Source of the DNA: Amyloporia xantha | Taxonomy: Eukaryota > Basidiomycota > Agaricomycetes > Polyporales > Adustoporiaceae | Length of the DNA stretch: 64,000 nucleotides | Assembly: GCA_036971615.1 (NCBI GenBank) | Contig: JAYKKR010000008.1 | Span: 558,001 to 622,000 of the forward strand | Reading direction: 5' to 3' | Shown: positions 1-64,000 of the stretch, piece by piece | Numbering within the stretch: position 1 is the first letter of the stretch | Layout of the letters: every line of letters begins with the position of its first letter | Translations under genes and position numbers: made by a program | The notes under the pieces: model-generated | What the model was told of the DNA's origin: nothing | The model's input: only the letters and a program-made list of their open reading frames with translations | Database searches by the model: none

Positions 1-1091
1 AGCACCGGCCAACTGCACGAGACGCTGCATACTTCCGGACAGAAAGTCTCCAGGGTATAAAGGACGGATATAGCCAGCAGAGTGTGTGCCCAGGCATATC
101 GCAGTCAGCTGCAAGTTGTCCGTAGACACGAAGAAGTCTGTGATGTCGATAGAAGACCTGTCCAAGCGGATATCCGACAGCTTCATCGAATCAGCGCATC
201 GTGCATTTAAAGCAGCTTGATTTAAACGACGTGTCACGAAGCGCACTTCGCCGGCGCATACGAGCCTCTCCAAGGCGGGGAGGGCACAGACAAGCCGGCC
301 GAATGTGTTAATCGAAGGGAGTGAGACATCAAAGAGACGCAGTGATGTGATCCCGACAAATGTGGAAAGATTCTCGAAGATGTCCGGCGGCATCTCCCAG
401 GCTCGCCACACTGCGTATCGGATGTCAAGATAGTTCACATTTGTCCACTTTCCGCCAAAAGTTGTTGCGAACGTGCCCAGGTGTGGTATCGGTCCCCTGC
501 CCAGCATGCCGCCAGAAATATACACCGCGTCTGGTCCTGTCCAGCTACTTTTCGTCGCTCCTATCCGTGCCACCTCCTTCTGATTCCTAAAATTAACTTG
601 ACCCGCTCCGTATTCTGGCGGGACATACTTGCTACCTCTCTCATACCATCCGTGCACAGAGTAGGCCATGCGGTAGGCTACCAAGGCATCCGGGTCGTAT
701 CGCAAGTAGGAAACGATATGGTCCCAAAGTTCGGGTGGAAGAAATCGAGGAGTGGACTGCGGAACGAAGTCCAGATTATCGTGAGTTGAATATGACAATT
801 GTAGCTAATCGTACTTGCCTCCATTGCCTCCATTGCCTCCATTGCCTCCCTTTCCCTTTTTCCCTTGTCCAGCTGTCGCTGTGTGGGACTCAGATCTGGA
901 ATTCCATTACTAGAGCCTGGTACCGCTGATTGGTTCATCGTGTCGATATCAGATGGAACAGCTCCGTTCGGAGAGCCTGTGCCCTGCTCGTGTTTGTGCG
1001 GAGCTTTCAGGTCGCTGAACATCGTGCTGCCCCGTACAACACCCTCTACTGTCAGATTTGGACTGGAAGCATCAGGCCCGTTATGATCCAT
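1..1091 (-). CDS. F-box-like protein, cluster copy 1 (3' end cut by window edge)
   Basis: Member 1 of a five-copy family of F-box-like proteins, which usually act as substrate adaptors of SCF ubiquitin ligases. Exon 1 (819-1091, 91 codons) starts at an ATG whose first residues, MDHNGPDASS, recur in copies 3-5. Intron 1 is 757-818 and exon 2 is 756 to the window edge. Exon 2 opens with the F-box-like motif LPPELWDHIVSYLRYD and stays open for all 252 codons, then runs off the window, so its third exon is not visible. The rest resembles a degenerate leucine-rich region (for example FVGITSLRLFDVSLPSINTF) with no clear family. Phase-consistent splicing of intron 1 needs a GC donor (GAG/GCAAGT). 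Exon 1 ends in a 9-bp repeat coding AMEAMEAMEA. The F-box assignment is from motif recognition only; the substrate is unknown. Confidence 0.72.
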
Positions 1092-1237
1092 GGTCATAGG
1101 ACAGAACTTGATATGGATGTGAAGGGAGAATGCGACTATGTAGCGGTATGAAGAGGACAAGCCAGCAACGCAGACATTTCCTATGGTCCAGTGAGCGTTT
1201 TCCAGACGGTTGAGACCGCAACTTCACGTAACCCGGT

Positions 1238-1247
1238 GGATATATAG
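1238..1247 (-). promoter_or_regulatory. TATA-like box upstream of F-box copy 1
   Basis: The plus-strand motif GGATATATAG lies about 150 bp upstream of the conserved ATG at 1091. The same motif in the same context (followed by a conserved GTCTG...ACAGCCTCA block) occurs before copies 2, 4 and 5, so it is probably the core promoter duplicated with the gene. Confidence 0.5.
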
Positions 1248-1369
1248 TACGTCCGACTGTCATGGAGCAAAGCCTCATGGCGGTCTCCCCCAGAGACATG
1301 GTGCTCATTTCAGTTCTCAAGTACACGTGTGATCGTACCAAGCTTCTCTCAGTCTCGCCTGTGCCCATC

Positions 1370-1725
1370 TGTCAGAGCCACAGACGAAAGGCGGGCTTGA
1401 TCAATCGATGCTCAAGTATACAGACAGCTAGAGTCCGAGTTGAGCAACTGTATATTGAGCTAATATACCTAACCACTCACCTAGAGTCCGAGTTGAGCAA
1501 CTGGGGAAGCCAGGATGCAACGGACTCTGAGGTGGTGCGCTTTGGGAACAAACAACGATCAACACAGAAGTGGCAACTACTCTAGGGGTGTAGGTAAAGA
1601 ATGGATTCTATCATAGGTACAGAAGGAGATAGGAATAAAGTGAATAGACAGAAAGATAGCTATAGATGTAAGGAGTCCATAGAAATAGTTTTCAAGAAGA
1701 GAGGTGAAGAATTACCCGTTTGACA
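1370..1725 (-). repeat. Copia 3' LTR (relative to element strand)
   Basis: This is a 356-bp direct repeat of 6332-6687 with no difference seen by eye. Inside it a 23-bp motif starting CTAGAGTCCGAGTTGAGCAA is present twice (1428-1450 and 1481-1503), perhaps a duplicated regulatory module. Confidence 0.95.
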
Positions 1726-1776
1726 CTCCCCCTTAATGAGACACCTCTCATTGTCCAAGCTCCCCTGAGTCCAACC

Positions 1777-4700
1777 TCACTCCAAACCCATCATGCGCCG
1801 CAAGTGCTCGACCTGAGGCTTTGCCAGAGCCTTGGTGAGCAAATCTGCAGGCATCTCATGAGTGGAGACATAGATAGGTTTGATGTACCCAGCCTCAACC
1901 TCATCACGTAGCCAGTAGAAGCGGAGGTCGAGGTGTTTGAGTCGACCGTGATGCTCCGGATTCTTCGACACAGTGAGTGCGGACTGATTGTCGATACAGA
2001 GGGTAGAGGGAGGATCATACCCATAGCCAATCTCAGAGAGAAGATTGCGCATCCACTTGATGTCCCTTCCGGCCTCGACTGCAGCAACGTACTCCGACTC
2101 CGTGGTGGAAAGAGTGACGATGGATTGCAGCTTGCTACTCCAGTTGACAGCGCCTGTACCCATGCGAACCAGGTAGCCACTTGTGGAACGTCCATTCTCC
2201 AGATTATCGCCATGCGATGCATCTGTGAACGTCACAAAGGGCTCTGTAGTCGAAGGGTCAGGGCGGTAAGTGAGTTTGAGATCCTTTGTCCCCTGCAAGT
2301 AACGGAAGAGATGCTTGACCGCTTTCCAATGCTGCTCACCAGGATTGTGGTTGAAGCGCGCAAGACAGCCAACAGCATAGGAGATGTCTGGACGAGTAGC
2401 GGAGGAAAGATACTGCAGGGCACCTACAGCCTGCAGGTAAGGGATGTTGCTCATGCTAGCTACTTCTTCGGGCGTTTTGGGGGACATGGAAGAGGATAGG
2501 ATCAAACCGGGAGTCATAGGAGTGGAAACCGTACTGCACTCGCTGTGGTTGAAGCGCTCGAGGACGTCGATGATGTATTGTCGCTGAGACAGAGCAAGAG
2601 TGCGAGTTGGACGATCCCGAGTGATCTCGATTCCCAGAAGATATGACGTTGCGCCCAAATCACGAAGCTTGAAGTGGCTAGCTAGCTCTTCGACGAAGTT
2701 GTCAAGCGCAGACTGGGAGGAGGAAACAGCAGTGATATCATCGACATAGATAGGGACAATGATGCGAATGTTATCACGCTCGTATACGTACACTCCAGCG
2801 TCTGAGGAAATGCGCTTGAAACCCATCTTGACCAGCGTAGCATGCAGCTTCTTGTTCCAGCGTCGACCAGCTTGCTTTAGCCCGTAGATAGGCTTGCGCA
2901 GATGTAAAGCAACTCGCTTGTTACCATTCTGAAAGCCCTCCGGTTGACGCATGTAGACATCCGCATCCATCTCACCATTCAGGAAAGCATGGGAGATGTC
3001 AATGGAGCGTATGTGGAGGTCCTCGATGGCAGCAGTGGCAAGAATGGCTCGAATGCTGGCCATGCGAATGGTGGGAGCGAAGGTTTCGACGAAATCGTAG
3101 CCAGGGCGCTGAGAAAAGCCTTGGGCAACAAGTCTAGCCTTGTAGCGTTCGATGGAGCCGTCCGCATTGCGCTTGATCTTAAAGACCCACTTACAGCCAA
3201 TAGCCTTGCGGTCAGGAGGTAGATCGACGACTTCCCAAGTGCCATTCTCAATCTGTGCATCGTATTCCTCCTGAATAGCGGCGCGCCACTTGTCTGCGTC
3301 CGGGCGTCTCATGGCTTCCGCATAAGTCGCAGGCTCAGACTCTGCATAGTGGGCAGCCTCTTCGGCATCCTCGTCATCGCTGTCATTGTCCTCAAAATCC
3401 TCTGCGAGTGCTGGGAGATCATCATCATCGCTGTCTGGAACAGCGGGAGGAGGTTCTCTCCACTCAGCTTCGACTGGAGGAGGAGGCGACAGTGGAACAG
3501 CAGGAGGCGGTGGAGGCGGAGGCGACGGCGGAGGTGGAGGCGGGGGAACCGGAGCAGGAGCACGTGAACGAGTAGCAGGACGGGAATACGGATGCCATGG
3601 AACAGACCAATCTTGCACTGGACGCTTCGCTCGACGCTCGCGTCGAAGAGCGATGGGACGATCATCGACAGGAAGTTCTGGGACTGGAGGAGGAAAAGGA
3701 GCGTCTGCAGGCACATCTTGGATAGGATCCAGCTCTGGAGGAGCAGGAGGATCTGGTAACTCCCCCTCAAGAGGTGGCGCAGGCGCAACAGCGGGCACAG
3801 GCACAGGATCAGCGACCGGCAGAGGAGCAGGTGCAGGAGGAGGAGAGGGTGGTGGAGGCGGCGGAGCAGCATCAGGAGGTGGCGGTGGAGGTGGAGGAGC
3901 AGAGTTAGAAGTAGGAGGAGAAGCAAGAGGGGCTGTCGATTGCTTCAGACCAGGAAAGTAGCGCTCATCGAAATCAGCACGCTCTGAAAGAATGATCCGC
4001 TTCGTCGTAGGATTGTAGAATCTCCAACCTTTAACACCATCAGGATAACCAATGAAGACGCACTTCTCCATATGGGCGCCAAGACTCGTCCGCTTGTCCT
4101 TCTGGACGTGGACATAGGCAGTGCATCCCCAAACGCGGAGATGGCTAACGTCCGGCTTGCGCTTGTACCACATCTCAAAGGGCGTAGCGTCTGGTAGCAC
4201 GGAGGAGGCACAGCGGTTCAGAACATGCACGAGAGTAGACAGAGCCTCTCCCCAGAAAGAGGGAGGAAGACCAGACTCAGAAAGCATAGAACTGATACCA
4301 TCGCCTAGAATTCGATTGGTGCGCTCTGCAACACCGTTCTGCTGCGGTCGATTGCGCGTGGAGTGTTGTCGTTCAATGCCGTGCTCTGTGGTGAAGGAAA
4401 GGAAGGCAGTGGACATGTATTCACCTCCCTTGTCGTCTCGCAACGCTTTGATCCTGCAGTCCGTCTGATTCTCCGCCCACGCCTTGTAATGTCTGAACAT
4501 TTCGAAGACCTGATCCTTTGTCTTCATTAAGTAGACAGTGCGGAAGCGAGAGAAGTCGTCGATGAATGTAACCCAGTAGCGATAGCCAGAGTGGGTTTGG
4601 ACAGGCAGGGGACCATGAACGTCAGAGTGAACGAGTTCGAGCGGTTTGCTGGCACGATGAGACGACGGAGGGAAAGGATTAGCATGCATCTTCCCAGCAA

Positions 4701-5238
4701 GACAGGGCTCGCAGACAGGGTCTGAGGGAGCCTTAGAGTCGAGTGTCAGACCAGTGACAAGATCCTGAGACAGCAAACGCTTCACTCCGTCGATGTGACG
4801 ATGCGCGAGACGACGATGCCAGAGCGAAAGATCGAGAGGAAGAGTGGAGCTCAGCTTTGCATACTCTGTAAGAGCGACAGTATGACCGGCTAAAAGCGCA
4901 GTGTTCGAGTCGTCGATGCGGGCGCAGAAGAGCGTTCGACCTCCCTTTGAGAAGTCCATCCTTTCACGTCCAATGCGCACAGTGAATTGGCAACGTCGTG
5001 TTAAGAAAAGGACAGACAGGAGATTGTTACGAAGGGCAGGGACATGTAGAACACGGGTAAACTCGACGTTCTTGACCACCCTACCTCCCACAATCGGCGA
5101 AAGACCACAGTTCCAACCCCAGCAGAATAGACAACCTGATTGTCTGCGAGGCGTATAGCGACACGATGCGGGGAGTAGTCGCGAAGCCAGTGTCGATGAG
5201 GAGTCATGTGAGCTGTAGCACCTGAGTCTGCGTTCCAA
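1777..5238 (-). CDS. Copia pol: integrase, reverse transcriptase, RNase H
   Basis: This is the main Copia reading frame, 1,153 codons, of which the part below about 5,100 aligns as pol. In order: a GAG-pre-integrase region with the HRRLAHRH and CEPC...C zinc-binding pattern (residues about 130-190); the integrase core with catalytic Asp in VHSDVHGP (near 203), Asp in LRDDKGGEY (near 265) and Glu in VAERTN (near 302); a very proline-rich linker (near 430-640); an RVT_2 reverse transcriptase with KARLVAQGF, DISHAFLNG and the YVDD active site (near 830); and an RNase H with FTDASH and TLSTTESEY, ending ADLLTKALAKPQ. All these motifs are intact. The frame joins upstream gag-protease only across a frameshift at about 5,097, so this copy cannot make an unbroken polyprotein as written. 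Confidence 0.93.
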   Translation of the reverse strand: MERRLRCYSSHDSSSTLASRLLPASCRYTPRRQSGCLFCWGWNCGLSPIVGGRVVKNVEFTRVLHVPALRNNLLSVLFLTRRCQFTVRIGRERMDFSKGGRTLFCARIDDSNTALLAGHTVALTEYAKLSSTLPLDLSLWHRRLAHRHIDGVKRLLSQDLVTGLTLDSKAPSDPVCEPCLAGKMHANPFPPSSHRASKPLELVHSDVHGPLPVQTHSGYRYWVTFIDDFSRFRTVYLMKTKDQVFEMFRHYKAWAENQTDCRIKALRDDKGGEYMSTAFLSFTTEHGIERQHSTRNRPQQNGVAERTNRILGDGISSMLSESGLPPSFWGEALSTLVHVLNRCASSVLPDATPFEMWYKRKPDVSHLRVWGCTAYVHVQKDKRTSLGAHMEKCVFIGYPDGVKGWRFYNPTTKRIILSERADFDERYFPGLKQSTAPLASPPTSNSAPPPPPPPPDAAPPPPPPSPPPAPAPLPVADPVPVPAVAPAPPLEGELPDPPAPPELDPIQDVPADAPFPPPVPELPVDDRPIALRRERRAKRPVQDWSVPWHPYSRPATRSRAPAPVPPPPPPPSPPPPPPPAVPLSPPPPVEAEWREPPPAVPDSDDDDLPALAEDFEDNDSDDEDAEEAAHYAESEPATYAEAMRRPDADKWRAAIQEEYDAQIENGTWEVVDLPPDRKAIGCKWVFKIKRNADGSIERYKARLVAQGFSQRPGYDFVETFAPTIRMASIRAILATAAIEDLHIRSIDISHAFLNGEMDADVYMRQPEGFQNGNKRVALHLRKPIYGLKQAGRRWNKKLHATLVKMGFKRISSDAGVYVYERDNIRIIVPIYVDDITAVSSSQSALDNFVEELASHFKLRDLGATSYLLGIEITRDRPTRTLALSQRQYIIDVLERFNHSECSTVSTPMTPGLILSSSMSPKTPEEVASMSNIPYLQAVGALQYLSSATRPDISYAVGCLARFNHNPGEQHWKAVKHLFRYLQGTKDLKLTYRPDPSTTEPFVTFTDASHGDNLENGRSTSGYLVRMGTGAVNWSSKLQSIVTLSTTESEYVAAVEAGRDIKWMRNLLSEIGYGYDPPSTLCIDNQSALTVSKNPEHHGRLKHLDLRFYWLRDEVEAGYIKPIYVSTHEMPADLLTKALAKPQVEHLRRMMGLE

Positions 5239-5882
5239 TCCATGTTAGCGTCGGTCTGAAGAGGCGAAAGAGGATCGGAGGGATCGACAGAACGAAGACT
5301 TGCATTGCCAGCTGACTCTGTAGCATTCGCCTGGTCCAGACGCTTGCGCGGTTGACGAGCCTTCTCCTTGGCCTTCGCAAACTTGAAGCAAACACTCTGG
5401 GTGTGACCCTTGCGACCGCAGAAGTCGCAGGTAGCATCCGCAGATGCAGCGTTCGCGCTGGCTGAAGAGATCGAAGTCGAAGGGGACGAAGTAGCGGCAA
5501 GAGCGACGGAGGACGATGAAGACGAAGGAAGGGTAAGAGAGGGACGTGCCATGCGATTGAGCTCCTCTGTTTGGAACGCTTCGATGACCTTGGACTTGTC
5601 GAGCTTCTCTGGGAGCATCATGATGAGAGCAGAGGTAAAGCTCGCATACTGCTCGCGCGGAAGCGCACGAATCATCGCCATGGCTTGAAGCTCATTGTCC
5701 AAGTCAGCGAGAGAGAAGGAGGGAGGACGGAGGTTCTGGCAAGTGAGCATAGCCTCCTCGATGCGGTTCGTGAGAGACTGCAAAGACTCCCCTCGTCCTT
5801 GGAGATCGTCAAGAGGGATTCGTACGCGTTGAAGCGTGCACCCGGACGACGAACGACATGGGCAGCCTCCAATGCACTCCAC
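5001..5882 (-). CDS. Copia gag C-terminal part with zinc knuckle and protease site
   Basis: This is the middle frame of the broken Copia gag-pol. It has the second half of gag (IEEAM through a serine-rich stretch), a CCHC zinc knuckle (CDFCGRKGHTQSVC) that binds RNA, and the aspartic protease active site DSGATAHMT followed by RDYSPHR. The first residues before about 5,790 are a shadow of the true gag frame and the last ones after about 5,100 a shadow of pol. Both junctions are consistent with loss of one base. At the first junction the minus strand has four G where a fifth would restore the frame (5789-5792). Confidence 0.85.
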   Translation of the reverse strand: MECIGGCPCRSSSGCTLQRVRIPLDDLQGRGESLQSLTNRIEEAMLTCQNLRPPSFSLADLDNELQAMAMIRALPREQYASFTSALIMMLPEKLDKSKVIEAFQTEELNRMARPSLTLPSSSSSSVALAATSSPSTSISSASANAASADATCDFCGRKGHTQSVCFKFAKAKEKARQPRKRLDQANATESAGNASLRSVDPSDPLSPLQTDANMDWNADSGATAHMTPHRHWLRDYSPHRVAIRLADNQVVYSAGVGTVVFRRLWEVGWSRTSSLPVFYMSLPFVTISCLSFS

Positions 5883-6148
5883 ATACGCACAGGATCCTCC
5901 TCAAACCCACTGAAATGGATGCGCTGGTCCGGTGAGACGTTCAGGAAGATCTCACCAGCAGCCTTGGACTCTATCTTGTCCCATTCCCTGCGCTCTATGT
6001 CCTCCTCCACAGGCGGACGACTCTCCACACCGCTCACAAGCCTCCAGTAGCCCATCTTCATCAGATATGCTCGCATCTCTCCCCTCCACTGCGGATAATT
6101 GCCGTTCGAAAGCGGCTTGAAGCGCGGATGAGAGTCGATGGATGACAT
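5672..6148 (-). CDS. Copia gag N-terminal part
   Basis: The ATG at 6148 lies about 180 bp inside the 5' LTR boundary. The sequence has the usual Copia gag start: a short leader, then PLSNGNYPQWRGEMRAYLMK with the conserved Trp, GYWRLVSG, and a WSALEAAH motif in a UBN2-like gag domain that forms virus-like particle protein. Residues after about 5,790 are out of frame owing to the first single-base deletion. No signal peptide or membrane segment is seen. Confidence 0.85.
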   Translation of the reverse strand: MSSIDSHPRFKPLSNGNYPQWRGEMRAYLMKMGYWRLVSGVESRPPVEEDIERREWDKIESKAAGEIFLNVSPDQRIHFSGFEEDPVRMWSALEAAHVVRRPGARFNAYESLLTISKDEGSLCSLSRTASRRLCSLARTSVLPPSLSLTWTMSFKPWR

Positions 6149-6300
6149 GGCAGGCAGAGGCGACGATCAGCAGAGATCAGAGAAGATCAGGAAAGATCAG
6201 AGTGTTGTAGAAGGAGTGTAGGGATTGTAGAGACAGTGTAGTAGCCAGATATTGAAATAGAGCTCGATCCAGAAGCTGTAGCAAGCAGAGAAGATTGACG

Positions 6301-6331
6301 ACGAAGCGGTCAGAGCGCGGGGCTCATAACC
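6301..6331 (-). promoter_or_regulatory. Primer-binding site matching the 5' half of initiator tRNA-Met
   Basis: Directly inside the 5' LTR the plus strand ends GCGGGGCTCATAACC, which is the anticodon arm (CAU) of initiator tRNA-Met. The upstream GAAGCGGTCAGAGCG resembles its D arm. The minus-strand element is thus complementary to an internal tRNA region rather than to the CCA 3' end, as known for Drosophila copia, which primes from a cut half tRNA. The match to this fungus's own tRNA is inferred. Confidence 0.75.
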
Positions 6332-6687
6332 TGTCAGAGCCACAGACGAAAGGCGGGCTTGATCAATCGATGCTCAAGTATACAGACAGCTAGAGTCCGA
6401 GTTGAGCAACTGTATATTGAGCTAATATACCTAACCACTCACCTAGAGTCCGAGTTGAGCAACTGGGGAAGCCAGGATGCAACGGACTCTGAGGTGGTGC
6501 GCTTTGGGAACAAACAACGATCAACACAGAAGTGGCAACTACTCTAGGGGTGTAGGTAAAGAATGGATTCTATCATAGGTACAGAAGGAGATAGGAATAA
6601 AGTGAATAGACAGAAAGATAGCTATAGATGTAAGGAGTCCATAGAAATAGTTTTCAAGAAGAGAGGTGAAGAATTACCCGTTTGACA
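6332..6687 (-). repeat. Copia 5' LTR (relative to element strand)
   Basis: This is the direct repeat of 1370-1725, ending TTTGACA before the target duplication CCATC at 6688-6692. The element's promoter and start of transcription should be here. Confidence 0.95.
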
Positions 6688-7760
6688 CCATCGCAAACTC
6701 ATTCGTCTTTCCACCGGCCCGTCAACAAGCGCACTGACTCGCAAAGACATCAACGCTTTGCTGCAATTTCTTCAGGATTTTCTGGCGGAATAGTGAGTAC
6801 CGACCACGTTTTGAATGTCTCAGGGCTATCCTCCTTCATATACGAATAACATTACAGCCTCAAATATCTGAGGCGTCAAATACCTACAGTGAAAGAACGC
6901 ATGGCCTGTTCCAAACTTCCGGAAGTCTGTCACACAATCGATCTCTACATCTCCTCATCAGGTTCCCCATGAGGCGCTCGGAAGTGCTGGAAGGCTCTCC
7001 CATAACCGCCTGCGGAGTCCGTCGCGAGCAGAAGTCATGATTGTATCTCATGCAGCATAAGAATATCGTGCTATTCTTCTTTCGTCCTGTGGTTCTGCCG
7101 CTCACATATTAATATCATGGAGGGAAAGAACCACTTGCGCTTCGACGGCACGTTCGGCCCTACAGTAATACCGCGGAACATTCTACGACTTCGTTTAGGT
7201 GTCCCCACTGATGCCATCGACTCTCGGTGCATTAGCTATGAAGTAGCCCCTGTGTCTTTCTCAAGTGCGGATCAGTGCTGCATTATTATCAGCACCGTAT
7301 ATGTCGATCGAGTGTCCTAAGATGGTCAACGTAGCCTCTTGAGAAAGCGCGAAATGGCGACGCAGTGTGCATGCCAATGGCACGCACAAGTCTCTCCGAG
7401 CAGCTCACTGACTTGTGAAGAAGCGTGATATGATCCAAGAGCGTTCTACGGTTGATCGTCTTTTTGTGTGATGTGGTTGGTTTCCAACTGTCAATACTGC
7501 CTGGATGAGTGAGATCAGAGGCGGAAGCGTTTTGGAATTGTTCTTCAAGTTACTGTCTTAATATTCGTTCAAAGCGATGAAATCTCGCGCAGGTGCGCAG
7601 TGTTCATCAATGAAGATTCATCTTTGACACAAAGAGACGACCGCACCGACGGCTAAGCTTAGATTGCTTAGACTCGAAATTCAAATGCTCGAGCTCAAGT
7701 CGCCTTATTTTTCTGACCCTGACGTTCTTAGGCCGTATTTGTTGTTCCTCAGTTTCAGTC
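6688..7760. other. Spacer of duplication unit 1, no clear gene
   Basis: This continues the host sequence split by the Copia insertion and is homologous to the unit 4 spacer after 23,110. A short plus-strand stretch near 7,210-7,320 (CATCGACTCTCGGTGCATTAG...) aligns with 8,170-8,260 and 23,610-23,720, so a degraded shared sequence is present. Reading frames are short and not conserved between copies, and I do not call a gene. Confidence 0.5.
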
Positions 7761-8232
7761 ATATGAATGATACAAGTAGTCCATTCAGAACGGCAGTAAA
7801 TTTACATACGATACACGATAAGCAAAACACATCGCAGGGTACATGACATGGAAAAATAAATGCAGTAGTATGTACACCAAAGCCGCCAGTACACCTACGG
7901 TGACACACCGTCCGATCGTGACATCAAGGTTTTTATGGAGAATAACAGGAGAAGAGAATCGCATATATAGGTGCTGCCAGGTCGTTCTCATCTCGTATTA
8001 CAATGGCCATGTGCATTCAGCTGTGCTGTATCACGGGCCGTGACAGGACGAGAGTAAGTCCCATTGACGATCCACATGAACACAAAGCCCGACTGAATGA
8101 CCGGGTGCGTGTTAGCTCGATGGTGGTCCAGTAGGGAGGTGGGAGTCGAGCCCGCTTGGACGCTTCCGCCGACTATGTCGGCTTTCAGTACATTAGCTGC
8201 GAAGGAGCGCATCTGTCGCGCTTCATTACTGA
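7761..8232. repeat. Downstream block of F-box unit 2
   Basis: This shows diverged homology to 11,950-12,700, 19,710-20,290 and 27,970-28,600. Shared words include AGTCCATT at its left side, an ACATGACA(C)TGG word, a GTCCGATCGTG-type word and AAGTCCC followed by a CGGG/CACGGG word. It always lies just 3' of the F-box-like gene and may include its 3' untranslated region. This copy is the most diverged. Confidence 0.55.
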
Positions 8233-10175
8233 TCAACATCGCATACCAGCACCAGGCATGTCGATGGAGCGGACTGGAATGGGGAAGAGGGCCAATAATT
8301 GTTTGTTGCCATCACTTGCGGTGTTACAGCAATTAATACCATTTACTGATGCTGTTCGGCGAGAAAGGTAAGGTAAAACATCAGTCCAATCAACGCAACT
8401 ATAAGAAAATACACACCTCAGGATGCCTCGTGTGTGTGTTGTAGGCATCTGAGACTCGATGAGCGTCATCCATAAAGACTTGGCATTCTTGTTGTCATCC
8501 ATCTGCCGGATAAGATCTTCATCAATTCCAAGTCCAATTTTAACCTTTGTGAGCTTGTCGAATACAGGGAGGGTCAAGATCTGGTCAAGTTGAGAGCAAA
8601 AACCACCGGACAATGTTGTCAGGGCTGCATCTAACCCCTCAGGATCGGTGAATCGCATGGAATAAAGATCAAATCCTATAGAGATCTCGCCAATAACGTT
8701 TGATGTGAGCTGAGAGACCAGCCGAACGATGCAGCCAGTGTTGAAATCCATATCGTTAAACTTAAGGACGAGTCTGAATGATTTCAGAAATGTATTATAT
8801 GAAATGCCGATGCGATACTCTGGAAATAACAATCAGCCTGGCAACCTCGAGGATTGAATATTGTATCGCTCACCGCCAGGCACCAGAATCAGGGTGAGTT
8901 CTTCGAGTGAAGCACCAGCAGAAGGTAGGAGACGCTGAATGTTTCTGGATCGAACATTCTCGGGGTACAAAGGATAGACTCTATCCTCCCCGTAGGTATA
9001 GCCCAGGCATATCTTGGTCAATTTTGCAGAAATGGCCGTAGACACGAAGAAGTTGGTTATGTCGTCGATAGAAGTTGCCATGTCGTCACTTGAAGGCCTG
9101 TCCAACTCGTATAGGGTGACATTCGAGAGCTTCATCGAATCAGCGCGCCCATGTGGAAGTGCAGCAGGTTGGAGACCACGTCTCACGAAGCGCACCGCCC
9201 TGCAGTCGAGCGTCTGCAGGGCGGGAAAGGCGCAGACAAGCCGGTCGAATGTAGCAACCGAAGGGAACGTGACGTCATCGAGATCGAGCCATGTAATCCC
9301 GGTGAACGTGGCCAGATTGCGAAAGATGTCCGGCGGCATCTCCCAGGCTCGCCACTCTGCGTACTCGATCGAAAGCCAGTCTGTCTTTGTCCATTTTCCG
9401 CCAAGCATCGCTGCGAATGTGCCCAGGTGTGGGATTGATCCCCTGCTGTCTTTGCGCGAGCCGCCCGTGAATGTTATGCTACCCGGCCCTGTCCAGACGC
9501 TTTTCATCCTGCCTATGCACGCAACCTTGTTCCGATTCGAAAAGCTGACAGCGTCTCGTCCGTATTCTGGTGGCACGTACTTGCTAGCCCTCTCGTACCA
9601 TCCGAATCTACGGTAGGCCTTACTGTAAGCTAGCAGCGCATCCAGATCGTACCGCAAGTAGGAAACGATGTGGTCCCAAAGTTCGGGCGGAAGATATCGA
9701 GGAGTGGGCTGCACGACGAGTTACAAATTATGGTGAGTTGGAATTGATAACGGTAGTCAAATTTACCTACCTCCCTTGCCTTCCTTACCTTCCCTGATTC
9801 CCTCGCCTTCCTTTCCTCCCTCACCTTCTCTGCCTCTTTCGCTTTCCCTGCCTCCCTCGCCTTCCTGGCCGCCCCTATCCTCCATACCACCCTCCATCCA
9901 AGTCTGTTGACCAGCTGTTGCAACTGGACACATGAGGATTTGTTACTGCCATCCGGTGCCACTATTCGGTTATTCAGGTTGATGTTGGACCGAGCATCCA
10001 CGCCTCGTCTGCCCGCATCCCGTCCGTGTCTGTGCTCGTGCTCAGCAATCGGGTTTCCGACTCTTGTGTTGGCCCGCCGCAAGATCGTTGAATAGGATGG
10101 GCCATTTTGTATCTGCTTTTGGCCTGAGGCCTCACCGTGATCATTGCACTTGAAGTAGGACAGTAGAAAAGACAT
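8233..10175 (-). CDS. F-box-like protein, cluster copy 2
   Basis: There are three exons: 9771-10175, 8874-9708 and 8233-8819, with introns of 62 and 54 nt (GTAGGT...GTGCAG and GTGAGC...TTCCAG). Exon 1 is in phase 0 at the first junction and exon 2 in phase 1 at the second, and all frames join cleanly. The start MSFLLSYFK at 10175 lies about 40 bp below a TATA motif; the ATG conserved in other copies is lost here. Exon 1 has a Lys-Ala-Arg-Glu repeat (KAREAGKAKEAEKVREERK). Exon 2 starts with PTPRYLPPELWDHIVSYL, the F-box-like motif. Exon 3 has helical sequence with weak leucine repeats and goes past the stop used by copies 3-5 (shared ILRCV motif), adding about 50 residues that may be untranslated if a further intron exists. 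The protein is about 609 residues; function beyond F-box adaptor is unknown. Confidence 0.72.
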
Positions 10176-10210
10176 TTGAGGTTATCGGGTACGCACTTTC
10201 TGTTGCCTTG

Positions 10211-10220
10211 GGATATATAT
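10211..10220 (-). promoter_or_regulatory. TATA-like box upstream of F-box copy 2
   Basis: GGATATATAT about 40 bp upstream of the ATG at 10175, followed on the plus strand by the conserved GTCTGTCAGGGACCACAGCC block shared by all units. Confidence 0.5.
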
Positions 10221-10224
10221 TGCT

Positions 10225-11940
10225 CGTCTGTCAGGGACCACAGCCTCAGGGCAACAAGTGATGAAAATCCTGATATGATTATCAGAAGCCAGCGCTTTCT
10301 GATACTGTAAATACCAGAAGTGTCAACTTGGACGGACTTCGTGACCTGTTCATCACGTTCCCACAAGACACCGAGGAGTACTAACTTTCTCTCTTATGTG
10401 ATAATCCGAATTTGACCCGCATAGGACAGGACCGCACAGCCCACAGGGCAGTCTCCGGAATGAGCTCCCGCACCGTTCCCCCAATCATTCTCGCAAGATG
10501 CTCCCATTCAGTCAAGCGCTCGAAACCCTGAATCAGGTAAAAGCCATCTTCCTCTCCATTATATGACCGAAATCAGCATTGGTCTTCGCTGCAAGTAGTC
10601 TGTCTCATAAACGGACACATCGGCAGTGTTCAAACTTTAAGTGCCGATATGTTCTGTATCATTCCCTGCTCCATCCGTCTCCTGCACCGCACATTACAGG
10701 TTAAAAGCCACCCTTGTCGCGGTTGTCAGAGCGCTGACGGTCAGTATATGAATTCGTACAACCGTATGCATGTCAACGTCAAGCTGATATTCTTCTTTCC
10801 CGTCCGCCGATACCATCTTGAGCTCTTATGTGTCCGACATTCATCAGACACACAGTCAGGCTCTGCTTCCTCGCATAGCATCCGCGTTGATGCGTCATAT
10901 CTTGGGGAATTCTTGCGCACAAAAATTCTTCAATCTATGCTAGGTATTCTCACAGTTCTCACTATCGCCCGCTCAGCCGATCATCGAACCTCATAACTCT
11001 CGACTGTTCCTGACGAGCTATCGATGCTCACTATCACGCTAACAACATCAGTCATGGACTCTGTGGTATTTGATTCCGGTCAGCGTTCTGCTGCGAGGAA
11101 CCCTGGTTCCCAGGCCGCTAGTGTGCGCTACCGTTTGTTATTAATTGACGTCTCATGTCGAATGTCTGACGTCCACTCCAGTTTTCGTCTGATGACATTA
11201 TGTTATAGACGTCTACTGTGGGTTCTGATTTCAACTCGAAACGACGCAGACAGAAGTATGCATATCTGAAGGTTCCTTGTCACCACGACATTTCGGCAGA
11301 CTATGACCGATCAGGTTTGCCATCGAGGGAGCGCGAGCTGATGGTGAGTCATCATCCAAACCTGAAGTGTTACTCTACATCTGTGCACGCTCATGCTACG
11401 CGTCGAGCAGCGACCGGTTTCAAGCGACTTCCCGTTCCTATGCCGTGCACTCTCTGCAATGGTTTCCACTACCAAGTCCAGCTGGGGCCGTCGTCACGTC
11501 GACCCATGTGAAGGCTCCAAGATGTATCGCATCCCGTCTCAATTTATTTGATTGTTTGAGCCAGACCGCCGTTCCACATATCGATTTCGGCACTACCTGC
11601 GAGCCTGACGCGCCAGCGAGAACTAATCACACTTACGCTTGCAGTCCGCATCCTTATAGCGTGCTGGGACTGGCGAACTATTCAGAATTCTAATACATTT
11701 TCAGGATGTCGTGTCATCGTCTTTCCGTTCCATTCTTTTACTACTGAAGCACTATCATTGTGGATGAGAAGATCTGACCGGGACCGTTTCATGGTTGATC
11801 ATGTCTTGACGCGGTGTCGTTGGTCACACCATTGATGCTGACTCGATGATTGGGTTCTTCGACAACCCCTGCCTCACGCATTGTGGGCCCGTTGGGCGGT
11901 AACTAGTGTTATGACCCTTGCCTTTTCCGATCTTTATTAA
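10225..11940. other. Spacer of duplication unit 2, no clear gene
   Basis: Reading frames are short and differ between copies. Parts align with other units: about 11,640-11,830 with 18,960-19,150 (shared TATAGC.TGCTGGGAC.GGCGA), and about 11,290-11,500 loosely with 18,500-18,760 and 26,900-27,130. It looks like the decayed remains of a sequence duplicated with the F-box gene. Confidence 0.45.
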
Positions 11941-11949
11941 TTAATTGTC

Positions 11950-12700
11950 CATTTCACGATGTATCAATGATGCAAGTAGTCCATTGCGCACGATAGAAAT
12001 GCACACCCTAGCAAGACAGCTCACACAGCTACGTGGCACTGGTATGGAAATCAATACTCTGTGGAGTACACCGGGGCTATAAAGATCAATACAGCGATAC
12101 ACCATCCAAACATGTCGTCGAAAGTTTGGTAAGTAGAGAAGAACCGTTGTCTGATAGCAATCTCACGTCATACAGTGTATTAATCCAAATAGTCCATTGT
12201 GAACGACAAGAATATACACAACCTAGCGAAGCAGCTCCTACAGCTACATGACACTGGCATGAAAATCAGTACCGCATGTAAAACGCTGAGCCCGTCAACA
12301 AAGTTAAAATCATACACTGTCCGATCGTGCCGTCGAAACTTCTGTAAGTAACGAAGCGTACAATAGAGCCGCCATTATTTCCAGATCGTTCGCATCCCAT
12401 GGTACAGTCCCGTATATATCTGCTGAAAGACGACATCACATCCTGTTGTGTTTGACGTTAGCTTGTGCCACGGGCCACGATCACAACATATTGAGAGGAA
12501 GTCCCGCTTCCGGGAGAATGGCGGATTTTGCGTTGATGGTCGGCATGGATGAAGGGCTAGAATGGATGGTGCGGCGCATATATGGTCGTCGAAGATTCAG
12601 TGGGACTCGATGTGACATGCAGAAGATAGAGCAGCCGAAGAAGCGCAGACAGCGGGAGCGGGACATGAAAGAGGATTGATAGGGTCTGCGGTCGTTGTTT
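11950..12700. repeat. Downstream block of F-box unit 3, internally duplicated
   Basis: The block that starts with AGTCCATTG occurs twice in this unit (near 11,975 and near 12,190), each followed by CACAAC/ACACC-CTAGC and by CTAC(A/G)TG(A/G)CACTGG. The second copy continues into the part shared with units 4 and 5 (GCCACGGGCCAC, GAGGAAGTCCCGCTTCCGG, then GAAGGGCT.GA.TGGA). It lies just 3' of F-box copy 3. Confidence 0.6.
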
Positions 12701-12770
12701 GTGGAGTCATCATGCCTATAGATTGATACTGTACGGCGTGAGATTCAAGGGTAGGCCAGACATCAGTGAA

Positions 12771-14448
12771 TCAATGCAGCTCCAGCAGACGACAAACACA
12801 CCTCAGGATACCCCGTTTGCAGAATGTAGGCATTTGAGACTGCACGAGTGTTTCCCATAGAGCTTCGGCTTTGTCGTCGACATGCCTAACAGCATCGTTG
12901 CCACGCTGGACCTTGCCTGAGACCCTAACCTGTGTAAGCTTGTCAAATACAGGGCCGGTAAAGATGTGGTCAAGTTGAGGACAAAAGTCATGGGACGCTC
13001 TTTTCAGGATTGAAATAAGCTCCCCATGTCTGTCTGTGGACACGGAAAGTTGAACATTGAGATGTACGATGATCTCTCTTACGACTTCGGAGCTGTGAGA
13101 TGAGAGACAAGCTGAGCTATGCAGCCAGCGTTGAAATCCACGCTGTCGATAACTAGGACGGATCTAAATTTTGTGAGCTTTGTGTTGTGGGAAATATCGA
13201 TGGGATACTCTGGGAATATGAATCAGACAGCTCCAAGAATTGAATAGGGAGTCGGGTGGCTCACCGTCAGTGGGCACCAGGCACAGGGACAGTTCTCGAA
13301 GTGAGGCACCAGCCGACTGAACGAGATGCTGCATACTTCCGGACAGAAAGTCTCTGGGGCATAATGGATAGATATAACCCATGAAGCATTCGCCCAGACG
13401 TATGCAAGTCAGCTTTGCAGAGATGTCCGTAGACACGAAGAAGCCCGTGATGTCGTCGAAGGAAGTACTGTCCAAGTTGTAGAGGCTGACTTCTGAGAGC
13501 TTCATCCTATCAGCGCATCCGCGTGGAAATACAGTGCGATTGAAATGATGCGTCTTGAAGCTCAGTTTGTTGCAGTCGAGCACCGCCAGGGCGGGGAGGG
13601 CGCAGACGAGCCGGCCGAATATGGCAATCGACGGGAATGTGACGTCATAGAGATCGAGGCTTACGATTCCGGTGAACGTGGACAGATTGTCGAAGAGGTC
13701 CGGCGGCATGTCCCGCACTCGCCACTCTGCATGCAGGATGCGAAGGCAGTTCGTCTTTGTCCACTTCGCGCCAAACTTCGCTGCGAATGTGCCGAGGTGT
13801 GAGAGTCCCCTCTTGTCCTTACACCTGCACTCCCTGAACAACACCGACCGTGGTCCTCCCCAGCTGCTTCTCATCCTGCCCATCCGCTCCATCTTCTTCC
13901 CACTCGTAAAAATGACCATATTTTGCCCGTATTCCGGCGGCACGTACTTGTGAACTCTCTTGTACCATCCGAATCTACGGTTGGCCTCACCGTAAGCTAG
14001 CAGCGCATCCAGATCGTATCGCAGGTAGGAAACAATGTGGTCCCAAATTTCAGGTGGAAGAAACCGAGGAATGAGCTACAGAACGGGTGAGTTGGATTCG
14101 ACAGCTGTAGGTGAATGTACCTACCTCCCATGCTTCTCTTGCCTCGAAGCTGTTCTGCTCTGTCAACGCGCTCCTCTCGTGCTCCCTCCCCAGCGACCTC
14201 TGTTTGACACCCTCATCGACCTGTTGCAAATGGCTACTCTGATCTGTGGACACGCTACTGTGGCCCGGTACTGCTGATACGCTGATCATAGCAACATCAG
14301 ATGGGAGCGGCGAGTCTGTATCCAACCTGTGTCTGTCCGCAGCCACCGTGGTGCTGATGTTTGTGCTGTCCGGTAGTATGACCTCCGAGTAGGATGGATC
14401 CCTCTCCGTCGCATTTTGACTTGAGGCTGCAGATTCCTTGTGATGCAT
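12771..14448 (-). pseudogene. F-box-like protein, cluster copy 3, frameshifted in exon 3
   Basis: Exons are 14125-14448 (start MHHKESAASS), 13265-14075 and 12771-13209, with introns 14076-14124 (49 nt, GTAGGT...CTGTAG) and 13210-13264 (55 nt, GTGAGC...TCCCAG). Exon 2 begins LIPRFLPPEIWDHIVSYL, the F-box-like motif, and is open. Exon 3 reads EYPIDISHNTKLTKF, then meets a TAA at 13079-13081. The downstream frame (REIIVHLNVQLSVSTD to ILRCVCRLLELH) resumes one base out of register, so a single-base loss near 13,085 truncates the last hundred or so residues. Either a recent pseudogene or a sequence error. The promoter has only a weak TATA. Confidence 0.68.
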
Positions 14449-14563
14449 TGGGCGAAGGACGGTGCTTGATACGGTAGTGAGGAGTACGGCGATTGGAGGT
14501 GAGTTTTCCAAGGAACGGAGCGTATATCCCGTTCAGTTCTGACTGTAGCTCCACGTAACACAG

Positions 14564-14574
14564 TTTATGTATAG
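14564..14574 (-). promoter_or_regulatory. Degenerate TATA-like site upstream of F-box copy 3
   Basis: TTTATGTATAG is in the place of GGATATATAG in other units and is followed by the shared ACAGCCTC and ATGGTGTTCA words. The change may weaken the promoter. Confidence 0.3.
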
Positions 14575-14599
14575 GTCGTTCGTCACGGACTACAGCCTC

Positions 14600-17500
14600 C
14601 TCGTGGCAGTATCTACTAGACGCATGGTGTTCACCTCGGCTCTCCCGTACACGTGTAAACGGTGTGTTTGCCATAGACGGTTTACTCTGCTTCTGGGCTC
14701 AGATGGCGAAACAGCGCAATGATGCTCAAAAGCACTCCGAGCACTTCAGCTAAGCGGCACTTCTAGAGTGACTCCAGAGAAGATGTCGAACCTCCTTGGA
14801 TATGTAAAATAACGAGACGCACAGCCTGATTCGAAGCTAACAAGAAGCTACCAACTAAATCAACCTCTGTGTTGCTCAGAAGCGCTCGAAGGCTATCCTG
14901 TGATCACCGGTGGAATTTGCGCACTATCAGAGCACATGAATGTATCTGCTACAGTTCTATATCATCTTTCTTGGTTGCGTTCTATCGCTGCCCAAGTGCT
15001 GTCGTCGTCGTCGTCGTGGTCGACAAGATTTTCGACTGTGTGCCGCCCTCCAACATCACGGCCCAATTTACATGTTTGTCGACACCTCCCCATGGCGCGT
15101 TAGCTGTGAAACTTTGAGATTGTCCAGCCGTGACACCCGTCATTTTCCGACGACTCCCCTCCCTAGACTCGCACCGCTTTGGTCAGCGTGTAAGACGTGT
15201 ATGCCGCGTGTTGGACACACAATTCTTAGCAGGATCCGTGTGGACTTCGCGACATGTGTGTCCTATCAGATTACCATGTACGAGAGGCGGTCCGCACTCC
15301 AGAGCACTCCTGTGACGAATCATGCATCGCTCATCTGTCACAGTGAGCCTGCACGTTCTCTCTTCGAAGACAAGTCGACGGGGTTCTAACCCTATGTTCC
15401 TTATCTACTGAACGTTACTTCAAGCTTCAGCGTGTTTCGTCCACCGCACGCACCAGTGGGAAGCATCTGCATGCATTTTTACTGGGAAATTTCTTGATTC
15501 TGTCGTCAGCTGGAAACATTTGCGCAGCTGCATACATGGTTCGTACAACGCTTTCACGGCATTAGGCCGTCTCTGCTCTACTCGTCTATCACGAAACTTA
15601 CTCTCGCCACCGTCGAAAGCTCCCATATCTACCTGGAAATTTACTTATTATGTTTTCGCCGGCGGAGTCCGTCTTCCAGCACGGGTATCATCTCTTGATT
15701 CCGTAGCTTCTGCCCGAGTTGACTTCTCATATTATTGTTAGGCTCGGCTGTATGTAACGCCGGACAGTCCTAGTCCACCTTCTGTATTACTTGTGTACAA
15801 CAGTGTACATCGGTGTACGGTCTTCCCACCCTACACGAGGATCCTAGGATCAATATTCCCACTCCTCATCTTGGCCCAGCCGCGCACGAATCAGATATGA
15901 AGACCTGGAGGTGGCCAGTGGGCAGTGTTCGATTGCGATTAGGAGGATAAGATTGCGAGTCATCCTACAGCTGTGGGATGACCGCCTCTGAACAAGACAT
16001 TTCGGCGAATTACAGCCAGCTTTCCAGCCGCTCACTACTGAGAATGCACGCGCCGATGTCTCGACCTAACACTGTAGATGCTCTACCCTCTTGAAACCAG
16101 TTTCTCCGTCACGTCGATTTTTGCTCAAGAGTGTGGTTTATTGGCTTTCGCAGATATTCCAGGTCATAGACATGCCTCTGACACATTGCAGTGGAGATGC
16201 AGGAGCACACGAAGGTAGCCAGCTGTGTATTTCCTGGTCTCTTGGCAGGACTCAGGTGCGACATGAGCCCCTCCATCGTGGACAGTCTATCTACGAGATG
16301 GGGCGGCGCTGCCCGGTTTCGAGGCTACGACTGGTACGTTCGCACATGGTGTAGACGCCTAACTTGGGACTCTCGCATTGTGTGCGTATTCAGAGTGGTC
16401 CGGTCAGAGAGGCAGGTGTGTATATGTATAGCTCAGGGGAAGTAACTCGCGGCCGTGAATACAGATGCAACGATACACCGTTTGATCGCGTCATTGAGGC
16501 TTTCATAAGCGCAGAAGAATACGCAAGAGAATAGGATCTTTCTCCCATCCTCGTGGCCACTGGCAGTTTGTGACGGGGATGAGCTCAGAATGCTATCGAG
16601 ATCGACGACGCGTCATCCCTGCACAAGCGCCCGACCGATCTCCTCCACAACGTCGACGACCTTCGACGACCCGCTACTGTTAGGACCTCGGCTTCTTCGC
16701 GTCCAGGTGAAGTCCTGTTCTTCACTGGTAGACAGCGCCCTCATTCGCTCCATCTCCTATATGCGCCAGCACACCCTCCCCAAGCTAAACCTAATCCTCA
16801 ATTTCACCTTGCGCCCTTGGCCCGCAGCTGTCCGTCTCTGATCAGAGTCTGACATATGATTATCATCTCAACCAGTGCCGTATACGTCCTGTCGCCACAT
16901 GCATATTGTCGTTCTAATACCTCGACCGTTTTTACCTGCCTATGTTCCCGCACTCTTCGCCGACCGCTCTCAATGCTTCACCAACTACGCCCGTTAGCCG
17001 AACCAAGTTGTGCGGAGATTTTATTGCATGCATGTAGTATTGGATGGTTACTTGGTTGGTGGTACGTACAGCAACTCTCGCATTCCGCCTCTATATCGCC
17101 CAAGCACAAAACTCTGTGGCGCACCTTTCTGGCTAATTTTACGGCGCAGATAAGATGACCCCCCTCTGACGCATGATCAGCTCTTGATTATCTTGATACC
17201 CATAAACGGGATTCTCCAGGCGTAGACCTGCATAAAGTCCCGCAAGGCTGAAGCACGTCTGAGTGTCCTGGGGATGCGTCATTGTCCGTGTGCGCACTGC
17301 CTAGTCAATGTCCATCACGGCCCCTCTGCCTTGACGAAGACGACACGCAGTACCTCTATGTCAAGACACGGGACCATGTCATTGCGAGTTCGATCAATGA
17401 AATTATCTTGCCTCCCTGGAGAACGAGCAAGCGTTGGCATACAATAAGCCGGCCAGAGTTGCGGCGGGGAACGCGATCTTGACATATCTTACGCTCGAAG

Positions 17501-19700
17501 CAGACACTTTGCAGGGTCAATGTATCTTCTGTGCTTAAAACCTTCCCGCTACCTACTAGACGCACCCGACCAGCTCTTCCCAAACGTCTCCCTCCTTGCA
17601 CCTAACTCTGCGTGTCTGCGTGCGCTATCTTGTTCCTCCGTCCCAATTCATTATTTCCTTGCCAATCGGCCCCGAATCCTCTGTGCCCAGATCGCTCAAA
17701 CGCCTCCACGACATTAGAGCACTGTGAGACAGTCGGGGCTGATTCGAATAAAAAGGCTGATCTGGCGCTAGACATTGTGAGGGCGCGTGGATCTGTGATG
17801 GGACGGCGGGCAGTGTGGACTCAAGCACGTTAGCATCTGACGGCTTCCGGCTTGGAGCAGCTCGCTGTCGGTCTGTACAGGAGCTTCGAGTCAGTGGGTT
17901 GGACGCGCGCGTTCTACCTCGTTCTCGGCAGAGGTGTCTACTACTGTCACCTATCGACTCTTCTTGTCCAATCCAAACCTCGCATTGATCTCGTCAGTGC
18001 AGTGTCTTCAAGCTTCGCTCGGATCGACTTCTGTGGTTGGGTTATTCGTGATCCGACTGCCAGTATGCGAGACAATCACTGTCTGGGCCGAGGAATGAGC
18101 CTGCATCGGTCTCGTTTACCGTGTCTATATGTTTTTGACTCACGCGTGGTAATTGCCCTGAAAATGAGCCCGTCTCGACATCGAGCCAGAACTGGCCCTC
18201 TTCGCGGCCTCCCTTCTTTCAGGACACGGAGATCATTTTTCTTTGTGCATTCCATCATACCTGCCATCGTTCGATTAGGCCGGCCAGAGTCCTCGAAGAC
18301 CTGCAAACTTGGTTGTTAAACTCAGAGTCTCGCTCTTCGAGAGAGGACTCAAAGGAGCACGAGTAGGCGTTGCTGAAGCAGCAACACTACAACTTGTGAG
18401 GTGAGTTGTAATCCCTACTTGAAACGTTATCCTAAATTCTGTCTGCACTCACGCTGGAACTCGAGCAGCCGTTCCGGTATCATTATCATCGCAGCTGCCG
18501 CAAATCACAGCACTTGGTCACCATTATCTATGGCACGCGCAGAGTCGGTGCTATCGGATTGCGAGTGAATCATATCTATCCACGTTCACTCGATGGTCTG
18601 AAACATATAGGAGACGGCGATACCTATTTTGGAAGGACTGGCAGCAGAAACTCCCAGTCTTTCAAGTTCCTTTCCGCTGCTAGGTTCAGCACGCTCTGCA
18701 AAGTCTCTAGTATCAACTCGGACAACATAGTGAACCCTGCAAGGTGTCTCTACCACGAAGTGCAGCGGAGTTTCATCGTCACTTCAATTGACGTGGCATC
18801 TCCATTCTGTGACGCATACCGACTTATTTGACTGTCCGAACTCATCCGTCGGTTGCTGTTCTACAAATCGATTTCGATCCAACCTGCTGCCCTGGTGCGT
18901 TGGCTAGAAGTGACCGCACGTACGACTGCATCTCTCATGCAGGCAATGGCTGCCAACGTCCGTGGTGGTCCGTTTCCGCGCTCCTATAGCATGCTGGGAC
19001 CGGCGAGCTATTCAGAATCATATATAACACAGTGCCGGAATGTCGTCTCACCATCTTTCCGTCTCCTTTTGCTGCTGAAGTTCTGTCGTCGTGGATGAAG
19101 AGATCTTACCAGATAATGTTTTGACGTGTTGCCGCTGATCCCAACCATCAAAGGACTCGAGAATTTAGATCCAAAAGACGAAGTGCTTGGATACTGTCAT
19201 CCAACTTCCCTGTACCGGAGACTTACTCAACGGGTCCGGAGCAGGTGGGCACTTGCGATTAATAGAGATCCCCCCCTACTGAGACAACGCACAGACAGAT
19301 ATGCAGGCTGTAAAGAGCCCGCTCGGATTAATGCAATGCATGACTCGCCTTTACGTTTCTGCGATGTCGAGCACAATTTCGAGGTTCACTTTGTAAGTAG
19401 ACCACATTGAGAATAATCTGTCACTCTCGCCGTTCCTGAAGGACACAGGGTATCCTGCGCCATGGCCTGCTCGCCGAGCGGTCTTGAAAGTCACGCCCGT
19501 GTCCTGGTCGTGCACCTTCTTGCCGAAGCGTCGAAGGTTATCCTGTCATAACTTTGAATGAAACAACTGACAAGAGGTACATATACCTGCCTCCGCCTTC
19601 CGACAGCCTTTGCAGCGTTCGTTGAGGACTTGCCGGGCTTCAACTGGTATGTCCGCGTGTCAATCGCTTGTTCAGGCTGTGTTCGCTGTCGAATAGTAAT
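14600..19700. other. Long spacer of duplication unit 3, no gene supported
   Basis: About 5.1 kb. It starts with a stretch homologous to 30,790-30,930 (GATTCGAAGCTAA and GCGCTCGAAGGCTATCCTGTG). A short GTC/GTG trinucleotide run is at 15,001-15,022. Parts near 18,480-19,150 align with 26,880-27,180 and 11,640-11,830. All reading frames are short, overlap on both strands and are not conserved between the copies, so I call no gene; small exons could be missed. Confidence 0.4.
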
Positions 19701-19709
19701 CTCACGTCA

Positions 19710-20290
19710 TATCAATAATCCAAATAGTCCATCGTGAATAATAGGAATGAATACAACCCATTAGAGTCTGTCGTACATCTACATGACACTGGTATGGATT
19801 TCGGAACTATATTACACACTGGGGCCGTCAATATAGTTACAAACATACACTTACCCATCGTGTCGTCGAAACTTCCGTAAAGTCAGAAAGAACCGTACAA
19901 TAGAACCATCATGACTATCAGATCGTTCGCATACCATGTTACAAGCCCGTATATATTCACCGGAAGACGATATCGCATCCCATTGTGTTTAAGCGTATCT
20001 CGTGCCACGGGCCACAGGTCGCGACATTTTTGGAGGAAGTCCCGCTTCCGGCCTCGTGGCGGACCCTGCGTTGACAATCCACACGGGTGAAGGGCTGGAC
20101 TGGACGCTGCGGCGCGTATCTGGTCGCCGACGGTTCAGCGGAACTCAATGTGGCATGCAGAAGATAGGTATCCGAGGAAGTGCAGACGGTGAAAGGGGCA
20201 TATGGAAGAGGACCAATACCGTCTGTTGGCATTGTTCGTGGCATCATCATCATCAGCAATAGGCCCTGTACGGCGTGAGATTCAACGGTA
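19710..20290. repeat. Downstream block of F-box unit 4
   Basis: Clear homology to 27,970-28,600: both have CCAAATAGTCCAT at the left, CTACATGACACTGGTATG, TCGTCGAAACTTCCGTAA or a close form, CCCGTATATATT, GCCACGG..CACA, GGAAGTCCC, GCGTTGACAATCC and GGGTGAAGGGCTGGACTGGA. It is just 3' of F-box copy 4. Conservation over 550 bp suggests a functional 3' region or recent duplication. Confidence 0.65.
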
Positions 20291-20316
20291 GATTAAATAT
20301 TAGTGAATCAACACAG

Positions 20317-22876
20317 CTACAGCAGAAGAAAAACACACCTCAGGATACCTCGTTTATGTATTTTAGGCATCTGAGACCAAATCAGTCGTTCCCATAGAAT
20401 CCGGGTTTCATAAACATCCGTAACAACACTTCCGAAGCTGGCATATGAGGCTATGCAGGTAACCTCTGTGAGCTTGTCAAATACAGGGCGGGTCAAGACG
20501 TGTTCCAGTTGAGAACACCAGTCATGGGCCAGCCTTGTGAGGATCACATCAAGTTCCGGTCTGTCGATTTTCATGGAACGAATATCGAGTCGTATGGTGA
20601 TCTCTTCCATATCTTTGGAGGTGAGCTGAGAAACAAGCTGTGCTATGCAGCCAGCATGGAAATCTACATTGTCGATATGCACAGAGAGCTCAAATTTCGT
20701 GAGCTTTGTGTTATGGGAAATATCGATGGGATACTCTGAGAACATGAATCAGACAGCTCCGAGGATCGAGCAAGGAATCGTGTGGCTCACCGCCAGGCAC
20801 CAGGAGCAAGAATAGATGTCGAAGTGAAACACCAGCCGACTGAACAAAACGCTGCGTACTTCCGGACAGAAAATCTCTGGGGCATAATGTATAGATAGTG
20901 TTCAAGAACCATTGGCCCAGGCACATGCAAGTCAGCTTTGCAGAGATGTCCGTAGACACGAAGAAGCCTGTGATGTCCTCGATGGAAGTCGTGTCCAAGC
21001 CGTAGAGGGTGATATTCGAGAGCTTCATCGAATCAGCGCATCGTGGAAATGCAGAGCGATTGAAATGATGCGTCACGAAGCGCACCAAGTTGGCGCATTC
21101 GAGCTCCACCAAGGCGGGGAAGGCGCAGACGAGCCGACCGAATGTGGCGATCGAAGGGAACGTGACGTCATCAAGACTGAGCTTTGTGATCCCGGTGAAC
21201 GTGGACAGGTTGTCGAAGATGTCCCGAGGTATGTCTCCCGCCTGCCACTCTGCATTATGGATGTCAAGTTCTTCCGTCTTTGTCCACCTTCCACCTAGCA
21301 TCGCTGCGAATGTGCCCAGGTGTGGGATGGGTCCTATGGGCCTGCAGCCCCCGATGATCACCTTACTTGGTCCTGTCCAGCTACTTTTCATGATCCCTAT
21401 CCGTGCCACCTCCTTCCGATTCGAAAACCTGACCGGATCTTGCCCGTGTTCTGGCGGCACATAGTTGTTAGCTCTCCAGTACCACACACGTCCAGAGTAG
21501 GCCTCGCGGTACGCTAGCAGCGCATCCAGGTCATACCGCAAGTAGGAAACGATGTGGTCCCAAAGTTCAGGTGGGAGATATCGGGGAGTGGGCTGTAGAA
21601 CAAGGCCAAATTTTGGTGAGTCAAATATGATAGCTGTATGCAAAATTACGTGCCTCATTGGCATTCTCGAAGTCAGGCTCGAAGTCCCTATTAATATAGT
21701 GATTGTCCTCATCCTCGTCGTCGTCCTCTTCATCCTTGTCACTGACCTCGTCCTCTGCCTTGTTTTCGTTTTCGTTTTCGTCGTTTTCGTCGTCTTCGTC
21801 CTCATCATCTGCATCCTCTTGTAGTTGTTGGTCAAGACTCAGATCCGATCTCTTGATCATGTCGACATTAGGGGTATCCACAGTAGGGTTTCCGCCCAGT
21901 TTCCGCCCAGTTTCGAGCCAGATTCCATTCTGGTTTCCAACTGCCCGAGATGCCCGAGAATCCGGCAAAGCCCGGAAACTGGCAAATCAACTCTGATTTG
22001 GCCGTTGGAAACTGGAGCTCGACGCACCTGCATTTGTTCGGGGTTGTATTAGATAAGCAGATCGATTAGATACGGGATAATCTTGATGTGACGAGATATG
22101 ACCCTCTGCTAAAATCCTCGCTGGCCACGTCGCAAAAGTGCGGCACCGACAGCTGCTAGATTGTTAACATTGTCCTTACAACTCAATTTAAACGCAATAG
22201 AAAGGGAGATCATCTATTTCCAATACTGTTACAAACTTTCTATTGCACTACATCTCTTATTATTAAGATGTCCAGGCCACACTGGGGGCAAGAATGAATG
22301 TCCAGGATATTGAATACAGTCTGAACCGGTTAAATATGCTGAGCGCCGGCCATGCTACGAAAACAGACAATGCTCCTATGTCTTCATCCAATCAGCGAGT
22401 TTTATTTAAAACTATCAGGCAACCGAACATTTTGGCCACAAAATTAACCTGCTGTTTACATGCCTTTTCGGAGCACAAACATTGTTTATCGCCCTCAGTG
22501 CCGTCGGCATAGTTTGTCACGGGTGGTCATGTGGTCAGGTACCTCTGCTTATCTAATACAACCCCGAACAAATGCAGGTGCGTCGAGCTCCAGTTTCCAA
22601 CGGCCAAATCAGAGTTGATTTGCCAGTTTCCGGGCTTTGCCGGATTCTCGGGCATCTCGGGCAGTTGGAAACCAGAATGGAATCTGGCTCGAAACTGGGC
22701 GGAAACTGGGCGGAAACCCTACTGTGGATACCCCTATTAGATGAGATAGCCATAATTGGTGAGCCTGTGTCCTGCTCGTGTTCATGCAGAGCTCTCAGGT
22801 TGCCAATCGTCGTGCTGTCCCGTAGAACGCTCTCAATTGGATTTGGACCAGAGGCCTTAAGTTCATTGTGATCCAT
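20317..22876 (-). pseudogene. F-box-like protein, cluster copy 4, exon 1 split by a MITE
   Basis: Exon 1 begins at the conserved start MDHNELKASG (22876), runs to about 22,736, is interrupted by an 864-bp inverted-repeat element, and continues 21,870-21,654. Exon 2 is 20791-21592 (PTPRYLPPELWDHIVSYL F-box-like motif) and exon 3 is 20317-20735, ending ILRCVFLLL and a stop. Introns are 21593-21653 and 20736-20790 (55 nt, GTGAGC...TCTCAG). Exons 2 and 3 are open. The second part of exon 1 codes a strongly acidic run (DADDEDEDDENDENENENK). The phase-consistent donor of intron 1 is GC (GAG/GCACGT). Removing the MITE with one TA leaves an open exon 1. With the MITE in place, an in-frame ATG at 21860 could start a shorter protein that lacks the first 50 or so residues but keeps the F-box. 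Confidence 0.7.
21871..22734. mobile_element. MITE with perfect 190-bp terminal inverted repeats
   Basis: The arms 21871-22060 and 22545-22734 are exact inverted copies of each other over 190 bp by eye, starting GGGGTATCCACAGTAGGG. A TA dinucleotide flanks each side (21869-21870 and 22735-22736), the Tc1/mariner type of target duplication. The 484-bp interior has no significant reading frame. The arms have sub-repeats such as TTTCCGCCCAG twice in a row. It is a non-autonomous foldback-type element; no related transposase is in the window. Identical arms suggest recent movement or arm conversion. Confidence 0.92.
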
Positions 22877-22997
22877 AGGTGCAGGGCGGACTCAGCTCGA
22901 GGTGGAGACTGGAGGTATTGAGAAGAGAAGTGAGTGACTCAAAACGATCCCAATCGTGCAATGAGAGTTATCCAGACGCAGCCTCATGTAACTCGGT

Positions 22998-23007
22998 GGA
23001 TATATAG
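22998..23007 (-). promoter_or_regulatory. TATA-like box upstream of F-box copy 4
   Basis: GGATATATAG about 120 bp upstream of the ATG at 22876, followed on the plus strand by the shared ACCACAGCCTCATGGCGGTG block. Confidence 0.5.
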
Positions 23008-23019
23008 TACGTCTGTTAT

Positions 23020-26000
23020 GGACCACAGCCTCATGGCGGTGTCCTCCAGACACATGGTGTTCATTTCGGTTTTACAATACACGTGTGACGGTACCGAGCG
23101 TCTCACTCTCGCCTCTGCCCATTGTAAACTTATTCCGTCTTCCCAGCGGCATGTCAACTGGCTCCGAGTCTCTCACCCGTGAAGACACCGATGCCTTACT
23201 CTCTCTTCAGGCTTCTCTGGTGAAATGGTGAATACCAACCACGTTTCGAGTGTATATTCCGTCAAATACCCTCGACGTGTACAGTGAAAGTACGCATGGC
23301 CTGTTCCAAAGCTTCCGGAAAGCTGCCACTCAGCGATGTTTGCATCTTCTCATTAGGATTTTTTCCCATGAGGCATGGAGGTGCTCCGAGGCGCTGGAAG
23401 ATCTCCCTGTCACCCTGCGGGAACTCGAGCACTAACAAAGGTTATGAATGTATCGGTTGCAGTTCAAGGGCATCGTGCGATCCTTTCTTCATTCCTACCT
23501 TCACCGTTGATGTGCTACTGTCGTGGATGGAAATCTCTACCCGGATGTTGACAGCACACTCAACCCTCCAACATCATGGCCCGTTCGCCGAGTTCGTTTG
23601 GATGTATACCCTGACTACATCGGCTTTCGATGCATTGGCTATGAAGCACATCCGTTTGGCACCATTGTTGGTCGGTATCGCATAAAAGCTCCGGACATGT
23701 TGATCGGGTGTCCTAGGCATAACCTTCACGCAGACGTGAAGACGCATAGCCATCTCGGACATGAGCAGCTTCAAATCAATGGACCCAAGGGTCCTTGCAT
23801 TCCGTTCTCCACACACCGTCTCAGCGACCGTCTAGAGATGACGGGAAGCTCTCGTGCTTCCTCATACGACAATCGGCAGGATCGCCCAGTATCAGACACT
23901 GATTCACATGTCCAGCCATAGCACCCCTGGGTTGCCTAGGATGCCCCTAAGCCGCTTTGGTCTGGACTCTGGTTCAACAATCCACAAGTCGTCGACTCAT
24001 CCCGTGACTGTTCGGCTTCACTCAAGACATGACTATTTTGTATTTTTCCTCAACCGCTTTTGCACGATATTCGCACGCGCTTTAGAGCTATTCGTGCTTC
24101 CGTTGGCTGATCACAGTTATCAGTTCGCGCAACCGTATTGATGGTCGTCGTACGCCATACCTTCCTACGTCTTCAGGCGATTCGCGTCATCTCCTCCTCA
24201 CTCATTGGTCATGGAAGGCTATTCTCCTCAGGGTCGGTTCCATTCCCCAACTGCGTGCAATCTCTTGAAGGACTTCAAGGACTTGCCAACTTCAGTGAGT
24301 CCGGAGAACCACACAATTGTTTAGGATTATGGTCGCCGTGTCGGACGGGTTTCCATTGCATGTTCATGCTTTTGGTAAGCACTACGGAATGTTAAGTTTG
24401 TGTACTGTCTGTCCGACGAGTCGACTTACTGTAGACTGTTATCAGAATAATATACCTTTAAATTGCGTTGGTTGATTGTATGGTACTGCACACTGAGTAT
24501 AAAATCGAATGAATATCCCCTCAACGTCAAATAAGCGATCGCTGCGAGCTGCTGCTGAACCGTGTATGTACCAACGACGCACGAGTAACCCAAGGACACC
24601 TCATTGCGTGCAGCTTGACGGCAAGCTCGTGAGAGCTGTCAGCGGTACGTCGGTGAATGACAGATACGAGACATCGCTTCACGGCACCTCATATAATCGG
24701 ACACAACGCTGCGGATCAGCAATCATGTCAGCGACGTGAACACGCATGGTGATCAACGCAAACACCGACTTGTGTACTGCCTATGCATAGCAGATGAGAT
24801 AGATGCGTTCCTCGGTCACCTCATACCACATATGGCTATTCTCCCCGTATTCGCAGTCTTTGGCTCTTCCGAGTACACCGTCAGCAGCCCGAAAAGACGC
24901 TCCGCATGCAGGAAGGAAACCCATGATGGCCCCGCGCTTTATTTTCTTACTGCTGTCCGTGTATATGCATGGCAGTGATAAATAGACGATGGGACGCGGC
25001 GCGTCATAAAGCACATGCACGCGCGATTGATGTCTGAAATGCACGGGCAAGGGGATTGGCACAGGCATGGAAGGGAGGAAAGGCGTAGGCCCATCGTGCG
25101 GTGTACAGAGATGAGGACGTGACGTAGTAGATAGAGGAAGAGGATGAGGACGCCAACAGATGGGACCGTTGACAGAGCGAGAAATCCGACACAGTCCAGC
25201 GGACGATCCGATGCGGAGAATTACCCAGCGGGCTCCAGCCATCCCGGCACTTCTAGTATACTAGTACATAGCATGACAGCGAGAGCGCAGGTGCCTGAGT
25301 CCATCACCCCCGCGAATGGAAACGTCAGCCATATCCCTATAGCTATCGACGCAGAAGACGGGATAAAGCCCACAGTGACAGTTAGACGGACATGATAATC
25401 GTGCTGAAATCTCCCGCAGGCTGCAGTGGGGATGGTGATGTCACAGAGCAAGAGATTGGGAGCACGTGGTCAGATCGAGGAAGAACGCGATCATGGGCGT
25501 CTCTCCACATGTCCGTCACGGTGGACCGTCAGCATCGTCCTCTCTGCATCGAAACTAAGTTCACGTATCCTGTGCTCGTTGTTCTAGCTGCTGTCTATAA
25601 CAACCATCTTCCAGCAACGCCTTCTGCGCACCAGCTCCAGGCACACTACCTCCCGCGAGTGCGACAGCTTCACCCCGGGCCGTTCCTCGTAGAAAGTCCC
25701 CTCGCCGTGTGCTTCTAGCTTCTGCTGTGCCATAATTAGCACACCTCCGCCTCGCCAGCGACGCGTCCAGGTGGTATTTCAGGCAGCTAATGAACTCGTC
25801 TCAAAGCTCGCCGGCAAGGGGTGGCCAATGCGAACTCGCGATTGGCAACCCTCTACCGGACTCAGACCATGGGTTCCGTTCTCAGGACACACGGACTGGC
25901 GGGGATGGCTGCTCTCATCGCTTGACGCCTTGCGAGCAGAAGACGATAGGTACGTCGTCACCACCTGCATCTTACGAGAAGCAGTCCTAGTTGGCCCAGT

Positions 26001-27960
26001 CCCGGTGTGGTCAATCTGATACCGTGCTGTTGAAGAGCACAGCCCTGTGGCATTGTATTACCGCACTTATGATCTCTCCCCCGAGCTCCGAGTATCTGCT
26101 CGCCTTCTCATTACCCAGAACACCGCTCGCTGCATGATGCCCATGTCTTCACCTCGCCGGCTTCGCATACCTTCACGAGATATCATACTATGGGGCAACG
26201 CTGATAGCAGAGTAGCGAACGGGTAAGTAGTAAGTATCGCACGCACTTGACTATCGTTCTCTTCATCTTCCCATTGCCAGATCATTACCCGGGGTTATAT
26301 CAAGAATTATCCAGTGCGGCCTCAAACAGTCTGGAAGCGGGACATGATTTGTCATTGTCGTCTTCTTGTTTCGCAGTCTTATTTTCTCCACGGCTCCCTT
26401 GTCGCTCTCTGGTACTACACCCACTACTTCGGTAATATCGTTGAAAACGCTACTTCGACGAGCCACATACAATCATATGCGGTGTCTGGAATAGTAAACC
26501 ACATGCAGCACATCCGACTCTTGCTCGTAGCGTCTTCGACACTCGATGGTTTGTTTCTCACCGCCATCATTCCTACTGTCCCAGCTATCTATGCAGTTTG
26601 TCTTCATGTCTATACCTAAGTGCGCGACCTTATCCGGCACGCGTCATTGTAATGCACGGGTCTGTGAAGAAGTACGATATGGCAAAGGTGGACTGCGGGT
26701 TAAGGTATGGATCAGCGGCGATGGCAGTGGTATGTGTGCTGCAGGAGAGTGTGATCGACGAACGTCAGCACCCGTGCTGCGCTGCGCGCTACGTCCCTCG
26801 GGCTCGCGCCTTCATGTCTACGCATAGCTCTTTGCGTCACAACGCTCTTGTTTCATCACGGACGCCCGGTCTACAGCAGCCGCTCCGGTATCATTATCAC
26901 CATAGCTAACTTCGTTCACAGCGTTTGTTCGTCATTATCGGTGCTGTCGGATCGCGCGGAGTGAATCGTATTGCATGCAGCTATCGACGTTCGCCCGATG
27001 GCCTGAGACATAGAAGAGGAGCCGACGATACCCACCGTGGACTGGCAGCAGCCGAGTCCCGCTATTTCAAGTGCGTTCCCGTTCCTAGGTCCCGCATTCT
27101 CTACAGAGACTTCTACCACCACGTCCAGCCGGGGAGTCATCATCGCGTAAACTCATGTGGAACCTCCATAACGTATCGTATTCTGTCTTGACGCATTGGA
27201 TTTTTCCTGAGCTCGACTGTGGGTTTCTGCCCTGCAAACACAACCTGCTAGCAGGCTTACGCAGCAGTGGGAACTGATTACAGGTAGGACTGCGTTTCCC
27301 ATGCAGGCAGCGTCGGTAGTGGCGCGTTGCCGCACTCTGGTAAACTATTAGGAAACATGTCCCGTAATACAATTCCGGAATGCATGTCATCGTCCTTGCA
27401 TCTCTCTCCTTTTCTATCGTGGTGGCTGTACAGATCTCATCAGAACCGCTTTATGGTTGGTCGCGTTTTGGCTCGATATCGATGGTTCCCACCACCCGCA
27501 CTGTCATCCAACTTGCCGTCCGGCCCTCCTTACCCAGCGGATCGGGAGCAGGTATGCATTTTACAGTCGATAAATGGAGATTTGCCACTACTGACGACGC
27601 AAAGATGACCAAGCACGTTGCGGAGAGCATGCTCTAATTACTCGAATGCATGACTTTTCTGTCATGTCGAGCACAACATCAAGGTTCGCTCTACAAGTAG
27701 ACCACGCTTTTAGGAATTCGTCGCTATCACCGCTCCTGACGGACCCAAAAGGCTCCCGAGTCATAGCGTGCGGTCTTGAGAGTCGCGGTCTTGCAGCTTC
27801 TCGCCGGGGCATCACAGGTTATCTGGTAGGACCTTTGGACAAGACAATTGACAAGAGGTACATAGATCTGTCCGGGTCTTTCGACGGCCCTTGCAGTGTT
27901 TGATGGGGACCTTCCGAGCTTCGACTGGTATGTTCGCATGTCTCTCGCTTGAGGCTGTGT
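23020..27960. other. Long spacer of duplication unit 4, no gene supported
   Basis: About 4.9 kb. Its first 250 bp is the intact form of the site into which Copia inserted in unit 1. A plus-strand stretch near 23,590-23,720 aligns with parts of units 1 and 2, and 26,880-27,180 aligns with 18,480-18,790 in unit 3. Frames are short and copies do not share them. A near-palindrome around TCTAGTATACTAGTAC is at 25,251-25,266. Confidence 0.4.
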
Positions 27961-27969
27961 GTGTTGTCT

Positions 27970-28600
27970 AATAACAATCTCACGTCACAGCAATGATCCA
28001 AATAGTCCATTGTGAGCGATAGGAATGTATACAGCCTAGCAAAGTATCTCGTACAGCTACATGACACTGGTATGAAACCAACACTGCCTGTACAACACAT
28101 GGGCCGGCAATATAGTTACAAATATATACCATCCGATTGTGTCGTCGAAGTTTCCGTAAAAGTAAGAAAGAACCGTACAATAGAACTATCACGACTACCA
28201 GATCGTTCCCACTCTATGTTACAAGCCTGTATATATTTCCCGGAAGACGACATCGCGCATCCAGTGATGTTTGATCGTATCTTGTGCCACGGATCACATG
28301 TCGCGACATATTGAGAGGAAGTCCCACTCCCGGCCCCGTGGCGGACCCTGCGTTGACAATCCGCACGGGTGAAGGGCTGTGAAGGGCTAGACTGGATGCC
28401 GTAGCGCGTATATGGTCGCCGACGCTCAGTGGAAGGCAACATGGCACGCAGAAGATAGAGTATCCGAGGAAGTGCAGACAATGAGAGCGGAATGTAGAAG
28501 AGGGTTTATAGAGTCTGCTGTCATCGTGTTAAGTGCGGCCAATCGTCACAATCGGCACTGTACGACGCGAGATTCAAGGCCAGGTCAAATGTTAGTGAAT
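27970..28600. repeat. Downstream block of F-box unit 5
   Basis: Close homologue of 19,710-20,290 with the same order of words (CCAAATAGTCCATTGTGA, CTACATGACACTGGTATG, TATATATTTCCCGGAAGACGA, GAGGAAGTCCCACTCC). A 9-bp GTGAAGGGCT repeat occurs at 28,369-28,389. It is just 3' of F-box copy 5. Confidence 0.62.
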
Positions 28601-28608
28601 CAACGCAG

Positions 28609-30268
28609 CTACAGCAGAAAAAACACACACCTCAGGATACCTCGTTTGTGTAATGTAGGCATCTGAGACTGCACCAGTGTTTCCCAAGAGGCCCTGACTT
28701 CATCGTTAAAGAACACAGTAGCACCTTCGTCCTATCGGACTGTAAAGTCAACCTTTGTGAGCTTGTCAAGTACAGGGCGGGTAAAGATGTGGTCAAGTTG
28801 AGAACACCGGCCATAGAGCAGCCTGGTTACGATCGCGTTAAGCTCTTCAGGTCCGTTGATTTTCATGTAAGGAACATCGAGTCGCAAGGTGATCTCGCTG
28901 ATATCTTTGGAGGTGAGCTGAGAGATGAGCTGAACTATGCAGCCAGGATTGAAATCCACATCGTCGATATGCATTGAGAGCTCAAATGTCGTGAGCTTTG
29001 TGTTATGGGAAATATCGATCGGATACACTGAGAGTATGAATCAGACAGCTCCGAGGATCGAGCAAGGAGTCGTGTGACTCACCGCCGGGCACCAGGCACA
29101 GGTCTAGTAGTCGAAGTGCAACAGAAGACTGAAGGAAACGCTGAATACTTCCGGACAGAAAATCTCTGTGGCATAATGGATATCCGAGTGGGCCCAGGCG
29201 CATGGAAGTCAGCTTTGCAGAGATGCCCATAGACAGGAAGAAGCCTGTGATGTCGTCGAAAGAAGTCCTGTCCAAGTCATAGAGGGTGACATCCGAGAGC
29301 CACATCTTAAAAGCGTATCCGCGTCGAAATACAGCACGATTGAAATGATGTGTCTCAAAGCGCACTCTGGCGCATCTGAGCCGCTCCAGGTTGGGGAGTG
29401 CGGTGGCGCAGATGAGCCGGCCGAATGTGGCAATCGAAGGGAACGTGACGTCATTGAGATTGAGGAACGTGATCCCGGTGAACGTTGCCAGATTGCGGAA
29501 GATGTCCGGTGGTATTCCCCAGGCTGGCCACTCTGCGTGCTCGATGGAAAGGTACACCGTGTTTGTCCACTTTCCGCCCAGCATCGCTGCAAATGTGGCC
29601 AGGTGTGGGATGGATCCTCGCCCCACAATGATCACGTCGTGCGGTCCTGTCCAGGTGCTTTTCATCCTTCCTATGCGCACCACCTCCTTCCGATTCGAAA
29701 AAAAAACTAGATTTTTTCCATATTCCGGCGGCACGTACTTGCTAGCTCTCTTGTACCACACGTCTCCAGAGTAGGCCTCGCGGTACGCTACCAGCGCATC
29801 CAGGTCACCTCGCAAGTAGGAAACGATGTGGTCCCAAAGCTCCGGTGGAAGAAATCGAGGAGTGGGCTGTAGAATGGGTGAGTCGAATTCGATAGCTGTA
29901 CGTGAATATATCTACTTCTCTTGGTTCCCTCGTCTCTATTGCCTCGGCACCGCTCCACCCCGACAACTTCAGCTTTTTCGCGCTTCTCCCGAGTTCCCTC
30001 CTGGTAACCTCTGTAGGACGCTGATGCAGGGCTGTTGAAAATCGCTACTCCGACCGGGGGACACGTTACTGTGGTCTGGTACCGCTGGTGTGCTGATCAT
30101 GGCGATACCAGATGGATCCGCCACCAGCAGTGAGTCTGTATCCTGCTTGTATCCGCGCGCAGTTGCCGTGTTGCTTGTTTCTGTGCAGTCCTGCAGATTG
30201 ACGTCCAAGTATAATGGCTTACTCTCCATCGGCTTTTGACTTGAGGCTGCAGGTCCCTTGTGATCCAT
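28609..30268 (-). pseudogene. F-box-like protein, cluster copy 5, degenerate
   Basis: Exons are 29916-30268 (start MDHKGPAASS), 29083-29866 and 28609-29027, with introns 29867-29915 (49 nt) and 29028-29082 (55 nt, GTGAGT...TCTCAG). Exon 2 is open and starts PTPRFLPPELWDHIVSYL, the F-box-like motif. Exon 1 is broken: its frame stops at 29969 while the frame leading to the donor is one register away. Exon 3 has an in-frame TAG at 28732-28734; beyond it the same frame continues to LVQSQMPTLHKRGILRC and a stop at 28609. These two lesions suggest a pseudogene, though a protein starting downstream with the F-box and lacking about 40 C-terminal residues is conceivable. Confidence 0.66.
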
Positions 30269-30386
30269 GGGCGAAGGGTAGTGCTCGATATGGGTTGTCA
30301 AGGAGTGTGGTGATGGGTTCGTTTTCTAGTACGGAGAGTGAGTTCTACGCACCTGCAGTTTGGTCTGCAGCTCCGCGGAACCCGAT

Positions 30387-30396
30387 GGATATATAG
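30387..30396 (-). promoter_or_regulatory. TATA-like box upstream of F-box copy 5
   Basis: GGATATATAG with the shared block (CGTCTGTCAGGGACGACAGC, then CTCATGGCGGTGTCTACTAG) on the plus strand, about 120 bp upstream of the ATG at 30268. Confidence 0.5.
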
Positions 30397-30611
30397 TTCG
30401 TCTGTCAGGGACGACAGCCTCATGGCGGTGTCTACTAGATGCATGTTTTCATCTCGGGTTTTCAGTAACTGTGTGTTTGGCTCCGAGTGTCTCTTATTCT
30501 TGTCTCCGTTCATTAAAAACTCAATGGTTTATCTCAGCAGCCGGTCAAAACGTGCCGTAAACCGCGACGACATGGATGCCTCAATCTCTCTGCAAGTCTA
30601 TGTGGCAAAAT

Positions 30612-30796
30612 GGCAAAACGGTCACGCTCAACCGCATTTCGAGCACTTGAGGCCAGCGGTATCTCCAGACAGCTGACGACGGCGAGCGAGTTTACCTGAC
30701 GGTTGAGCCAAAGGAGGCGGGGAGCGGAAGGCAGGGCCGGCAAAACGGTCACGCTCAACCGCATTTCGAGCACTTGAGGCCAGCGGTATCTCCAGA
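30612..30796. repeat. 58-bp direct repeats 127 bp apart
   Basis: 30612-30669 and 30739-30796 both read GGCAAAACGGTCACGCTCAA and continue identically to ATCTCCAGA. The 69 bp between them contain CTGACGGTTGAGCC, a diverged inverted form of part of the repeat. No terminal TG...CA and no target duplication, so not an LTR pair; probably a local duplication within unit 5. Confidence 0.8.
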
Positions 30797-31013
30797 ACAG
30801 CCCTCGAGAAGACGACAAATGTCCTTTGATATCTGATTCGAAGCTAAAAAGCTGTCAATCAAAGCAGCCCCCTGCGTATAAGAGCGCTCGAAGGCTATCC
30901 TGTGACCACCGGGCGAAATTCGCGCACCAGCGCCGAATACACGCCGTCCTCCAACATCGCTGTACAATTTACGCGTTTGTGAAGCAGCGACTGCATTGAC
31001 TCGTGGTGCGGTA

Positions 31014-31587
31014 CATCAGGAAAAACCTCCCGAGGTAATTAGTACTATATTATGTGGAAATATAGCCAAATAAACATAATACCAATAATTGGGTGTAATT
31101 AGAACCAATTTCTCAGTCATTTTTCAGTATTTGTGCAAAGCTCTCAGATACATTTTTGTAAGATTTGAGAAGTCCAGAATGCAGGAGCCAGAAGCAGAAG
31201 CAAATCCTGTGTAATAGGCAATAGACAATTGATTGTTTGTAGCTAGAGTAATATCCATATAATTTGGGAGTTATTTCACACCATTATACCACAATTATAC
31301 CACAATTAGTCAATAGATATAAGCCTGCTCTATGGAAGCTGCCTATTTCTCACATTTAATGCTTTATTTTGGAAAGTACAGCTACTAGTGTTATGTTGCA
31401 CGGCTTGTTGCGGTCACTAATATATTAGCAGTTGACGTCTACACAGAGGACAGAGGGACTTTGTCGATTTGTCTGATGTTTGATCACGTGCTGTGGCTGC
31501 CACCAGGCCGCCGTCGGAGTTTCGACACATCAGTGGGCAGAACTCGACGGCGTTGCTGTTGTGTCCCAACTTACTAGTACCTCCTGC
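31014..31587. other. Junction of unit 5 with an AT-rich stretch bearing a CATCAGG-type end
   Basis: Homology to the other F-box units stops at about 30,985-31,013 and the sequence continues with CATCAGGAAAAACCTCCCGA, the same kind of terminus as at 31,798, 51,899 and 54,931. The following 400 bp are AT-rich (tandem ACCACAATTATACCACAATTA near 31,283) with no gene. No matching right end was found, so the element is truncated or the boundary is hidden. Confidence 0.45.
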
Positions 31588-31667
31588 ATCGCGCACACCG
31601 CATCGTCCGTATCGCGCGCACCGCATCGTCCGCATCATGCGCACCGCATCGTCCGCATCGTGCGCAC
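31588..31667. repeat. 23-bp tandem repeat, about 3.5 units
   Basis: Units start at 31588, 31611, 31634 and 31657 (partial), each close to ATCGCGCGCACCGCATCGTC plus three bases. It is very CpG-rich against an AT-rich neighbourhood. Confidence 0.85.
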
Positions 31668-31870
31668 ATCAGAACTTCTGCAAATGCCCTGACAGCCCTG
31701 ACAAATGGCTTGTCAGGGCCTTTCAGGACCTGTCAGGGATGTCAGGACACCAGCTGTCAGTTTGGGTTAGATACTCCATCAGAGAAAACCCGTCAGCATC
31801 AGGAAAAATCTCCCTTACTTATTAGAGCTCATTGAATACTTACCATTCTTATCCAACTTATATGTCTCTT

Positions 31871-32020
31871 ATTCTACTCATCTGATTCTTATTGACTGCT
31901 AATCTATCTCACACATCTCTAATTCCACTCATCAGATTCTTACTGAATGCTCATCTATCTTATATTTCTCTAATTCTACTCATCAGATTCTTATTGAGTG
32001 CTAATTTGTCTCAAGATGCT
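31871..32020. repeat. 51-bp subterminal tandem repeat, three units
   Basis: Units 31871-31921, 31922-31972 and 31973-32020 each start ATTC.ACTCATC.GATTCTT. They lie just inside the left end of the MITE-like element and may be transposase-binding sites. Confidence 0.85.
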
Positions 32021-32408
32021 AATCAAACTCTCAGAAAGTTGTTATGAGATCTTCCAATTGCTCACTTACTTCAGCTGTGCTGTGCTAGTAACTAGTATGG
32101 ACTAGATATGTAGAATGAGCACCATTATAAACAAGCCTTTGTATTTATAGACTTACATTGTACTCCTTGAACAAGGTCACAAAGATACACCTTAAGAGAT
32201 TATTCTTTTTATCTCAATCTGAGAAAGAAAATACTGCAAAAAGTACTTGCATTTGATAGAGAGCCTTCTGTTTAGCCAGAAAAATGAAGTGGAGATATAA
32301 TTGCATCAAATGTCTATGGAGGAGTGTAGCAGCAGCCAAGCAACAAAAAGACACAAGTCTTCATACTCAGGAAGGCTTATATTGATGAGAGTGAGTCAGA
32401 AAAGGTGT

Positions 32409-32501
32409 GGACTTGTGGTGTAGTGGTAAAGTGCTACAGGTTATGCCTTATAAGGCAGTCAATCCTGAGAGGTCACTGGTTCAATCCTGTGTGGTGGCAG
32501 A
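32409..32501 (+). repeat. tRNA-derived SINE-like head
   Basis: An RNA polymerase III A box (TGGTGTAGTGG, 32417-32427) and B box (GGTTCAATCC, 32479-32488) with tRNA-like spacing, followed by T-rich stretches after 32,510 that could terminate transcription. The cloverleaf looks imperfect with an overlong middle, so it is more likely a SINE head or tRNA relic than a working tRNA gene. It lies inside the MITE-like element. Confidence 0.55.
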
Positions 32502-32867
32502 AGATACTTATTTTTAAAAATTTTATTCCAACCTTCTGTTATCAACCTGTCATTGCTAATGGCATAAAGACACTCTTTAATTGATGATTTTCACCATTTG
32601 GTAAGCAACATTGTTTTTCCTTCCTCTCACTTAGTTCTTATCAAGTACTCATGAGTACTCATTATGCACTTATGATGCTTATCTGAGAGGCAATTAGCAA
32701 GTGGGTAAAATAATAAGTACTTATGACACTTATGTGACTTATGTGACTTTTTTATCTCAACAAGTGCTAATAAGAGCTAATAAGTAAGGGAGATTTTCCC
32801 TGATGAGAATGCTCAGGGCTGTCAGTGTTTGTCAGAGAACTAACTAAAACTCTGAAAATAAAATGCC

Positions 32868-32938
32868 ATTGACAGGAATTGAACTCATGCATTAATATAT
32901 ATGATAAGTATGAGTGCAACATAACCACTACACCATAA
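32868..32938 (-). repeat. Second tRNA-derived SINE-like head
   Basis: On the minus strand an A box (TGGTGTAGTGGT, 32924-32935) and B box (GAGTTCAATTCC, 32875-32886) are 37 bp apart with tRNA-like flanks. The middle is AT-only (CATATATATTAATG), so a normal anticodon arm is lacking. It is a tRNA relic or SINE head next to the MITE-like element. Confidence 0.5.
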
Positions 32939-33002
32939 CAGCTTCTTTAAAGCTAACTATTTAATTAATATATCATAATTAATCCCCAAGGGTCTTCAAA
33001 TA

Positions 33003-33880
33003 TGTGCACTCTACACCGCGGTCAGGACCCGGTGTCCGGAGGCCGAACACCACCCGGACATCCTCCGTTAGGGAAGTCATTTTCTCGCGATTTGCGGATG
33101 CCGAAAATGAGAAGAACGGGAACATTGTCTGTCGCGTGTTCGGAGCTACGCACAGCATACGAATAGTTACTTTGTTCGTGCTCCGAATTTTCGTCACATG
33201 TTCTTGAAATGTCCGGAAGAGGGACACAGGTCGGCCATTGGTAATGTCTGTGAGATGTTCTTATCAAGCTTTTGTTCTCATCAGATGGCCTGTCCGCTCT
33301 CCGAACATGTCACGGACATATCGAGAACAATGCAGTGTCCCGGATACGCACATGCTAAAGACTTTGTAAACGTCCGATGTCCAAACATTTCATGACCATT
33401 TATTTGACATAACATATCTTCGAGCATCGGGAACCCCGCGGAAATCCTAGCAATATATCCGATGTTCGGAACACTGATATTTGTACTCTCCGCACAATGC
33501 TTCTTCTCCGAACATTAGTTTTTTGCGGAAAGCTGAATCTCGCGTTTCCACGAGTTCGTCAGCACGATTCTCGACCCACCGATGCGCGTTTCGCGTCCGA
33601 TTCACGCCCGAATCTTGTCGGATTCATATCGCGCTTCTTGTTGCGATTTGCGATACGATTCACATACATGATTCGGCTACAAAAATTATGCCCACCATCG
33701 TAAGATTCAGAGCTACCTTTGACTCTAAGATTCGAGCATCGGTTCAGGGATGTCTAGGTAGGCCGGTTTTGCACATACGACAATCAATTATGACTTTAAC
33801 AGTTACCCGCCGTACAATTACAACATTGCAGAGGTCTCTTCAGTCTGCCGAGATAAATATCGTAGCTCCTATATCGTGAA
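33003..33880. repeat. Subterminal repeat region beside the CACTA transposase
   Basis: Between 33,030 and 33,520 the words CTCCGAACA, TGTTCGGAG, TGTCCGGA and ATGTCCGG recur at least ten times in both orientations. Between 33,560 and 33,740 a second word, (A/C)GATTC, recurs about eight times. Such clusters are binding sites for CACTA transposases in other systems; that role is inferred here. No gene is seen. Confidence 0.5.
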
Positions 33881-33890
33881 AACGAGACCG

Positions 33891-36800
33891 TCAGACCGGC
33901 ATTTTCAGACCACATACCCCACTCACTTTCATCAACGGTAAGACGTGTATGAGCCCACCAGTAGCGCCGATTCTGAGGCTTAGCAAAGGATCATCCAGTG
34001 TCGTCTTTGCGAACGGACAGACAATTTCTCGGAAAGACACAACTTCGGGTGGGAGCAGCTGCGCATAGGAGAGACAGCCGGCGATGACAAATCCAAAGGT
34101 GCGATATGGGTCGAGCTCTGCTGCTTCCTGTTCCAAAGATTGATGCCGTTGAACCACAAGCAATATCTGAGAGTCTGATTGGTTGACACCAAAACCAAGG
34201 TCAGTCCGCATATAAATGCCCAATATCTGCGCAGGTGATAGTTTTGGTTCGACATCCCCACTGGCAAGCGTGGAGGTGTCTGAAAAAGTTGACGATTCAT
34301 GGATCACAACATTCGCATCTTGCCGTGATAGGAAAGTCGGTTTGTAAAAGAAACCCCTTAGCCGTACTTGCGAGCATGACACGATACCTAATTCAGGGTT
34401 AGAAAGAGCAGAAGTCCATTCTCAATACTGACCATTCAGGGCCAAAGGCCCGACGTGGGCTTCCAGCAATTCCTTGACCCCTTTAGCGAAGCGAGGCTTG
34501 CCTGACATTTTCCGTGCTTGCATGTCTGCTGACTTCCCTAGGCCAAACATATCGTTTAGCCTTGTGCCTCGGAGGTCCCAGCGGAAGGCTTTGTCAAAAG
34601 CCGGTTCCATTTCTGAGAGCTCCGTCGGAAGGCTGCCATCACTCAGCATTGGACGCAGATTGGCAGCACGACTAGCATGGTACATCATTGTCATCTCAAG
34701 TTCTCCTGTAGTGATATTGTCAGAGTAAAACGAAGCAGCAAAATAGCATGACTTACCTGATTTGGCGTTAGTTGGGATATTTTGGAGACGGAGATTGAAG
34801 CGCTCAAAAGCATACGTTCGAATTGCATGAGCCGGACCGAATGATTCCATGAACTCATTGTAATGATAGGCCATGTGATTGGTGGGTGTCAGTGGGACCT
34901 CTTTGTAGAGCGATAGGAACCCTTCTAGGTACTCCTTGTAGTGGAACTCATACGCCTTCACGTGGTCTGGTGATGTCGAGCGCATGCTCGCGATCTGAAT
35001 CGCTGTCACGAGGTGCATGAAGTTGTGAAGAATATCCAATTTGCGACCGTCTTCATAACCCCAAATTCGGATCAAGGAAATAACCAGATGGATAGTTCCC
35101 ACTGAGCGCCAGTGGTCCGACTTGAGTTTTCCGGTCTTAGCACCCACCTGCTTGGGCCCCGAGGATACAGAAGAGGGTAACATTAGGCGTGTTTGGTCTT
35201 TCCAGACTTCCTTCAACACTTCCTGGCCTAACACCACGGTCATTCTTGGATCTCGAGTACTGCTATCACTCGTCGATTGTAAATCGCGCTGGTGGCACGA
35301 ATCAATATCAGGAACGCACGCACGCCAAAATCGTATTGAACTCTCACCCAAATCTCCAATTTGTTGGCAAGGGACTTTCTGACCAACGCTTTGTTGTTAT
35401 CATCAAGTATAGAGAGTCCCCTTTCAGCACACAACGTCTGCAGCACGGGCAATCGGATATTAGTCATCTTGTTCCGTCTGTGCAATGCAGCCTCTGCTTT
35501 CTCTAATTCTTCTTGAGAAGCAGGTCGAGCAGATTTTCCAGAGGGTTGAGCAGATAGCACAACAGCGTTGACGTCGGCTCTGTGGTATGCATCCGGAGCA
35601 GTGACTGCATTCACTGGCAGATAGACGACTTTCGAAGTGGGAAGACTCCGCTTTTGAAACAGTTGGATTAACAGATAGACAAAAGATTGGATAGCTAGCA
35701 TAAACGTACCCAATTGATCAGCGCCTGAGCCATCATCTCCCTAGTTCCTGCACGCCTCAAATCACGGTCGAGGCATAATTGCCATAAAGTTGGGTATGAC
35801 AATGCGGCCACTTGTTCCTTCGTACCCGTTTCGAGAATATGCAGAGTGCCATTCCAGACTACGGGATCTCTCTTCTGCGTGCAAATGGGTGGCTGCCTGG
35901 AGGAAGACAATCTTCCATCACCAGATGGACGATGAGCATCCATGCCCCATGCTTTGGATATATGATGCTTGAGGTTCCCGAGAGTGTGGGCGTGCATAGA
36001 ATCGACGATCGTGAACCGAATCGGGTCCCAGTACGGAAGGCGCAAAAATTCGGACCATCGGACACCCCCTGCCTTTATGTACTCCTCCCTCGCCTTCTCG
36101 CTCCCAAGGGTACGCCATTCTTGAGCACTGGCCAGATGTTCTTCATAGGTCCGAAAATGCCAGCTCGATTTGTTGATGTTCTCTATATCGTCTTTCGTGA
36201 GGTAACAAATCGAGCACAGATAGGTTGCACCGGGAAAGGGGAACCCTGATATCTGACGTGCAGCCAGCAGATCGCATATCATCGGAATGAGCGCACCAAG
36301 GGAGAATCGCCCATTGGGATATAGAGCGGTTCTCGAAAAGTATACCCCTGGCGACCAGAATTCAAGCATTTCATCAACCATTAACTTCCCGAAATGGTCT
36401 ATCTCCTCCAGTCGCGGTTTGTCAGGCCCAGGGATGATGCCTGCCAAAAACATATTGTCATCCTGGTACCGCAAATCCGGAGGAAGATTCATGAGGACGA
36501 GATAAATCCCCGACGATGTTATGCTATCTCTTCCGGGTTTCATGTGATGTGGGTCAAACCCGTCAAAGCCCAATCCCCATATGAGACGTAGCTCATCCTC
36601 GGGGGCATCCACAAAGCGTACACCATCTGATCCCACAAACTTCTGAATAACTTCACTTTCCAGGATATCTGTTGTATGTAGCTGACCCGTTGATTTGATC
36701 CCTTTCGCGACCTCAGCCGTCTTCTTCAGCGAGGCTTCAATATTCGGCCGAGAGAGTAGGCGAGCATGCCAGGCTTTGAAATCCTGCTGCAAATATTTTC

Positions 36801-38215
36801 GGACAGGCATCGTGTGCTCGCCGTCTCGAATGTTACGTGTCTGTAACAGAGCAGATCCGCATGGTACGGACGCAGGGAAGGCCTTGAAAGTACAGAGCTC
36901 CGGATACGGTTTCTTGTCCTCGTACAGACTGTAGCACTTGGGGCAGCATATGTAAGATCGCACCGTTGGATCTAAGTCGAATCGACGGAGGAGTGTTCGT
37001 ACGTCGCGGGGGATATCATCTAACCGTAACGTGGGATCGCTTTCGTTGATTTTGAGGAGTAATGATTTTATTACGAATCGCAGCACATAAAGAACGAACT
37101 CGCATTTTCTCCTAGATAGACGAGCAAGGAGGGCGAGAGACAGAACCAGGTAGCATGCAGCAGCCATAGCACTATCCAAGTGCTGGAATGGTCGGCGATA
37201 ATATCGATCTGCGCGAAAATCATGTGAGTATATCAACACCAAGAACTTTGAGACGTCTCGCACCACAATCAATATGATGTCTGTCAACACCCTTGTAGGT
37301 AACATATCTTCGGGCACCGCTATTTGAGCCATTATCCCTCGGCACAATCGGCTCCCTGTTTCGTTGACTATCCCACTCCCTTCCCTTGATGTCGCAGATA
37401 CGACCAATCTCATCCACAATCTGCTCCTGGATGCTAGATCGCAGCCTTCCGATCACCTCGACACCTGGCATATAATATTGTTGAACAACGACGAGCTTGC
37501 GGTACATGAAATCCTCGTGCTTCAATATGGATGAATTGAGCGACGAGGAAGGAAGGAGTTTATATGGGCCAGTGTTGGGTCGTTGCGGAATCTCGTCCGG
37601 AAATGTATATGAGGGTGACTCTGCATGTGGGGGGTCTGCGAAGTCCAACGGTGCTCTCGCTGAGAAGGAGAGAATGGATTGATTTACCAGAGTAAAAAGG
37701 GAGTCTAATTGCTGGAGATACATGTTGACCCGTGAAGACGCATCCGAGGTCTCTTCCTCTTCTTCTCCATTGCCAGAATGACCGACGATACGTGGGTCCT
37801 GAGGCGGAACAGAAGACATCCGGCTAGTAACAGTTGGGGAGATCGGATCTGGGTCAAAGCCGGTGTCAGAAACTATCTGAGCGAGGAATGCTCTCTCCGT
37901 CGATGCTCCCAGTGTGAGTCTTGACTGCAGAGATTGAGCTAGTTCATCGGCCTTGGTGTGTCGCAAAAGGGCTTGCGAGCTTAGCCACCGGCCGTTAATG
38001 AGATGTTGGGTATGGGGATTCACACACCGTTGTGTTGCACATGCGAATGCATCACATCGACAAAGGAATTGCGTTCGACCTCCTACAATAGAGGATATGC
38101 GCGTTCGTCGTTCAGTCATCGCAATCGGACCGAGAAGGAGAGCAAGGGCGACATCCGATCGCGAATGAATAGCGTTTTTGTCGAGTGGTAACGGGCCTGG
38201 CAGGGCAACTTGCAA
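33891..38215 (-). CDS. tnp2-family CACTA transposase
   Basis: Multi-exon gene. The N-terminal exon (38215 to about 37,250) is unconserved leader. Then come LDSAMAAACYLVLSLALLAR, a zinc-binding CCPKCYSLY, RKYLQQDFKAWHARLLSRP, the core with GLGFDGFDPH and SSGIYLVLMNLPPDLRYQDD, GIIPGPDKP, SRTALYPNGRF, the CSICYLTK finger, RWSEFLRLPYWDP and FTIVDSMHAHTLGNL. Further on are DHWRSVGTIHLVISLIRIWG, HNFMHLVTAIQIASM, TNHMAYHYNEFMESFGP and a C-terminal region (33,891-34,382) with LDPYRTFGFVIAG and HVLPL. Short introns are visible, for example GTGAGA...CACCAG around 35,300-35,360 and GTAAGT...CTACAG around 34,705-34,756, plus ones near 34,400 and 37,230. No frameshift or stop was noted inside the core, so it may be functional. 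It acts in the nucleus, cutting at element ends. Confidence 0.87.
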
Positions 38216-41200
38216 CGGTGTGATAACCTAAGTGCGCTCTATAGTCGGCGATCTGCTGTCACTGTTCTACACATAATTAGGGTTATCGATATCGCGCATT
38301 GCATTGTGACAATGCTCCATACGCCTAGGGTTCCTACCAGCAAATGGTATCTACGATACAATCGTTCATTCAATCAAACTGCAGTCTGCATGCAAAGGTG
38401 ATCATCATGGAGTCGAAGCATGTACAACGGAAAGACACTAAGATTAATGTCTATACAGATTCTGCGACGTCGCAGATGAAAGCTGTTGAGTTTACACACA
38501 GACAATTGATAAGCTAAGACCCTCGCACGACATCCCACGTCCCCGATTCAAGGGTAGGATTGACTGCTCAAGTGGTGAATATACCGCCAACATGAGCCAG
38601 GGACGCTACCTTGGCCCTTCTTAATGCGGACAAGAAGTCGGATATACAATGCCAAGACGTGCTGGCAAGCTAACTCACAGAGCAGACGGGCTGTCGGCGA
38701 AGTTCGCGCTAGTATCGCAGCAGGTGTACATCGAGCATCAACGACAGACGGTAAAGTTATACTCAGATAGTAGTCATCGTGTTGCGGCTGACCGAGTGAG
38801 TACAGGTAGTAACGATGAGAACGTCGCAGCTACAGATGTATGTTCCGGCTGCCACTGGGTGAAAGTATGATCACGCCATCATAGCTCACATTATTCTAGT
38901 ACTCACTCTCCACTCTTCGACGCCTTCTCGATTGAGGATGCCTCGATGCTATGATGGTTTCCAATAGCATGAGTAAAATGATCAATAGGACCTGCATGGT
39001 GATAAACGGTTCAAGGTAGGAGGCTTGTGTGTGTCCGCGGGAGGGTAGTGTCGACAGGCGGGAGCATAGAACCGTCTCCGTTAAGGTCAGTAAAATCGTG
39101 GGATATAGTATGGACGCGCATATACGGTCAAATAGTAGGATTGTGAGGGACGGAATCGAAATTGCTGTAATCCGTGATACCATTTAGGGATTATCTATTA
39201 AATAAACAGTAGATGTACTTATCTTGAGATCATACTAGGGACCCCTCTCGCTCCTCCCTTGGCCAGTCGTTGTTGTGCTCCGCATCGTCGATAATATACG
39301 CTCGTTCATGAACGGGTTCATTAACGTGTAGATGGACAGTGACGAATAAGTCAATTATGTGTTCAGTTCTTCTGATGCTCGATGTTAGTGTATTGACCAC
39401 GGAGAATAGTGGAACTGTAGACGACTAGAGAGCAAAAAGAACGAAGAAGGGATGTGAAGAAACTGCCTGGAACAATGACGCAGTCTTCTTCCGTTTATGC
39501 GAGTGTGTTGAATTGGTCCTTCGAAAGCTCAGACTCGACATCAGCACTTTGGAAGAGACAACCGCTGGCCAGGAAGATCGATGACCTACCCTGATGGCAG
39601 TGAGAGTTCACCAGATGAGCCATAGATCTCCGAAGATACATACGTCGTAGAAAGTGGCGCCGGCATGAAATCGTCCAAATCACGAGGCGCGTTCTCGCTA
39701 TTCGAGAGACGAGCTGCACGAGCTAACACCACAGGATACTCCAATCTGTGTGCGACTGTTCAGCAGATAGACGATGAGAGACAAGGAAGCACCTAGAATA
39801 ATCCCGCTTCTCGGATTCGGACATGTGGGAGTGGTGACCCAGGCGATGGAGAGTCTTTTTCAGAGAAAAGTCAGAAGAACATAGACCATAAGCTCGAGAA
39901 CGATACTCGTAGCTGCAGGCTAACTGTATCGCCAGAACAAGTCTTCAAATCGTGGGATCGCCATAACCCTAACCTATATGGTACCCGATCAGTATGACCT
40001 CAGCTCAATACGTATTCCCTCATCCCGCTCGGAAAGTTTGACCCCGACGTTCGTTTTGCTCTGGAGTGTCGGCTGTGTTGGAGGACGTTGCGCTGCTTCA
40101 GTCATGGACCTTCGGGCGGAATCTGCACAGCTGACCAATCAATCTCAGCCAATCTAGTCTCAACGTGAATGGTCGTAAAAGCAGCTCTAGACTTAAATTT
40201 TCGTGCTCAGCTGAACGCCTGTCAATGTGAGTGCATTGCGTTCTGCTATCCAATTCGGCTATATGATGATACAGACAGAAATTTCAGCATTGAAGTCTCT
40301 CGGCCCTGCCGTAAGTGCGTTAGTGCTGAGAATATAGAAGGAGACTTGTGCGTTCCTTTCGATCTCGCTAGCCCGTAATGCCTAGCACAGACTAGTACGT
40401 CGTGGACATCAGGTGGTGGGTAGCCCATTCTCCTTATGCTCTACAACTTAACGGCCTCCTGACCATGCAGCTTGTAGCGCGTGTTGTACCACAGGCGAGG
40501 ATCACGAACATCTACTAGAACTTGAACGTGTGGACTATAGGAGCGGGTGGTGATGAGACGAGGTCTTGGAGATCTTACGGGACGTCGAATGAGGCGGAGA
40601 AGACCGAGAAGCTATCTACGAATGTAAGCACAGCCCGCGTTGGGACTTGACACGCAGCTTAAGGATGGGCGTTCAAGTGTTAGGGCTAGGCCGATACGGA
40701 TCCTGCGCGCACGAGCGGGCCCTGTCATGATTACAGAGTGAGGTAAGCTTCATAATTCGCTGCACGTTATGACTCTGTAGCATCTCATCTAATCTTGTCA
40801 TCGTCCTGAAGACGCAACAATTTATTCGATCTTACGATATCGACTCCGAATTCTATGCGCCAGACAATAAGAAGTCTCTGCGTCCTCAATGCGTCCGGTT
40901 CTAGTTTGAAGGGTTGCTCCTTGCATCCAAACCGTGTATGAAAGTGTAATCCATCCAATTGACTCCAATAAAAATTTCCGCTGTATGTCTAAATTCGTAG
41001 TAGTGATGTCCCGACCAGATAACTCTGGAAAATCAGAATCACAATCAAGCCTCGCTGCGAGACTGGTCACTCAGGATTATCTGAATACAAATGTCGGATT
41101 ACTCGGTAGTAAGTTCTACGGCAAGATCTAAATCGCGACATAATCGTAAAGAGTCCGTGAACGGAATAGAACGAAGGATGTATGATGTGAACTCGGGGGG

Positions 41201-41418
41201 TCAGTCATTTGAATAGAACAAAAGATGGAGGCATCATATGTGTAAGAGACGCCTCATAATAGTGACTATAACAAAGAATCGACGCCATCAGGGGGCTGCG
41301 TACGGCATAGTGAAGACCTGAAAAAACCGAGATTCGAAGAGAAAGAGTAGAAGGGTCATCAGTCCATCAATTCGGATCCAATACAAAAATGGGATTGTTT
41401 GCTTACTTGCAAAAAAGC
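38216..41418. other. Gene-poor stretch
   Basis: About 3.2 kb without a gene I can support. A minus-strand frame at 38,896-39,183 (95 codons) is strikingly hydrophobic (SLTILLFDRICASILYPTIL and MQVLLIILLMLLETII), could be an exon of a small membrane protein, and remains unassigned. A minus-strand frame at 40,822-41,070 is also open but has no recognisable motif. Confidence 0.35.
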
Positions 41419-42826
41419 CTAATAGCTTCCTAACAGAAGACGATTATGACGCTCCACACTGCTCGTGCGCGCACTGCCCAAGCGTTCTAGGCCTTTGGTA
41501 AGCATATCAAGAATCACCTCGGGTGAAACGATGTCAGATAACAAGGCACCGGAAGCCACTGATCGCAACTCTTCGAGCTGGCGCTGCATCGTTTCTAATG
41601 CATCTTGAATAGAATGGACGTAACGGAGGGATTTTGCACTGTAGTCCCCAACACGGGTAAGGATATGCTCATTGTGAGCATAGTGAGCCAGCTGCTCGGT
41701 CCTACCCCCCAAGAGATTCCACAGACTACCCAGCTCTTTCTTGGAACTAACAATCCCAAGCTTTTCACGGGCGACCAGGTTCATCGTCGATATCAAGTCT
41801 GCGTCGAGCACAGTGGCCTTGATCAATGCAGTGGTGCTGACTTGTATCAGATCACGAAGGACACTTTCGTAGGTTTGTAAAGTGCGGTCATATGCATGAG
41901 TCACGTCGGGGTATGGAATGTGGACAAAGCAGTCATTTGAGACTCGCGACATTGAGTTGATGCGACAGCGGTTCAGATTAGGCATTGTCTCTGGGGAGCT
42001 GGTGGTCATGCGTAACTGGCGGTAGAGCTGCCCGTTCGTCGACATGATCCTGCATATAACACGTGAATGATAGCAATATATGACTAGGCATGTACTGCTC
42101 ACTGATCGAACCCTGCTCCTATCTTGGCTGAAAGATGCTGAAGACCGCGATTAAGATCCAATGCGTCGTCTGCAAGTTTGCTGACGAGGCCGGATATCTG
42201 TTCGCGATATTCCAACTTGCTGGACCGCACGAGAATGGAGAGATCTATGGACGCTACACGAGTCTCCGATAGATCCATGATGAGATCCGCATGGATGTCA
42301 GTGTGATTCATGACCGCCTCCATCCCGTTTGTCTGAGCGCCCAGAAGTAAGGGTAAAGCCGCCCATACAGTAAGATTTGAGTTGATAGTATCGCAGGAGC
42401 GAATCATGGATGAGACCAAAGGATATTGACATAATGTCTGCATGCGAGTCCATACGAATGCCCCGGCATATGCCACCATGTATCCAAGAACGAGGATCTG
42501 GCATAAAAGGCTGTAGGCGGAGCGTAACATGGTTCCGATCGCAAGAAGTTGAAAGGATGAAGAATGGAGCACTGATAGGAACCGCTGCGTGATAAACATA
42601 AGTGTCGTCTCAATCAATCAGCGGAACTCACAACTCGTGGATGTCTCAAGCTGTTGACGAACCTACGCGGACGAGAATCAGGACTCGGAGAAATGCTTTC
42701 GTACTGGTATCGGTAGAGATATATACCTAGAGCAATGAGGACGGCGATGGCCTGACGAACAATGGGTGGAATGGAGATTTGCGTGTCAAGACGAGTCGCG
42801 TAGCACACCATAAAGCAATGGAACAA
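41419..42826 (-). CDS. Uncharacterised membrane protein with long helical domain
   Basis: Three exons: 42632-42826, 42103-42584 and 41419-42049. The introns are 47 nt (GTGAGT...CACGCAG) and 53 nt (GTGAGC...ATGCAG). All phases join, giving 435 residues. A first hydrophobic segment (IVRQAIAVLIALGIYLY, residues about 22-38) and a second hydrophobic region (LLCQILVLGYMVAYAGAFVW, about 84-103) suggest membrane insertion. The rest is mostly helical and soluble, with LVSKLADDALDLNRGLQHLS and a coiled-coil-like DALETMQRQLEELRSVASG. The start is the first ATG upstream of the first hydrophobic segment, and an upstream exon is possible. I do not recognise the family; a role at a cellular membrane is inferred only from hydrophobicity. 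Confidence 0.72.
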
Positions 42827-43638
42827 CGTTACCTGATTGCATTGCCTTACAACAATGGCCCGGCTACGAATCGACCGCGCTCGAATTCATCGATATCGAC
42901 CTTTGCAGACACTGTACGTATTAGGACAAAGGACTGCGTGTGGAGTGAAAAAGGTCTCGTGTTCGACTCACCTATAGTTTCATGATGTGATGGGACTTGG
43001 TCAGTGCGAAACTATGTACGTACAAATCATGCACGTACACTCAGCACTTCAGGAGAGCCCGAGCAAGATTGAGGCTTCCGTCTCGGCCGCCGATTGACAC
43101 AGGATTCCCGGAATAACTAGATCGATTCTTGATTCTTGATCAAGGAGTGTGCGTCCTACCGAAGCTAGCCTAGGAGGAGGCGCACACAATATTCCATTAA
43201 TGCAACGAGGCTTAAATGGATTCGTCGGGAAAACGTCTCAAACACAACGATTCGGCTTCGTTGGACAAGGCTGTCCATCGTTCAATTATCTGGCTCGGCG
43301 GTCGGGAACATGTTCGAGCACTTGTTGCCTACAACCCACCGTTTCAAAACATGCAGCGTCGGTACCCCAATTCAGCATGCATTATCAACATACATTATGC
43401 TCAAGGAGTCTTTCCGTAGTGTCTCGTTGGATAAAAGCACTGTCATCACTGAGCACGATCCCAGTTCCAGCTGCCATAGCATCAGCGTCATTGCTTTTTC
43501 CCGCATATCGACTATACCCATTCGGCGACTCGGATCATGCCTGCGATTCAACTACAGCGAGCCCCTCGCAAGATGGTGGGGATTTTACTTTGCACAAGTC
43601 GCCTGACGATTCTGATTACATCTCCAGAGCAAAGCCAG
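42827..43638. other. No gene supported, possible upstream exon(s) of the next gene
   Basis: Several overlapping plus-strand frames (from about 43,149) are open, one reading STIPVPAAIASASLLFPAYR near 43,450. An N-terminal exon of the following gene is likely here, but splice sites are ambiguous. Confidence 0.35.
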
Positions 43639-44159
43639 GTTCCTGCGAGCCCTCCTCTACCCTGCAGAACAGGATGCCCATGTCGTTGAGGTGTCCACAG
43701 TCATGTCGCCTCCGGCAGACACGCGCAATCCTGGTTGGCCATCCGTTGGCAGCCACATGCCGGGGCATGCGACATGCGACATGGAAGTTACAGTCCACGA
43801 TCATCACGGTGTCGCGCACCGATTCACTGTGTTCTGGCAAACTCCCAAGGCTATGGGCAACATATCCATGACCCGGTTGCCACGGAATCAAGCTGTTCGC
43901 GCTGTTCTTCCTGGGAGCACATTTTGCGGAGACGTCATGGTAATGAGGGTTGGAAAGCGACATAAGTATACTCATCTCGACGGCTTGAAGGAGAAAGCTC
44001 TTGCGAAGCAAGCACTCAGAAAGTGCGCAGTGCTCCTCCTAGTTTTACTGCTGGAAGTACTCACATAGATTCAACAGCTTTCTTGTTGCCGCTATGGAAT
44101 ACGAGAAAACGATACTCGACGGGCTCACCATTGTGATACCGACGAGTCTTGTTCTCTGA
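43639..44159 (+). CDS. Uncharacterised protein, 3' exons
   Basis: Exon 43639-44022 follows an acceptor AAAGCCAG and reads FLRALLYPAEQDAHVVEVST, then DMEVTVHDHHGVAHRFTVFW, and the motif FCGDVMVMRVGKRHKYTHLD. A 46-nt intron (44023-44068, GTGCGC...CACATAG) joins in phase to a last exon 44069-44159 coding FNSFLVAAMEYEKTILDGLT and a stop. The pattern (short beta-rich domain ending in GD.VVMR.G) resembles small proteins seen in many copies in mushroom genomes, without known function. It converges with the minus-strand gene at 44,551; the roughly 390 bp between them shows no gene. Confidence 0.6.
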
Positions 44160-44550
44160 AGGTACTAGTAGTAGAGCATGTTTGTCCTGTAAAATTCGGT
44201 ATTAGTCATCCAAGTTTGTAGCTTATTTCTACTGTAGTAGTGTGAATACCATCAAAATCACTTACGTTGTTATGATTCACGGAGAGGTGCTGCGGTCGGT
44301 AATGAGCTAAGCCCCGTAGATATCGCCATGGGCACTGGGCCGCTGTCCATGTCTTGAGCGGGAGACTAGGTATACGATGATGACAGTATCGGCCGTCAAA
44401 TGACGGGGACAAGCCAGATTGGACTCACGCGGCTCAGAGGCCCTAGCGCGTTCATTTACCGTGCTGTATATGACGTAGTCTCAAGCGAATCTTGCTCGCA
44501 TTCAACAAATCATTCAACAAATTAGATGCATACATGCAATAGTACTAGTG

Positions 44551-45717
44551 TTAAGCAGGAGGAGCCGTACTCTGACCGTCCTGCTTCTTCTTACGCCCTA
44601 TGTAAGTGCGATATGTGTCCTTGGTCACCCATCTCGGATCTCCGCTATCCAGAATGCGTAGGACATATCCTGGTATAGTTGGATGAGGGTGACCTTCTTG
44701 TACCGATACCCATGCAGTAGGTTCCACTCGCAACCACGCCTGGATGTTTGTGCCATGTTTATGAATATATAAATCGCCAAGGGTGGCGATGGAGGCAGGG
44801 AATGGTGTGGTGACAGGATCATCACCTGTGGACGCATACCATTGGACTTTCTCTGAACGCTCTCGAATTGCATGGCTAGATCGTGACACATTGGGAGACC
44901 TGCGAAATCGTTACAGAGAAAGGGGATATAATTGTATTTAGACGACGCACTGGGGATCAGGGTTTGATACACCATTCTGTACTCCCACCGCTGTATCGAC
45001 CTGTGTTGCCGAAGGGGGAGAAGACTGCTGCGGATCTTCGAGTGATGCCTGGATAGTCTCAGGTCTAGATGGCCTGGATGATGCCTCAGTACGGCCTGCT
45101 GGAGGACTCACACCCTTGGGTCGTGCGGCATCGTCGAGCACAGCATTCGAGACCTCGGTCAAGCCTTCATTCCGGGAAATTTCGCTCCTGTGTGTTGCTG
45201 GCTGTCGAATATCTGCAGGCGCTCCTGGAGGAAGAGGACCACCCTGTCCGCCCAATTGGTCTTCGGTCGCTGGTAGCATGCGGGGGACAACATCCGGAGA
45301 GGTAGCCTTGTCAAAAGCATTACCTGTATGTCGGACATTGTAAGATTGATGACAAGATTCCCAAAACGTACCAACTCTCGTCGGCCATATCGACTTTCTT
45401 GTGCGCGTTCTCTGTACATGGCAGGACGCGAGCGCTCAGCAGCAGCTGCATAGCTTCCGTAGGTGAGTATAGTTAGCATGAGTATTGCTGGTCGAGGAAA
45501 TGATGAGCTCACTTGGCAACAACAGGTGCTCGAAGCGTGCGGAGGTGTCGATGCCGAATAATATAGTAAGACGGACGCATCACGTCTTCCTGCCACAGAT
45601 TGTCACAATCGCTTTGAAAACCAATAGGTGAGAGATACTTACATCTTGCTCCAGCTGGTATGCTGGGAACTCGGAGTCTCGTATTCGAAAAGTGACAGGA
45701 GAATTAGGTTCGATCAT
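44551..45717 (-). CDS. Uncharacterised multi-exon protein
   Basis: It starts MIEPNSPVTFRIRDSEFP at 45717, then an intron GTAAGT...TGGCAG, exon EDVMRPSYYIIRHRHLRTLR, further exon(s) around 45,380-45,470 whose splice sites are uncertain, and an exon 44,950-45,310 that codes a disordered Pro/Ser/Gln-rich stretch. An intron GTGCGT...TCGCAG (about 50 nt, near 44,900-44,950) joins this in phase to the last exon, which codes PNVSRSSHAIRERSEKVQWY, then GDLYIHKHGTNIQAWLRVE and ends in a basic GRKKKQDGQ tail. The last domain may be a small beta fold. I do not recognise the family. Confidence 0.6.
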
Positions 45718-47053
45718 AATCACGATGTAATGTTGACGTCAATCGTCCCTGAGAGTTAAGGCCTGTTAATGGACGCTGAGTTCGCAAATCGATCACACTG
45801 ATATATATATGCGTCAGGAGTCACAATCGCACAAAGGATAGAGAGAATGGAACACAATGAGCAAACTGAAGTATTGATACAACGGAGCTCTTCACATCCA
45901 ACAAAGGATACATACAGAGGGCGTTATGTAAAGCCTGAGATCGGTATCGCAGATCGGTATCGCAGTACCTTATGCCTATCGGCCGCATCCTTGCGCGACA
46001 GCACAACCCCGAGACCGGACATTCCGCGAATGCCAGTCCTCCCGCTCAGTCCTCCCGCTAGGGCTCACTGGCGTGACTATGCTACTTCTACGCTGTTGGT
46101 CCTGCACAGGTGGTGTGGCGAGGCAACCCCGGTATACATGATGCTGACGACATTAAACAGATATGAATTTAGCTTTACCACCAAGCATGTACAATATGAC
46201 GGAGTGCGAGCATCCATCGGCTGACAATATACGAAGATGCCACGCGTCTCGCAGAGACGCACGGGGTTGCTGCGGCACGTCTGGCTGCTTGTGCGTATTC
46301 TCATGTTCCACCTAGTTCTCCCTCGTCATCTTACTCCTGTGCATCCTTTTCATGTTGCAAACTGATTGTCGCCCACAGCCATTGTGCCAGAGGCTCGGTA
46401 AATGTTGTTTGTTGTCCGATTCTTCGACGCTATTTGAACACGGACATGTCGAAATGGGTCTCATAATGCAAAAGGCAGAAACGTCGACGACGCAGAGCGC
46501 AGAGCCTACGTTATCACTACTGTCGTCTAGTCACGCATTACACCCCTGATGGAGAACACCGAGACGGAGGTACAGAACATCTCGAAGAGGTTGTCTGCTA
46601 GTGGGGACCGCCAATATCAGGTGAAGGGAGCAACATATACTTGCCCCCGCGTGCCTACGCTCTCGTATTGTCTGCTCTCTCATATCGTCTGTTTCGCACC
46701 CATCCTATGAGATGCTGTTTCACTCACCTACGAGACCCGTCCCTCTCGTCTGTCCTGAGCCGTACTCATCACGAATCGACCATGAGAGGACACGACAGCT
46801 CTCGCCCTTCGCGCACCTTCTCTCAGCCACCCTACATGACCCCTTCAAGTATCCGAGAGTGCAGGGAGTCGGGGTACTGCATGCGCCCGCGTCCGCGTGC
46901 GGCGCCGCACGGTTGACCTGTTGACTCCAGCTCCTGGGCGTATACAACAAGTCTCTGCACCTTTTAGAAGATAAGACAGGGAGAGGGATGATGACAGATG
47001 ACGGGGATGATGGGGTAGGCTATATCAGATATCCACATACATAATTGCCACTC
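45718..47053. other. No gene supported
   Basis: About 1.3 kb. A plus-strand frame from 45,847 (125 codons) and a CT-rich stretch at 46,640-46,830 are present, but no motif, splice pattern or homology within the window supports a gene. A tandem GATCGGTATCGCA is at 45,939-45,964. Confidence 0.35.
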
Positions 47054-47230
47054 CTACACGTGCTCTTCAGGATTTTCTGGGCGCATGGTCGAGTGATCCC
47101 GACCGTCCTTCTCTGACCAGTCCACGATCAGCGAACGGACGTCGGACATGATGAACGTAGGCATCCGCTTTGCCAGTGTTCGCTCTGGGACATCAAGAGC
47201 CAGCGCATCACGCCGTCCGAGACCCTGCAT
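47054..47230 (-). CDS. Last exon of an uncharacterised protein
   Basis: A 58-codon open frame reads GLGRRDALALDVPERTLAKR and then PTFIMSDVRSLIVDWSEKDG before a stop at 47054. Composition looks like a genuine soluble C-terminus. Upstream minus-strand sequence (47,240-47,520) holds hydrophobic frames such as PPFLYFVLVVQEITDAFKNT with possible acceptors (GCATGCAG), so this could be the tail of a small membrane protein. Exon joins are not resolved and no family is recognised. Confidence 0.4.
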   Translation of the reverse strand: MQGLGRRDALALDVPERTLAKRMPTFIMSDVRSLIVDWSEKDGRDHSTMRPENPEEHV

Positions 47231-47735
47231 GCTCTATATAACGCGTATTCTTGAATGCATCTGTTATCTCCTGAACAACAAGCACGAAGTATAAAAAGGG
47301 CGGACGTACTGTATATCCAGCGGACAGAGGTAATGTAGAATAGCGAACGCCGCGGTCAAAAGAGCATATAGACTCTGGGAAATTTCGACCACTGCCCACG
47401 CTCGTACACAGACCACTCACAACCTACCACTGGGCATGTGCTCTGCTGATAGACATCGTGTGCACTCACAGACCAGCGCTACGCCGTTGAAAAGAAAAAC
47501 AATACCAGCAGTCTCAATCCCGAGATCTAGAGGAGCGGGTGAAGCGTGACTAGAGAGGAAACACGACGACAGTACGTGACCTCGGTAGCCAGGCTATAGC
47601 TGGCTATAGTCAACGGCGCTCCTGTCACGTGCCCTACGATCGATTAGGCGCTCTGGAGGATCTGATTCTTACGAGCATCAGCAATGCTGAAGTTCATTCC
47701 GTTTAACATTGACCCCATCGACATCGCCCATAAGA
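47231..47735. other. Probable upstream exons and intergenic sequence
   Basis: The minus strand probably has exons of the preceding gene between 47,240 and 47,520. The rest, up to the RING gene start, shows a direct CCAGGCTATAGCTGGCTATAG repeat near 47,590 and no gene. Confidence 0.35.
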
Positions 47736-48477
47736 ATGGATCATCCTGTGTGCGAGCTATGTCTCTCCGGATTACTTCAAGACCATGAACTCTCGCCTCG
47801 TGTCAAATTCAGCGAGGCCTGCGGTGAGCTCTCACGCCTGTTGTGGCCACTAGAAAGGAAATAACTAACCTGCGCTCCCAAGGGCACCTATTTTGTGAAG
47901 GATGTATCGACGAACATCTAGATAGGAACCCAGGCTCTGACTGTCCGCGGTGTGCTGCTCCCTTGCTTGCGGCTACGATCAAGCCTATGTTTCTGTCTGG
48001 GGCAGCCAACGAAGTCGATGCCAGGCTGATTGGTGTTCTGAACTGGTGAATACACAATTTGTTTGTTAATTAATCAATTCTAGACCCTTGTCTCCTCCTG
48101 CAGTAATAATCCGTTGTTAATCTTGCAACACAACGTTAAAATGTTGAACAAGAGGTGTAAACTTCTTGAGCAACATCAATGTGTTCTGGCCCAGGAAGTC
48201 GATTTCAATGCGAACGTACTGGGGTCTCTTGGAAAGCACTTACTTCTTGCCGAGGAAGATATGAATGTTGCGACAGAGCGCCAGCGCGCTGTCGCACAAG
48301 GACTACAGATGCTCCGTACAGCGCGTGCTGACACGGAGCATGAGCTTCACACACTTGGCGGACAGGTATGCCATATTGACCCTTTGTCTCCGAATGATTC
48401 TTATTCATGCACGCCTTTTAGTCTTCCTGAACCTCTTGCACTTTGTTTGTGGTATCTAGGCCCTAGGAAACCAGTAA
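47736..48477 (+). CDS. RING-finger protein with coiled coil
   Basis: Four exons: 47736-47823, 47883-48045, 48104-48365 and 48460-48477. Introns are GTGAGC...CCCAAG, GTGAAT...CTGCAG and GTATGC...TATCTAG, all in phase, giving about 176 residues. The N-terminal half is a C3HC4-type RING: CELC, then CGHLFCEGCIDEHL across the first intron, then CPRCAAPL. The second half is a predicted coiled coil (VKMLNKRCKLLEQHQCVLAQ through ATERQRAVAQGLQ). RING domains usually recruit E2 enzymes in ubiquitin transfer, and the coiled coil probably dimerises it. Small RING plus coiled-coil proteins are common in mushroom genomes. The ATG is the first in frame before the first Cys pair. Confidence 0.82.
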
Positions 48478-49077
48478 GCCGTAGTCTACTACATTTGGAA
48501 TATGGACGATTGTAACACTGGCAGGTCAATTCGTGCCACTTACTTCTGGATCCTCGTTAATCTACATTCCGCATCTGAATCAAAGCAACCCTACATGTGA
48601 TCATGATGTAGACCGATGATAATATATTCCTTTAAATTTTGTGATTCTATCCAGTATCACGATTGCCCACTTTAGTGATCAACGATACGACCCGATTTGT
48701 AGACACGGGCAATTCTAGAACCGCAGAAAGCATCTAATTAGTGTCGACTTATTGTATGTTGCCTCCGCCAAGGTCAACGTCGACACAATACTTACGACAA
48801 CCACGGACCGTTTTTACTTGCATCAGGTGACAGGGACAGAGGATCAACTTGCAATATTATCATAAATGCTCGACGTATGCTCAGCAAATCCGACGATTGT
48901 ATCACAGCGAGCTTTAAATGTTATCATATAGCACATTGAGTCCGATGACATAACAGTAAGAGACTCGGATAAGAGAATGCAAGTTTAGCAAGAGAAGCAA
49001 GTAAGCAGAGCACGATAGCAGCTATGAAATGCAAATATTAATGAGGCAGGTGAGGCGAGGTGGATAACAGTGAAGTG
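48478..49077. other. Intergenic, nothing seen
   Basis: 600 bp of AT-richer sequence between convergent genes, with no frame, repeat or RNA signal noted. Confidence 0.5.
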
Positions 49078-49902
49078 CTAGTCACTTCTGGACAAAACGA
49101 GCGGCAGAGTACTATAGCCAGTCAGCCACGTCGACATCTTCAAACGGGACCATTTCCAGTTTTCTAATCCGTGCGTTGCCGACACATACGTGTCCATGGT
49201 TTGAAATTGATCCAAAGGCACGGGATTGCGCTCCGGGGAATCGATGGGCGAAATTGATGGGAGGGCGAATGAGTCAACGGATCGGTCAAAGCCATCAACA
49301 CCCTTCTCATCGGGTATACAACTCGGACCGATGTCCTCTCCGAAGACCTGCTGGGACACTGCAAGGGTTGGTGCTGTCTCTGGCGAATGCGATTCGATTG
49401 ATGGGAAGTAGGCTGAGGGATTGGTCGATGACAGTGTGGCTAGCAACACATCGACTGACTCGCAGACTTCAGCAGGGCGCTCGCGGATAGTGTCACCAGG
49501 TAAACTGTCGGGGTGTTGAGAATCAGCTGCTTTTGAAGACAGCCGGTCTCCTTGAACGCTGGTGAGCGCTGAAGCACCGAGTGCACTAGTTGATTGCTTG
49601 ATGAATCGTTGAGCCTTCTTCTTTAAAGCGACAACCTGTAATGTTTGTTCAACATGCGTGCGGAATTGTGAAGTAAAACAACCCGCCTGTGCCTGATCCT
49701 TGGCTTCATTTTCCTCAATGACTTCTGCAATGTGTTGAGGTGTTCTTCGGAGGCACCGCTCTTTGTGTCTCTCCCAGTGAATGGGATCATACTCACTCTT
49801 TGACGAGAGCTTGATAATACTCTGGCAACGGTTGCAGATGACCAGGTGGGCATTGCATACCGTTACCATCGAATCTGCCAGTAGCCGACGTGCGCGCCTC
49901 AA
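49078..49902 (-). CDS. Putative zinc-binding protein with disordered C-terminal half
   Basis: An open frame of 274 codons whose N-terminal part has CNAHLVICNRCQSIIKLSSK and then WERHKERCLRR, a C-x(6)-C-x2-C...H-x3-C spacing that could bind zinc, like the short fingers common in basidiomycete proteins. The remainder is polar and low-complexity (SPETAPTLAVSQQ, SISPIDSPERNPVPLDQF). The frame is open upstream of the listed start (SFEIVSFKALRRARRLL), so the real start or a short 5' exon is probably in 49,900-50,174, where a minus frame starts MSHPSKVSSECVSS and a donor CCTAG/GTAAGG is seen. Function unknown. Confidence 0.6.
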   Translation of the reverse strand: MRRARRLLADSMVTVCNAHLVICNRCQSIIKLSSKSEYDPIHWERHKERCLRRTPQHIAEVIEENEAKDQAQAGCFTSQFRTHVEQTLQVVALKKKAQRFIKQSTSALGASALTSVQGDRLSSKAADSQHPDSLPGDTIRERPAEVCESVDVLLATLSSTNPSAYFPSIESHSPETAPTLAVSQQVFGEDIGPSCIPDEKGVDGFDRSVDSFALPSISPIDSPERNPVPLDQFQTMDTYVSATHGLENWKWSRLKMSTWLTGYSTLPLVLSRSD

Positions 49903-50811
49903 TGCCTTGAAGCTTACGATTTCAAAAGAGCGGACAAATCAGTTCGAAATTAAGCAAGTGCCAAAGTGAGTCAAATTGTGCAGGTACCTTACCTAGGCAT
50001 CTGAAAATCAGATAATTTCGTAGTTCGTGTGGGGGACAGCTCACGACCTTGCACCTTGAGAAAGGGACGCACTACGGTTAACTGGATGCAATTAGGTGAA
50101 GGGACGAACACGCACCACTGGCTGCAACGGGATGAACTAACGCATTCGCTGGAGACTTTGGATGGGTGAGACACTATTATATAGTGCGAGCATCAGCCTA
50201 GAGTCTATCTGAACTGTCTGATTTTGGCACACCGACAGCCGAGCGAGCGAGCGCAATTCAAGTCCAGTCATAATACCCCCCCAAGTCGGCAGCCCCGCCA
50301 TACCACCTTTTAACTATGTCGATTTCCCTAGTAACTTCATAAATACCTAGGTTTCTGTATGCCTACTTTCACATCGAGCTTGAACGAAAGCGAACGGGTG
50401 ATTTGTTCATGATTCTCTTCTTTTCGAGCAGTTGGGCCGTCTGTCACGCTAGTCAGTCACTGCTCTACAGCGGACTTCTGTCGGACTTTGAACTCCAATG
50501 CCTGTAGACCGTAGAGGTTTCTCCGCAATCCTCGATCATAAGCTTGTTTAAGAGAGCCGATCGGACTTCTAAACCGCGTGCGTTATGCTCCGTGACAAAA
50601 CCGTTACTTTGCGTTACTGCCGACTTGGGGAATGTGCCGCCAGGTAATCTCCATGCATGGGCTTACATAATTAATTCACGTGTTCACGAAATCGAACGCC
50701 ACTTCAATCCCGGTTCACACCCCGATGGTATGGCCGGGCCCAGGGCATCCAAAGCACGCTAGCCATTCCATATCCCAGACCACTATTACCGCAAACCTTC
50801 CCAATACTATC
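49903..50811. other. Putative 5' exons of the preceding gene, then intergenic
   Basis: The minus strand 49,989-50,174 may hold upstream exons. The plus strand 50,544-50,762 has a 72-codon frame without recognisable features. A (GAGC)3 run is at 50,242-50,254. No further gene is supported. Confidence 0.35.
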
Positions 50812-51223
50812 ATGACTCTCGACCTTGAATATTCGTGAGCTCACTGGAATGTCGTCCATTTGGCCTCAGGTATTCACTAGGTTCGCCGCTGTTCAGAACG
50901 AATCAAGTGGCACAGTTGGTCCAAGAGTTGGAGGAACGTCGGATCCGAGATATGATAGCTGGTCAGATTTACGAGTAGTGTCATTATTCCGTTACTTTGC
51001 TGAGACGATACTAGCGATGACCAGAGCTCAACTCGAGCGATGCCTACTTGATACACTGAAGACGTTGCGGCGTCGAGAGGCTTGTCTAGAGGATGTCTAT
51101 GAACAGCTGGCATCGCAGGCTTTCTTGACCCGGGAGTTTCATGGACTGTATCATATGGTGTTGGCGCAGAACCAGCTTACATCTGATACAGTCACTAAGT
51201 TTCATGACGATTGTGACTATTGA
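50812..51223 (+). CDS. Small coiled-coil protein
   Basis: The C-terminal exon is convincing: AQLERCLLDTLKTLRRREAC followed by LEDVYEQLASQAFLTREFHG and a stop at 51223. The proposed start is MTLDLEY at 50812. A frame with QVAQLVQELEERRIRDMIAG near 50,905-50,970 is probably the middle exon. Proposed introns are GTGAGC...CCTCAG (only 35 nt, unusually short) and GTAGTG...ACCAG. A single-exon reading from 50,825 is also open, so the 5' structure is uncertain. No domain is recognised; probably a small dimerising helical protein. Confidence 0.45.
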
Positions 51224-51898
51224 AATTGGTATGTCCGAAATATTCATGATTTTATGGTGATAAATCCTGATCCCTGATTTTTCTCATCAGTGTCCATTCC
51301 ATTCTCTACCCTATCATTGTACTTCCCTCTCGAGTGCTTAGGAAGGCGGGCTGAATGCAGTATGAACAAGTCAGTACTTCCAATCTAGCACACACTCCTT
51401 GTTATCCAAGTTGTTATCGACGTTATCGTTGTTTTCTCTTAGTATTAGTAACACCCCACATTCTGTGTCGATTCTTATGATACCTGCTCTGTGAAGTTCT
51501 CGCGCTGCTTAGATTTCCAATTATATGATATCTGATTGTCTTCAAGTGAATCATGAGTGGCTAGATTCAGAACCCATCAATGCGATTTAAATAACCATGA
51601 GATATCATTGTGATATCGGCATACTTCTCTGAATGTATCAAATACCTGTGACCGTAGCAGATATCACCGCGGGAGACTCTGACCTTAGATACTTGATCAA
51701 TGGCACCCGAAAAGGTGTTTGTCTGTTGCATGTACAAATCGAGCAGTCACCATATTAAAATCACTCAGCACTCGATGAGAACAAATGTTGACGCCTATCG
51801 TGAGATACCTTTTGCGTGATTCGTGCTATCTGAAGTTGTGCGTTCAATAGTCGGCGAGCGATCAAGAGCAAGGACGAGACAAGCAGATGAACAAGGTC
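51224..51898. other. Intergenic up to the transposon end
   Basis: No gene. Short AT-rich words (TGATATC, CAAATACC) recur but no defined element was found. Confidence 0.5.
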
Positions 51899-52089
51899 CA
51901 TCAGGAAAAACCATATTGGTCCCAGGCTGCTCTGAGACTATCCTAGAGCATCCTAGAGATTTGAAAGATTTTAGAGAACTCAGAGTAGCCAGAGTGCTCT
52001 TAAACTTAGTTGACATGAGAATATTTTCTCAGGTCACTCCAGAGCAGACTCAGAGCAATCTCAGAGCCCTTTCGGAAGGGCCTAAAAGT

Positions 52090-52175
52090 AGTCTCCAATC
52101 ACTTCAAGGCTGATATGATACGCTCTCCAAGCAGTCTACAATCACTTCAAGGGTAATATGATACACTCTCAAAGC
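52090..52175. repeat. 43-bp tandem repeat in the subterminal region
   Basis: Two units, 52090-52132 and 52133-52175, each start AGTCT.CAATCACTTCAAGG. The whole 51,920-52,290 stretch is dense in the words CAGAGC and AGAGTG/CTCTGA, which also recur at 54,950-55,090, as expected for subterminal transposase sites. Confidence 0.85.
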
Positions 52176-52499
52176 CATCATAGATCTGCTAGCAGAGGCT
52201 TTCAGAGTTGCCTTAAAGTTGGCTCAGTGTATTCAACTTTTGCTCTCCGAGCATTTAGAGCGAGCATTTAGAGTGTTCTTAGAGTGATATGAATTATAGG
52301 ATAGAAACTGCAATATATTGATAATGGTGCGACAAGCAATTAATACGAAAGAGACTGAAATCTATGCCAGCAAATCTAGCTGTCAGCGACAGAAGCCTCA
52401 GCAGACGCTTCAAGCTGAGCAAAGTCCAAATCATCAAGGTCCCCATTGTCGGCATCCACATGTAGGTGGGACTTGTTCAAAGAGTTTCTGATCATATAA

Positions 52500-54321
52500 T
52501 TAGCCAAATATAAAATGAACAATCCGCACGTACACAATCTCCATAAACATCTTCTTTTCCAACATGAGAGCCCATTTGGGAGAGTCTCTCTCCAGTTTAG
52601 ACCACGACTGCCAGTGAAAGCTGTATCTAAGCTATCAGTGAGTAAAGATTTCTATCATCGTTGCATAGCTAAAAGGTCACCTTGCAGTCATTGTTTCTTC
52701 ACTGAATGCGACTTTATGATGTACGCCTGTCTCAAACTCCATGATGGCGCATTCAACCTGGAATATACATATCAGTAAACTTATCTGATCAGATGGCACA
52801 GGAAACGTACAGCAGTGACTGTAAGAACAATGATACGGCCAAAGATCTTCTTTTGTGCAACCATCTTCTTATACGCTTGAGCGTCAGCCTTGCCCTTGCC
52901 AAACCACTGTTGACTAATCATGTCTGTGATTATGGGATGGCAAAAGGGCTGCTGACGATCGACCTTCTGATTCTGTAGATGAAACTTAGACGACTGCTCA
53001 ATTGAAGTAGGCAGACATACCTTGAGATCCATGCCTCCAAACATGAAGTTAGAGCGCTCTCTCAGCCAGCGCACCAGCTTCTGAACCTCTATGGCAGACG
53101 TGTTGGTGGAAATCCCATAGTGGCCAGCTATCTTCAACTTGGACTTGCTCTTGAGTTCGCCACGTAAGCCAGTGATGGCATAGCTTGCCTTTGAATAGTC
53201 ATTAGTATAGCTGGCCAAAGAGACGATAACTTGACTCAACATAGGTGATGAGGAGCTCACGGAGATCCACATCGACATTGGCAGCCTCTACCGCATCCTC
53301 CATATTGGCCATACTTCTTCCTGCGACCTGAATAGACTCCCAGCAGAATGTGTCGATATCTCCTGGAAAGCCATTCTGAATAGCGATGGCCTCACGCGTA
53401 CAAGCCTTGGCCAAATTGGCCAGGCTACGTATGTCAGAAGGAAAGTCCGTCAATACCACTTTACTGCTACCACGGGCGTGGCAGTAGGAGAGGAGGCCCT
53501 AGAAGATGCCATAGAGGAAGCACGAGATGTGACAGAATGAGAACGCCTTCCACCTCTAGACTTGTCTTGTTTGGGATCTCGAACTTGAACCTATTGACAG
53601 GTGTTGATAATGTTGTAAGTGCAAAAGAGTGAGTACATACCCCATTGTCCTCATCAAAGGCTAAGTTGTTCGGGTGGTCAGGATCGTCTTCCCCGTAAGG
53701 CTCTATTTCTATCTCATCTTTCTCCTTCTCCTCACTGCTCTGTCTCGCATGATCGGCATCTGAGCCCTCTGTGTATAGTTGAAGCTTCATTCGCAATGAT
53801 ATATGAATGACAGGATACATCACCTTTGTCGGAGATGTCTTGATTACCCAGACTAGCAGCGAGCTGACGTTCTTCATCGTCCAACCTTGCTGAGACTTGC
53901 GTCTTCTGCTTCTTCTTGGCCTGTGAACCGTTTTCATTGTCATTGTCAGTATCTTCCTCTTCTAGAAGTGCAGCATTGCGCTTGCGGATGTCTATGAGGA
54001 CGTCAGCCAATGATTCTCCCATGGCAACAACACCGACATACCTTCATCTTGCGCCTTCAACAACGCAGCAGCTGCTCCGTTGCTTTTGGCTTGAAGCTTC
54101 TTCAAGAGGGCCTTCTCCTTTGCCGTAAAGTTGGCTGTCAGATCTGAAGTTACTTCTGAAGCTGTCGCTTCTTGGACAGTTTTGCTACTGCGGCTGCTGC
54201 TTTGACTCTGAGAAGCTCGTGATTTAGAAGAAGCAGAAGCAGAAGGATTGGGACTAGGAGTAGAGGGAGGATCCTTATCCTGTGTACCGTTTTTACGAGA
54301 GGATCGACGTGTGGCAGTCAT
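52500..54321 (-). CDS. DUF6532-like protein carried by element 1
   Basis: It starts MTATRRSSRKNGTQDKDPPS at 54321, with a Ser/Pro-rich leader and a charged helix (TAKEKALLKKLQAKSNGAAA). An acidic and basic disordered region follows (EEEDTDNDNENGSQAKKKQK, 53,700-54,000). The C-terminal domain spans 53,460 to 52,500: DFPSDIRSLANLAKACTREA, then ITGLRGELKSKSKLKIAGHY, HPIITDMISQQWFGKGKAD and, after a short intron, VECAIMEFETGVHHKVAFSE. This layout and motif order match the DUF6532 domain of agaricomycete proteins as I recall it. The stop is at 52500. Several short introns are evident. The gene follows the dioxygenase by only 74 bp on the same strand, and the same pair occurs at 63,822/63,897. Function unknown; the link suggests a role with the transposon, perhaps DNA or chromatin binding. 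Confidence 0.68.
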
Positions 54322-54369
54322 TGTGACAGACAGGGTGAGAAGTGTCGCCAACAAGCGCCATGACATTCC

Positions 54370-54393
54370 ATTTGTTTGTGCGCACAAACAAAT
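54370..54393. repeat. 24-bp perfect palindrome between dioxygenase and DUF6532-like genes
   Basis: ATTTGTTTGTGC followed by its exact reverse complement. The identical palindrome is at 63825-63848 in the same position in the other copy. It could be a 3'-end signal, hairpin terminator or protein-binding site. Confidence 0.9.
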
Positions 54394-54395
54394 CA

Positions 54396-54930
54396 CTACA
54401 AATTCGACAAACGCCAACTCAAATGTAAAGACGACCTCATATCCTTATGCTCCATCCAACCACTCATGTTCTCACTGTACTTGACTCCAGCTCCGTCTGA
54501 GTGAAGAACCATGGATGCCCTACAGCCCTTAAAATGCAAATTGAAGTGAGTGAGACGCTTTGAGAGAAATACCACCAAATCGCCATTCTGCAAAGGCAAA
54601 ACAAGTCCCGCTTCAACCAAACAGAGCTCTCCACCTTCAAAATCTCCAATGGGAAGGACAAGGCAGGCTTCCAGATCTTTCACATCTCTGTGAGCATTGG
54701 TCGCCACATTGATGTTGAGGACAAATCCACTGAAAGGATGGCATGGAGAGACCTCGCGTCCTGGCAGAAATTCAACAAAAGCCTCCAGTGACTTGCAAAT
54801 CCCTGGGAGACGTCTCTCAAGCTAATGCCAATGGCTAAGTACTCAATATATCAGAAAGGAGAAGCAAGCAACACACCTTCATACGTATCCACTCAAAAAA
54901 TTCTTGGAATGAGTTACAGAGATTGTCGTA
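54396..54930 (-). CDS. 3' exons of a TET/JBP-like 2OG-Fe(II) dioxygenase, truncated by insertion
   Basis: The last exon of the dioxygenase is intact here: PGICKSLEAFVEFLPGREVS, then FVLNINVATNAHRDVKD with the iron-binding H-x-D (HRD), GDFEGGELCLVEAGLVLPL, NGDLVVFLSKRLTHFNLHF with the distal His, and CRASMVLHSD with the Arg expected to hold 2-oxoglutarate. The stop is at 54396. One upstream exon (around 54,890-54,930) is present, and all earlier exons are missing because element 2 starts at 54,931. Compared with the plus-strand copy, this one has two additional bases at GAAGCGGGAC, which keep the frame open. The family is known to oxidise methylated pyrimidines in DNA. Assignment is from motif order only; other 2OG-Fe(II) families are possible. 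Confidence 0.72.
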
Positions 54931-55118
54931 CATCAGGAAAAACACTTTTTCTCTAGGGTACTCTAGATTACTCTCAGATAATGCGGATTTCTCAGAGCAC
55001 ATAAGGTTAGCTCAGAGCAATTGCGAGTAGCCTCAGTCACTCTCATGTGCTCTGGGAGGTATGCGCACTTCTATAACTGCTCTGAGGGTCTCTCACGGTC
55101 TTACAAAGCAGGATATTA

Positions 55119-58100
55119 TTACCAGATGGTTTTGTATGTATACAAAGACGTCCAACTATTCAAAAAAAAGCTAGAAGACGTATCTAAGACATTTTCCTTT
55201 GTCAAGTCGGGTTGAGCCTTATTACCATAGTTTGGAATCAACATACAGCTCTGACGGATACTGGTGAGAGGAATAATTGCACCCGCAGGAGATCCATCTG
55301 GTCTAAGCAGCTGTTTCACAACATACATATTGTGAGCAGGCTCTGCAGCCGGTTTCAGATTAGTATACCATTCCACATAGGCCAGCGGACATTTGGGCCA
55401 AAACGATGGTGCATTTGCATTGTCCAGATGTTCTGGCAATTTGAAAATAACTCGAAGCCGTCCAATACGTGTTCCTTTAAAGCTTGATTAGAATCGGTTA
55501 ATATCAATGATGTATATGTCTCACCTTCTAGCCCTGTTGATTCGGCATCTTCATTGTGTAAAATGACAGCCGTATCAAAACGTCCAGCATTTTGACTGGT
55601 GGATGGAACTGCCTTGAGGACATCACATTCCTCTTCTCCGTCTTCAAGATTAGGAGGATGAAATTTGAGAGTGTGGTAGATGTCGAGGCGATCAAATGGA
55701 AGACTGTGTAGAATCGCCTTTCTGTTGGAAATAGAATGCTGTAGCAAGGAATTGAGATACTCTTTGAGGCGGAGTGAGAAACCTGGAGCATGGTGTTGAT
55801 GCTCTATATGCGCAATAGGTTTCCTGGACTGAGTGGGGAATTTCGGCAGAGAAATAGCCAGTCCACTCCCTTTAGACTTCAAAGCGGTTTGGCGGGCATC
55901 TGAAGGTGGTTGCAAAGACTCCTTCCAGGTGATGAAGTTCTGGAATGCGGCCATCTTTTCCTGGCGAGACAGCCAGAGAGTCATTTGAGGGAATTCGTCT
56001 CTGTGATTGGAAGCGCGCCAGCCCTCCTTCGCAAAGTCAATATGCAGACGTTCGAACATTTCTGTGTTGTAATTGTCGGTTGTGCCCAGCATGCGAATCG
56101 ACTGAATATAGTGCATGAGAGAATGGAACTTGGGGATGTTCATGTCTTCGCGTACGCCGGTGTCGATGAAATAGGACTTGTTTTTTTGAAACGTGTCCAA
56201 CGCGTCTTGCAAATAGCCCAGAGTAATGTCGTCGTGTGTGCTGTACTGAGCAAGATAAATGAAGTCCAACAGCGCGCGACAGGCAAGGAGAGCTTTCTTG
56301 GGGAACACTCCGACAAGACATCCCAGCAGAATCTTGGCCATCTGCTTTCGCTCTGTACCAGATATCTGAGATAGTGCCGAAATGCCATTCTTGAAATGGC
56401 GAGCACCATACGCAGGAGGAAGTGAGCGAATACGATAGTCCAATTCTTCAGCGCTCATGATGCGTGTGCACCAATTCACAAGATGCTTGAAGACACCTTG
56501 ATAAAGCTGGTGGAGTACATCGGGGTGATAGACAGGTGAATGTCGGTGTGAGGGAATCCATGCCAGAAAGGTTTGTAAACACTTCCTGAGACGTCTTGCT
56601 CCATGCATATCTTGTGAAACTGAGCCACACTCTCTGTAGCTTTCCTCGCCTCCTGAATGACTTCCAGTGTCCAAGCTTGCGTGCGAAGAGGATGCGCCTT
56701 TGGGTTTCCCAGATCGCTAGCAGGACAGCGACACTTGGGACATGTTCCGTATTTTGAACACGTCACCAAGCATTGCTCTGGGTAGTCGGCAACATAAGCA
56801 GCAATGATGGGAAAGACCTTTCGCGTTGCTCCATCTCCTCCAGTCATTTCGACGCCATGCTTCCCTGCTTCCAACAAGGGCTCCAAAATGACCCGCATCG
56901 ACTCGTGGAACAGGCGTTGATTACGTGCTCGCTGTTCCTGTTGCGTAAGCTTCTCTCTTGTGATTTTGTCCACCGAAAGATACCCCAGCAAGACACATGC
57001 ATGGAGGGAAGGCTTGCGTCGCACAGATTTTGGAAGATTGCCCAGCGTCAGATAGACTGGATAGGCCGACTTGCCTCCAGTGAACTGAGTGAGCTGGGTT
57101 TTGTCGGTAGCGATAATAAGAGGGGCCAACGTAGCCCCAGGGGGTAGCGACTCTGCAAGACAGCTTAAACAAACCAGTTTTGATATATACATACTGCTGA
57201 CTTACCTGGACCGCGTGCCACCAACTACCTGTCCACATCTCATTGTATATCCTATTCTCCCTTGATGCATCGGAGAATACTTTCTTGGGACGATATACGA
57301 TGTATTTTGAGAGCGATGGGTCTCCCCACAAAGAGCGAATGGCAGCTAGAATGTGACGATAACGGATTGTATGAATTTCATGTGGGCGATCTTGAAATGT
57401 GAGGTGCTTGACATGCCATTGGCCAGCCCTATCAGGTATGCTGTCGACTATTTGGTGGAGAGCTCTTGTATTGTCGTAAGAGAGCCCCAGCTTCTCCTTG
57501 ACCTGAATGGACATCAGTCTCTTCGGACTGTTAAACAGAGTTTGTCTCACTTACCCCAGGAATGGATAGTAACCGATTGAATGCGTTGTGACCAGGATTG
57601 TCCTTGACCATCCAATTCGCAATGCGCCAATCGAGTTCGGATGCAAAAGGATGGAAGAAAGATGGCTCCTCTATGTCTTCATCCACGTCCATAGCATCTC
57701 CATCTCCCGCACCGAACAGCTTATGCCACCGCCTATGAAGGTTATCATTCATGCGAATGACCTTCCCCACACTCCCATCCTCATCCTCCACCCGTGTATC
57801 ATCATCGTCGTCGAGTGCACGATGTTGGACCTGGTGATTATGTGCCACGGTGGAAGGCCCTGGTCCTGCCTCCCAATCCCGTATTCATGAGGCGGAGGGA
57901 GATTCTCGATGGGAATGAAATGGAAAGGCTCGCGGTCCCTGCCCTCATCGAAGATGTCATCCAAATCTTCTTCATCGGAAGATTGCTCTCCAGGGGTCTG
58001 CACATCTTCAAGAGCCTCTATATCGCCTCCTTCCCCTTCAAGATCCAAGGGGCCCAGGTCGGCCAGTTTGCCTCGACGATACCAAGCACAAGATTGGGCC

Positions 58101-58186
58101 CGCGACATGTGCATGTTGCACGATTTTCTGGTGGCAAAGCTGCGCCCACAGGCAGGACAGATTCTTTCGTCATCGACAAGGTTCAT
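55119..58186 (-). pseudogene. Plavaka-type transposase, two apparent frameshifts
   Basis: It starts MNLVDDERICPACGRSFATR at 58186, a zinc finger (C-x2-C...H...C) typical of these proteins, then an acidic linker, GPGPSTVAHN, GKVIRMNDNLHRRW and DWRIANWMVKD. Introns 57503-57554, 57153-57205 and 55483-55524 are in phase. The core has MWTGSWWHAVQ, IIATDKTQLTQFTGGKSAYP, MTGGDGATRKVFPIIAAY, CPKCRCPASDLG, then DVLHQLYQGVFKHLVNWC, MNIPKFHSLMHYIQSIRMLG and FERLHIDFAKEGWR. The C-terminus has LRVIFKLPEHLDN, CPLAYVEWYTNL and IIPLTSIRQSC. Two frames break: near 57,860-57,890 and at 56,522-56,525, where the minus strand has four C and a fifth would restore ITPDVLHQ. It would cut and paste the element at its CATCAGG ends. 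Confidence 0.85.
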
Positions 58187-58189
58187 TGT

Positions 58190-60433
58190 GGATGAAGATC
58201 TTCAATCAGGCAGATGAAGGCGCACAGAGTGGATGGGCACAAACATGATAACATTGCCTATACACCGCAACTAGATTACGTAATCTAGTCTAGAGCTAGT
58301 GATTGACATGCATGAGTGAGCGAACAAACCATGAATTGAAACAAGCGTAGAGGAGAGAACTTCAAGGACGGAACATTGTCGGCGGGAGGAGAGGGCATCA
58401 ATGTGAAGAGAAGAGCGAGTCGGCGATGCAACAGAGTCGGCGGGACGAGAGGCGGGCGAGAGCACGTCGGCGAGCAGCGTCCAAGAGCAAGATCTTCGGG
58501 TCGCGAGAGGCGTAACCGCCCGATGCAGCCCATTCGCACGATTTTCGACGCGGAAGACGACGAGCATGCCGAGACCGCCAGATGGGCGAACAATGACCAC
58601 CGCCACAGCCCCCAGCCCTCATACCCCCAGTCGGCCGGTTCGGAGCGCACGTTGTTCGCACAGCGCTCGCCCAGGCATTCGGACAAGACGCTGCATGAGA
58701 TCAGTGTCGGGGCAGGGTGGGGAGTCGGCGCGAGCGAGAGCGGGGGCAGCGCAGACCCTCTCCCTCTTTGCTCGCCCTCTCTCCCTTCTCCCTCCCTCCC
58801 CTCTCCCCTCTTCGTGAGCGACGGTGAGCGCTGTTCGCTGCGAGAACGTTTGTCGGGCGAGAACGTTCGTCGGGCGAGAACGTTTGTCGGGCGCGAACGT
58901 TTGTCGGGCGCGAACGTCGGCGGGGCACGCATGGCGGTGTGGCGAGAACGGAGCGATGAGAATGGCGGGCGCGATCGGCTGTGTGGCAAGAGGACGTCGG
59001 CCGCGCAGGTGGGTTGGGCGAGGGTCGGGGAAACCATGGCGGTGTGGCGAGAACGGGGCGATGAGGTCGTCGGGCGCGATTGGCTGTGTGGCGAGAAAGT
59101 GAAGAGCAGTCGGCGGGGCGCAAACATTGGTCGGGCGCAAACGTCGGCAGGACAAGAGGACGTCAGCGGGGCGCGAAGAGCGCAGCGGCAGAGCGAGATG
59201 AGGTTGGCGGGAGGAGACCCCGCCAGCGCGTACAAGCATGAGGCTGTGGTGCGAGAAGCGGGGGAGGAAGGACCTGGAGACTCGGATGTGTTCTCTCTCT
59301 TCTCTTCTCCTCTCCTCTCCTCTCCTTCTCCCAATTTCCTCCTGCTCTCTCCCTGATCCCTTCTCCCTCCCCTCTTGGTAAGTGACGGTGAGCGATGCCT
59401 GCCGCGAGAATGTCGATGCGAAAGGCCGTTGGTGCGAGAGGACGTCGGCGGGGCACGATCGACGGCGGGGCGAGATCGACGGCAGGGCGAGAACAGCGGT
59501 GGGGCGAGAACGGCGGTGGGGCGAGAACGGCGAGAGGACGTCGGCGGGGTGCAAAAGGCTGTGTGGCAAAGAAAGCAGCGGGAGGGCGCGAAGAGAGCAG
59601 CGGGGGGCGCGAAGAGAGCAGCAGGGGTGGCGAGAACGTCGTTGGTGCGAGACGACGTCGGCGGGGCACGATCGACGGCGGGGCGAGATCGACGGTGGGA
59701 CGAGATCGACGGCGGGGCGAGAACGGCGGCAGGGCGAGAACAGCTGTGTGGCAATGACAGCAGCGTGCGCGGCTCCCACACAGTGCTGTCCAGCAGGCGT
59801 TGGTGGGGCGAGGTTGCATCAGCGGGGAGCGAACGTCGGCAGTTCGAGAATGTCGGCAGTGCGAGACTGTTGGCGGAGAGCGAAGGTCGTAGGAGAGCGA
59901 AGGTCGTAGGAGCGGCGGGGAGTAGCGGTGCGAGGAGAATGATCAGGTCGAGCCAGAGCGTCGGGGAGGAGCCAGCGCAAGCTGCTTAGGACAGCGGCCG
60001 CGGCGGGGGCTGAGCAGGAACAGCGGCGCAAAGCGAAGTCGTGGGCGGGGCGGGTGACAACCGCGCCATCGCAAGGTCTGGCAGGGGGTGAGTACAGCGG
60101 GTTTGCTAGAAGCAGCACAGGGGACGCACCTTTGCTGCTCATACCAACGCTGTTCTAACCACTTTGCCTCAACCTCAGCCGGGTGCGGAGACCGCGTCGG
60201 CGCGGAGAACATCACCAAAGGGGTGAGAACGGAGCCGGGGTGTTGAACTTGAGCATGTCGGCGGGGAGCCCGCGTCGTCGGCAGAGCGTCGAGGACAGCA
60301 GTGGCCAGGAGCAAACTTGAAGGTGAGACGCGTCGGCATGGAGAGTGTCAGTAGTGTAGAGATTAAGTGTCGAAGAGGCCAGAACGGCGGGGACGAGAGG
60401 TAAGGGAGCGCATTGAATTAGCAGCGAGAGACT
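58190..60433. other. CpG-rich spacer between divergent transposase and dioxygenase genes
   Basis: About 2.2 kb, extremely rich in CG dinucleotides and imperfect tandem repeats. At 58,850-58,930 a roughly 19-bp unit (CGTTTGTCGGGCGCGAA and variants) repeats about five times. About 75 bp starting GTTGGTGCGAGAGGACGTCG near 59,427 recurs near 59,647, and CCTCTCCTCTCC-type runs are at 59,310-59,330. Long frames exist on both strands only because stop codons are rare in such sequence. The probable role is a shared promoter region for the two divergent genes. The palindromic ACTAGATTACGTAATCTAGTC at 58,270-58,290 lies near the transposase side. Confidence 0.55.
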
Positions 60434-60491
60434 GCCTTCCCAAAATGGGTGCCAGTTTGTCGCGACAAACTGGCACCCATTTTGGGAAGGC
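60434..60491. repeat. 58-bp perfect palindrome upstream of the dioxygenase gene
   Basis: 29 bases starting GCCTTCCCAAAATGGGTGCC are followed with no spacer by their exact reverse complement, with centre TCGCGA at 60460-60465. It lies 84 bp before the ATG at 60575. Perfect spacer-free palindromes of this size are unstable, so it is either young, selected, or an assembly foldback. Confidence 0.93.
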
Positions 60492-60574
60492 CTTTGCGCG
60501 TTCGAAGTTCACTTTGCGCATTCGACGTTCACCTGCGCCGTCGTCGTTCCTCGCGTTTTCACCTACTCTCTGGC

Positions 60575-63500
60575 ATGGCTGGCGGCACTCCAGATTCGTT
60601 GGAGCTCTCGGACTCAGACCTTGCTGTTCTCATTGAGTTTGTAAGGTCTCAGCCTCCGCACACTCTCCCACCTGCTGTGCTTACTGTCCTCAACAACCTC
60701 GATGCTGCCACCTCGACTTCTCTGTCTGGAGTGACTCCCTTGGCTACCCCTAATGTCTCAGCTGTGTCCAACAGCCATGCTTACTTGACTCCGGCCCCAT
60801 CCCGTGGCCCCAGTGTGGCTCCTGAACAGATAGAGGCCAATAGGGGGACTCAGACTGTCGTAAGTTCCACAGCCGATTTCTCCTCATTTCGACTGACTAC
60901 ATCTGTATTCTATGCTACTAGGAGCAAGGGCCTCCCCTCCCTGTAGAAGCCAGGGATGAAGAGGTCGCTAGGATGCATTCTAGCACTCCCTCTCAGACTG
61001 TCGGCGTAAGTTCCACAGCCGATTTCTCCTCATTTCGACTGACTACATCTGTATTCTATGCTACTAGGAGCAAGGGCCTCCCTTCCTGTAGAAGCCAGGG
61101 ATGAAGAGGTCGCTAGGATGCGCTCTAGCACTCCCTCTCGCACACGCTCGCACCGGCGTTGCGGGTGATCCGGATGAGCCTCCTCCGAAGAGGCACAAAC
61201 CTCGCAAGTCGAATTGTGACACTCGTGGAGGGACACCATTGCCAATCAACCCACGGGGGTTCCTTAGTGGTTCCTCCTGATGATGAGGCGCGTGTGGCTT
61301 GGGAGGGTGGCAGGTTCTGGAGGATAAGTCCCCAGCCTGCTGTTGCGGGAGGCGCGGCAGGTGACCAAGCCCAGGAGCTGATGTCTCATCTGGCACAGGG
61401 CTCCAAGAGCAACGTCCAGAGTGAGGACTGTCTTCAGTGGATGTTGAGTCTGAAAAACATGGTGGAGGGCGTCGGGGCCTCCACGCAGGCAATTCTGTCT
61501 ATGTTACTAACGACCTGTTTTCCTTGGTCAAACGCGTCAACTATTTTGAGGGAATGAGTACTGGCCTATCATTCCTGGGACTAGTTTCCAAGATTGAGCT
61601 TGCGGCTAAGGTGCATAGGTGTGTTCTTAATTTCTATCACCCTCCATGAGATTTGACGACATTTTCTATTGATCTAGCATCACAGCACATGATCCCAAGA
61701 TGACGACACAGCGATTGTGGATGGTCAAGGTCAAGGGGCATCCCAGCGCGCCGTCAAAGTGGACGTTTGGCAATTGGGTTGCTCAGGGCTACAAGTTCGC
61801 TGCTTTGGCAAGCGCAGGTATGTCGTGTATCTACAATATCTCATTTTCACTGATTGCAGCTCTTTTCCAGGATCTATTTATCTTCTCATGGTCATAGCGG
61901 CTAGAGATATGCCCAGAGACCTAGGGCGAACAAAGGATGAGGTAATCCAAGCCATTTGCAATGCACTCCGCTTTCCCCAAGAGCGTAAGCCACTCATCTA
62001 TTTGTCTTTCACATTATCTCGCGCTAAGTCATGGATCAGATACCAACATAGGCAAAGACATCATTACGCGCATAATTCCTCTCATTTCTTTTCTGAGGAC
62101 TTATATTCCCATACGCATCTCAGTCCTCTTCTCCAGTGCCATTCTGCAAGAGTGTGGCCTGCCGACAGAGATAGACTGCAGAGATCTTGACAAGTCAGAC
62201 GCATTCTTCGATCAGATTAAAGAGAGGTATGTGCTCTTTACTCAGAACAGCCCTGTCGTCTGATTTCACATACAGAACCTTTGCCGGACTGACGCGAAAT
62301 CGTGCTCTATGGGCATCATGCCTAGTTCCTGTGAACGACAATGCTGAGGTATTGTCTCTTCATATCATGGGTAGCAATCTACTCCATGCCACCGCCTCCT
62401 CCACGTCTCGTCCACCTACGCCTCTGAGCGACTCGGAGGATGAGAAAGACCACCACGATGAGTTTTCTGATAGCCATGATGATCTTTTTGTGCCCACTCT
62501 TGCAGTCGCGAACCAGTTCCAAAATCCTGACTCCGCATCGCCCAACTATCATGTTCTGCGCACTCTGTTTGATTTCGATGCTCCTGCTAATCGTCATATT
62601 CCTTATCCTACTGGCAACCCTGAGGCGCATGGTCAGTGGACAAACAAAGAGCGCCTTGGTGCAAGTCAGGCATATATTGTGCATACTCTGGATGACGCCG
62701 CGCAATCAGTGAGTAGCTCATACATTCTTCTATTTTCTTTCTCAACATGATACGTCTTGCAGATCAATGACCTGTATTCTTCTGATGGGGTCAAAACCTT
62801 TGCTGAAGACTATGTGCGTTTGGAGCATGACATGTTGCAAGAGTAAGTCATTCGCCGCATTCTTGTTCATTATCTCACCATCTACTTAGGCAAGAGATTG
62901 ACATACGAGACAAGAAGGACAAATTGATGGCTTTCATAGCGTGCGACATGCCTCAAAACATGCGTGAAAGTTTGATGCGCAACATTCGCACCGCACTTGC
63001 TGTCGGTACAAAGGAAGGTTATTCCTTGCAGGATATGGACAGTTCCCATCAGGATGGGAGTGCAGAGAGGCGGTTTCCTTGCCTTCATTTCTCCTGGTAT
63101 GCGCGCAACATCACAAGGGTTTGTCTTTCCTATATGCATTACATGTTGTAAGATTGATTATTTCTACAGGGTGACGATGCTCCAAAAGATACACATCCCC
63201 TGCATCTGCGTCGTGCAAATGCCTCTCACACAAATCACCAACAATTTGGTGCTTATGTTTCCAAGGAGCTTCTATGCAATCAAGCTGAGTACGACAATCT
63301 CTGTAACTCATTCCAAGAATTTTTTGAGTGGATACGTATGAAGGTGTGTTGCTTGCTTCTCCTTTCTGATATATTGAGTACTTAGCCATTGGCATTAGCT
63401 TGAGAGACGTCTCCCAGGGATTTGCAAGTCACTGGAGGCTTTTGTTGAATTTCTGCCAGGACGCGAGGTCTCTCCATGCCATCCTTTCAGTGGATTTGTC

Positions 63501-63822
63501 CTCAACATCAATGTGGCGACCAATGCTCACAGAGATGTGAAAGATCTGGAAGCCTGCCTTGTCCTTCCCATTGGAGATTTTGAAGGTGGAGAGCTCTGTT
63601 TGGTTGAAGGGACTTGTTTTGCCTTTGCAGAATGGCGATTTGGTGGTATTTCTCTCAAAGCGTCTCACTCACTTCAATTTGCATTTTAAGGGCTGTAGGG
63701 CATCCATGGTTCTTCACTCAGACGGAGCTGGAGTCAAGTACAGTGAGAACATGAGTGGTTGGATGGAGCATAAGGATATGAGGTCGTCTTTACATTTGAG
63801 TTGGCGTTTGTCGAATTTGTAG
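60575..63822 (+). pseudogene. TET/JBP-like 2OG-Fe(II) dioxygenase gene of element 2, frameshifted
   Basis: It starts MAGGTPDSLELSDSDLAVLI at 60575; exon 1 ends 60859 (donor GTAAGT). Many short exons follow, coding among others DEPPPKRHKPRKSN, a helical LQWMLSLKNMVEGVGASTQA, RLWMVKVKGHPSAPSKWTFG, MPRDLGRTKDEVIQAICNAL, ILQECGLPTEIDCRDLDKSD, an acidic DSEDEKDHHDEFSD and IDIRDKKDKLMAFIACDMPQ. The catalytic exon (from about 63,399) has the HRD iron motif in VATNAHRDVKD, FEGGELCLVE, LTHFNLHF and CRASMVLHSD, ending at 63822. Two bases are missing at about 63,609-63,611 relative to the inverted copy, which breaks the frame inside the catalytic core, and an exon-intron duplication near 60,860-61,140 also disturbs the frame. 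The N-terminal 800 or so residues match no family I know. The predicted role is oxidation of methylcytosine in the nucleus. Confidence 0.7.
60860..61138 (+). repeat. Tandem duplication of an intron and exon in the dioxygenase gene
   Basis: The unit beginning GTAAGTTCCACAGCCGATTT (60860) recurs at 61006 with the same intron, acceptor CTACTAG and exon start GAGCAAGGGCCTCCC. The second exon copy is one base shorter (CCCTTCC against CCCCTCCC), which shifts its frame. It is either an exon duplication used as alternative splicing or a lesion. Confidence 0.8.
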
Positions 63823-63824
63823 TG

Positions 63825-63848
63825 ATTTGTTTGTGCGCACAAACAAAT
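63825..63848. repeat. 24-bp perfect palindrome, second copy
   Basis: Same sequence as 54370-54393, starting 3 bp after the dioxygenase stop and ending about 48 bp before the DUF6532-like start. Confidence 0.9.
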
Positions 63849-63896
63849 GGAATGTCATGGCGCTTGTTGGCGACACTTCTCACCCTGTCTGTCACA

Positions 63897-64000
63897 ATGA
63901 CTGCCACACGTCGATCCTCTCGTAAAAACGGTACACAGGATAAGGATCCTCCCTCTACTCCTAGTCCCAATCCTTCTGCTTCTGCTTCTTCTAAATCACG
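63897..64000 (+). CDS. Start of the DUF6532-like gene of element 2 (cut by window edge)
   Basis: The ATG at 63897 begins MTATRRSSRKNGTQDKDPPS, identical to the minus-strand gene starting at 54321. Only the first 34 codons (Ser/Pro-rich leader) are in the window. It follows the dioxygenase gene head to tail with 74 bp between stop and start, as in element 1. Confidence 0.7.
   Translation, partial: MTATRRSSRKNGTQDKDPPSTPSPNPSASASSKS

Follow-up and report, generated by a model that had tools for sequence, protein, structure and literature searches.

Close to the right edge of the analysed window, a stretch of 64,000 nucleotides (C59:558001-622000), a Plavaka-type transposase gene stands back to back with a gene bearing dioxygenase motifs, which is followed by a DUF6532-like gene. 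This arrangement raises the question of whether the three genes belong to one mobile element and, if so, what a TET/JBP-like enzyme would do there. The complete element, designated element B, covers window positions 54931-66320 on the forward strand (11,390 bp; 54931-64000 within the window), as shown by its ends, its target duplication and its full-length copies. The terminus recognized in an initial annotation was confirmed at 54931, and the opposite end, read in L009, lies beyond the window edge. A left 13-bp terminal inverted repeat, CATCAGGAAAAAC, occupies 54931-54943, and the right repeat ends at 66320. The element is bordered by a 2-bp target-site duplication, TA, at 54929-54930 and, outside the window, at 66321-66322 (flanks GTCGTA and TACTCA), and uninterrupted copies read across the site.

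Element B carries a transposase gene on the reverse strand and genes for a TET-family dioxygenase and a DUF6532 protein on the forward strand. The transposase gene (55119-58187, about four exons with limits from a home-made model) was correctly named at the outset, matching the Plavaka DDE transposase profile PF18759 at E 5.9e-78; its N terminus contains a C2H2-like zinc finger with a weak Pfam match (E 0.0092). A GC-rich spacer (58188-60574; GC 0.63), with degenerate 17-nt repeats at about 58826-59905, separates the divergent genes. The multi-exon 2OG-Fe(II) dioxygenase gene (60575-63822) has uncertain N-terminal exons, a catalytic last exon at about 63399-63822 and a stop codon at 63820-63822. 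Its neighbor, annotated as DUF6532-like and starting 74 bp downstream, does begin with an ATG at 63897 and runs on the forward strand through the window edge to about 65843; its product matches PF20149 over residues 253-459 at E 1.5e-35 (123.3 bits versus a cut-off of 24).

Element B sits inverted inside another copy of its own family, element A. The 3' part of element A occupies 51899-54930 on the reverse strand and is split by the insertion; its remainder begins at 66323 and extends to 74689, so that element A measures 11,399 bp without B, with the target-site duplication TC. Its reverse-strand DUF6532 gene (52376-54321, lower limit approximate) has a profile match at 52802-53212. Because B was inserted in the opposite orientation into a relative, positions 54218-54931 and 63289-64000 form an inverted repeat of about 0.7 kb, overlooked in the initial annotation, that is perfect save for a 2-bp deletion. 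The deletion, near 63608 in the dioxygenase gene of element B, is absent from nine of ten other copies (c21, c23, c27, c32, c45, c55, A, c60 and c37); in the tenth, c16, the search string was not found. The HRD, LTHFN and CRAS motifs reported for the last exon are therefore present, but in the plus-strand copy HRD lies in a different frame from LTHFN and CRAS, whereas the uninterrupted catalytic exon of element A (54396-54821, reverse strand) keeps all three in one frame.

Among the 32 matches of the genome search, ten complete elements were examined: eight near copies (B, A, c21, c23, c27, c32, c45 and c55), together with c16 and C3_469; these counts leave out c60, c37 and other partial or diverged loci. 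The near copies measure 11,182-11,402 bp and are 99.86-99.97% identical in pairwise comparison (3 to 16 substitutions apart), which implies recent movement. The ends CATCAGGAAAAAC...GTTTTTCCTGATG were found in elements B, A, c16, C3_469 and six others, and a 2-bp target duplication flanks nine of the ten, with none at C3_469. The PF18759 domain, the CATCA...TGATG termini and these duplications are features shared with PlavakaB. Ends, duplications and near-identical copies mark the element as a cut-and-paste transposon of PlavakaB, autonomous in type and active until recently. The left-most 150 bp are matched at least 40 times in the genome (from 92 candidates, of which 40 were scored), comprising 16 full-length matches at 95% identity or more, one partial match and 23 at 76-83%. 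Small indels are more numerous than private substitutions among the copies, and several of them recur at shared positions, so frameshifts confined to single copies may be assembly errors; those in the transposase and dioxygenase models of element B may nonetheless be real. By eye, the recurring indels sit in homopolymer runs.

The TET/JBP identity first proposed for the last exon is supported by structure comparison, and the exon has a profile match with a Pfam score under the cut-off. The exon matches Tet_JBP (PF12851) at E 2.1e-7 with 30.7 bits (curated cut-off, 34.9), scores over the loci of this dioxygenase family range from 23 to 33 bits, likewise below the cut-off, and the homologue P0018 reaches 35.0 over profile positions 9-161. 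In alignment A2, the ten-row set of the dioxygenase and its homologues from which the residue statements below are taken, nine of ten members match the profile at E values up to 1. There are at least 28 homologous proteins, all fungal by name, and the genera among the matches listed include Sparassis, Trametes, Fomitopsis, Serpula, Suillus, Lentinula, Hericium and Dentipellis. From the genus names we take all 28 listed proteins to be from Agaricomycetes, and presumably none of them is from Pucciniomycetes. An AlphaFold model of homologue P0004 built from 29 sequences (mean pLDDT 82.8; an earlier model from 9 sequences, with pLDDT 41.7, was set aside) predicts a double-stranded beta-helix fold nearest to TET structures. 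Its best structural matches were CcTET (Foldseek E 1.8e-10), NgTET, TET2 and CMD1, ahead of AlkBH3 and FTO, with the three TET enzymes closer than CMD1. Sequence searches of the PDB with P0001 and with profile A2 returned no TET match. The predicted fold, together with a profile match below the cut-off, places the dioxygenase most probably in the TET family.

The active-site residues set this enzyme apart from the AG and PE types of Kojima 2025. All ten A2 rows share HxD, Asp at H+5, Cys at H+9 and Val at H+11; the distal His is present in all nine rows that reach that site, and the 2OG arginine in eight of nine. A motif search allowing either D or E found HxD, not HxE, in 23 of 28 homologues, with five unmatched; as its pattern already fixed Asp at H+5 and a Cys close by, it provides no evidence for those two residues. 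The AG-type residues (Gly or Ser at H+5, Asp at H+11) are absent, being replaced by Asp and Val in 10/10 rows, and so is the HxE of the PE type. Judged by these residues, the enzyme is neither AG nor PE type. CcTET depends on the Asp at H+11 for 5mC; with Val at this site and Asp at H+5, the present enzyme may differ in substrate preference.

A second TET system is present in the same genome. The PF12851 search gave 114 matches, and at least 67 of the 79 higher-scoring ones lie no more than 4 kb from a KDZ transposase encoded on the opposite strand (median offset, 2,024 bp), a lower bound since the comparison uses part of the 174 KDZ matches. Among the KDZ matches listed, in contrast, none lies within 4 kb of the 29 window-type dioxygenase loci, and within 10 kb a match was found at two. 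Five higher-scoring TETs (L043-L047), serving as a positive control, carry the AG residues Ser and Asp. TET+ Kyakuja (KDZ) elements with AG-type TETs, including CcTET of Coprinopsis cinerea, are a likewise transposon-borne TET system of Agaricomycetes, and CcTET is the best structural match of the enzyme studied here. They nevertheless use a different transposase family, and the AG residues (Gly331 and Asp337 of CcTET) are absent from the element B enzyme. With near-identical copies, TET-less relatives and a KDZ-linked TET system side by side, this genome offers a direct test ground for TET self-protection from methylation.

Plavaka and TET/JBP genes near each other were reportedly noted in Serpula, Fomitopsis and Trametes by Iyer and colleagues in 2014. 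According to the available part of Kojima 2025 (PMC12730594), that association was implied rather than shown as complete elements, whereas here a complete element is documented with its ends, duplications and copy number. The same source describes TET+ PlavakaB transposons in Agaricus bisporus and Gymnopus confluens, which resemble element B in their Plavaka transposase, CATCA...TGATG ends, 2-3 bp target duplications and internal TET-family gene. Their Plavaka-borne TETs are of the PE type with HxE, unlike the HxD enzyme of element B, and the term DUF6532 has no occurrence in the text available. It also found no TET+ Plavaka in Serpula lacrymans, Fomitopsis pinicola or Trametes versicolor; homologues of the element B enzyme do occur in these three genera. 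The suggestion that the triple combination might be undescribed thus needs narrowing: TET+ PlavakaB elements had already been published, but DUF6532 goes unmentioned in the accessible text of that work. Pfam gives no function for DUF6532 (PF20149), and the accessible part of PMC8955403 names it within a domain list that also holds Plavaka and KDZ. A Plavaka-DUF6532 gene pair was found in none of the titles and abstract beginnings of open full-text matches for Plavaka, DUF6532 and PF20149 (PMC8955403 and PMC9674265 included), a scope outside which most subscription papers fall. Provisionally, an HxD enzyme together with DUF6532 on a Plavaka element is new, and the element is a complete, recently moving TET carrier whose enzyme class (HxD, neither AG nor PE) is unreported on Plavaka in the consulted portion of Kojima 2025 (PMC12730594).

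DUF6532 had been described as stable cargo alongside the enzyme. All three genes do share one element, but the genome-wide distribution suggests another role for the third; the original interpretation was partly supported. By hand and by merging, the 139 Plavaka rows, obtained by scoring 123 of 192 candidates, were reduced to 69 loci and the 41 DUF6532 rows to 32. At 23 of the 32 DUF6532 loci a divergent Plavaka transposase lies at most 10 kb upstream, against 0.24 expected under random placement, although recent copies among these loci are not independent observations. A Tet_JBP match lies 1.62-1.70 kb upstream on the same strand at half of the 32 loci (16/32). Four TET-less loci (L033-L036), counted among the 23 and with transposase cores about 44-51% identical to that of element B, each carry a DUF6532 gene; the modelled proteins match at E 1.7e-32, 1.5e-21, 6.9e-30 and 3.8e-4, the last below the cut-off as a model while the genome search scores its locus at 59.2 bits, above the cut-off. 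No dioxygenase match was detected in these four loci (best E 0.27, versus 6.6e-95 or lower in two TET-carrying controls). The right repeat was recovered about 300 bp past the DUF6532 gene in two, the left repeat in one and neither in one, so that both ends together were recovered in none. Elsewhere, the TET and DUF6532 domains lie together in one protein model in Heliocybe, Gymnopilus and Dentipellis, and Suillus lakei P0023 combines DUF6532 by Pfam with dioxygenase motifs by homology; the protein models of these four further species retain the order TET-DUF6532. DUF6532 appears to be a core PlavakaB gene and TET an addition, which offers a first role, that of a transposon gene, for this domain of unknown function.

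The history of the dioxygenase gene can be approached through c16. Between c27 and c16, dS is 0.984 for the dioxygenase (omega 0.126), 0.132 for the transposase (omega 0.079) and 0.022 for DUF6532; the omega of the dioxygenase indicates purifying selection. Divergence, measured in 250-bp bins, stays at 1-8% through the first 3 kb apart from a single bin at 14%, and then is 21% at 3.0-3.25 kb, 22-58% at 3.25-8.5 kb, 11% at 8.5-8.75 kb and 0-4% at 8.75-11 kb, with 17-21% at the very end. From this profile c16 is a mosaic, whose spacer and dioxygenase come from another lineage, and this one mosaic element suggests that elements can trade the TET gene and its promoter as a unit.

The 23 private substitutions of the eight near copies comprise 11 CpG transitions, 3 other C-to-T changes, 6 A-to-G changes and 3 transversions. 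The CpG excess among C-to-T changes (P 7e-6, with site numbers from four annotated regions) points to host methylation, as far as 23 substitutions allow. The CpG observed/expected ratio is 0.75, 0.61 and 0.60 in the genes and 1.16 in the spacer, with 0.96 over window positions 1-51000. CpG transitions per site and copy amount to 0.00075 in the spacer versus 0.00096-0.00152 in the genes, a difference that is not significant (3 versus 7 events, P 0.30). The genome has four PF00145 exon matches. A UDG-family glycosylase (PF03167) gave no match in a six-frame search, which can miss spliced genes, so that complete removal of oxidized cytosine is hypothetical.

Taken jointly, these data make it probable that a recently active PlavakaB with an ancestral DUF6532 helper has acquired a TET enzyme that oxidizes host-placed 5mC and so keeps its promoter usable. 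The DDE transposase, which presumably recognizes the CATCAGG ends, inserts the element with a 2-bp target duplication, and the divergent DUF6532 gene, associated with Plavaka as the ancestral second gene, would likely encode a DNA-binding or transposition helper. One branch has gained the dioxygenase gene between these two. Its product most likely oxidizes 5-methylcytosine placed by the host on CpG sites of the element; oxidation would keep the CpG-rich bidirectional promoter usable and transposase, TET and DUF6532 expressed, and the TET gene with its promoter could be swapped between elements as a block. On the sequence evidence, the element qualifies well as a candidate for mobile DNA that counters silencing by host DNA methylation.

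This reading presupposes that the locus is real and that DUF6532 belongs to Plavaka. An assembly artefact (a palindromic chimera) or chance nesting of unrelated elements might be suspected from an inverted repeat that is perfect over 0.7 kb in an assembly with indel noise, but it is highly improbable: the boundaries of the insertion coincide precisely with terminal repeats, accompanied by a 2-bp duplication, and seven other sites, each with flanks of its own (c21, c23, c27, c32, c45, c55 and c16), hold this three-gene unit between the same ends. DUF6532 could also be an independent family that merely accumulates in transposon-rich regions. Nine of the 32 loci have no divergent Plavaka within 10 kb (in five of them it lies at 17-27 kb, and among these five only C59:611007, which is element A with B inserted, proved to be a separated pair; in the other four none occurs within 30 kb), DUF6532 occurs within 10 kb of 4/79 higher-scoring, KDZ-type TET matches, near-identical copies do not count as independent and no TET-less locus yielded both ends. 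The divergent order is nevertheless fixed and extends to the four distant TET-less loci, two with a right terminal repeat just past the gene, and in a control Plavaka was found within 10 kb of 3/79 higher-scoring TET matches, which makes an independent family unlikely.

A different objection concerns the benefit of the enzyme, as the TET gene could be passive cargo taken from the host or another transposon and carried by chance. TET-less Plavaka loci exist, so TET is dispensable; all eight near copies have indels in at least one modelled gene, possibly as assembly noise; and passive TET transfer between transposons is described in the available part of Kojima 2025 (PMC12730594). Against this, the omega of 0.126 at dS of about 1 and the HxD...H core kept in homologues show long-term constraint, and the conserved TET-DUF6532 order in other species also argues against chance carriage, which we regard as improbable. 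More serious, though still the less likely option, is an enzyme that writes a protective or signalling base (stable 5hmC or 5fC, a CMD1-like adduct or oxidized 6mA) rather than acting as an eraser; in the predicted structure, CMD1 is less close than CcTET, NgTET and TET2.

The preferred reading, an acquired TET that keeps the promoter usable, can be extended to a self-guided anti-silencing device, although this remains speculative and rather doubtful. In one branch of a two-gene-core PlavakaB (transposase and DUF6532), DUF6532 or the transposase zinc finger would bind element DNA, including a palindrome, and bring TET to the CpG-rich promoter; the TET-plus-promoter block would be swapped like a cassette, and TET and transposase types would be partnered within the genome (AG with KDZ, the HxD class with Plavaka). 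The palindrome, a concrete candidate for self-targeting or self-regulation, is a perfect 58-bp sequence in the near copies (60434-60491 in element B), 83 bp before the modelled TET ATG. Two diverged lineages have a palindrome in the corresponding position. The 58-bp counterpart in c16, 82 bp before an ATG, shows two broken pairs and three compensated changes (3/5 pair changes compensated relative to the near copies), and in C3_469 an unrelated core forms a perfect palindrome of 40 bp, placed 86 bp ahead of an ATG. No perfect palindrome within the respective element is longer; the arms measure 29, 16 and 20, whereas in 60 base-shuffled versions of c27 the longest arm averaged 7.1 and reached 14 at most. 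Symmetry kept while the sequence changes would fit a protein-binding dyad under co-evolution or an RNA hairpin. The palindrome might serve as an operator, fold into an RNA hairpin (z -9 to -14) or have arisen through template-switch correction as a by-product. In the TET-less set of four, a palindrome with 12-bp arms occurs twice in one locus and one with 9-bp arms in another, and the remaining two have none at that limit. Of six 651-bp stretches from other loci, which mostly missed the gene start, five had no palindrome scoring 12 or more and L053 had weak 15-bp arms.

The outer arms GCCTTCC...GGAAGGC are not confined to the element: they occur at 20 places (3 in a backwards control), 8 of them outside family loci. 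The other 12 lie in family loci (C14, C16, C21, C23, C27, C32, C41, C45:99656, C55, C59 twice and C60). One of the outside places was read and is non-palindromic inside. A further perfect palindrome of 24 bp (63825-63848) lies within the 74-bp gap between the dioxygenase stop and the DUF6532 start, and its c16 counterpart has 11-bp arms and a 2-bp loop.

A long palindrome lies 82–86 bp 5' of the modelled start of the TET-family dioxygenase gene in the near-identical copies of the transposon (window 60434–60491) and in complete elements of two diverged lineages, c16 (element coordinates 5601–5632) and C3_469 (5737–5776); its sequence varies among them and its symmetry is retained. The outer arms, GCCTTCC/GGAAGGC, recur in 62-bp stretches beyond the element's family, each recognised by those arms (Amyloporia xantha genome, G000:C8:767293, C15:372934, C15:528875, C15:559660, C30:14945 and C31:313775). 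A perfect 24-bp palindrome (window 63825–63848) falls within the 74 bp that separate the dioxygenase gene from the DUF6532 gene, and the corresponding site of c16 holds a near-perfect one. Element c16 itself (G000:C16, around 327482–338810; loci L026/L027) is a mosaic: compared with the near-identical copy c27, its spacer and dioxygenase block diverge by 22–58%, and both flanks mostly by less than 8%.

The first 88–127 bp of the element have 76–83% similarity to at least 23 genomic places (40 of 92 candidates scored), for example G000:C60:136335 and C55:1859000; these may derive from it as short non-autonomous elements or belong to other Plavaka families. Among the near-identical copies, indels outnumber private substitutions and several turn up repeatedly at identical places, a pattern that suggests assembly noise.

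A genome-wide profile search placed a KDZ transposase less than 4 kb away, on the opposite strand, for at least 67 of the 79 higher-scoring Tet_JBP matches. AG-type TET genes form a large, KDZ-linked expansion in the Amyloporia xantha genome.
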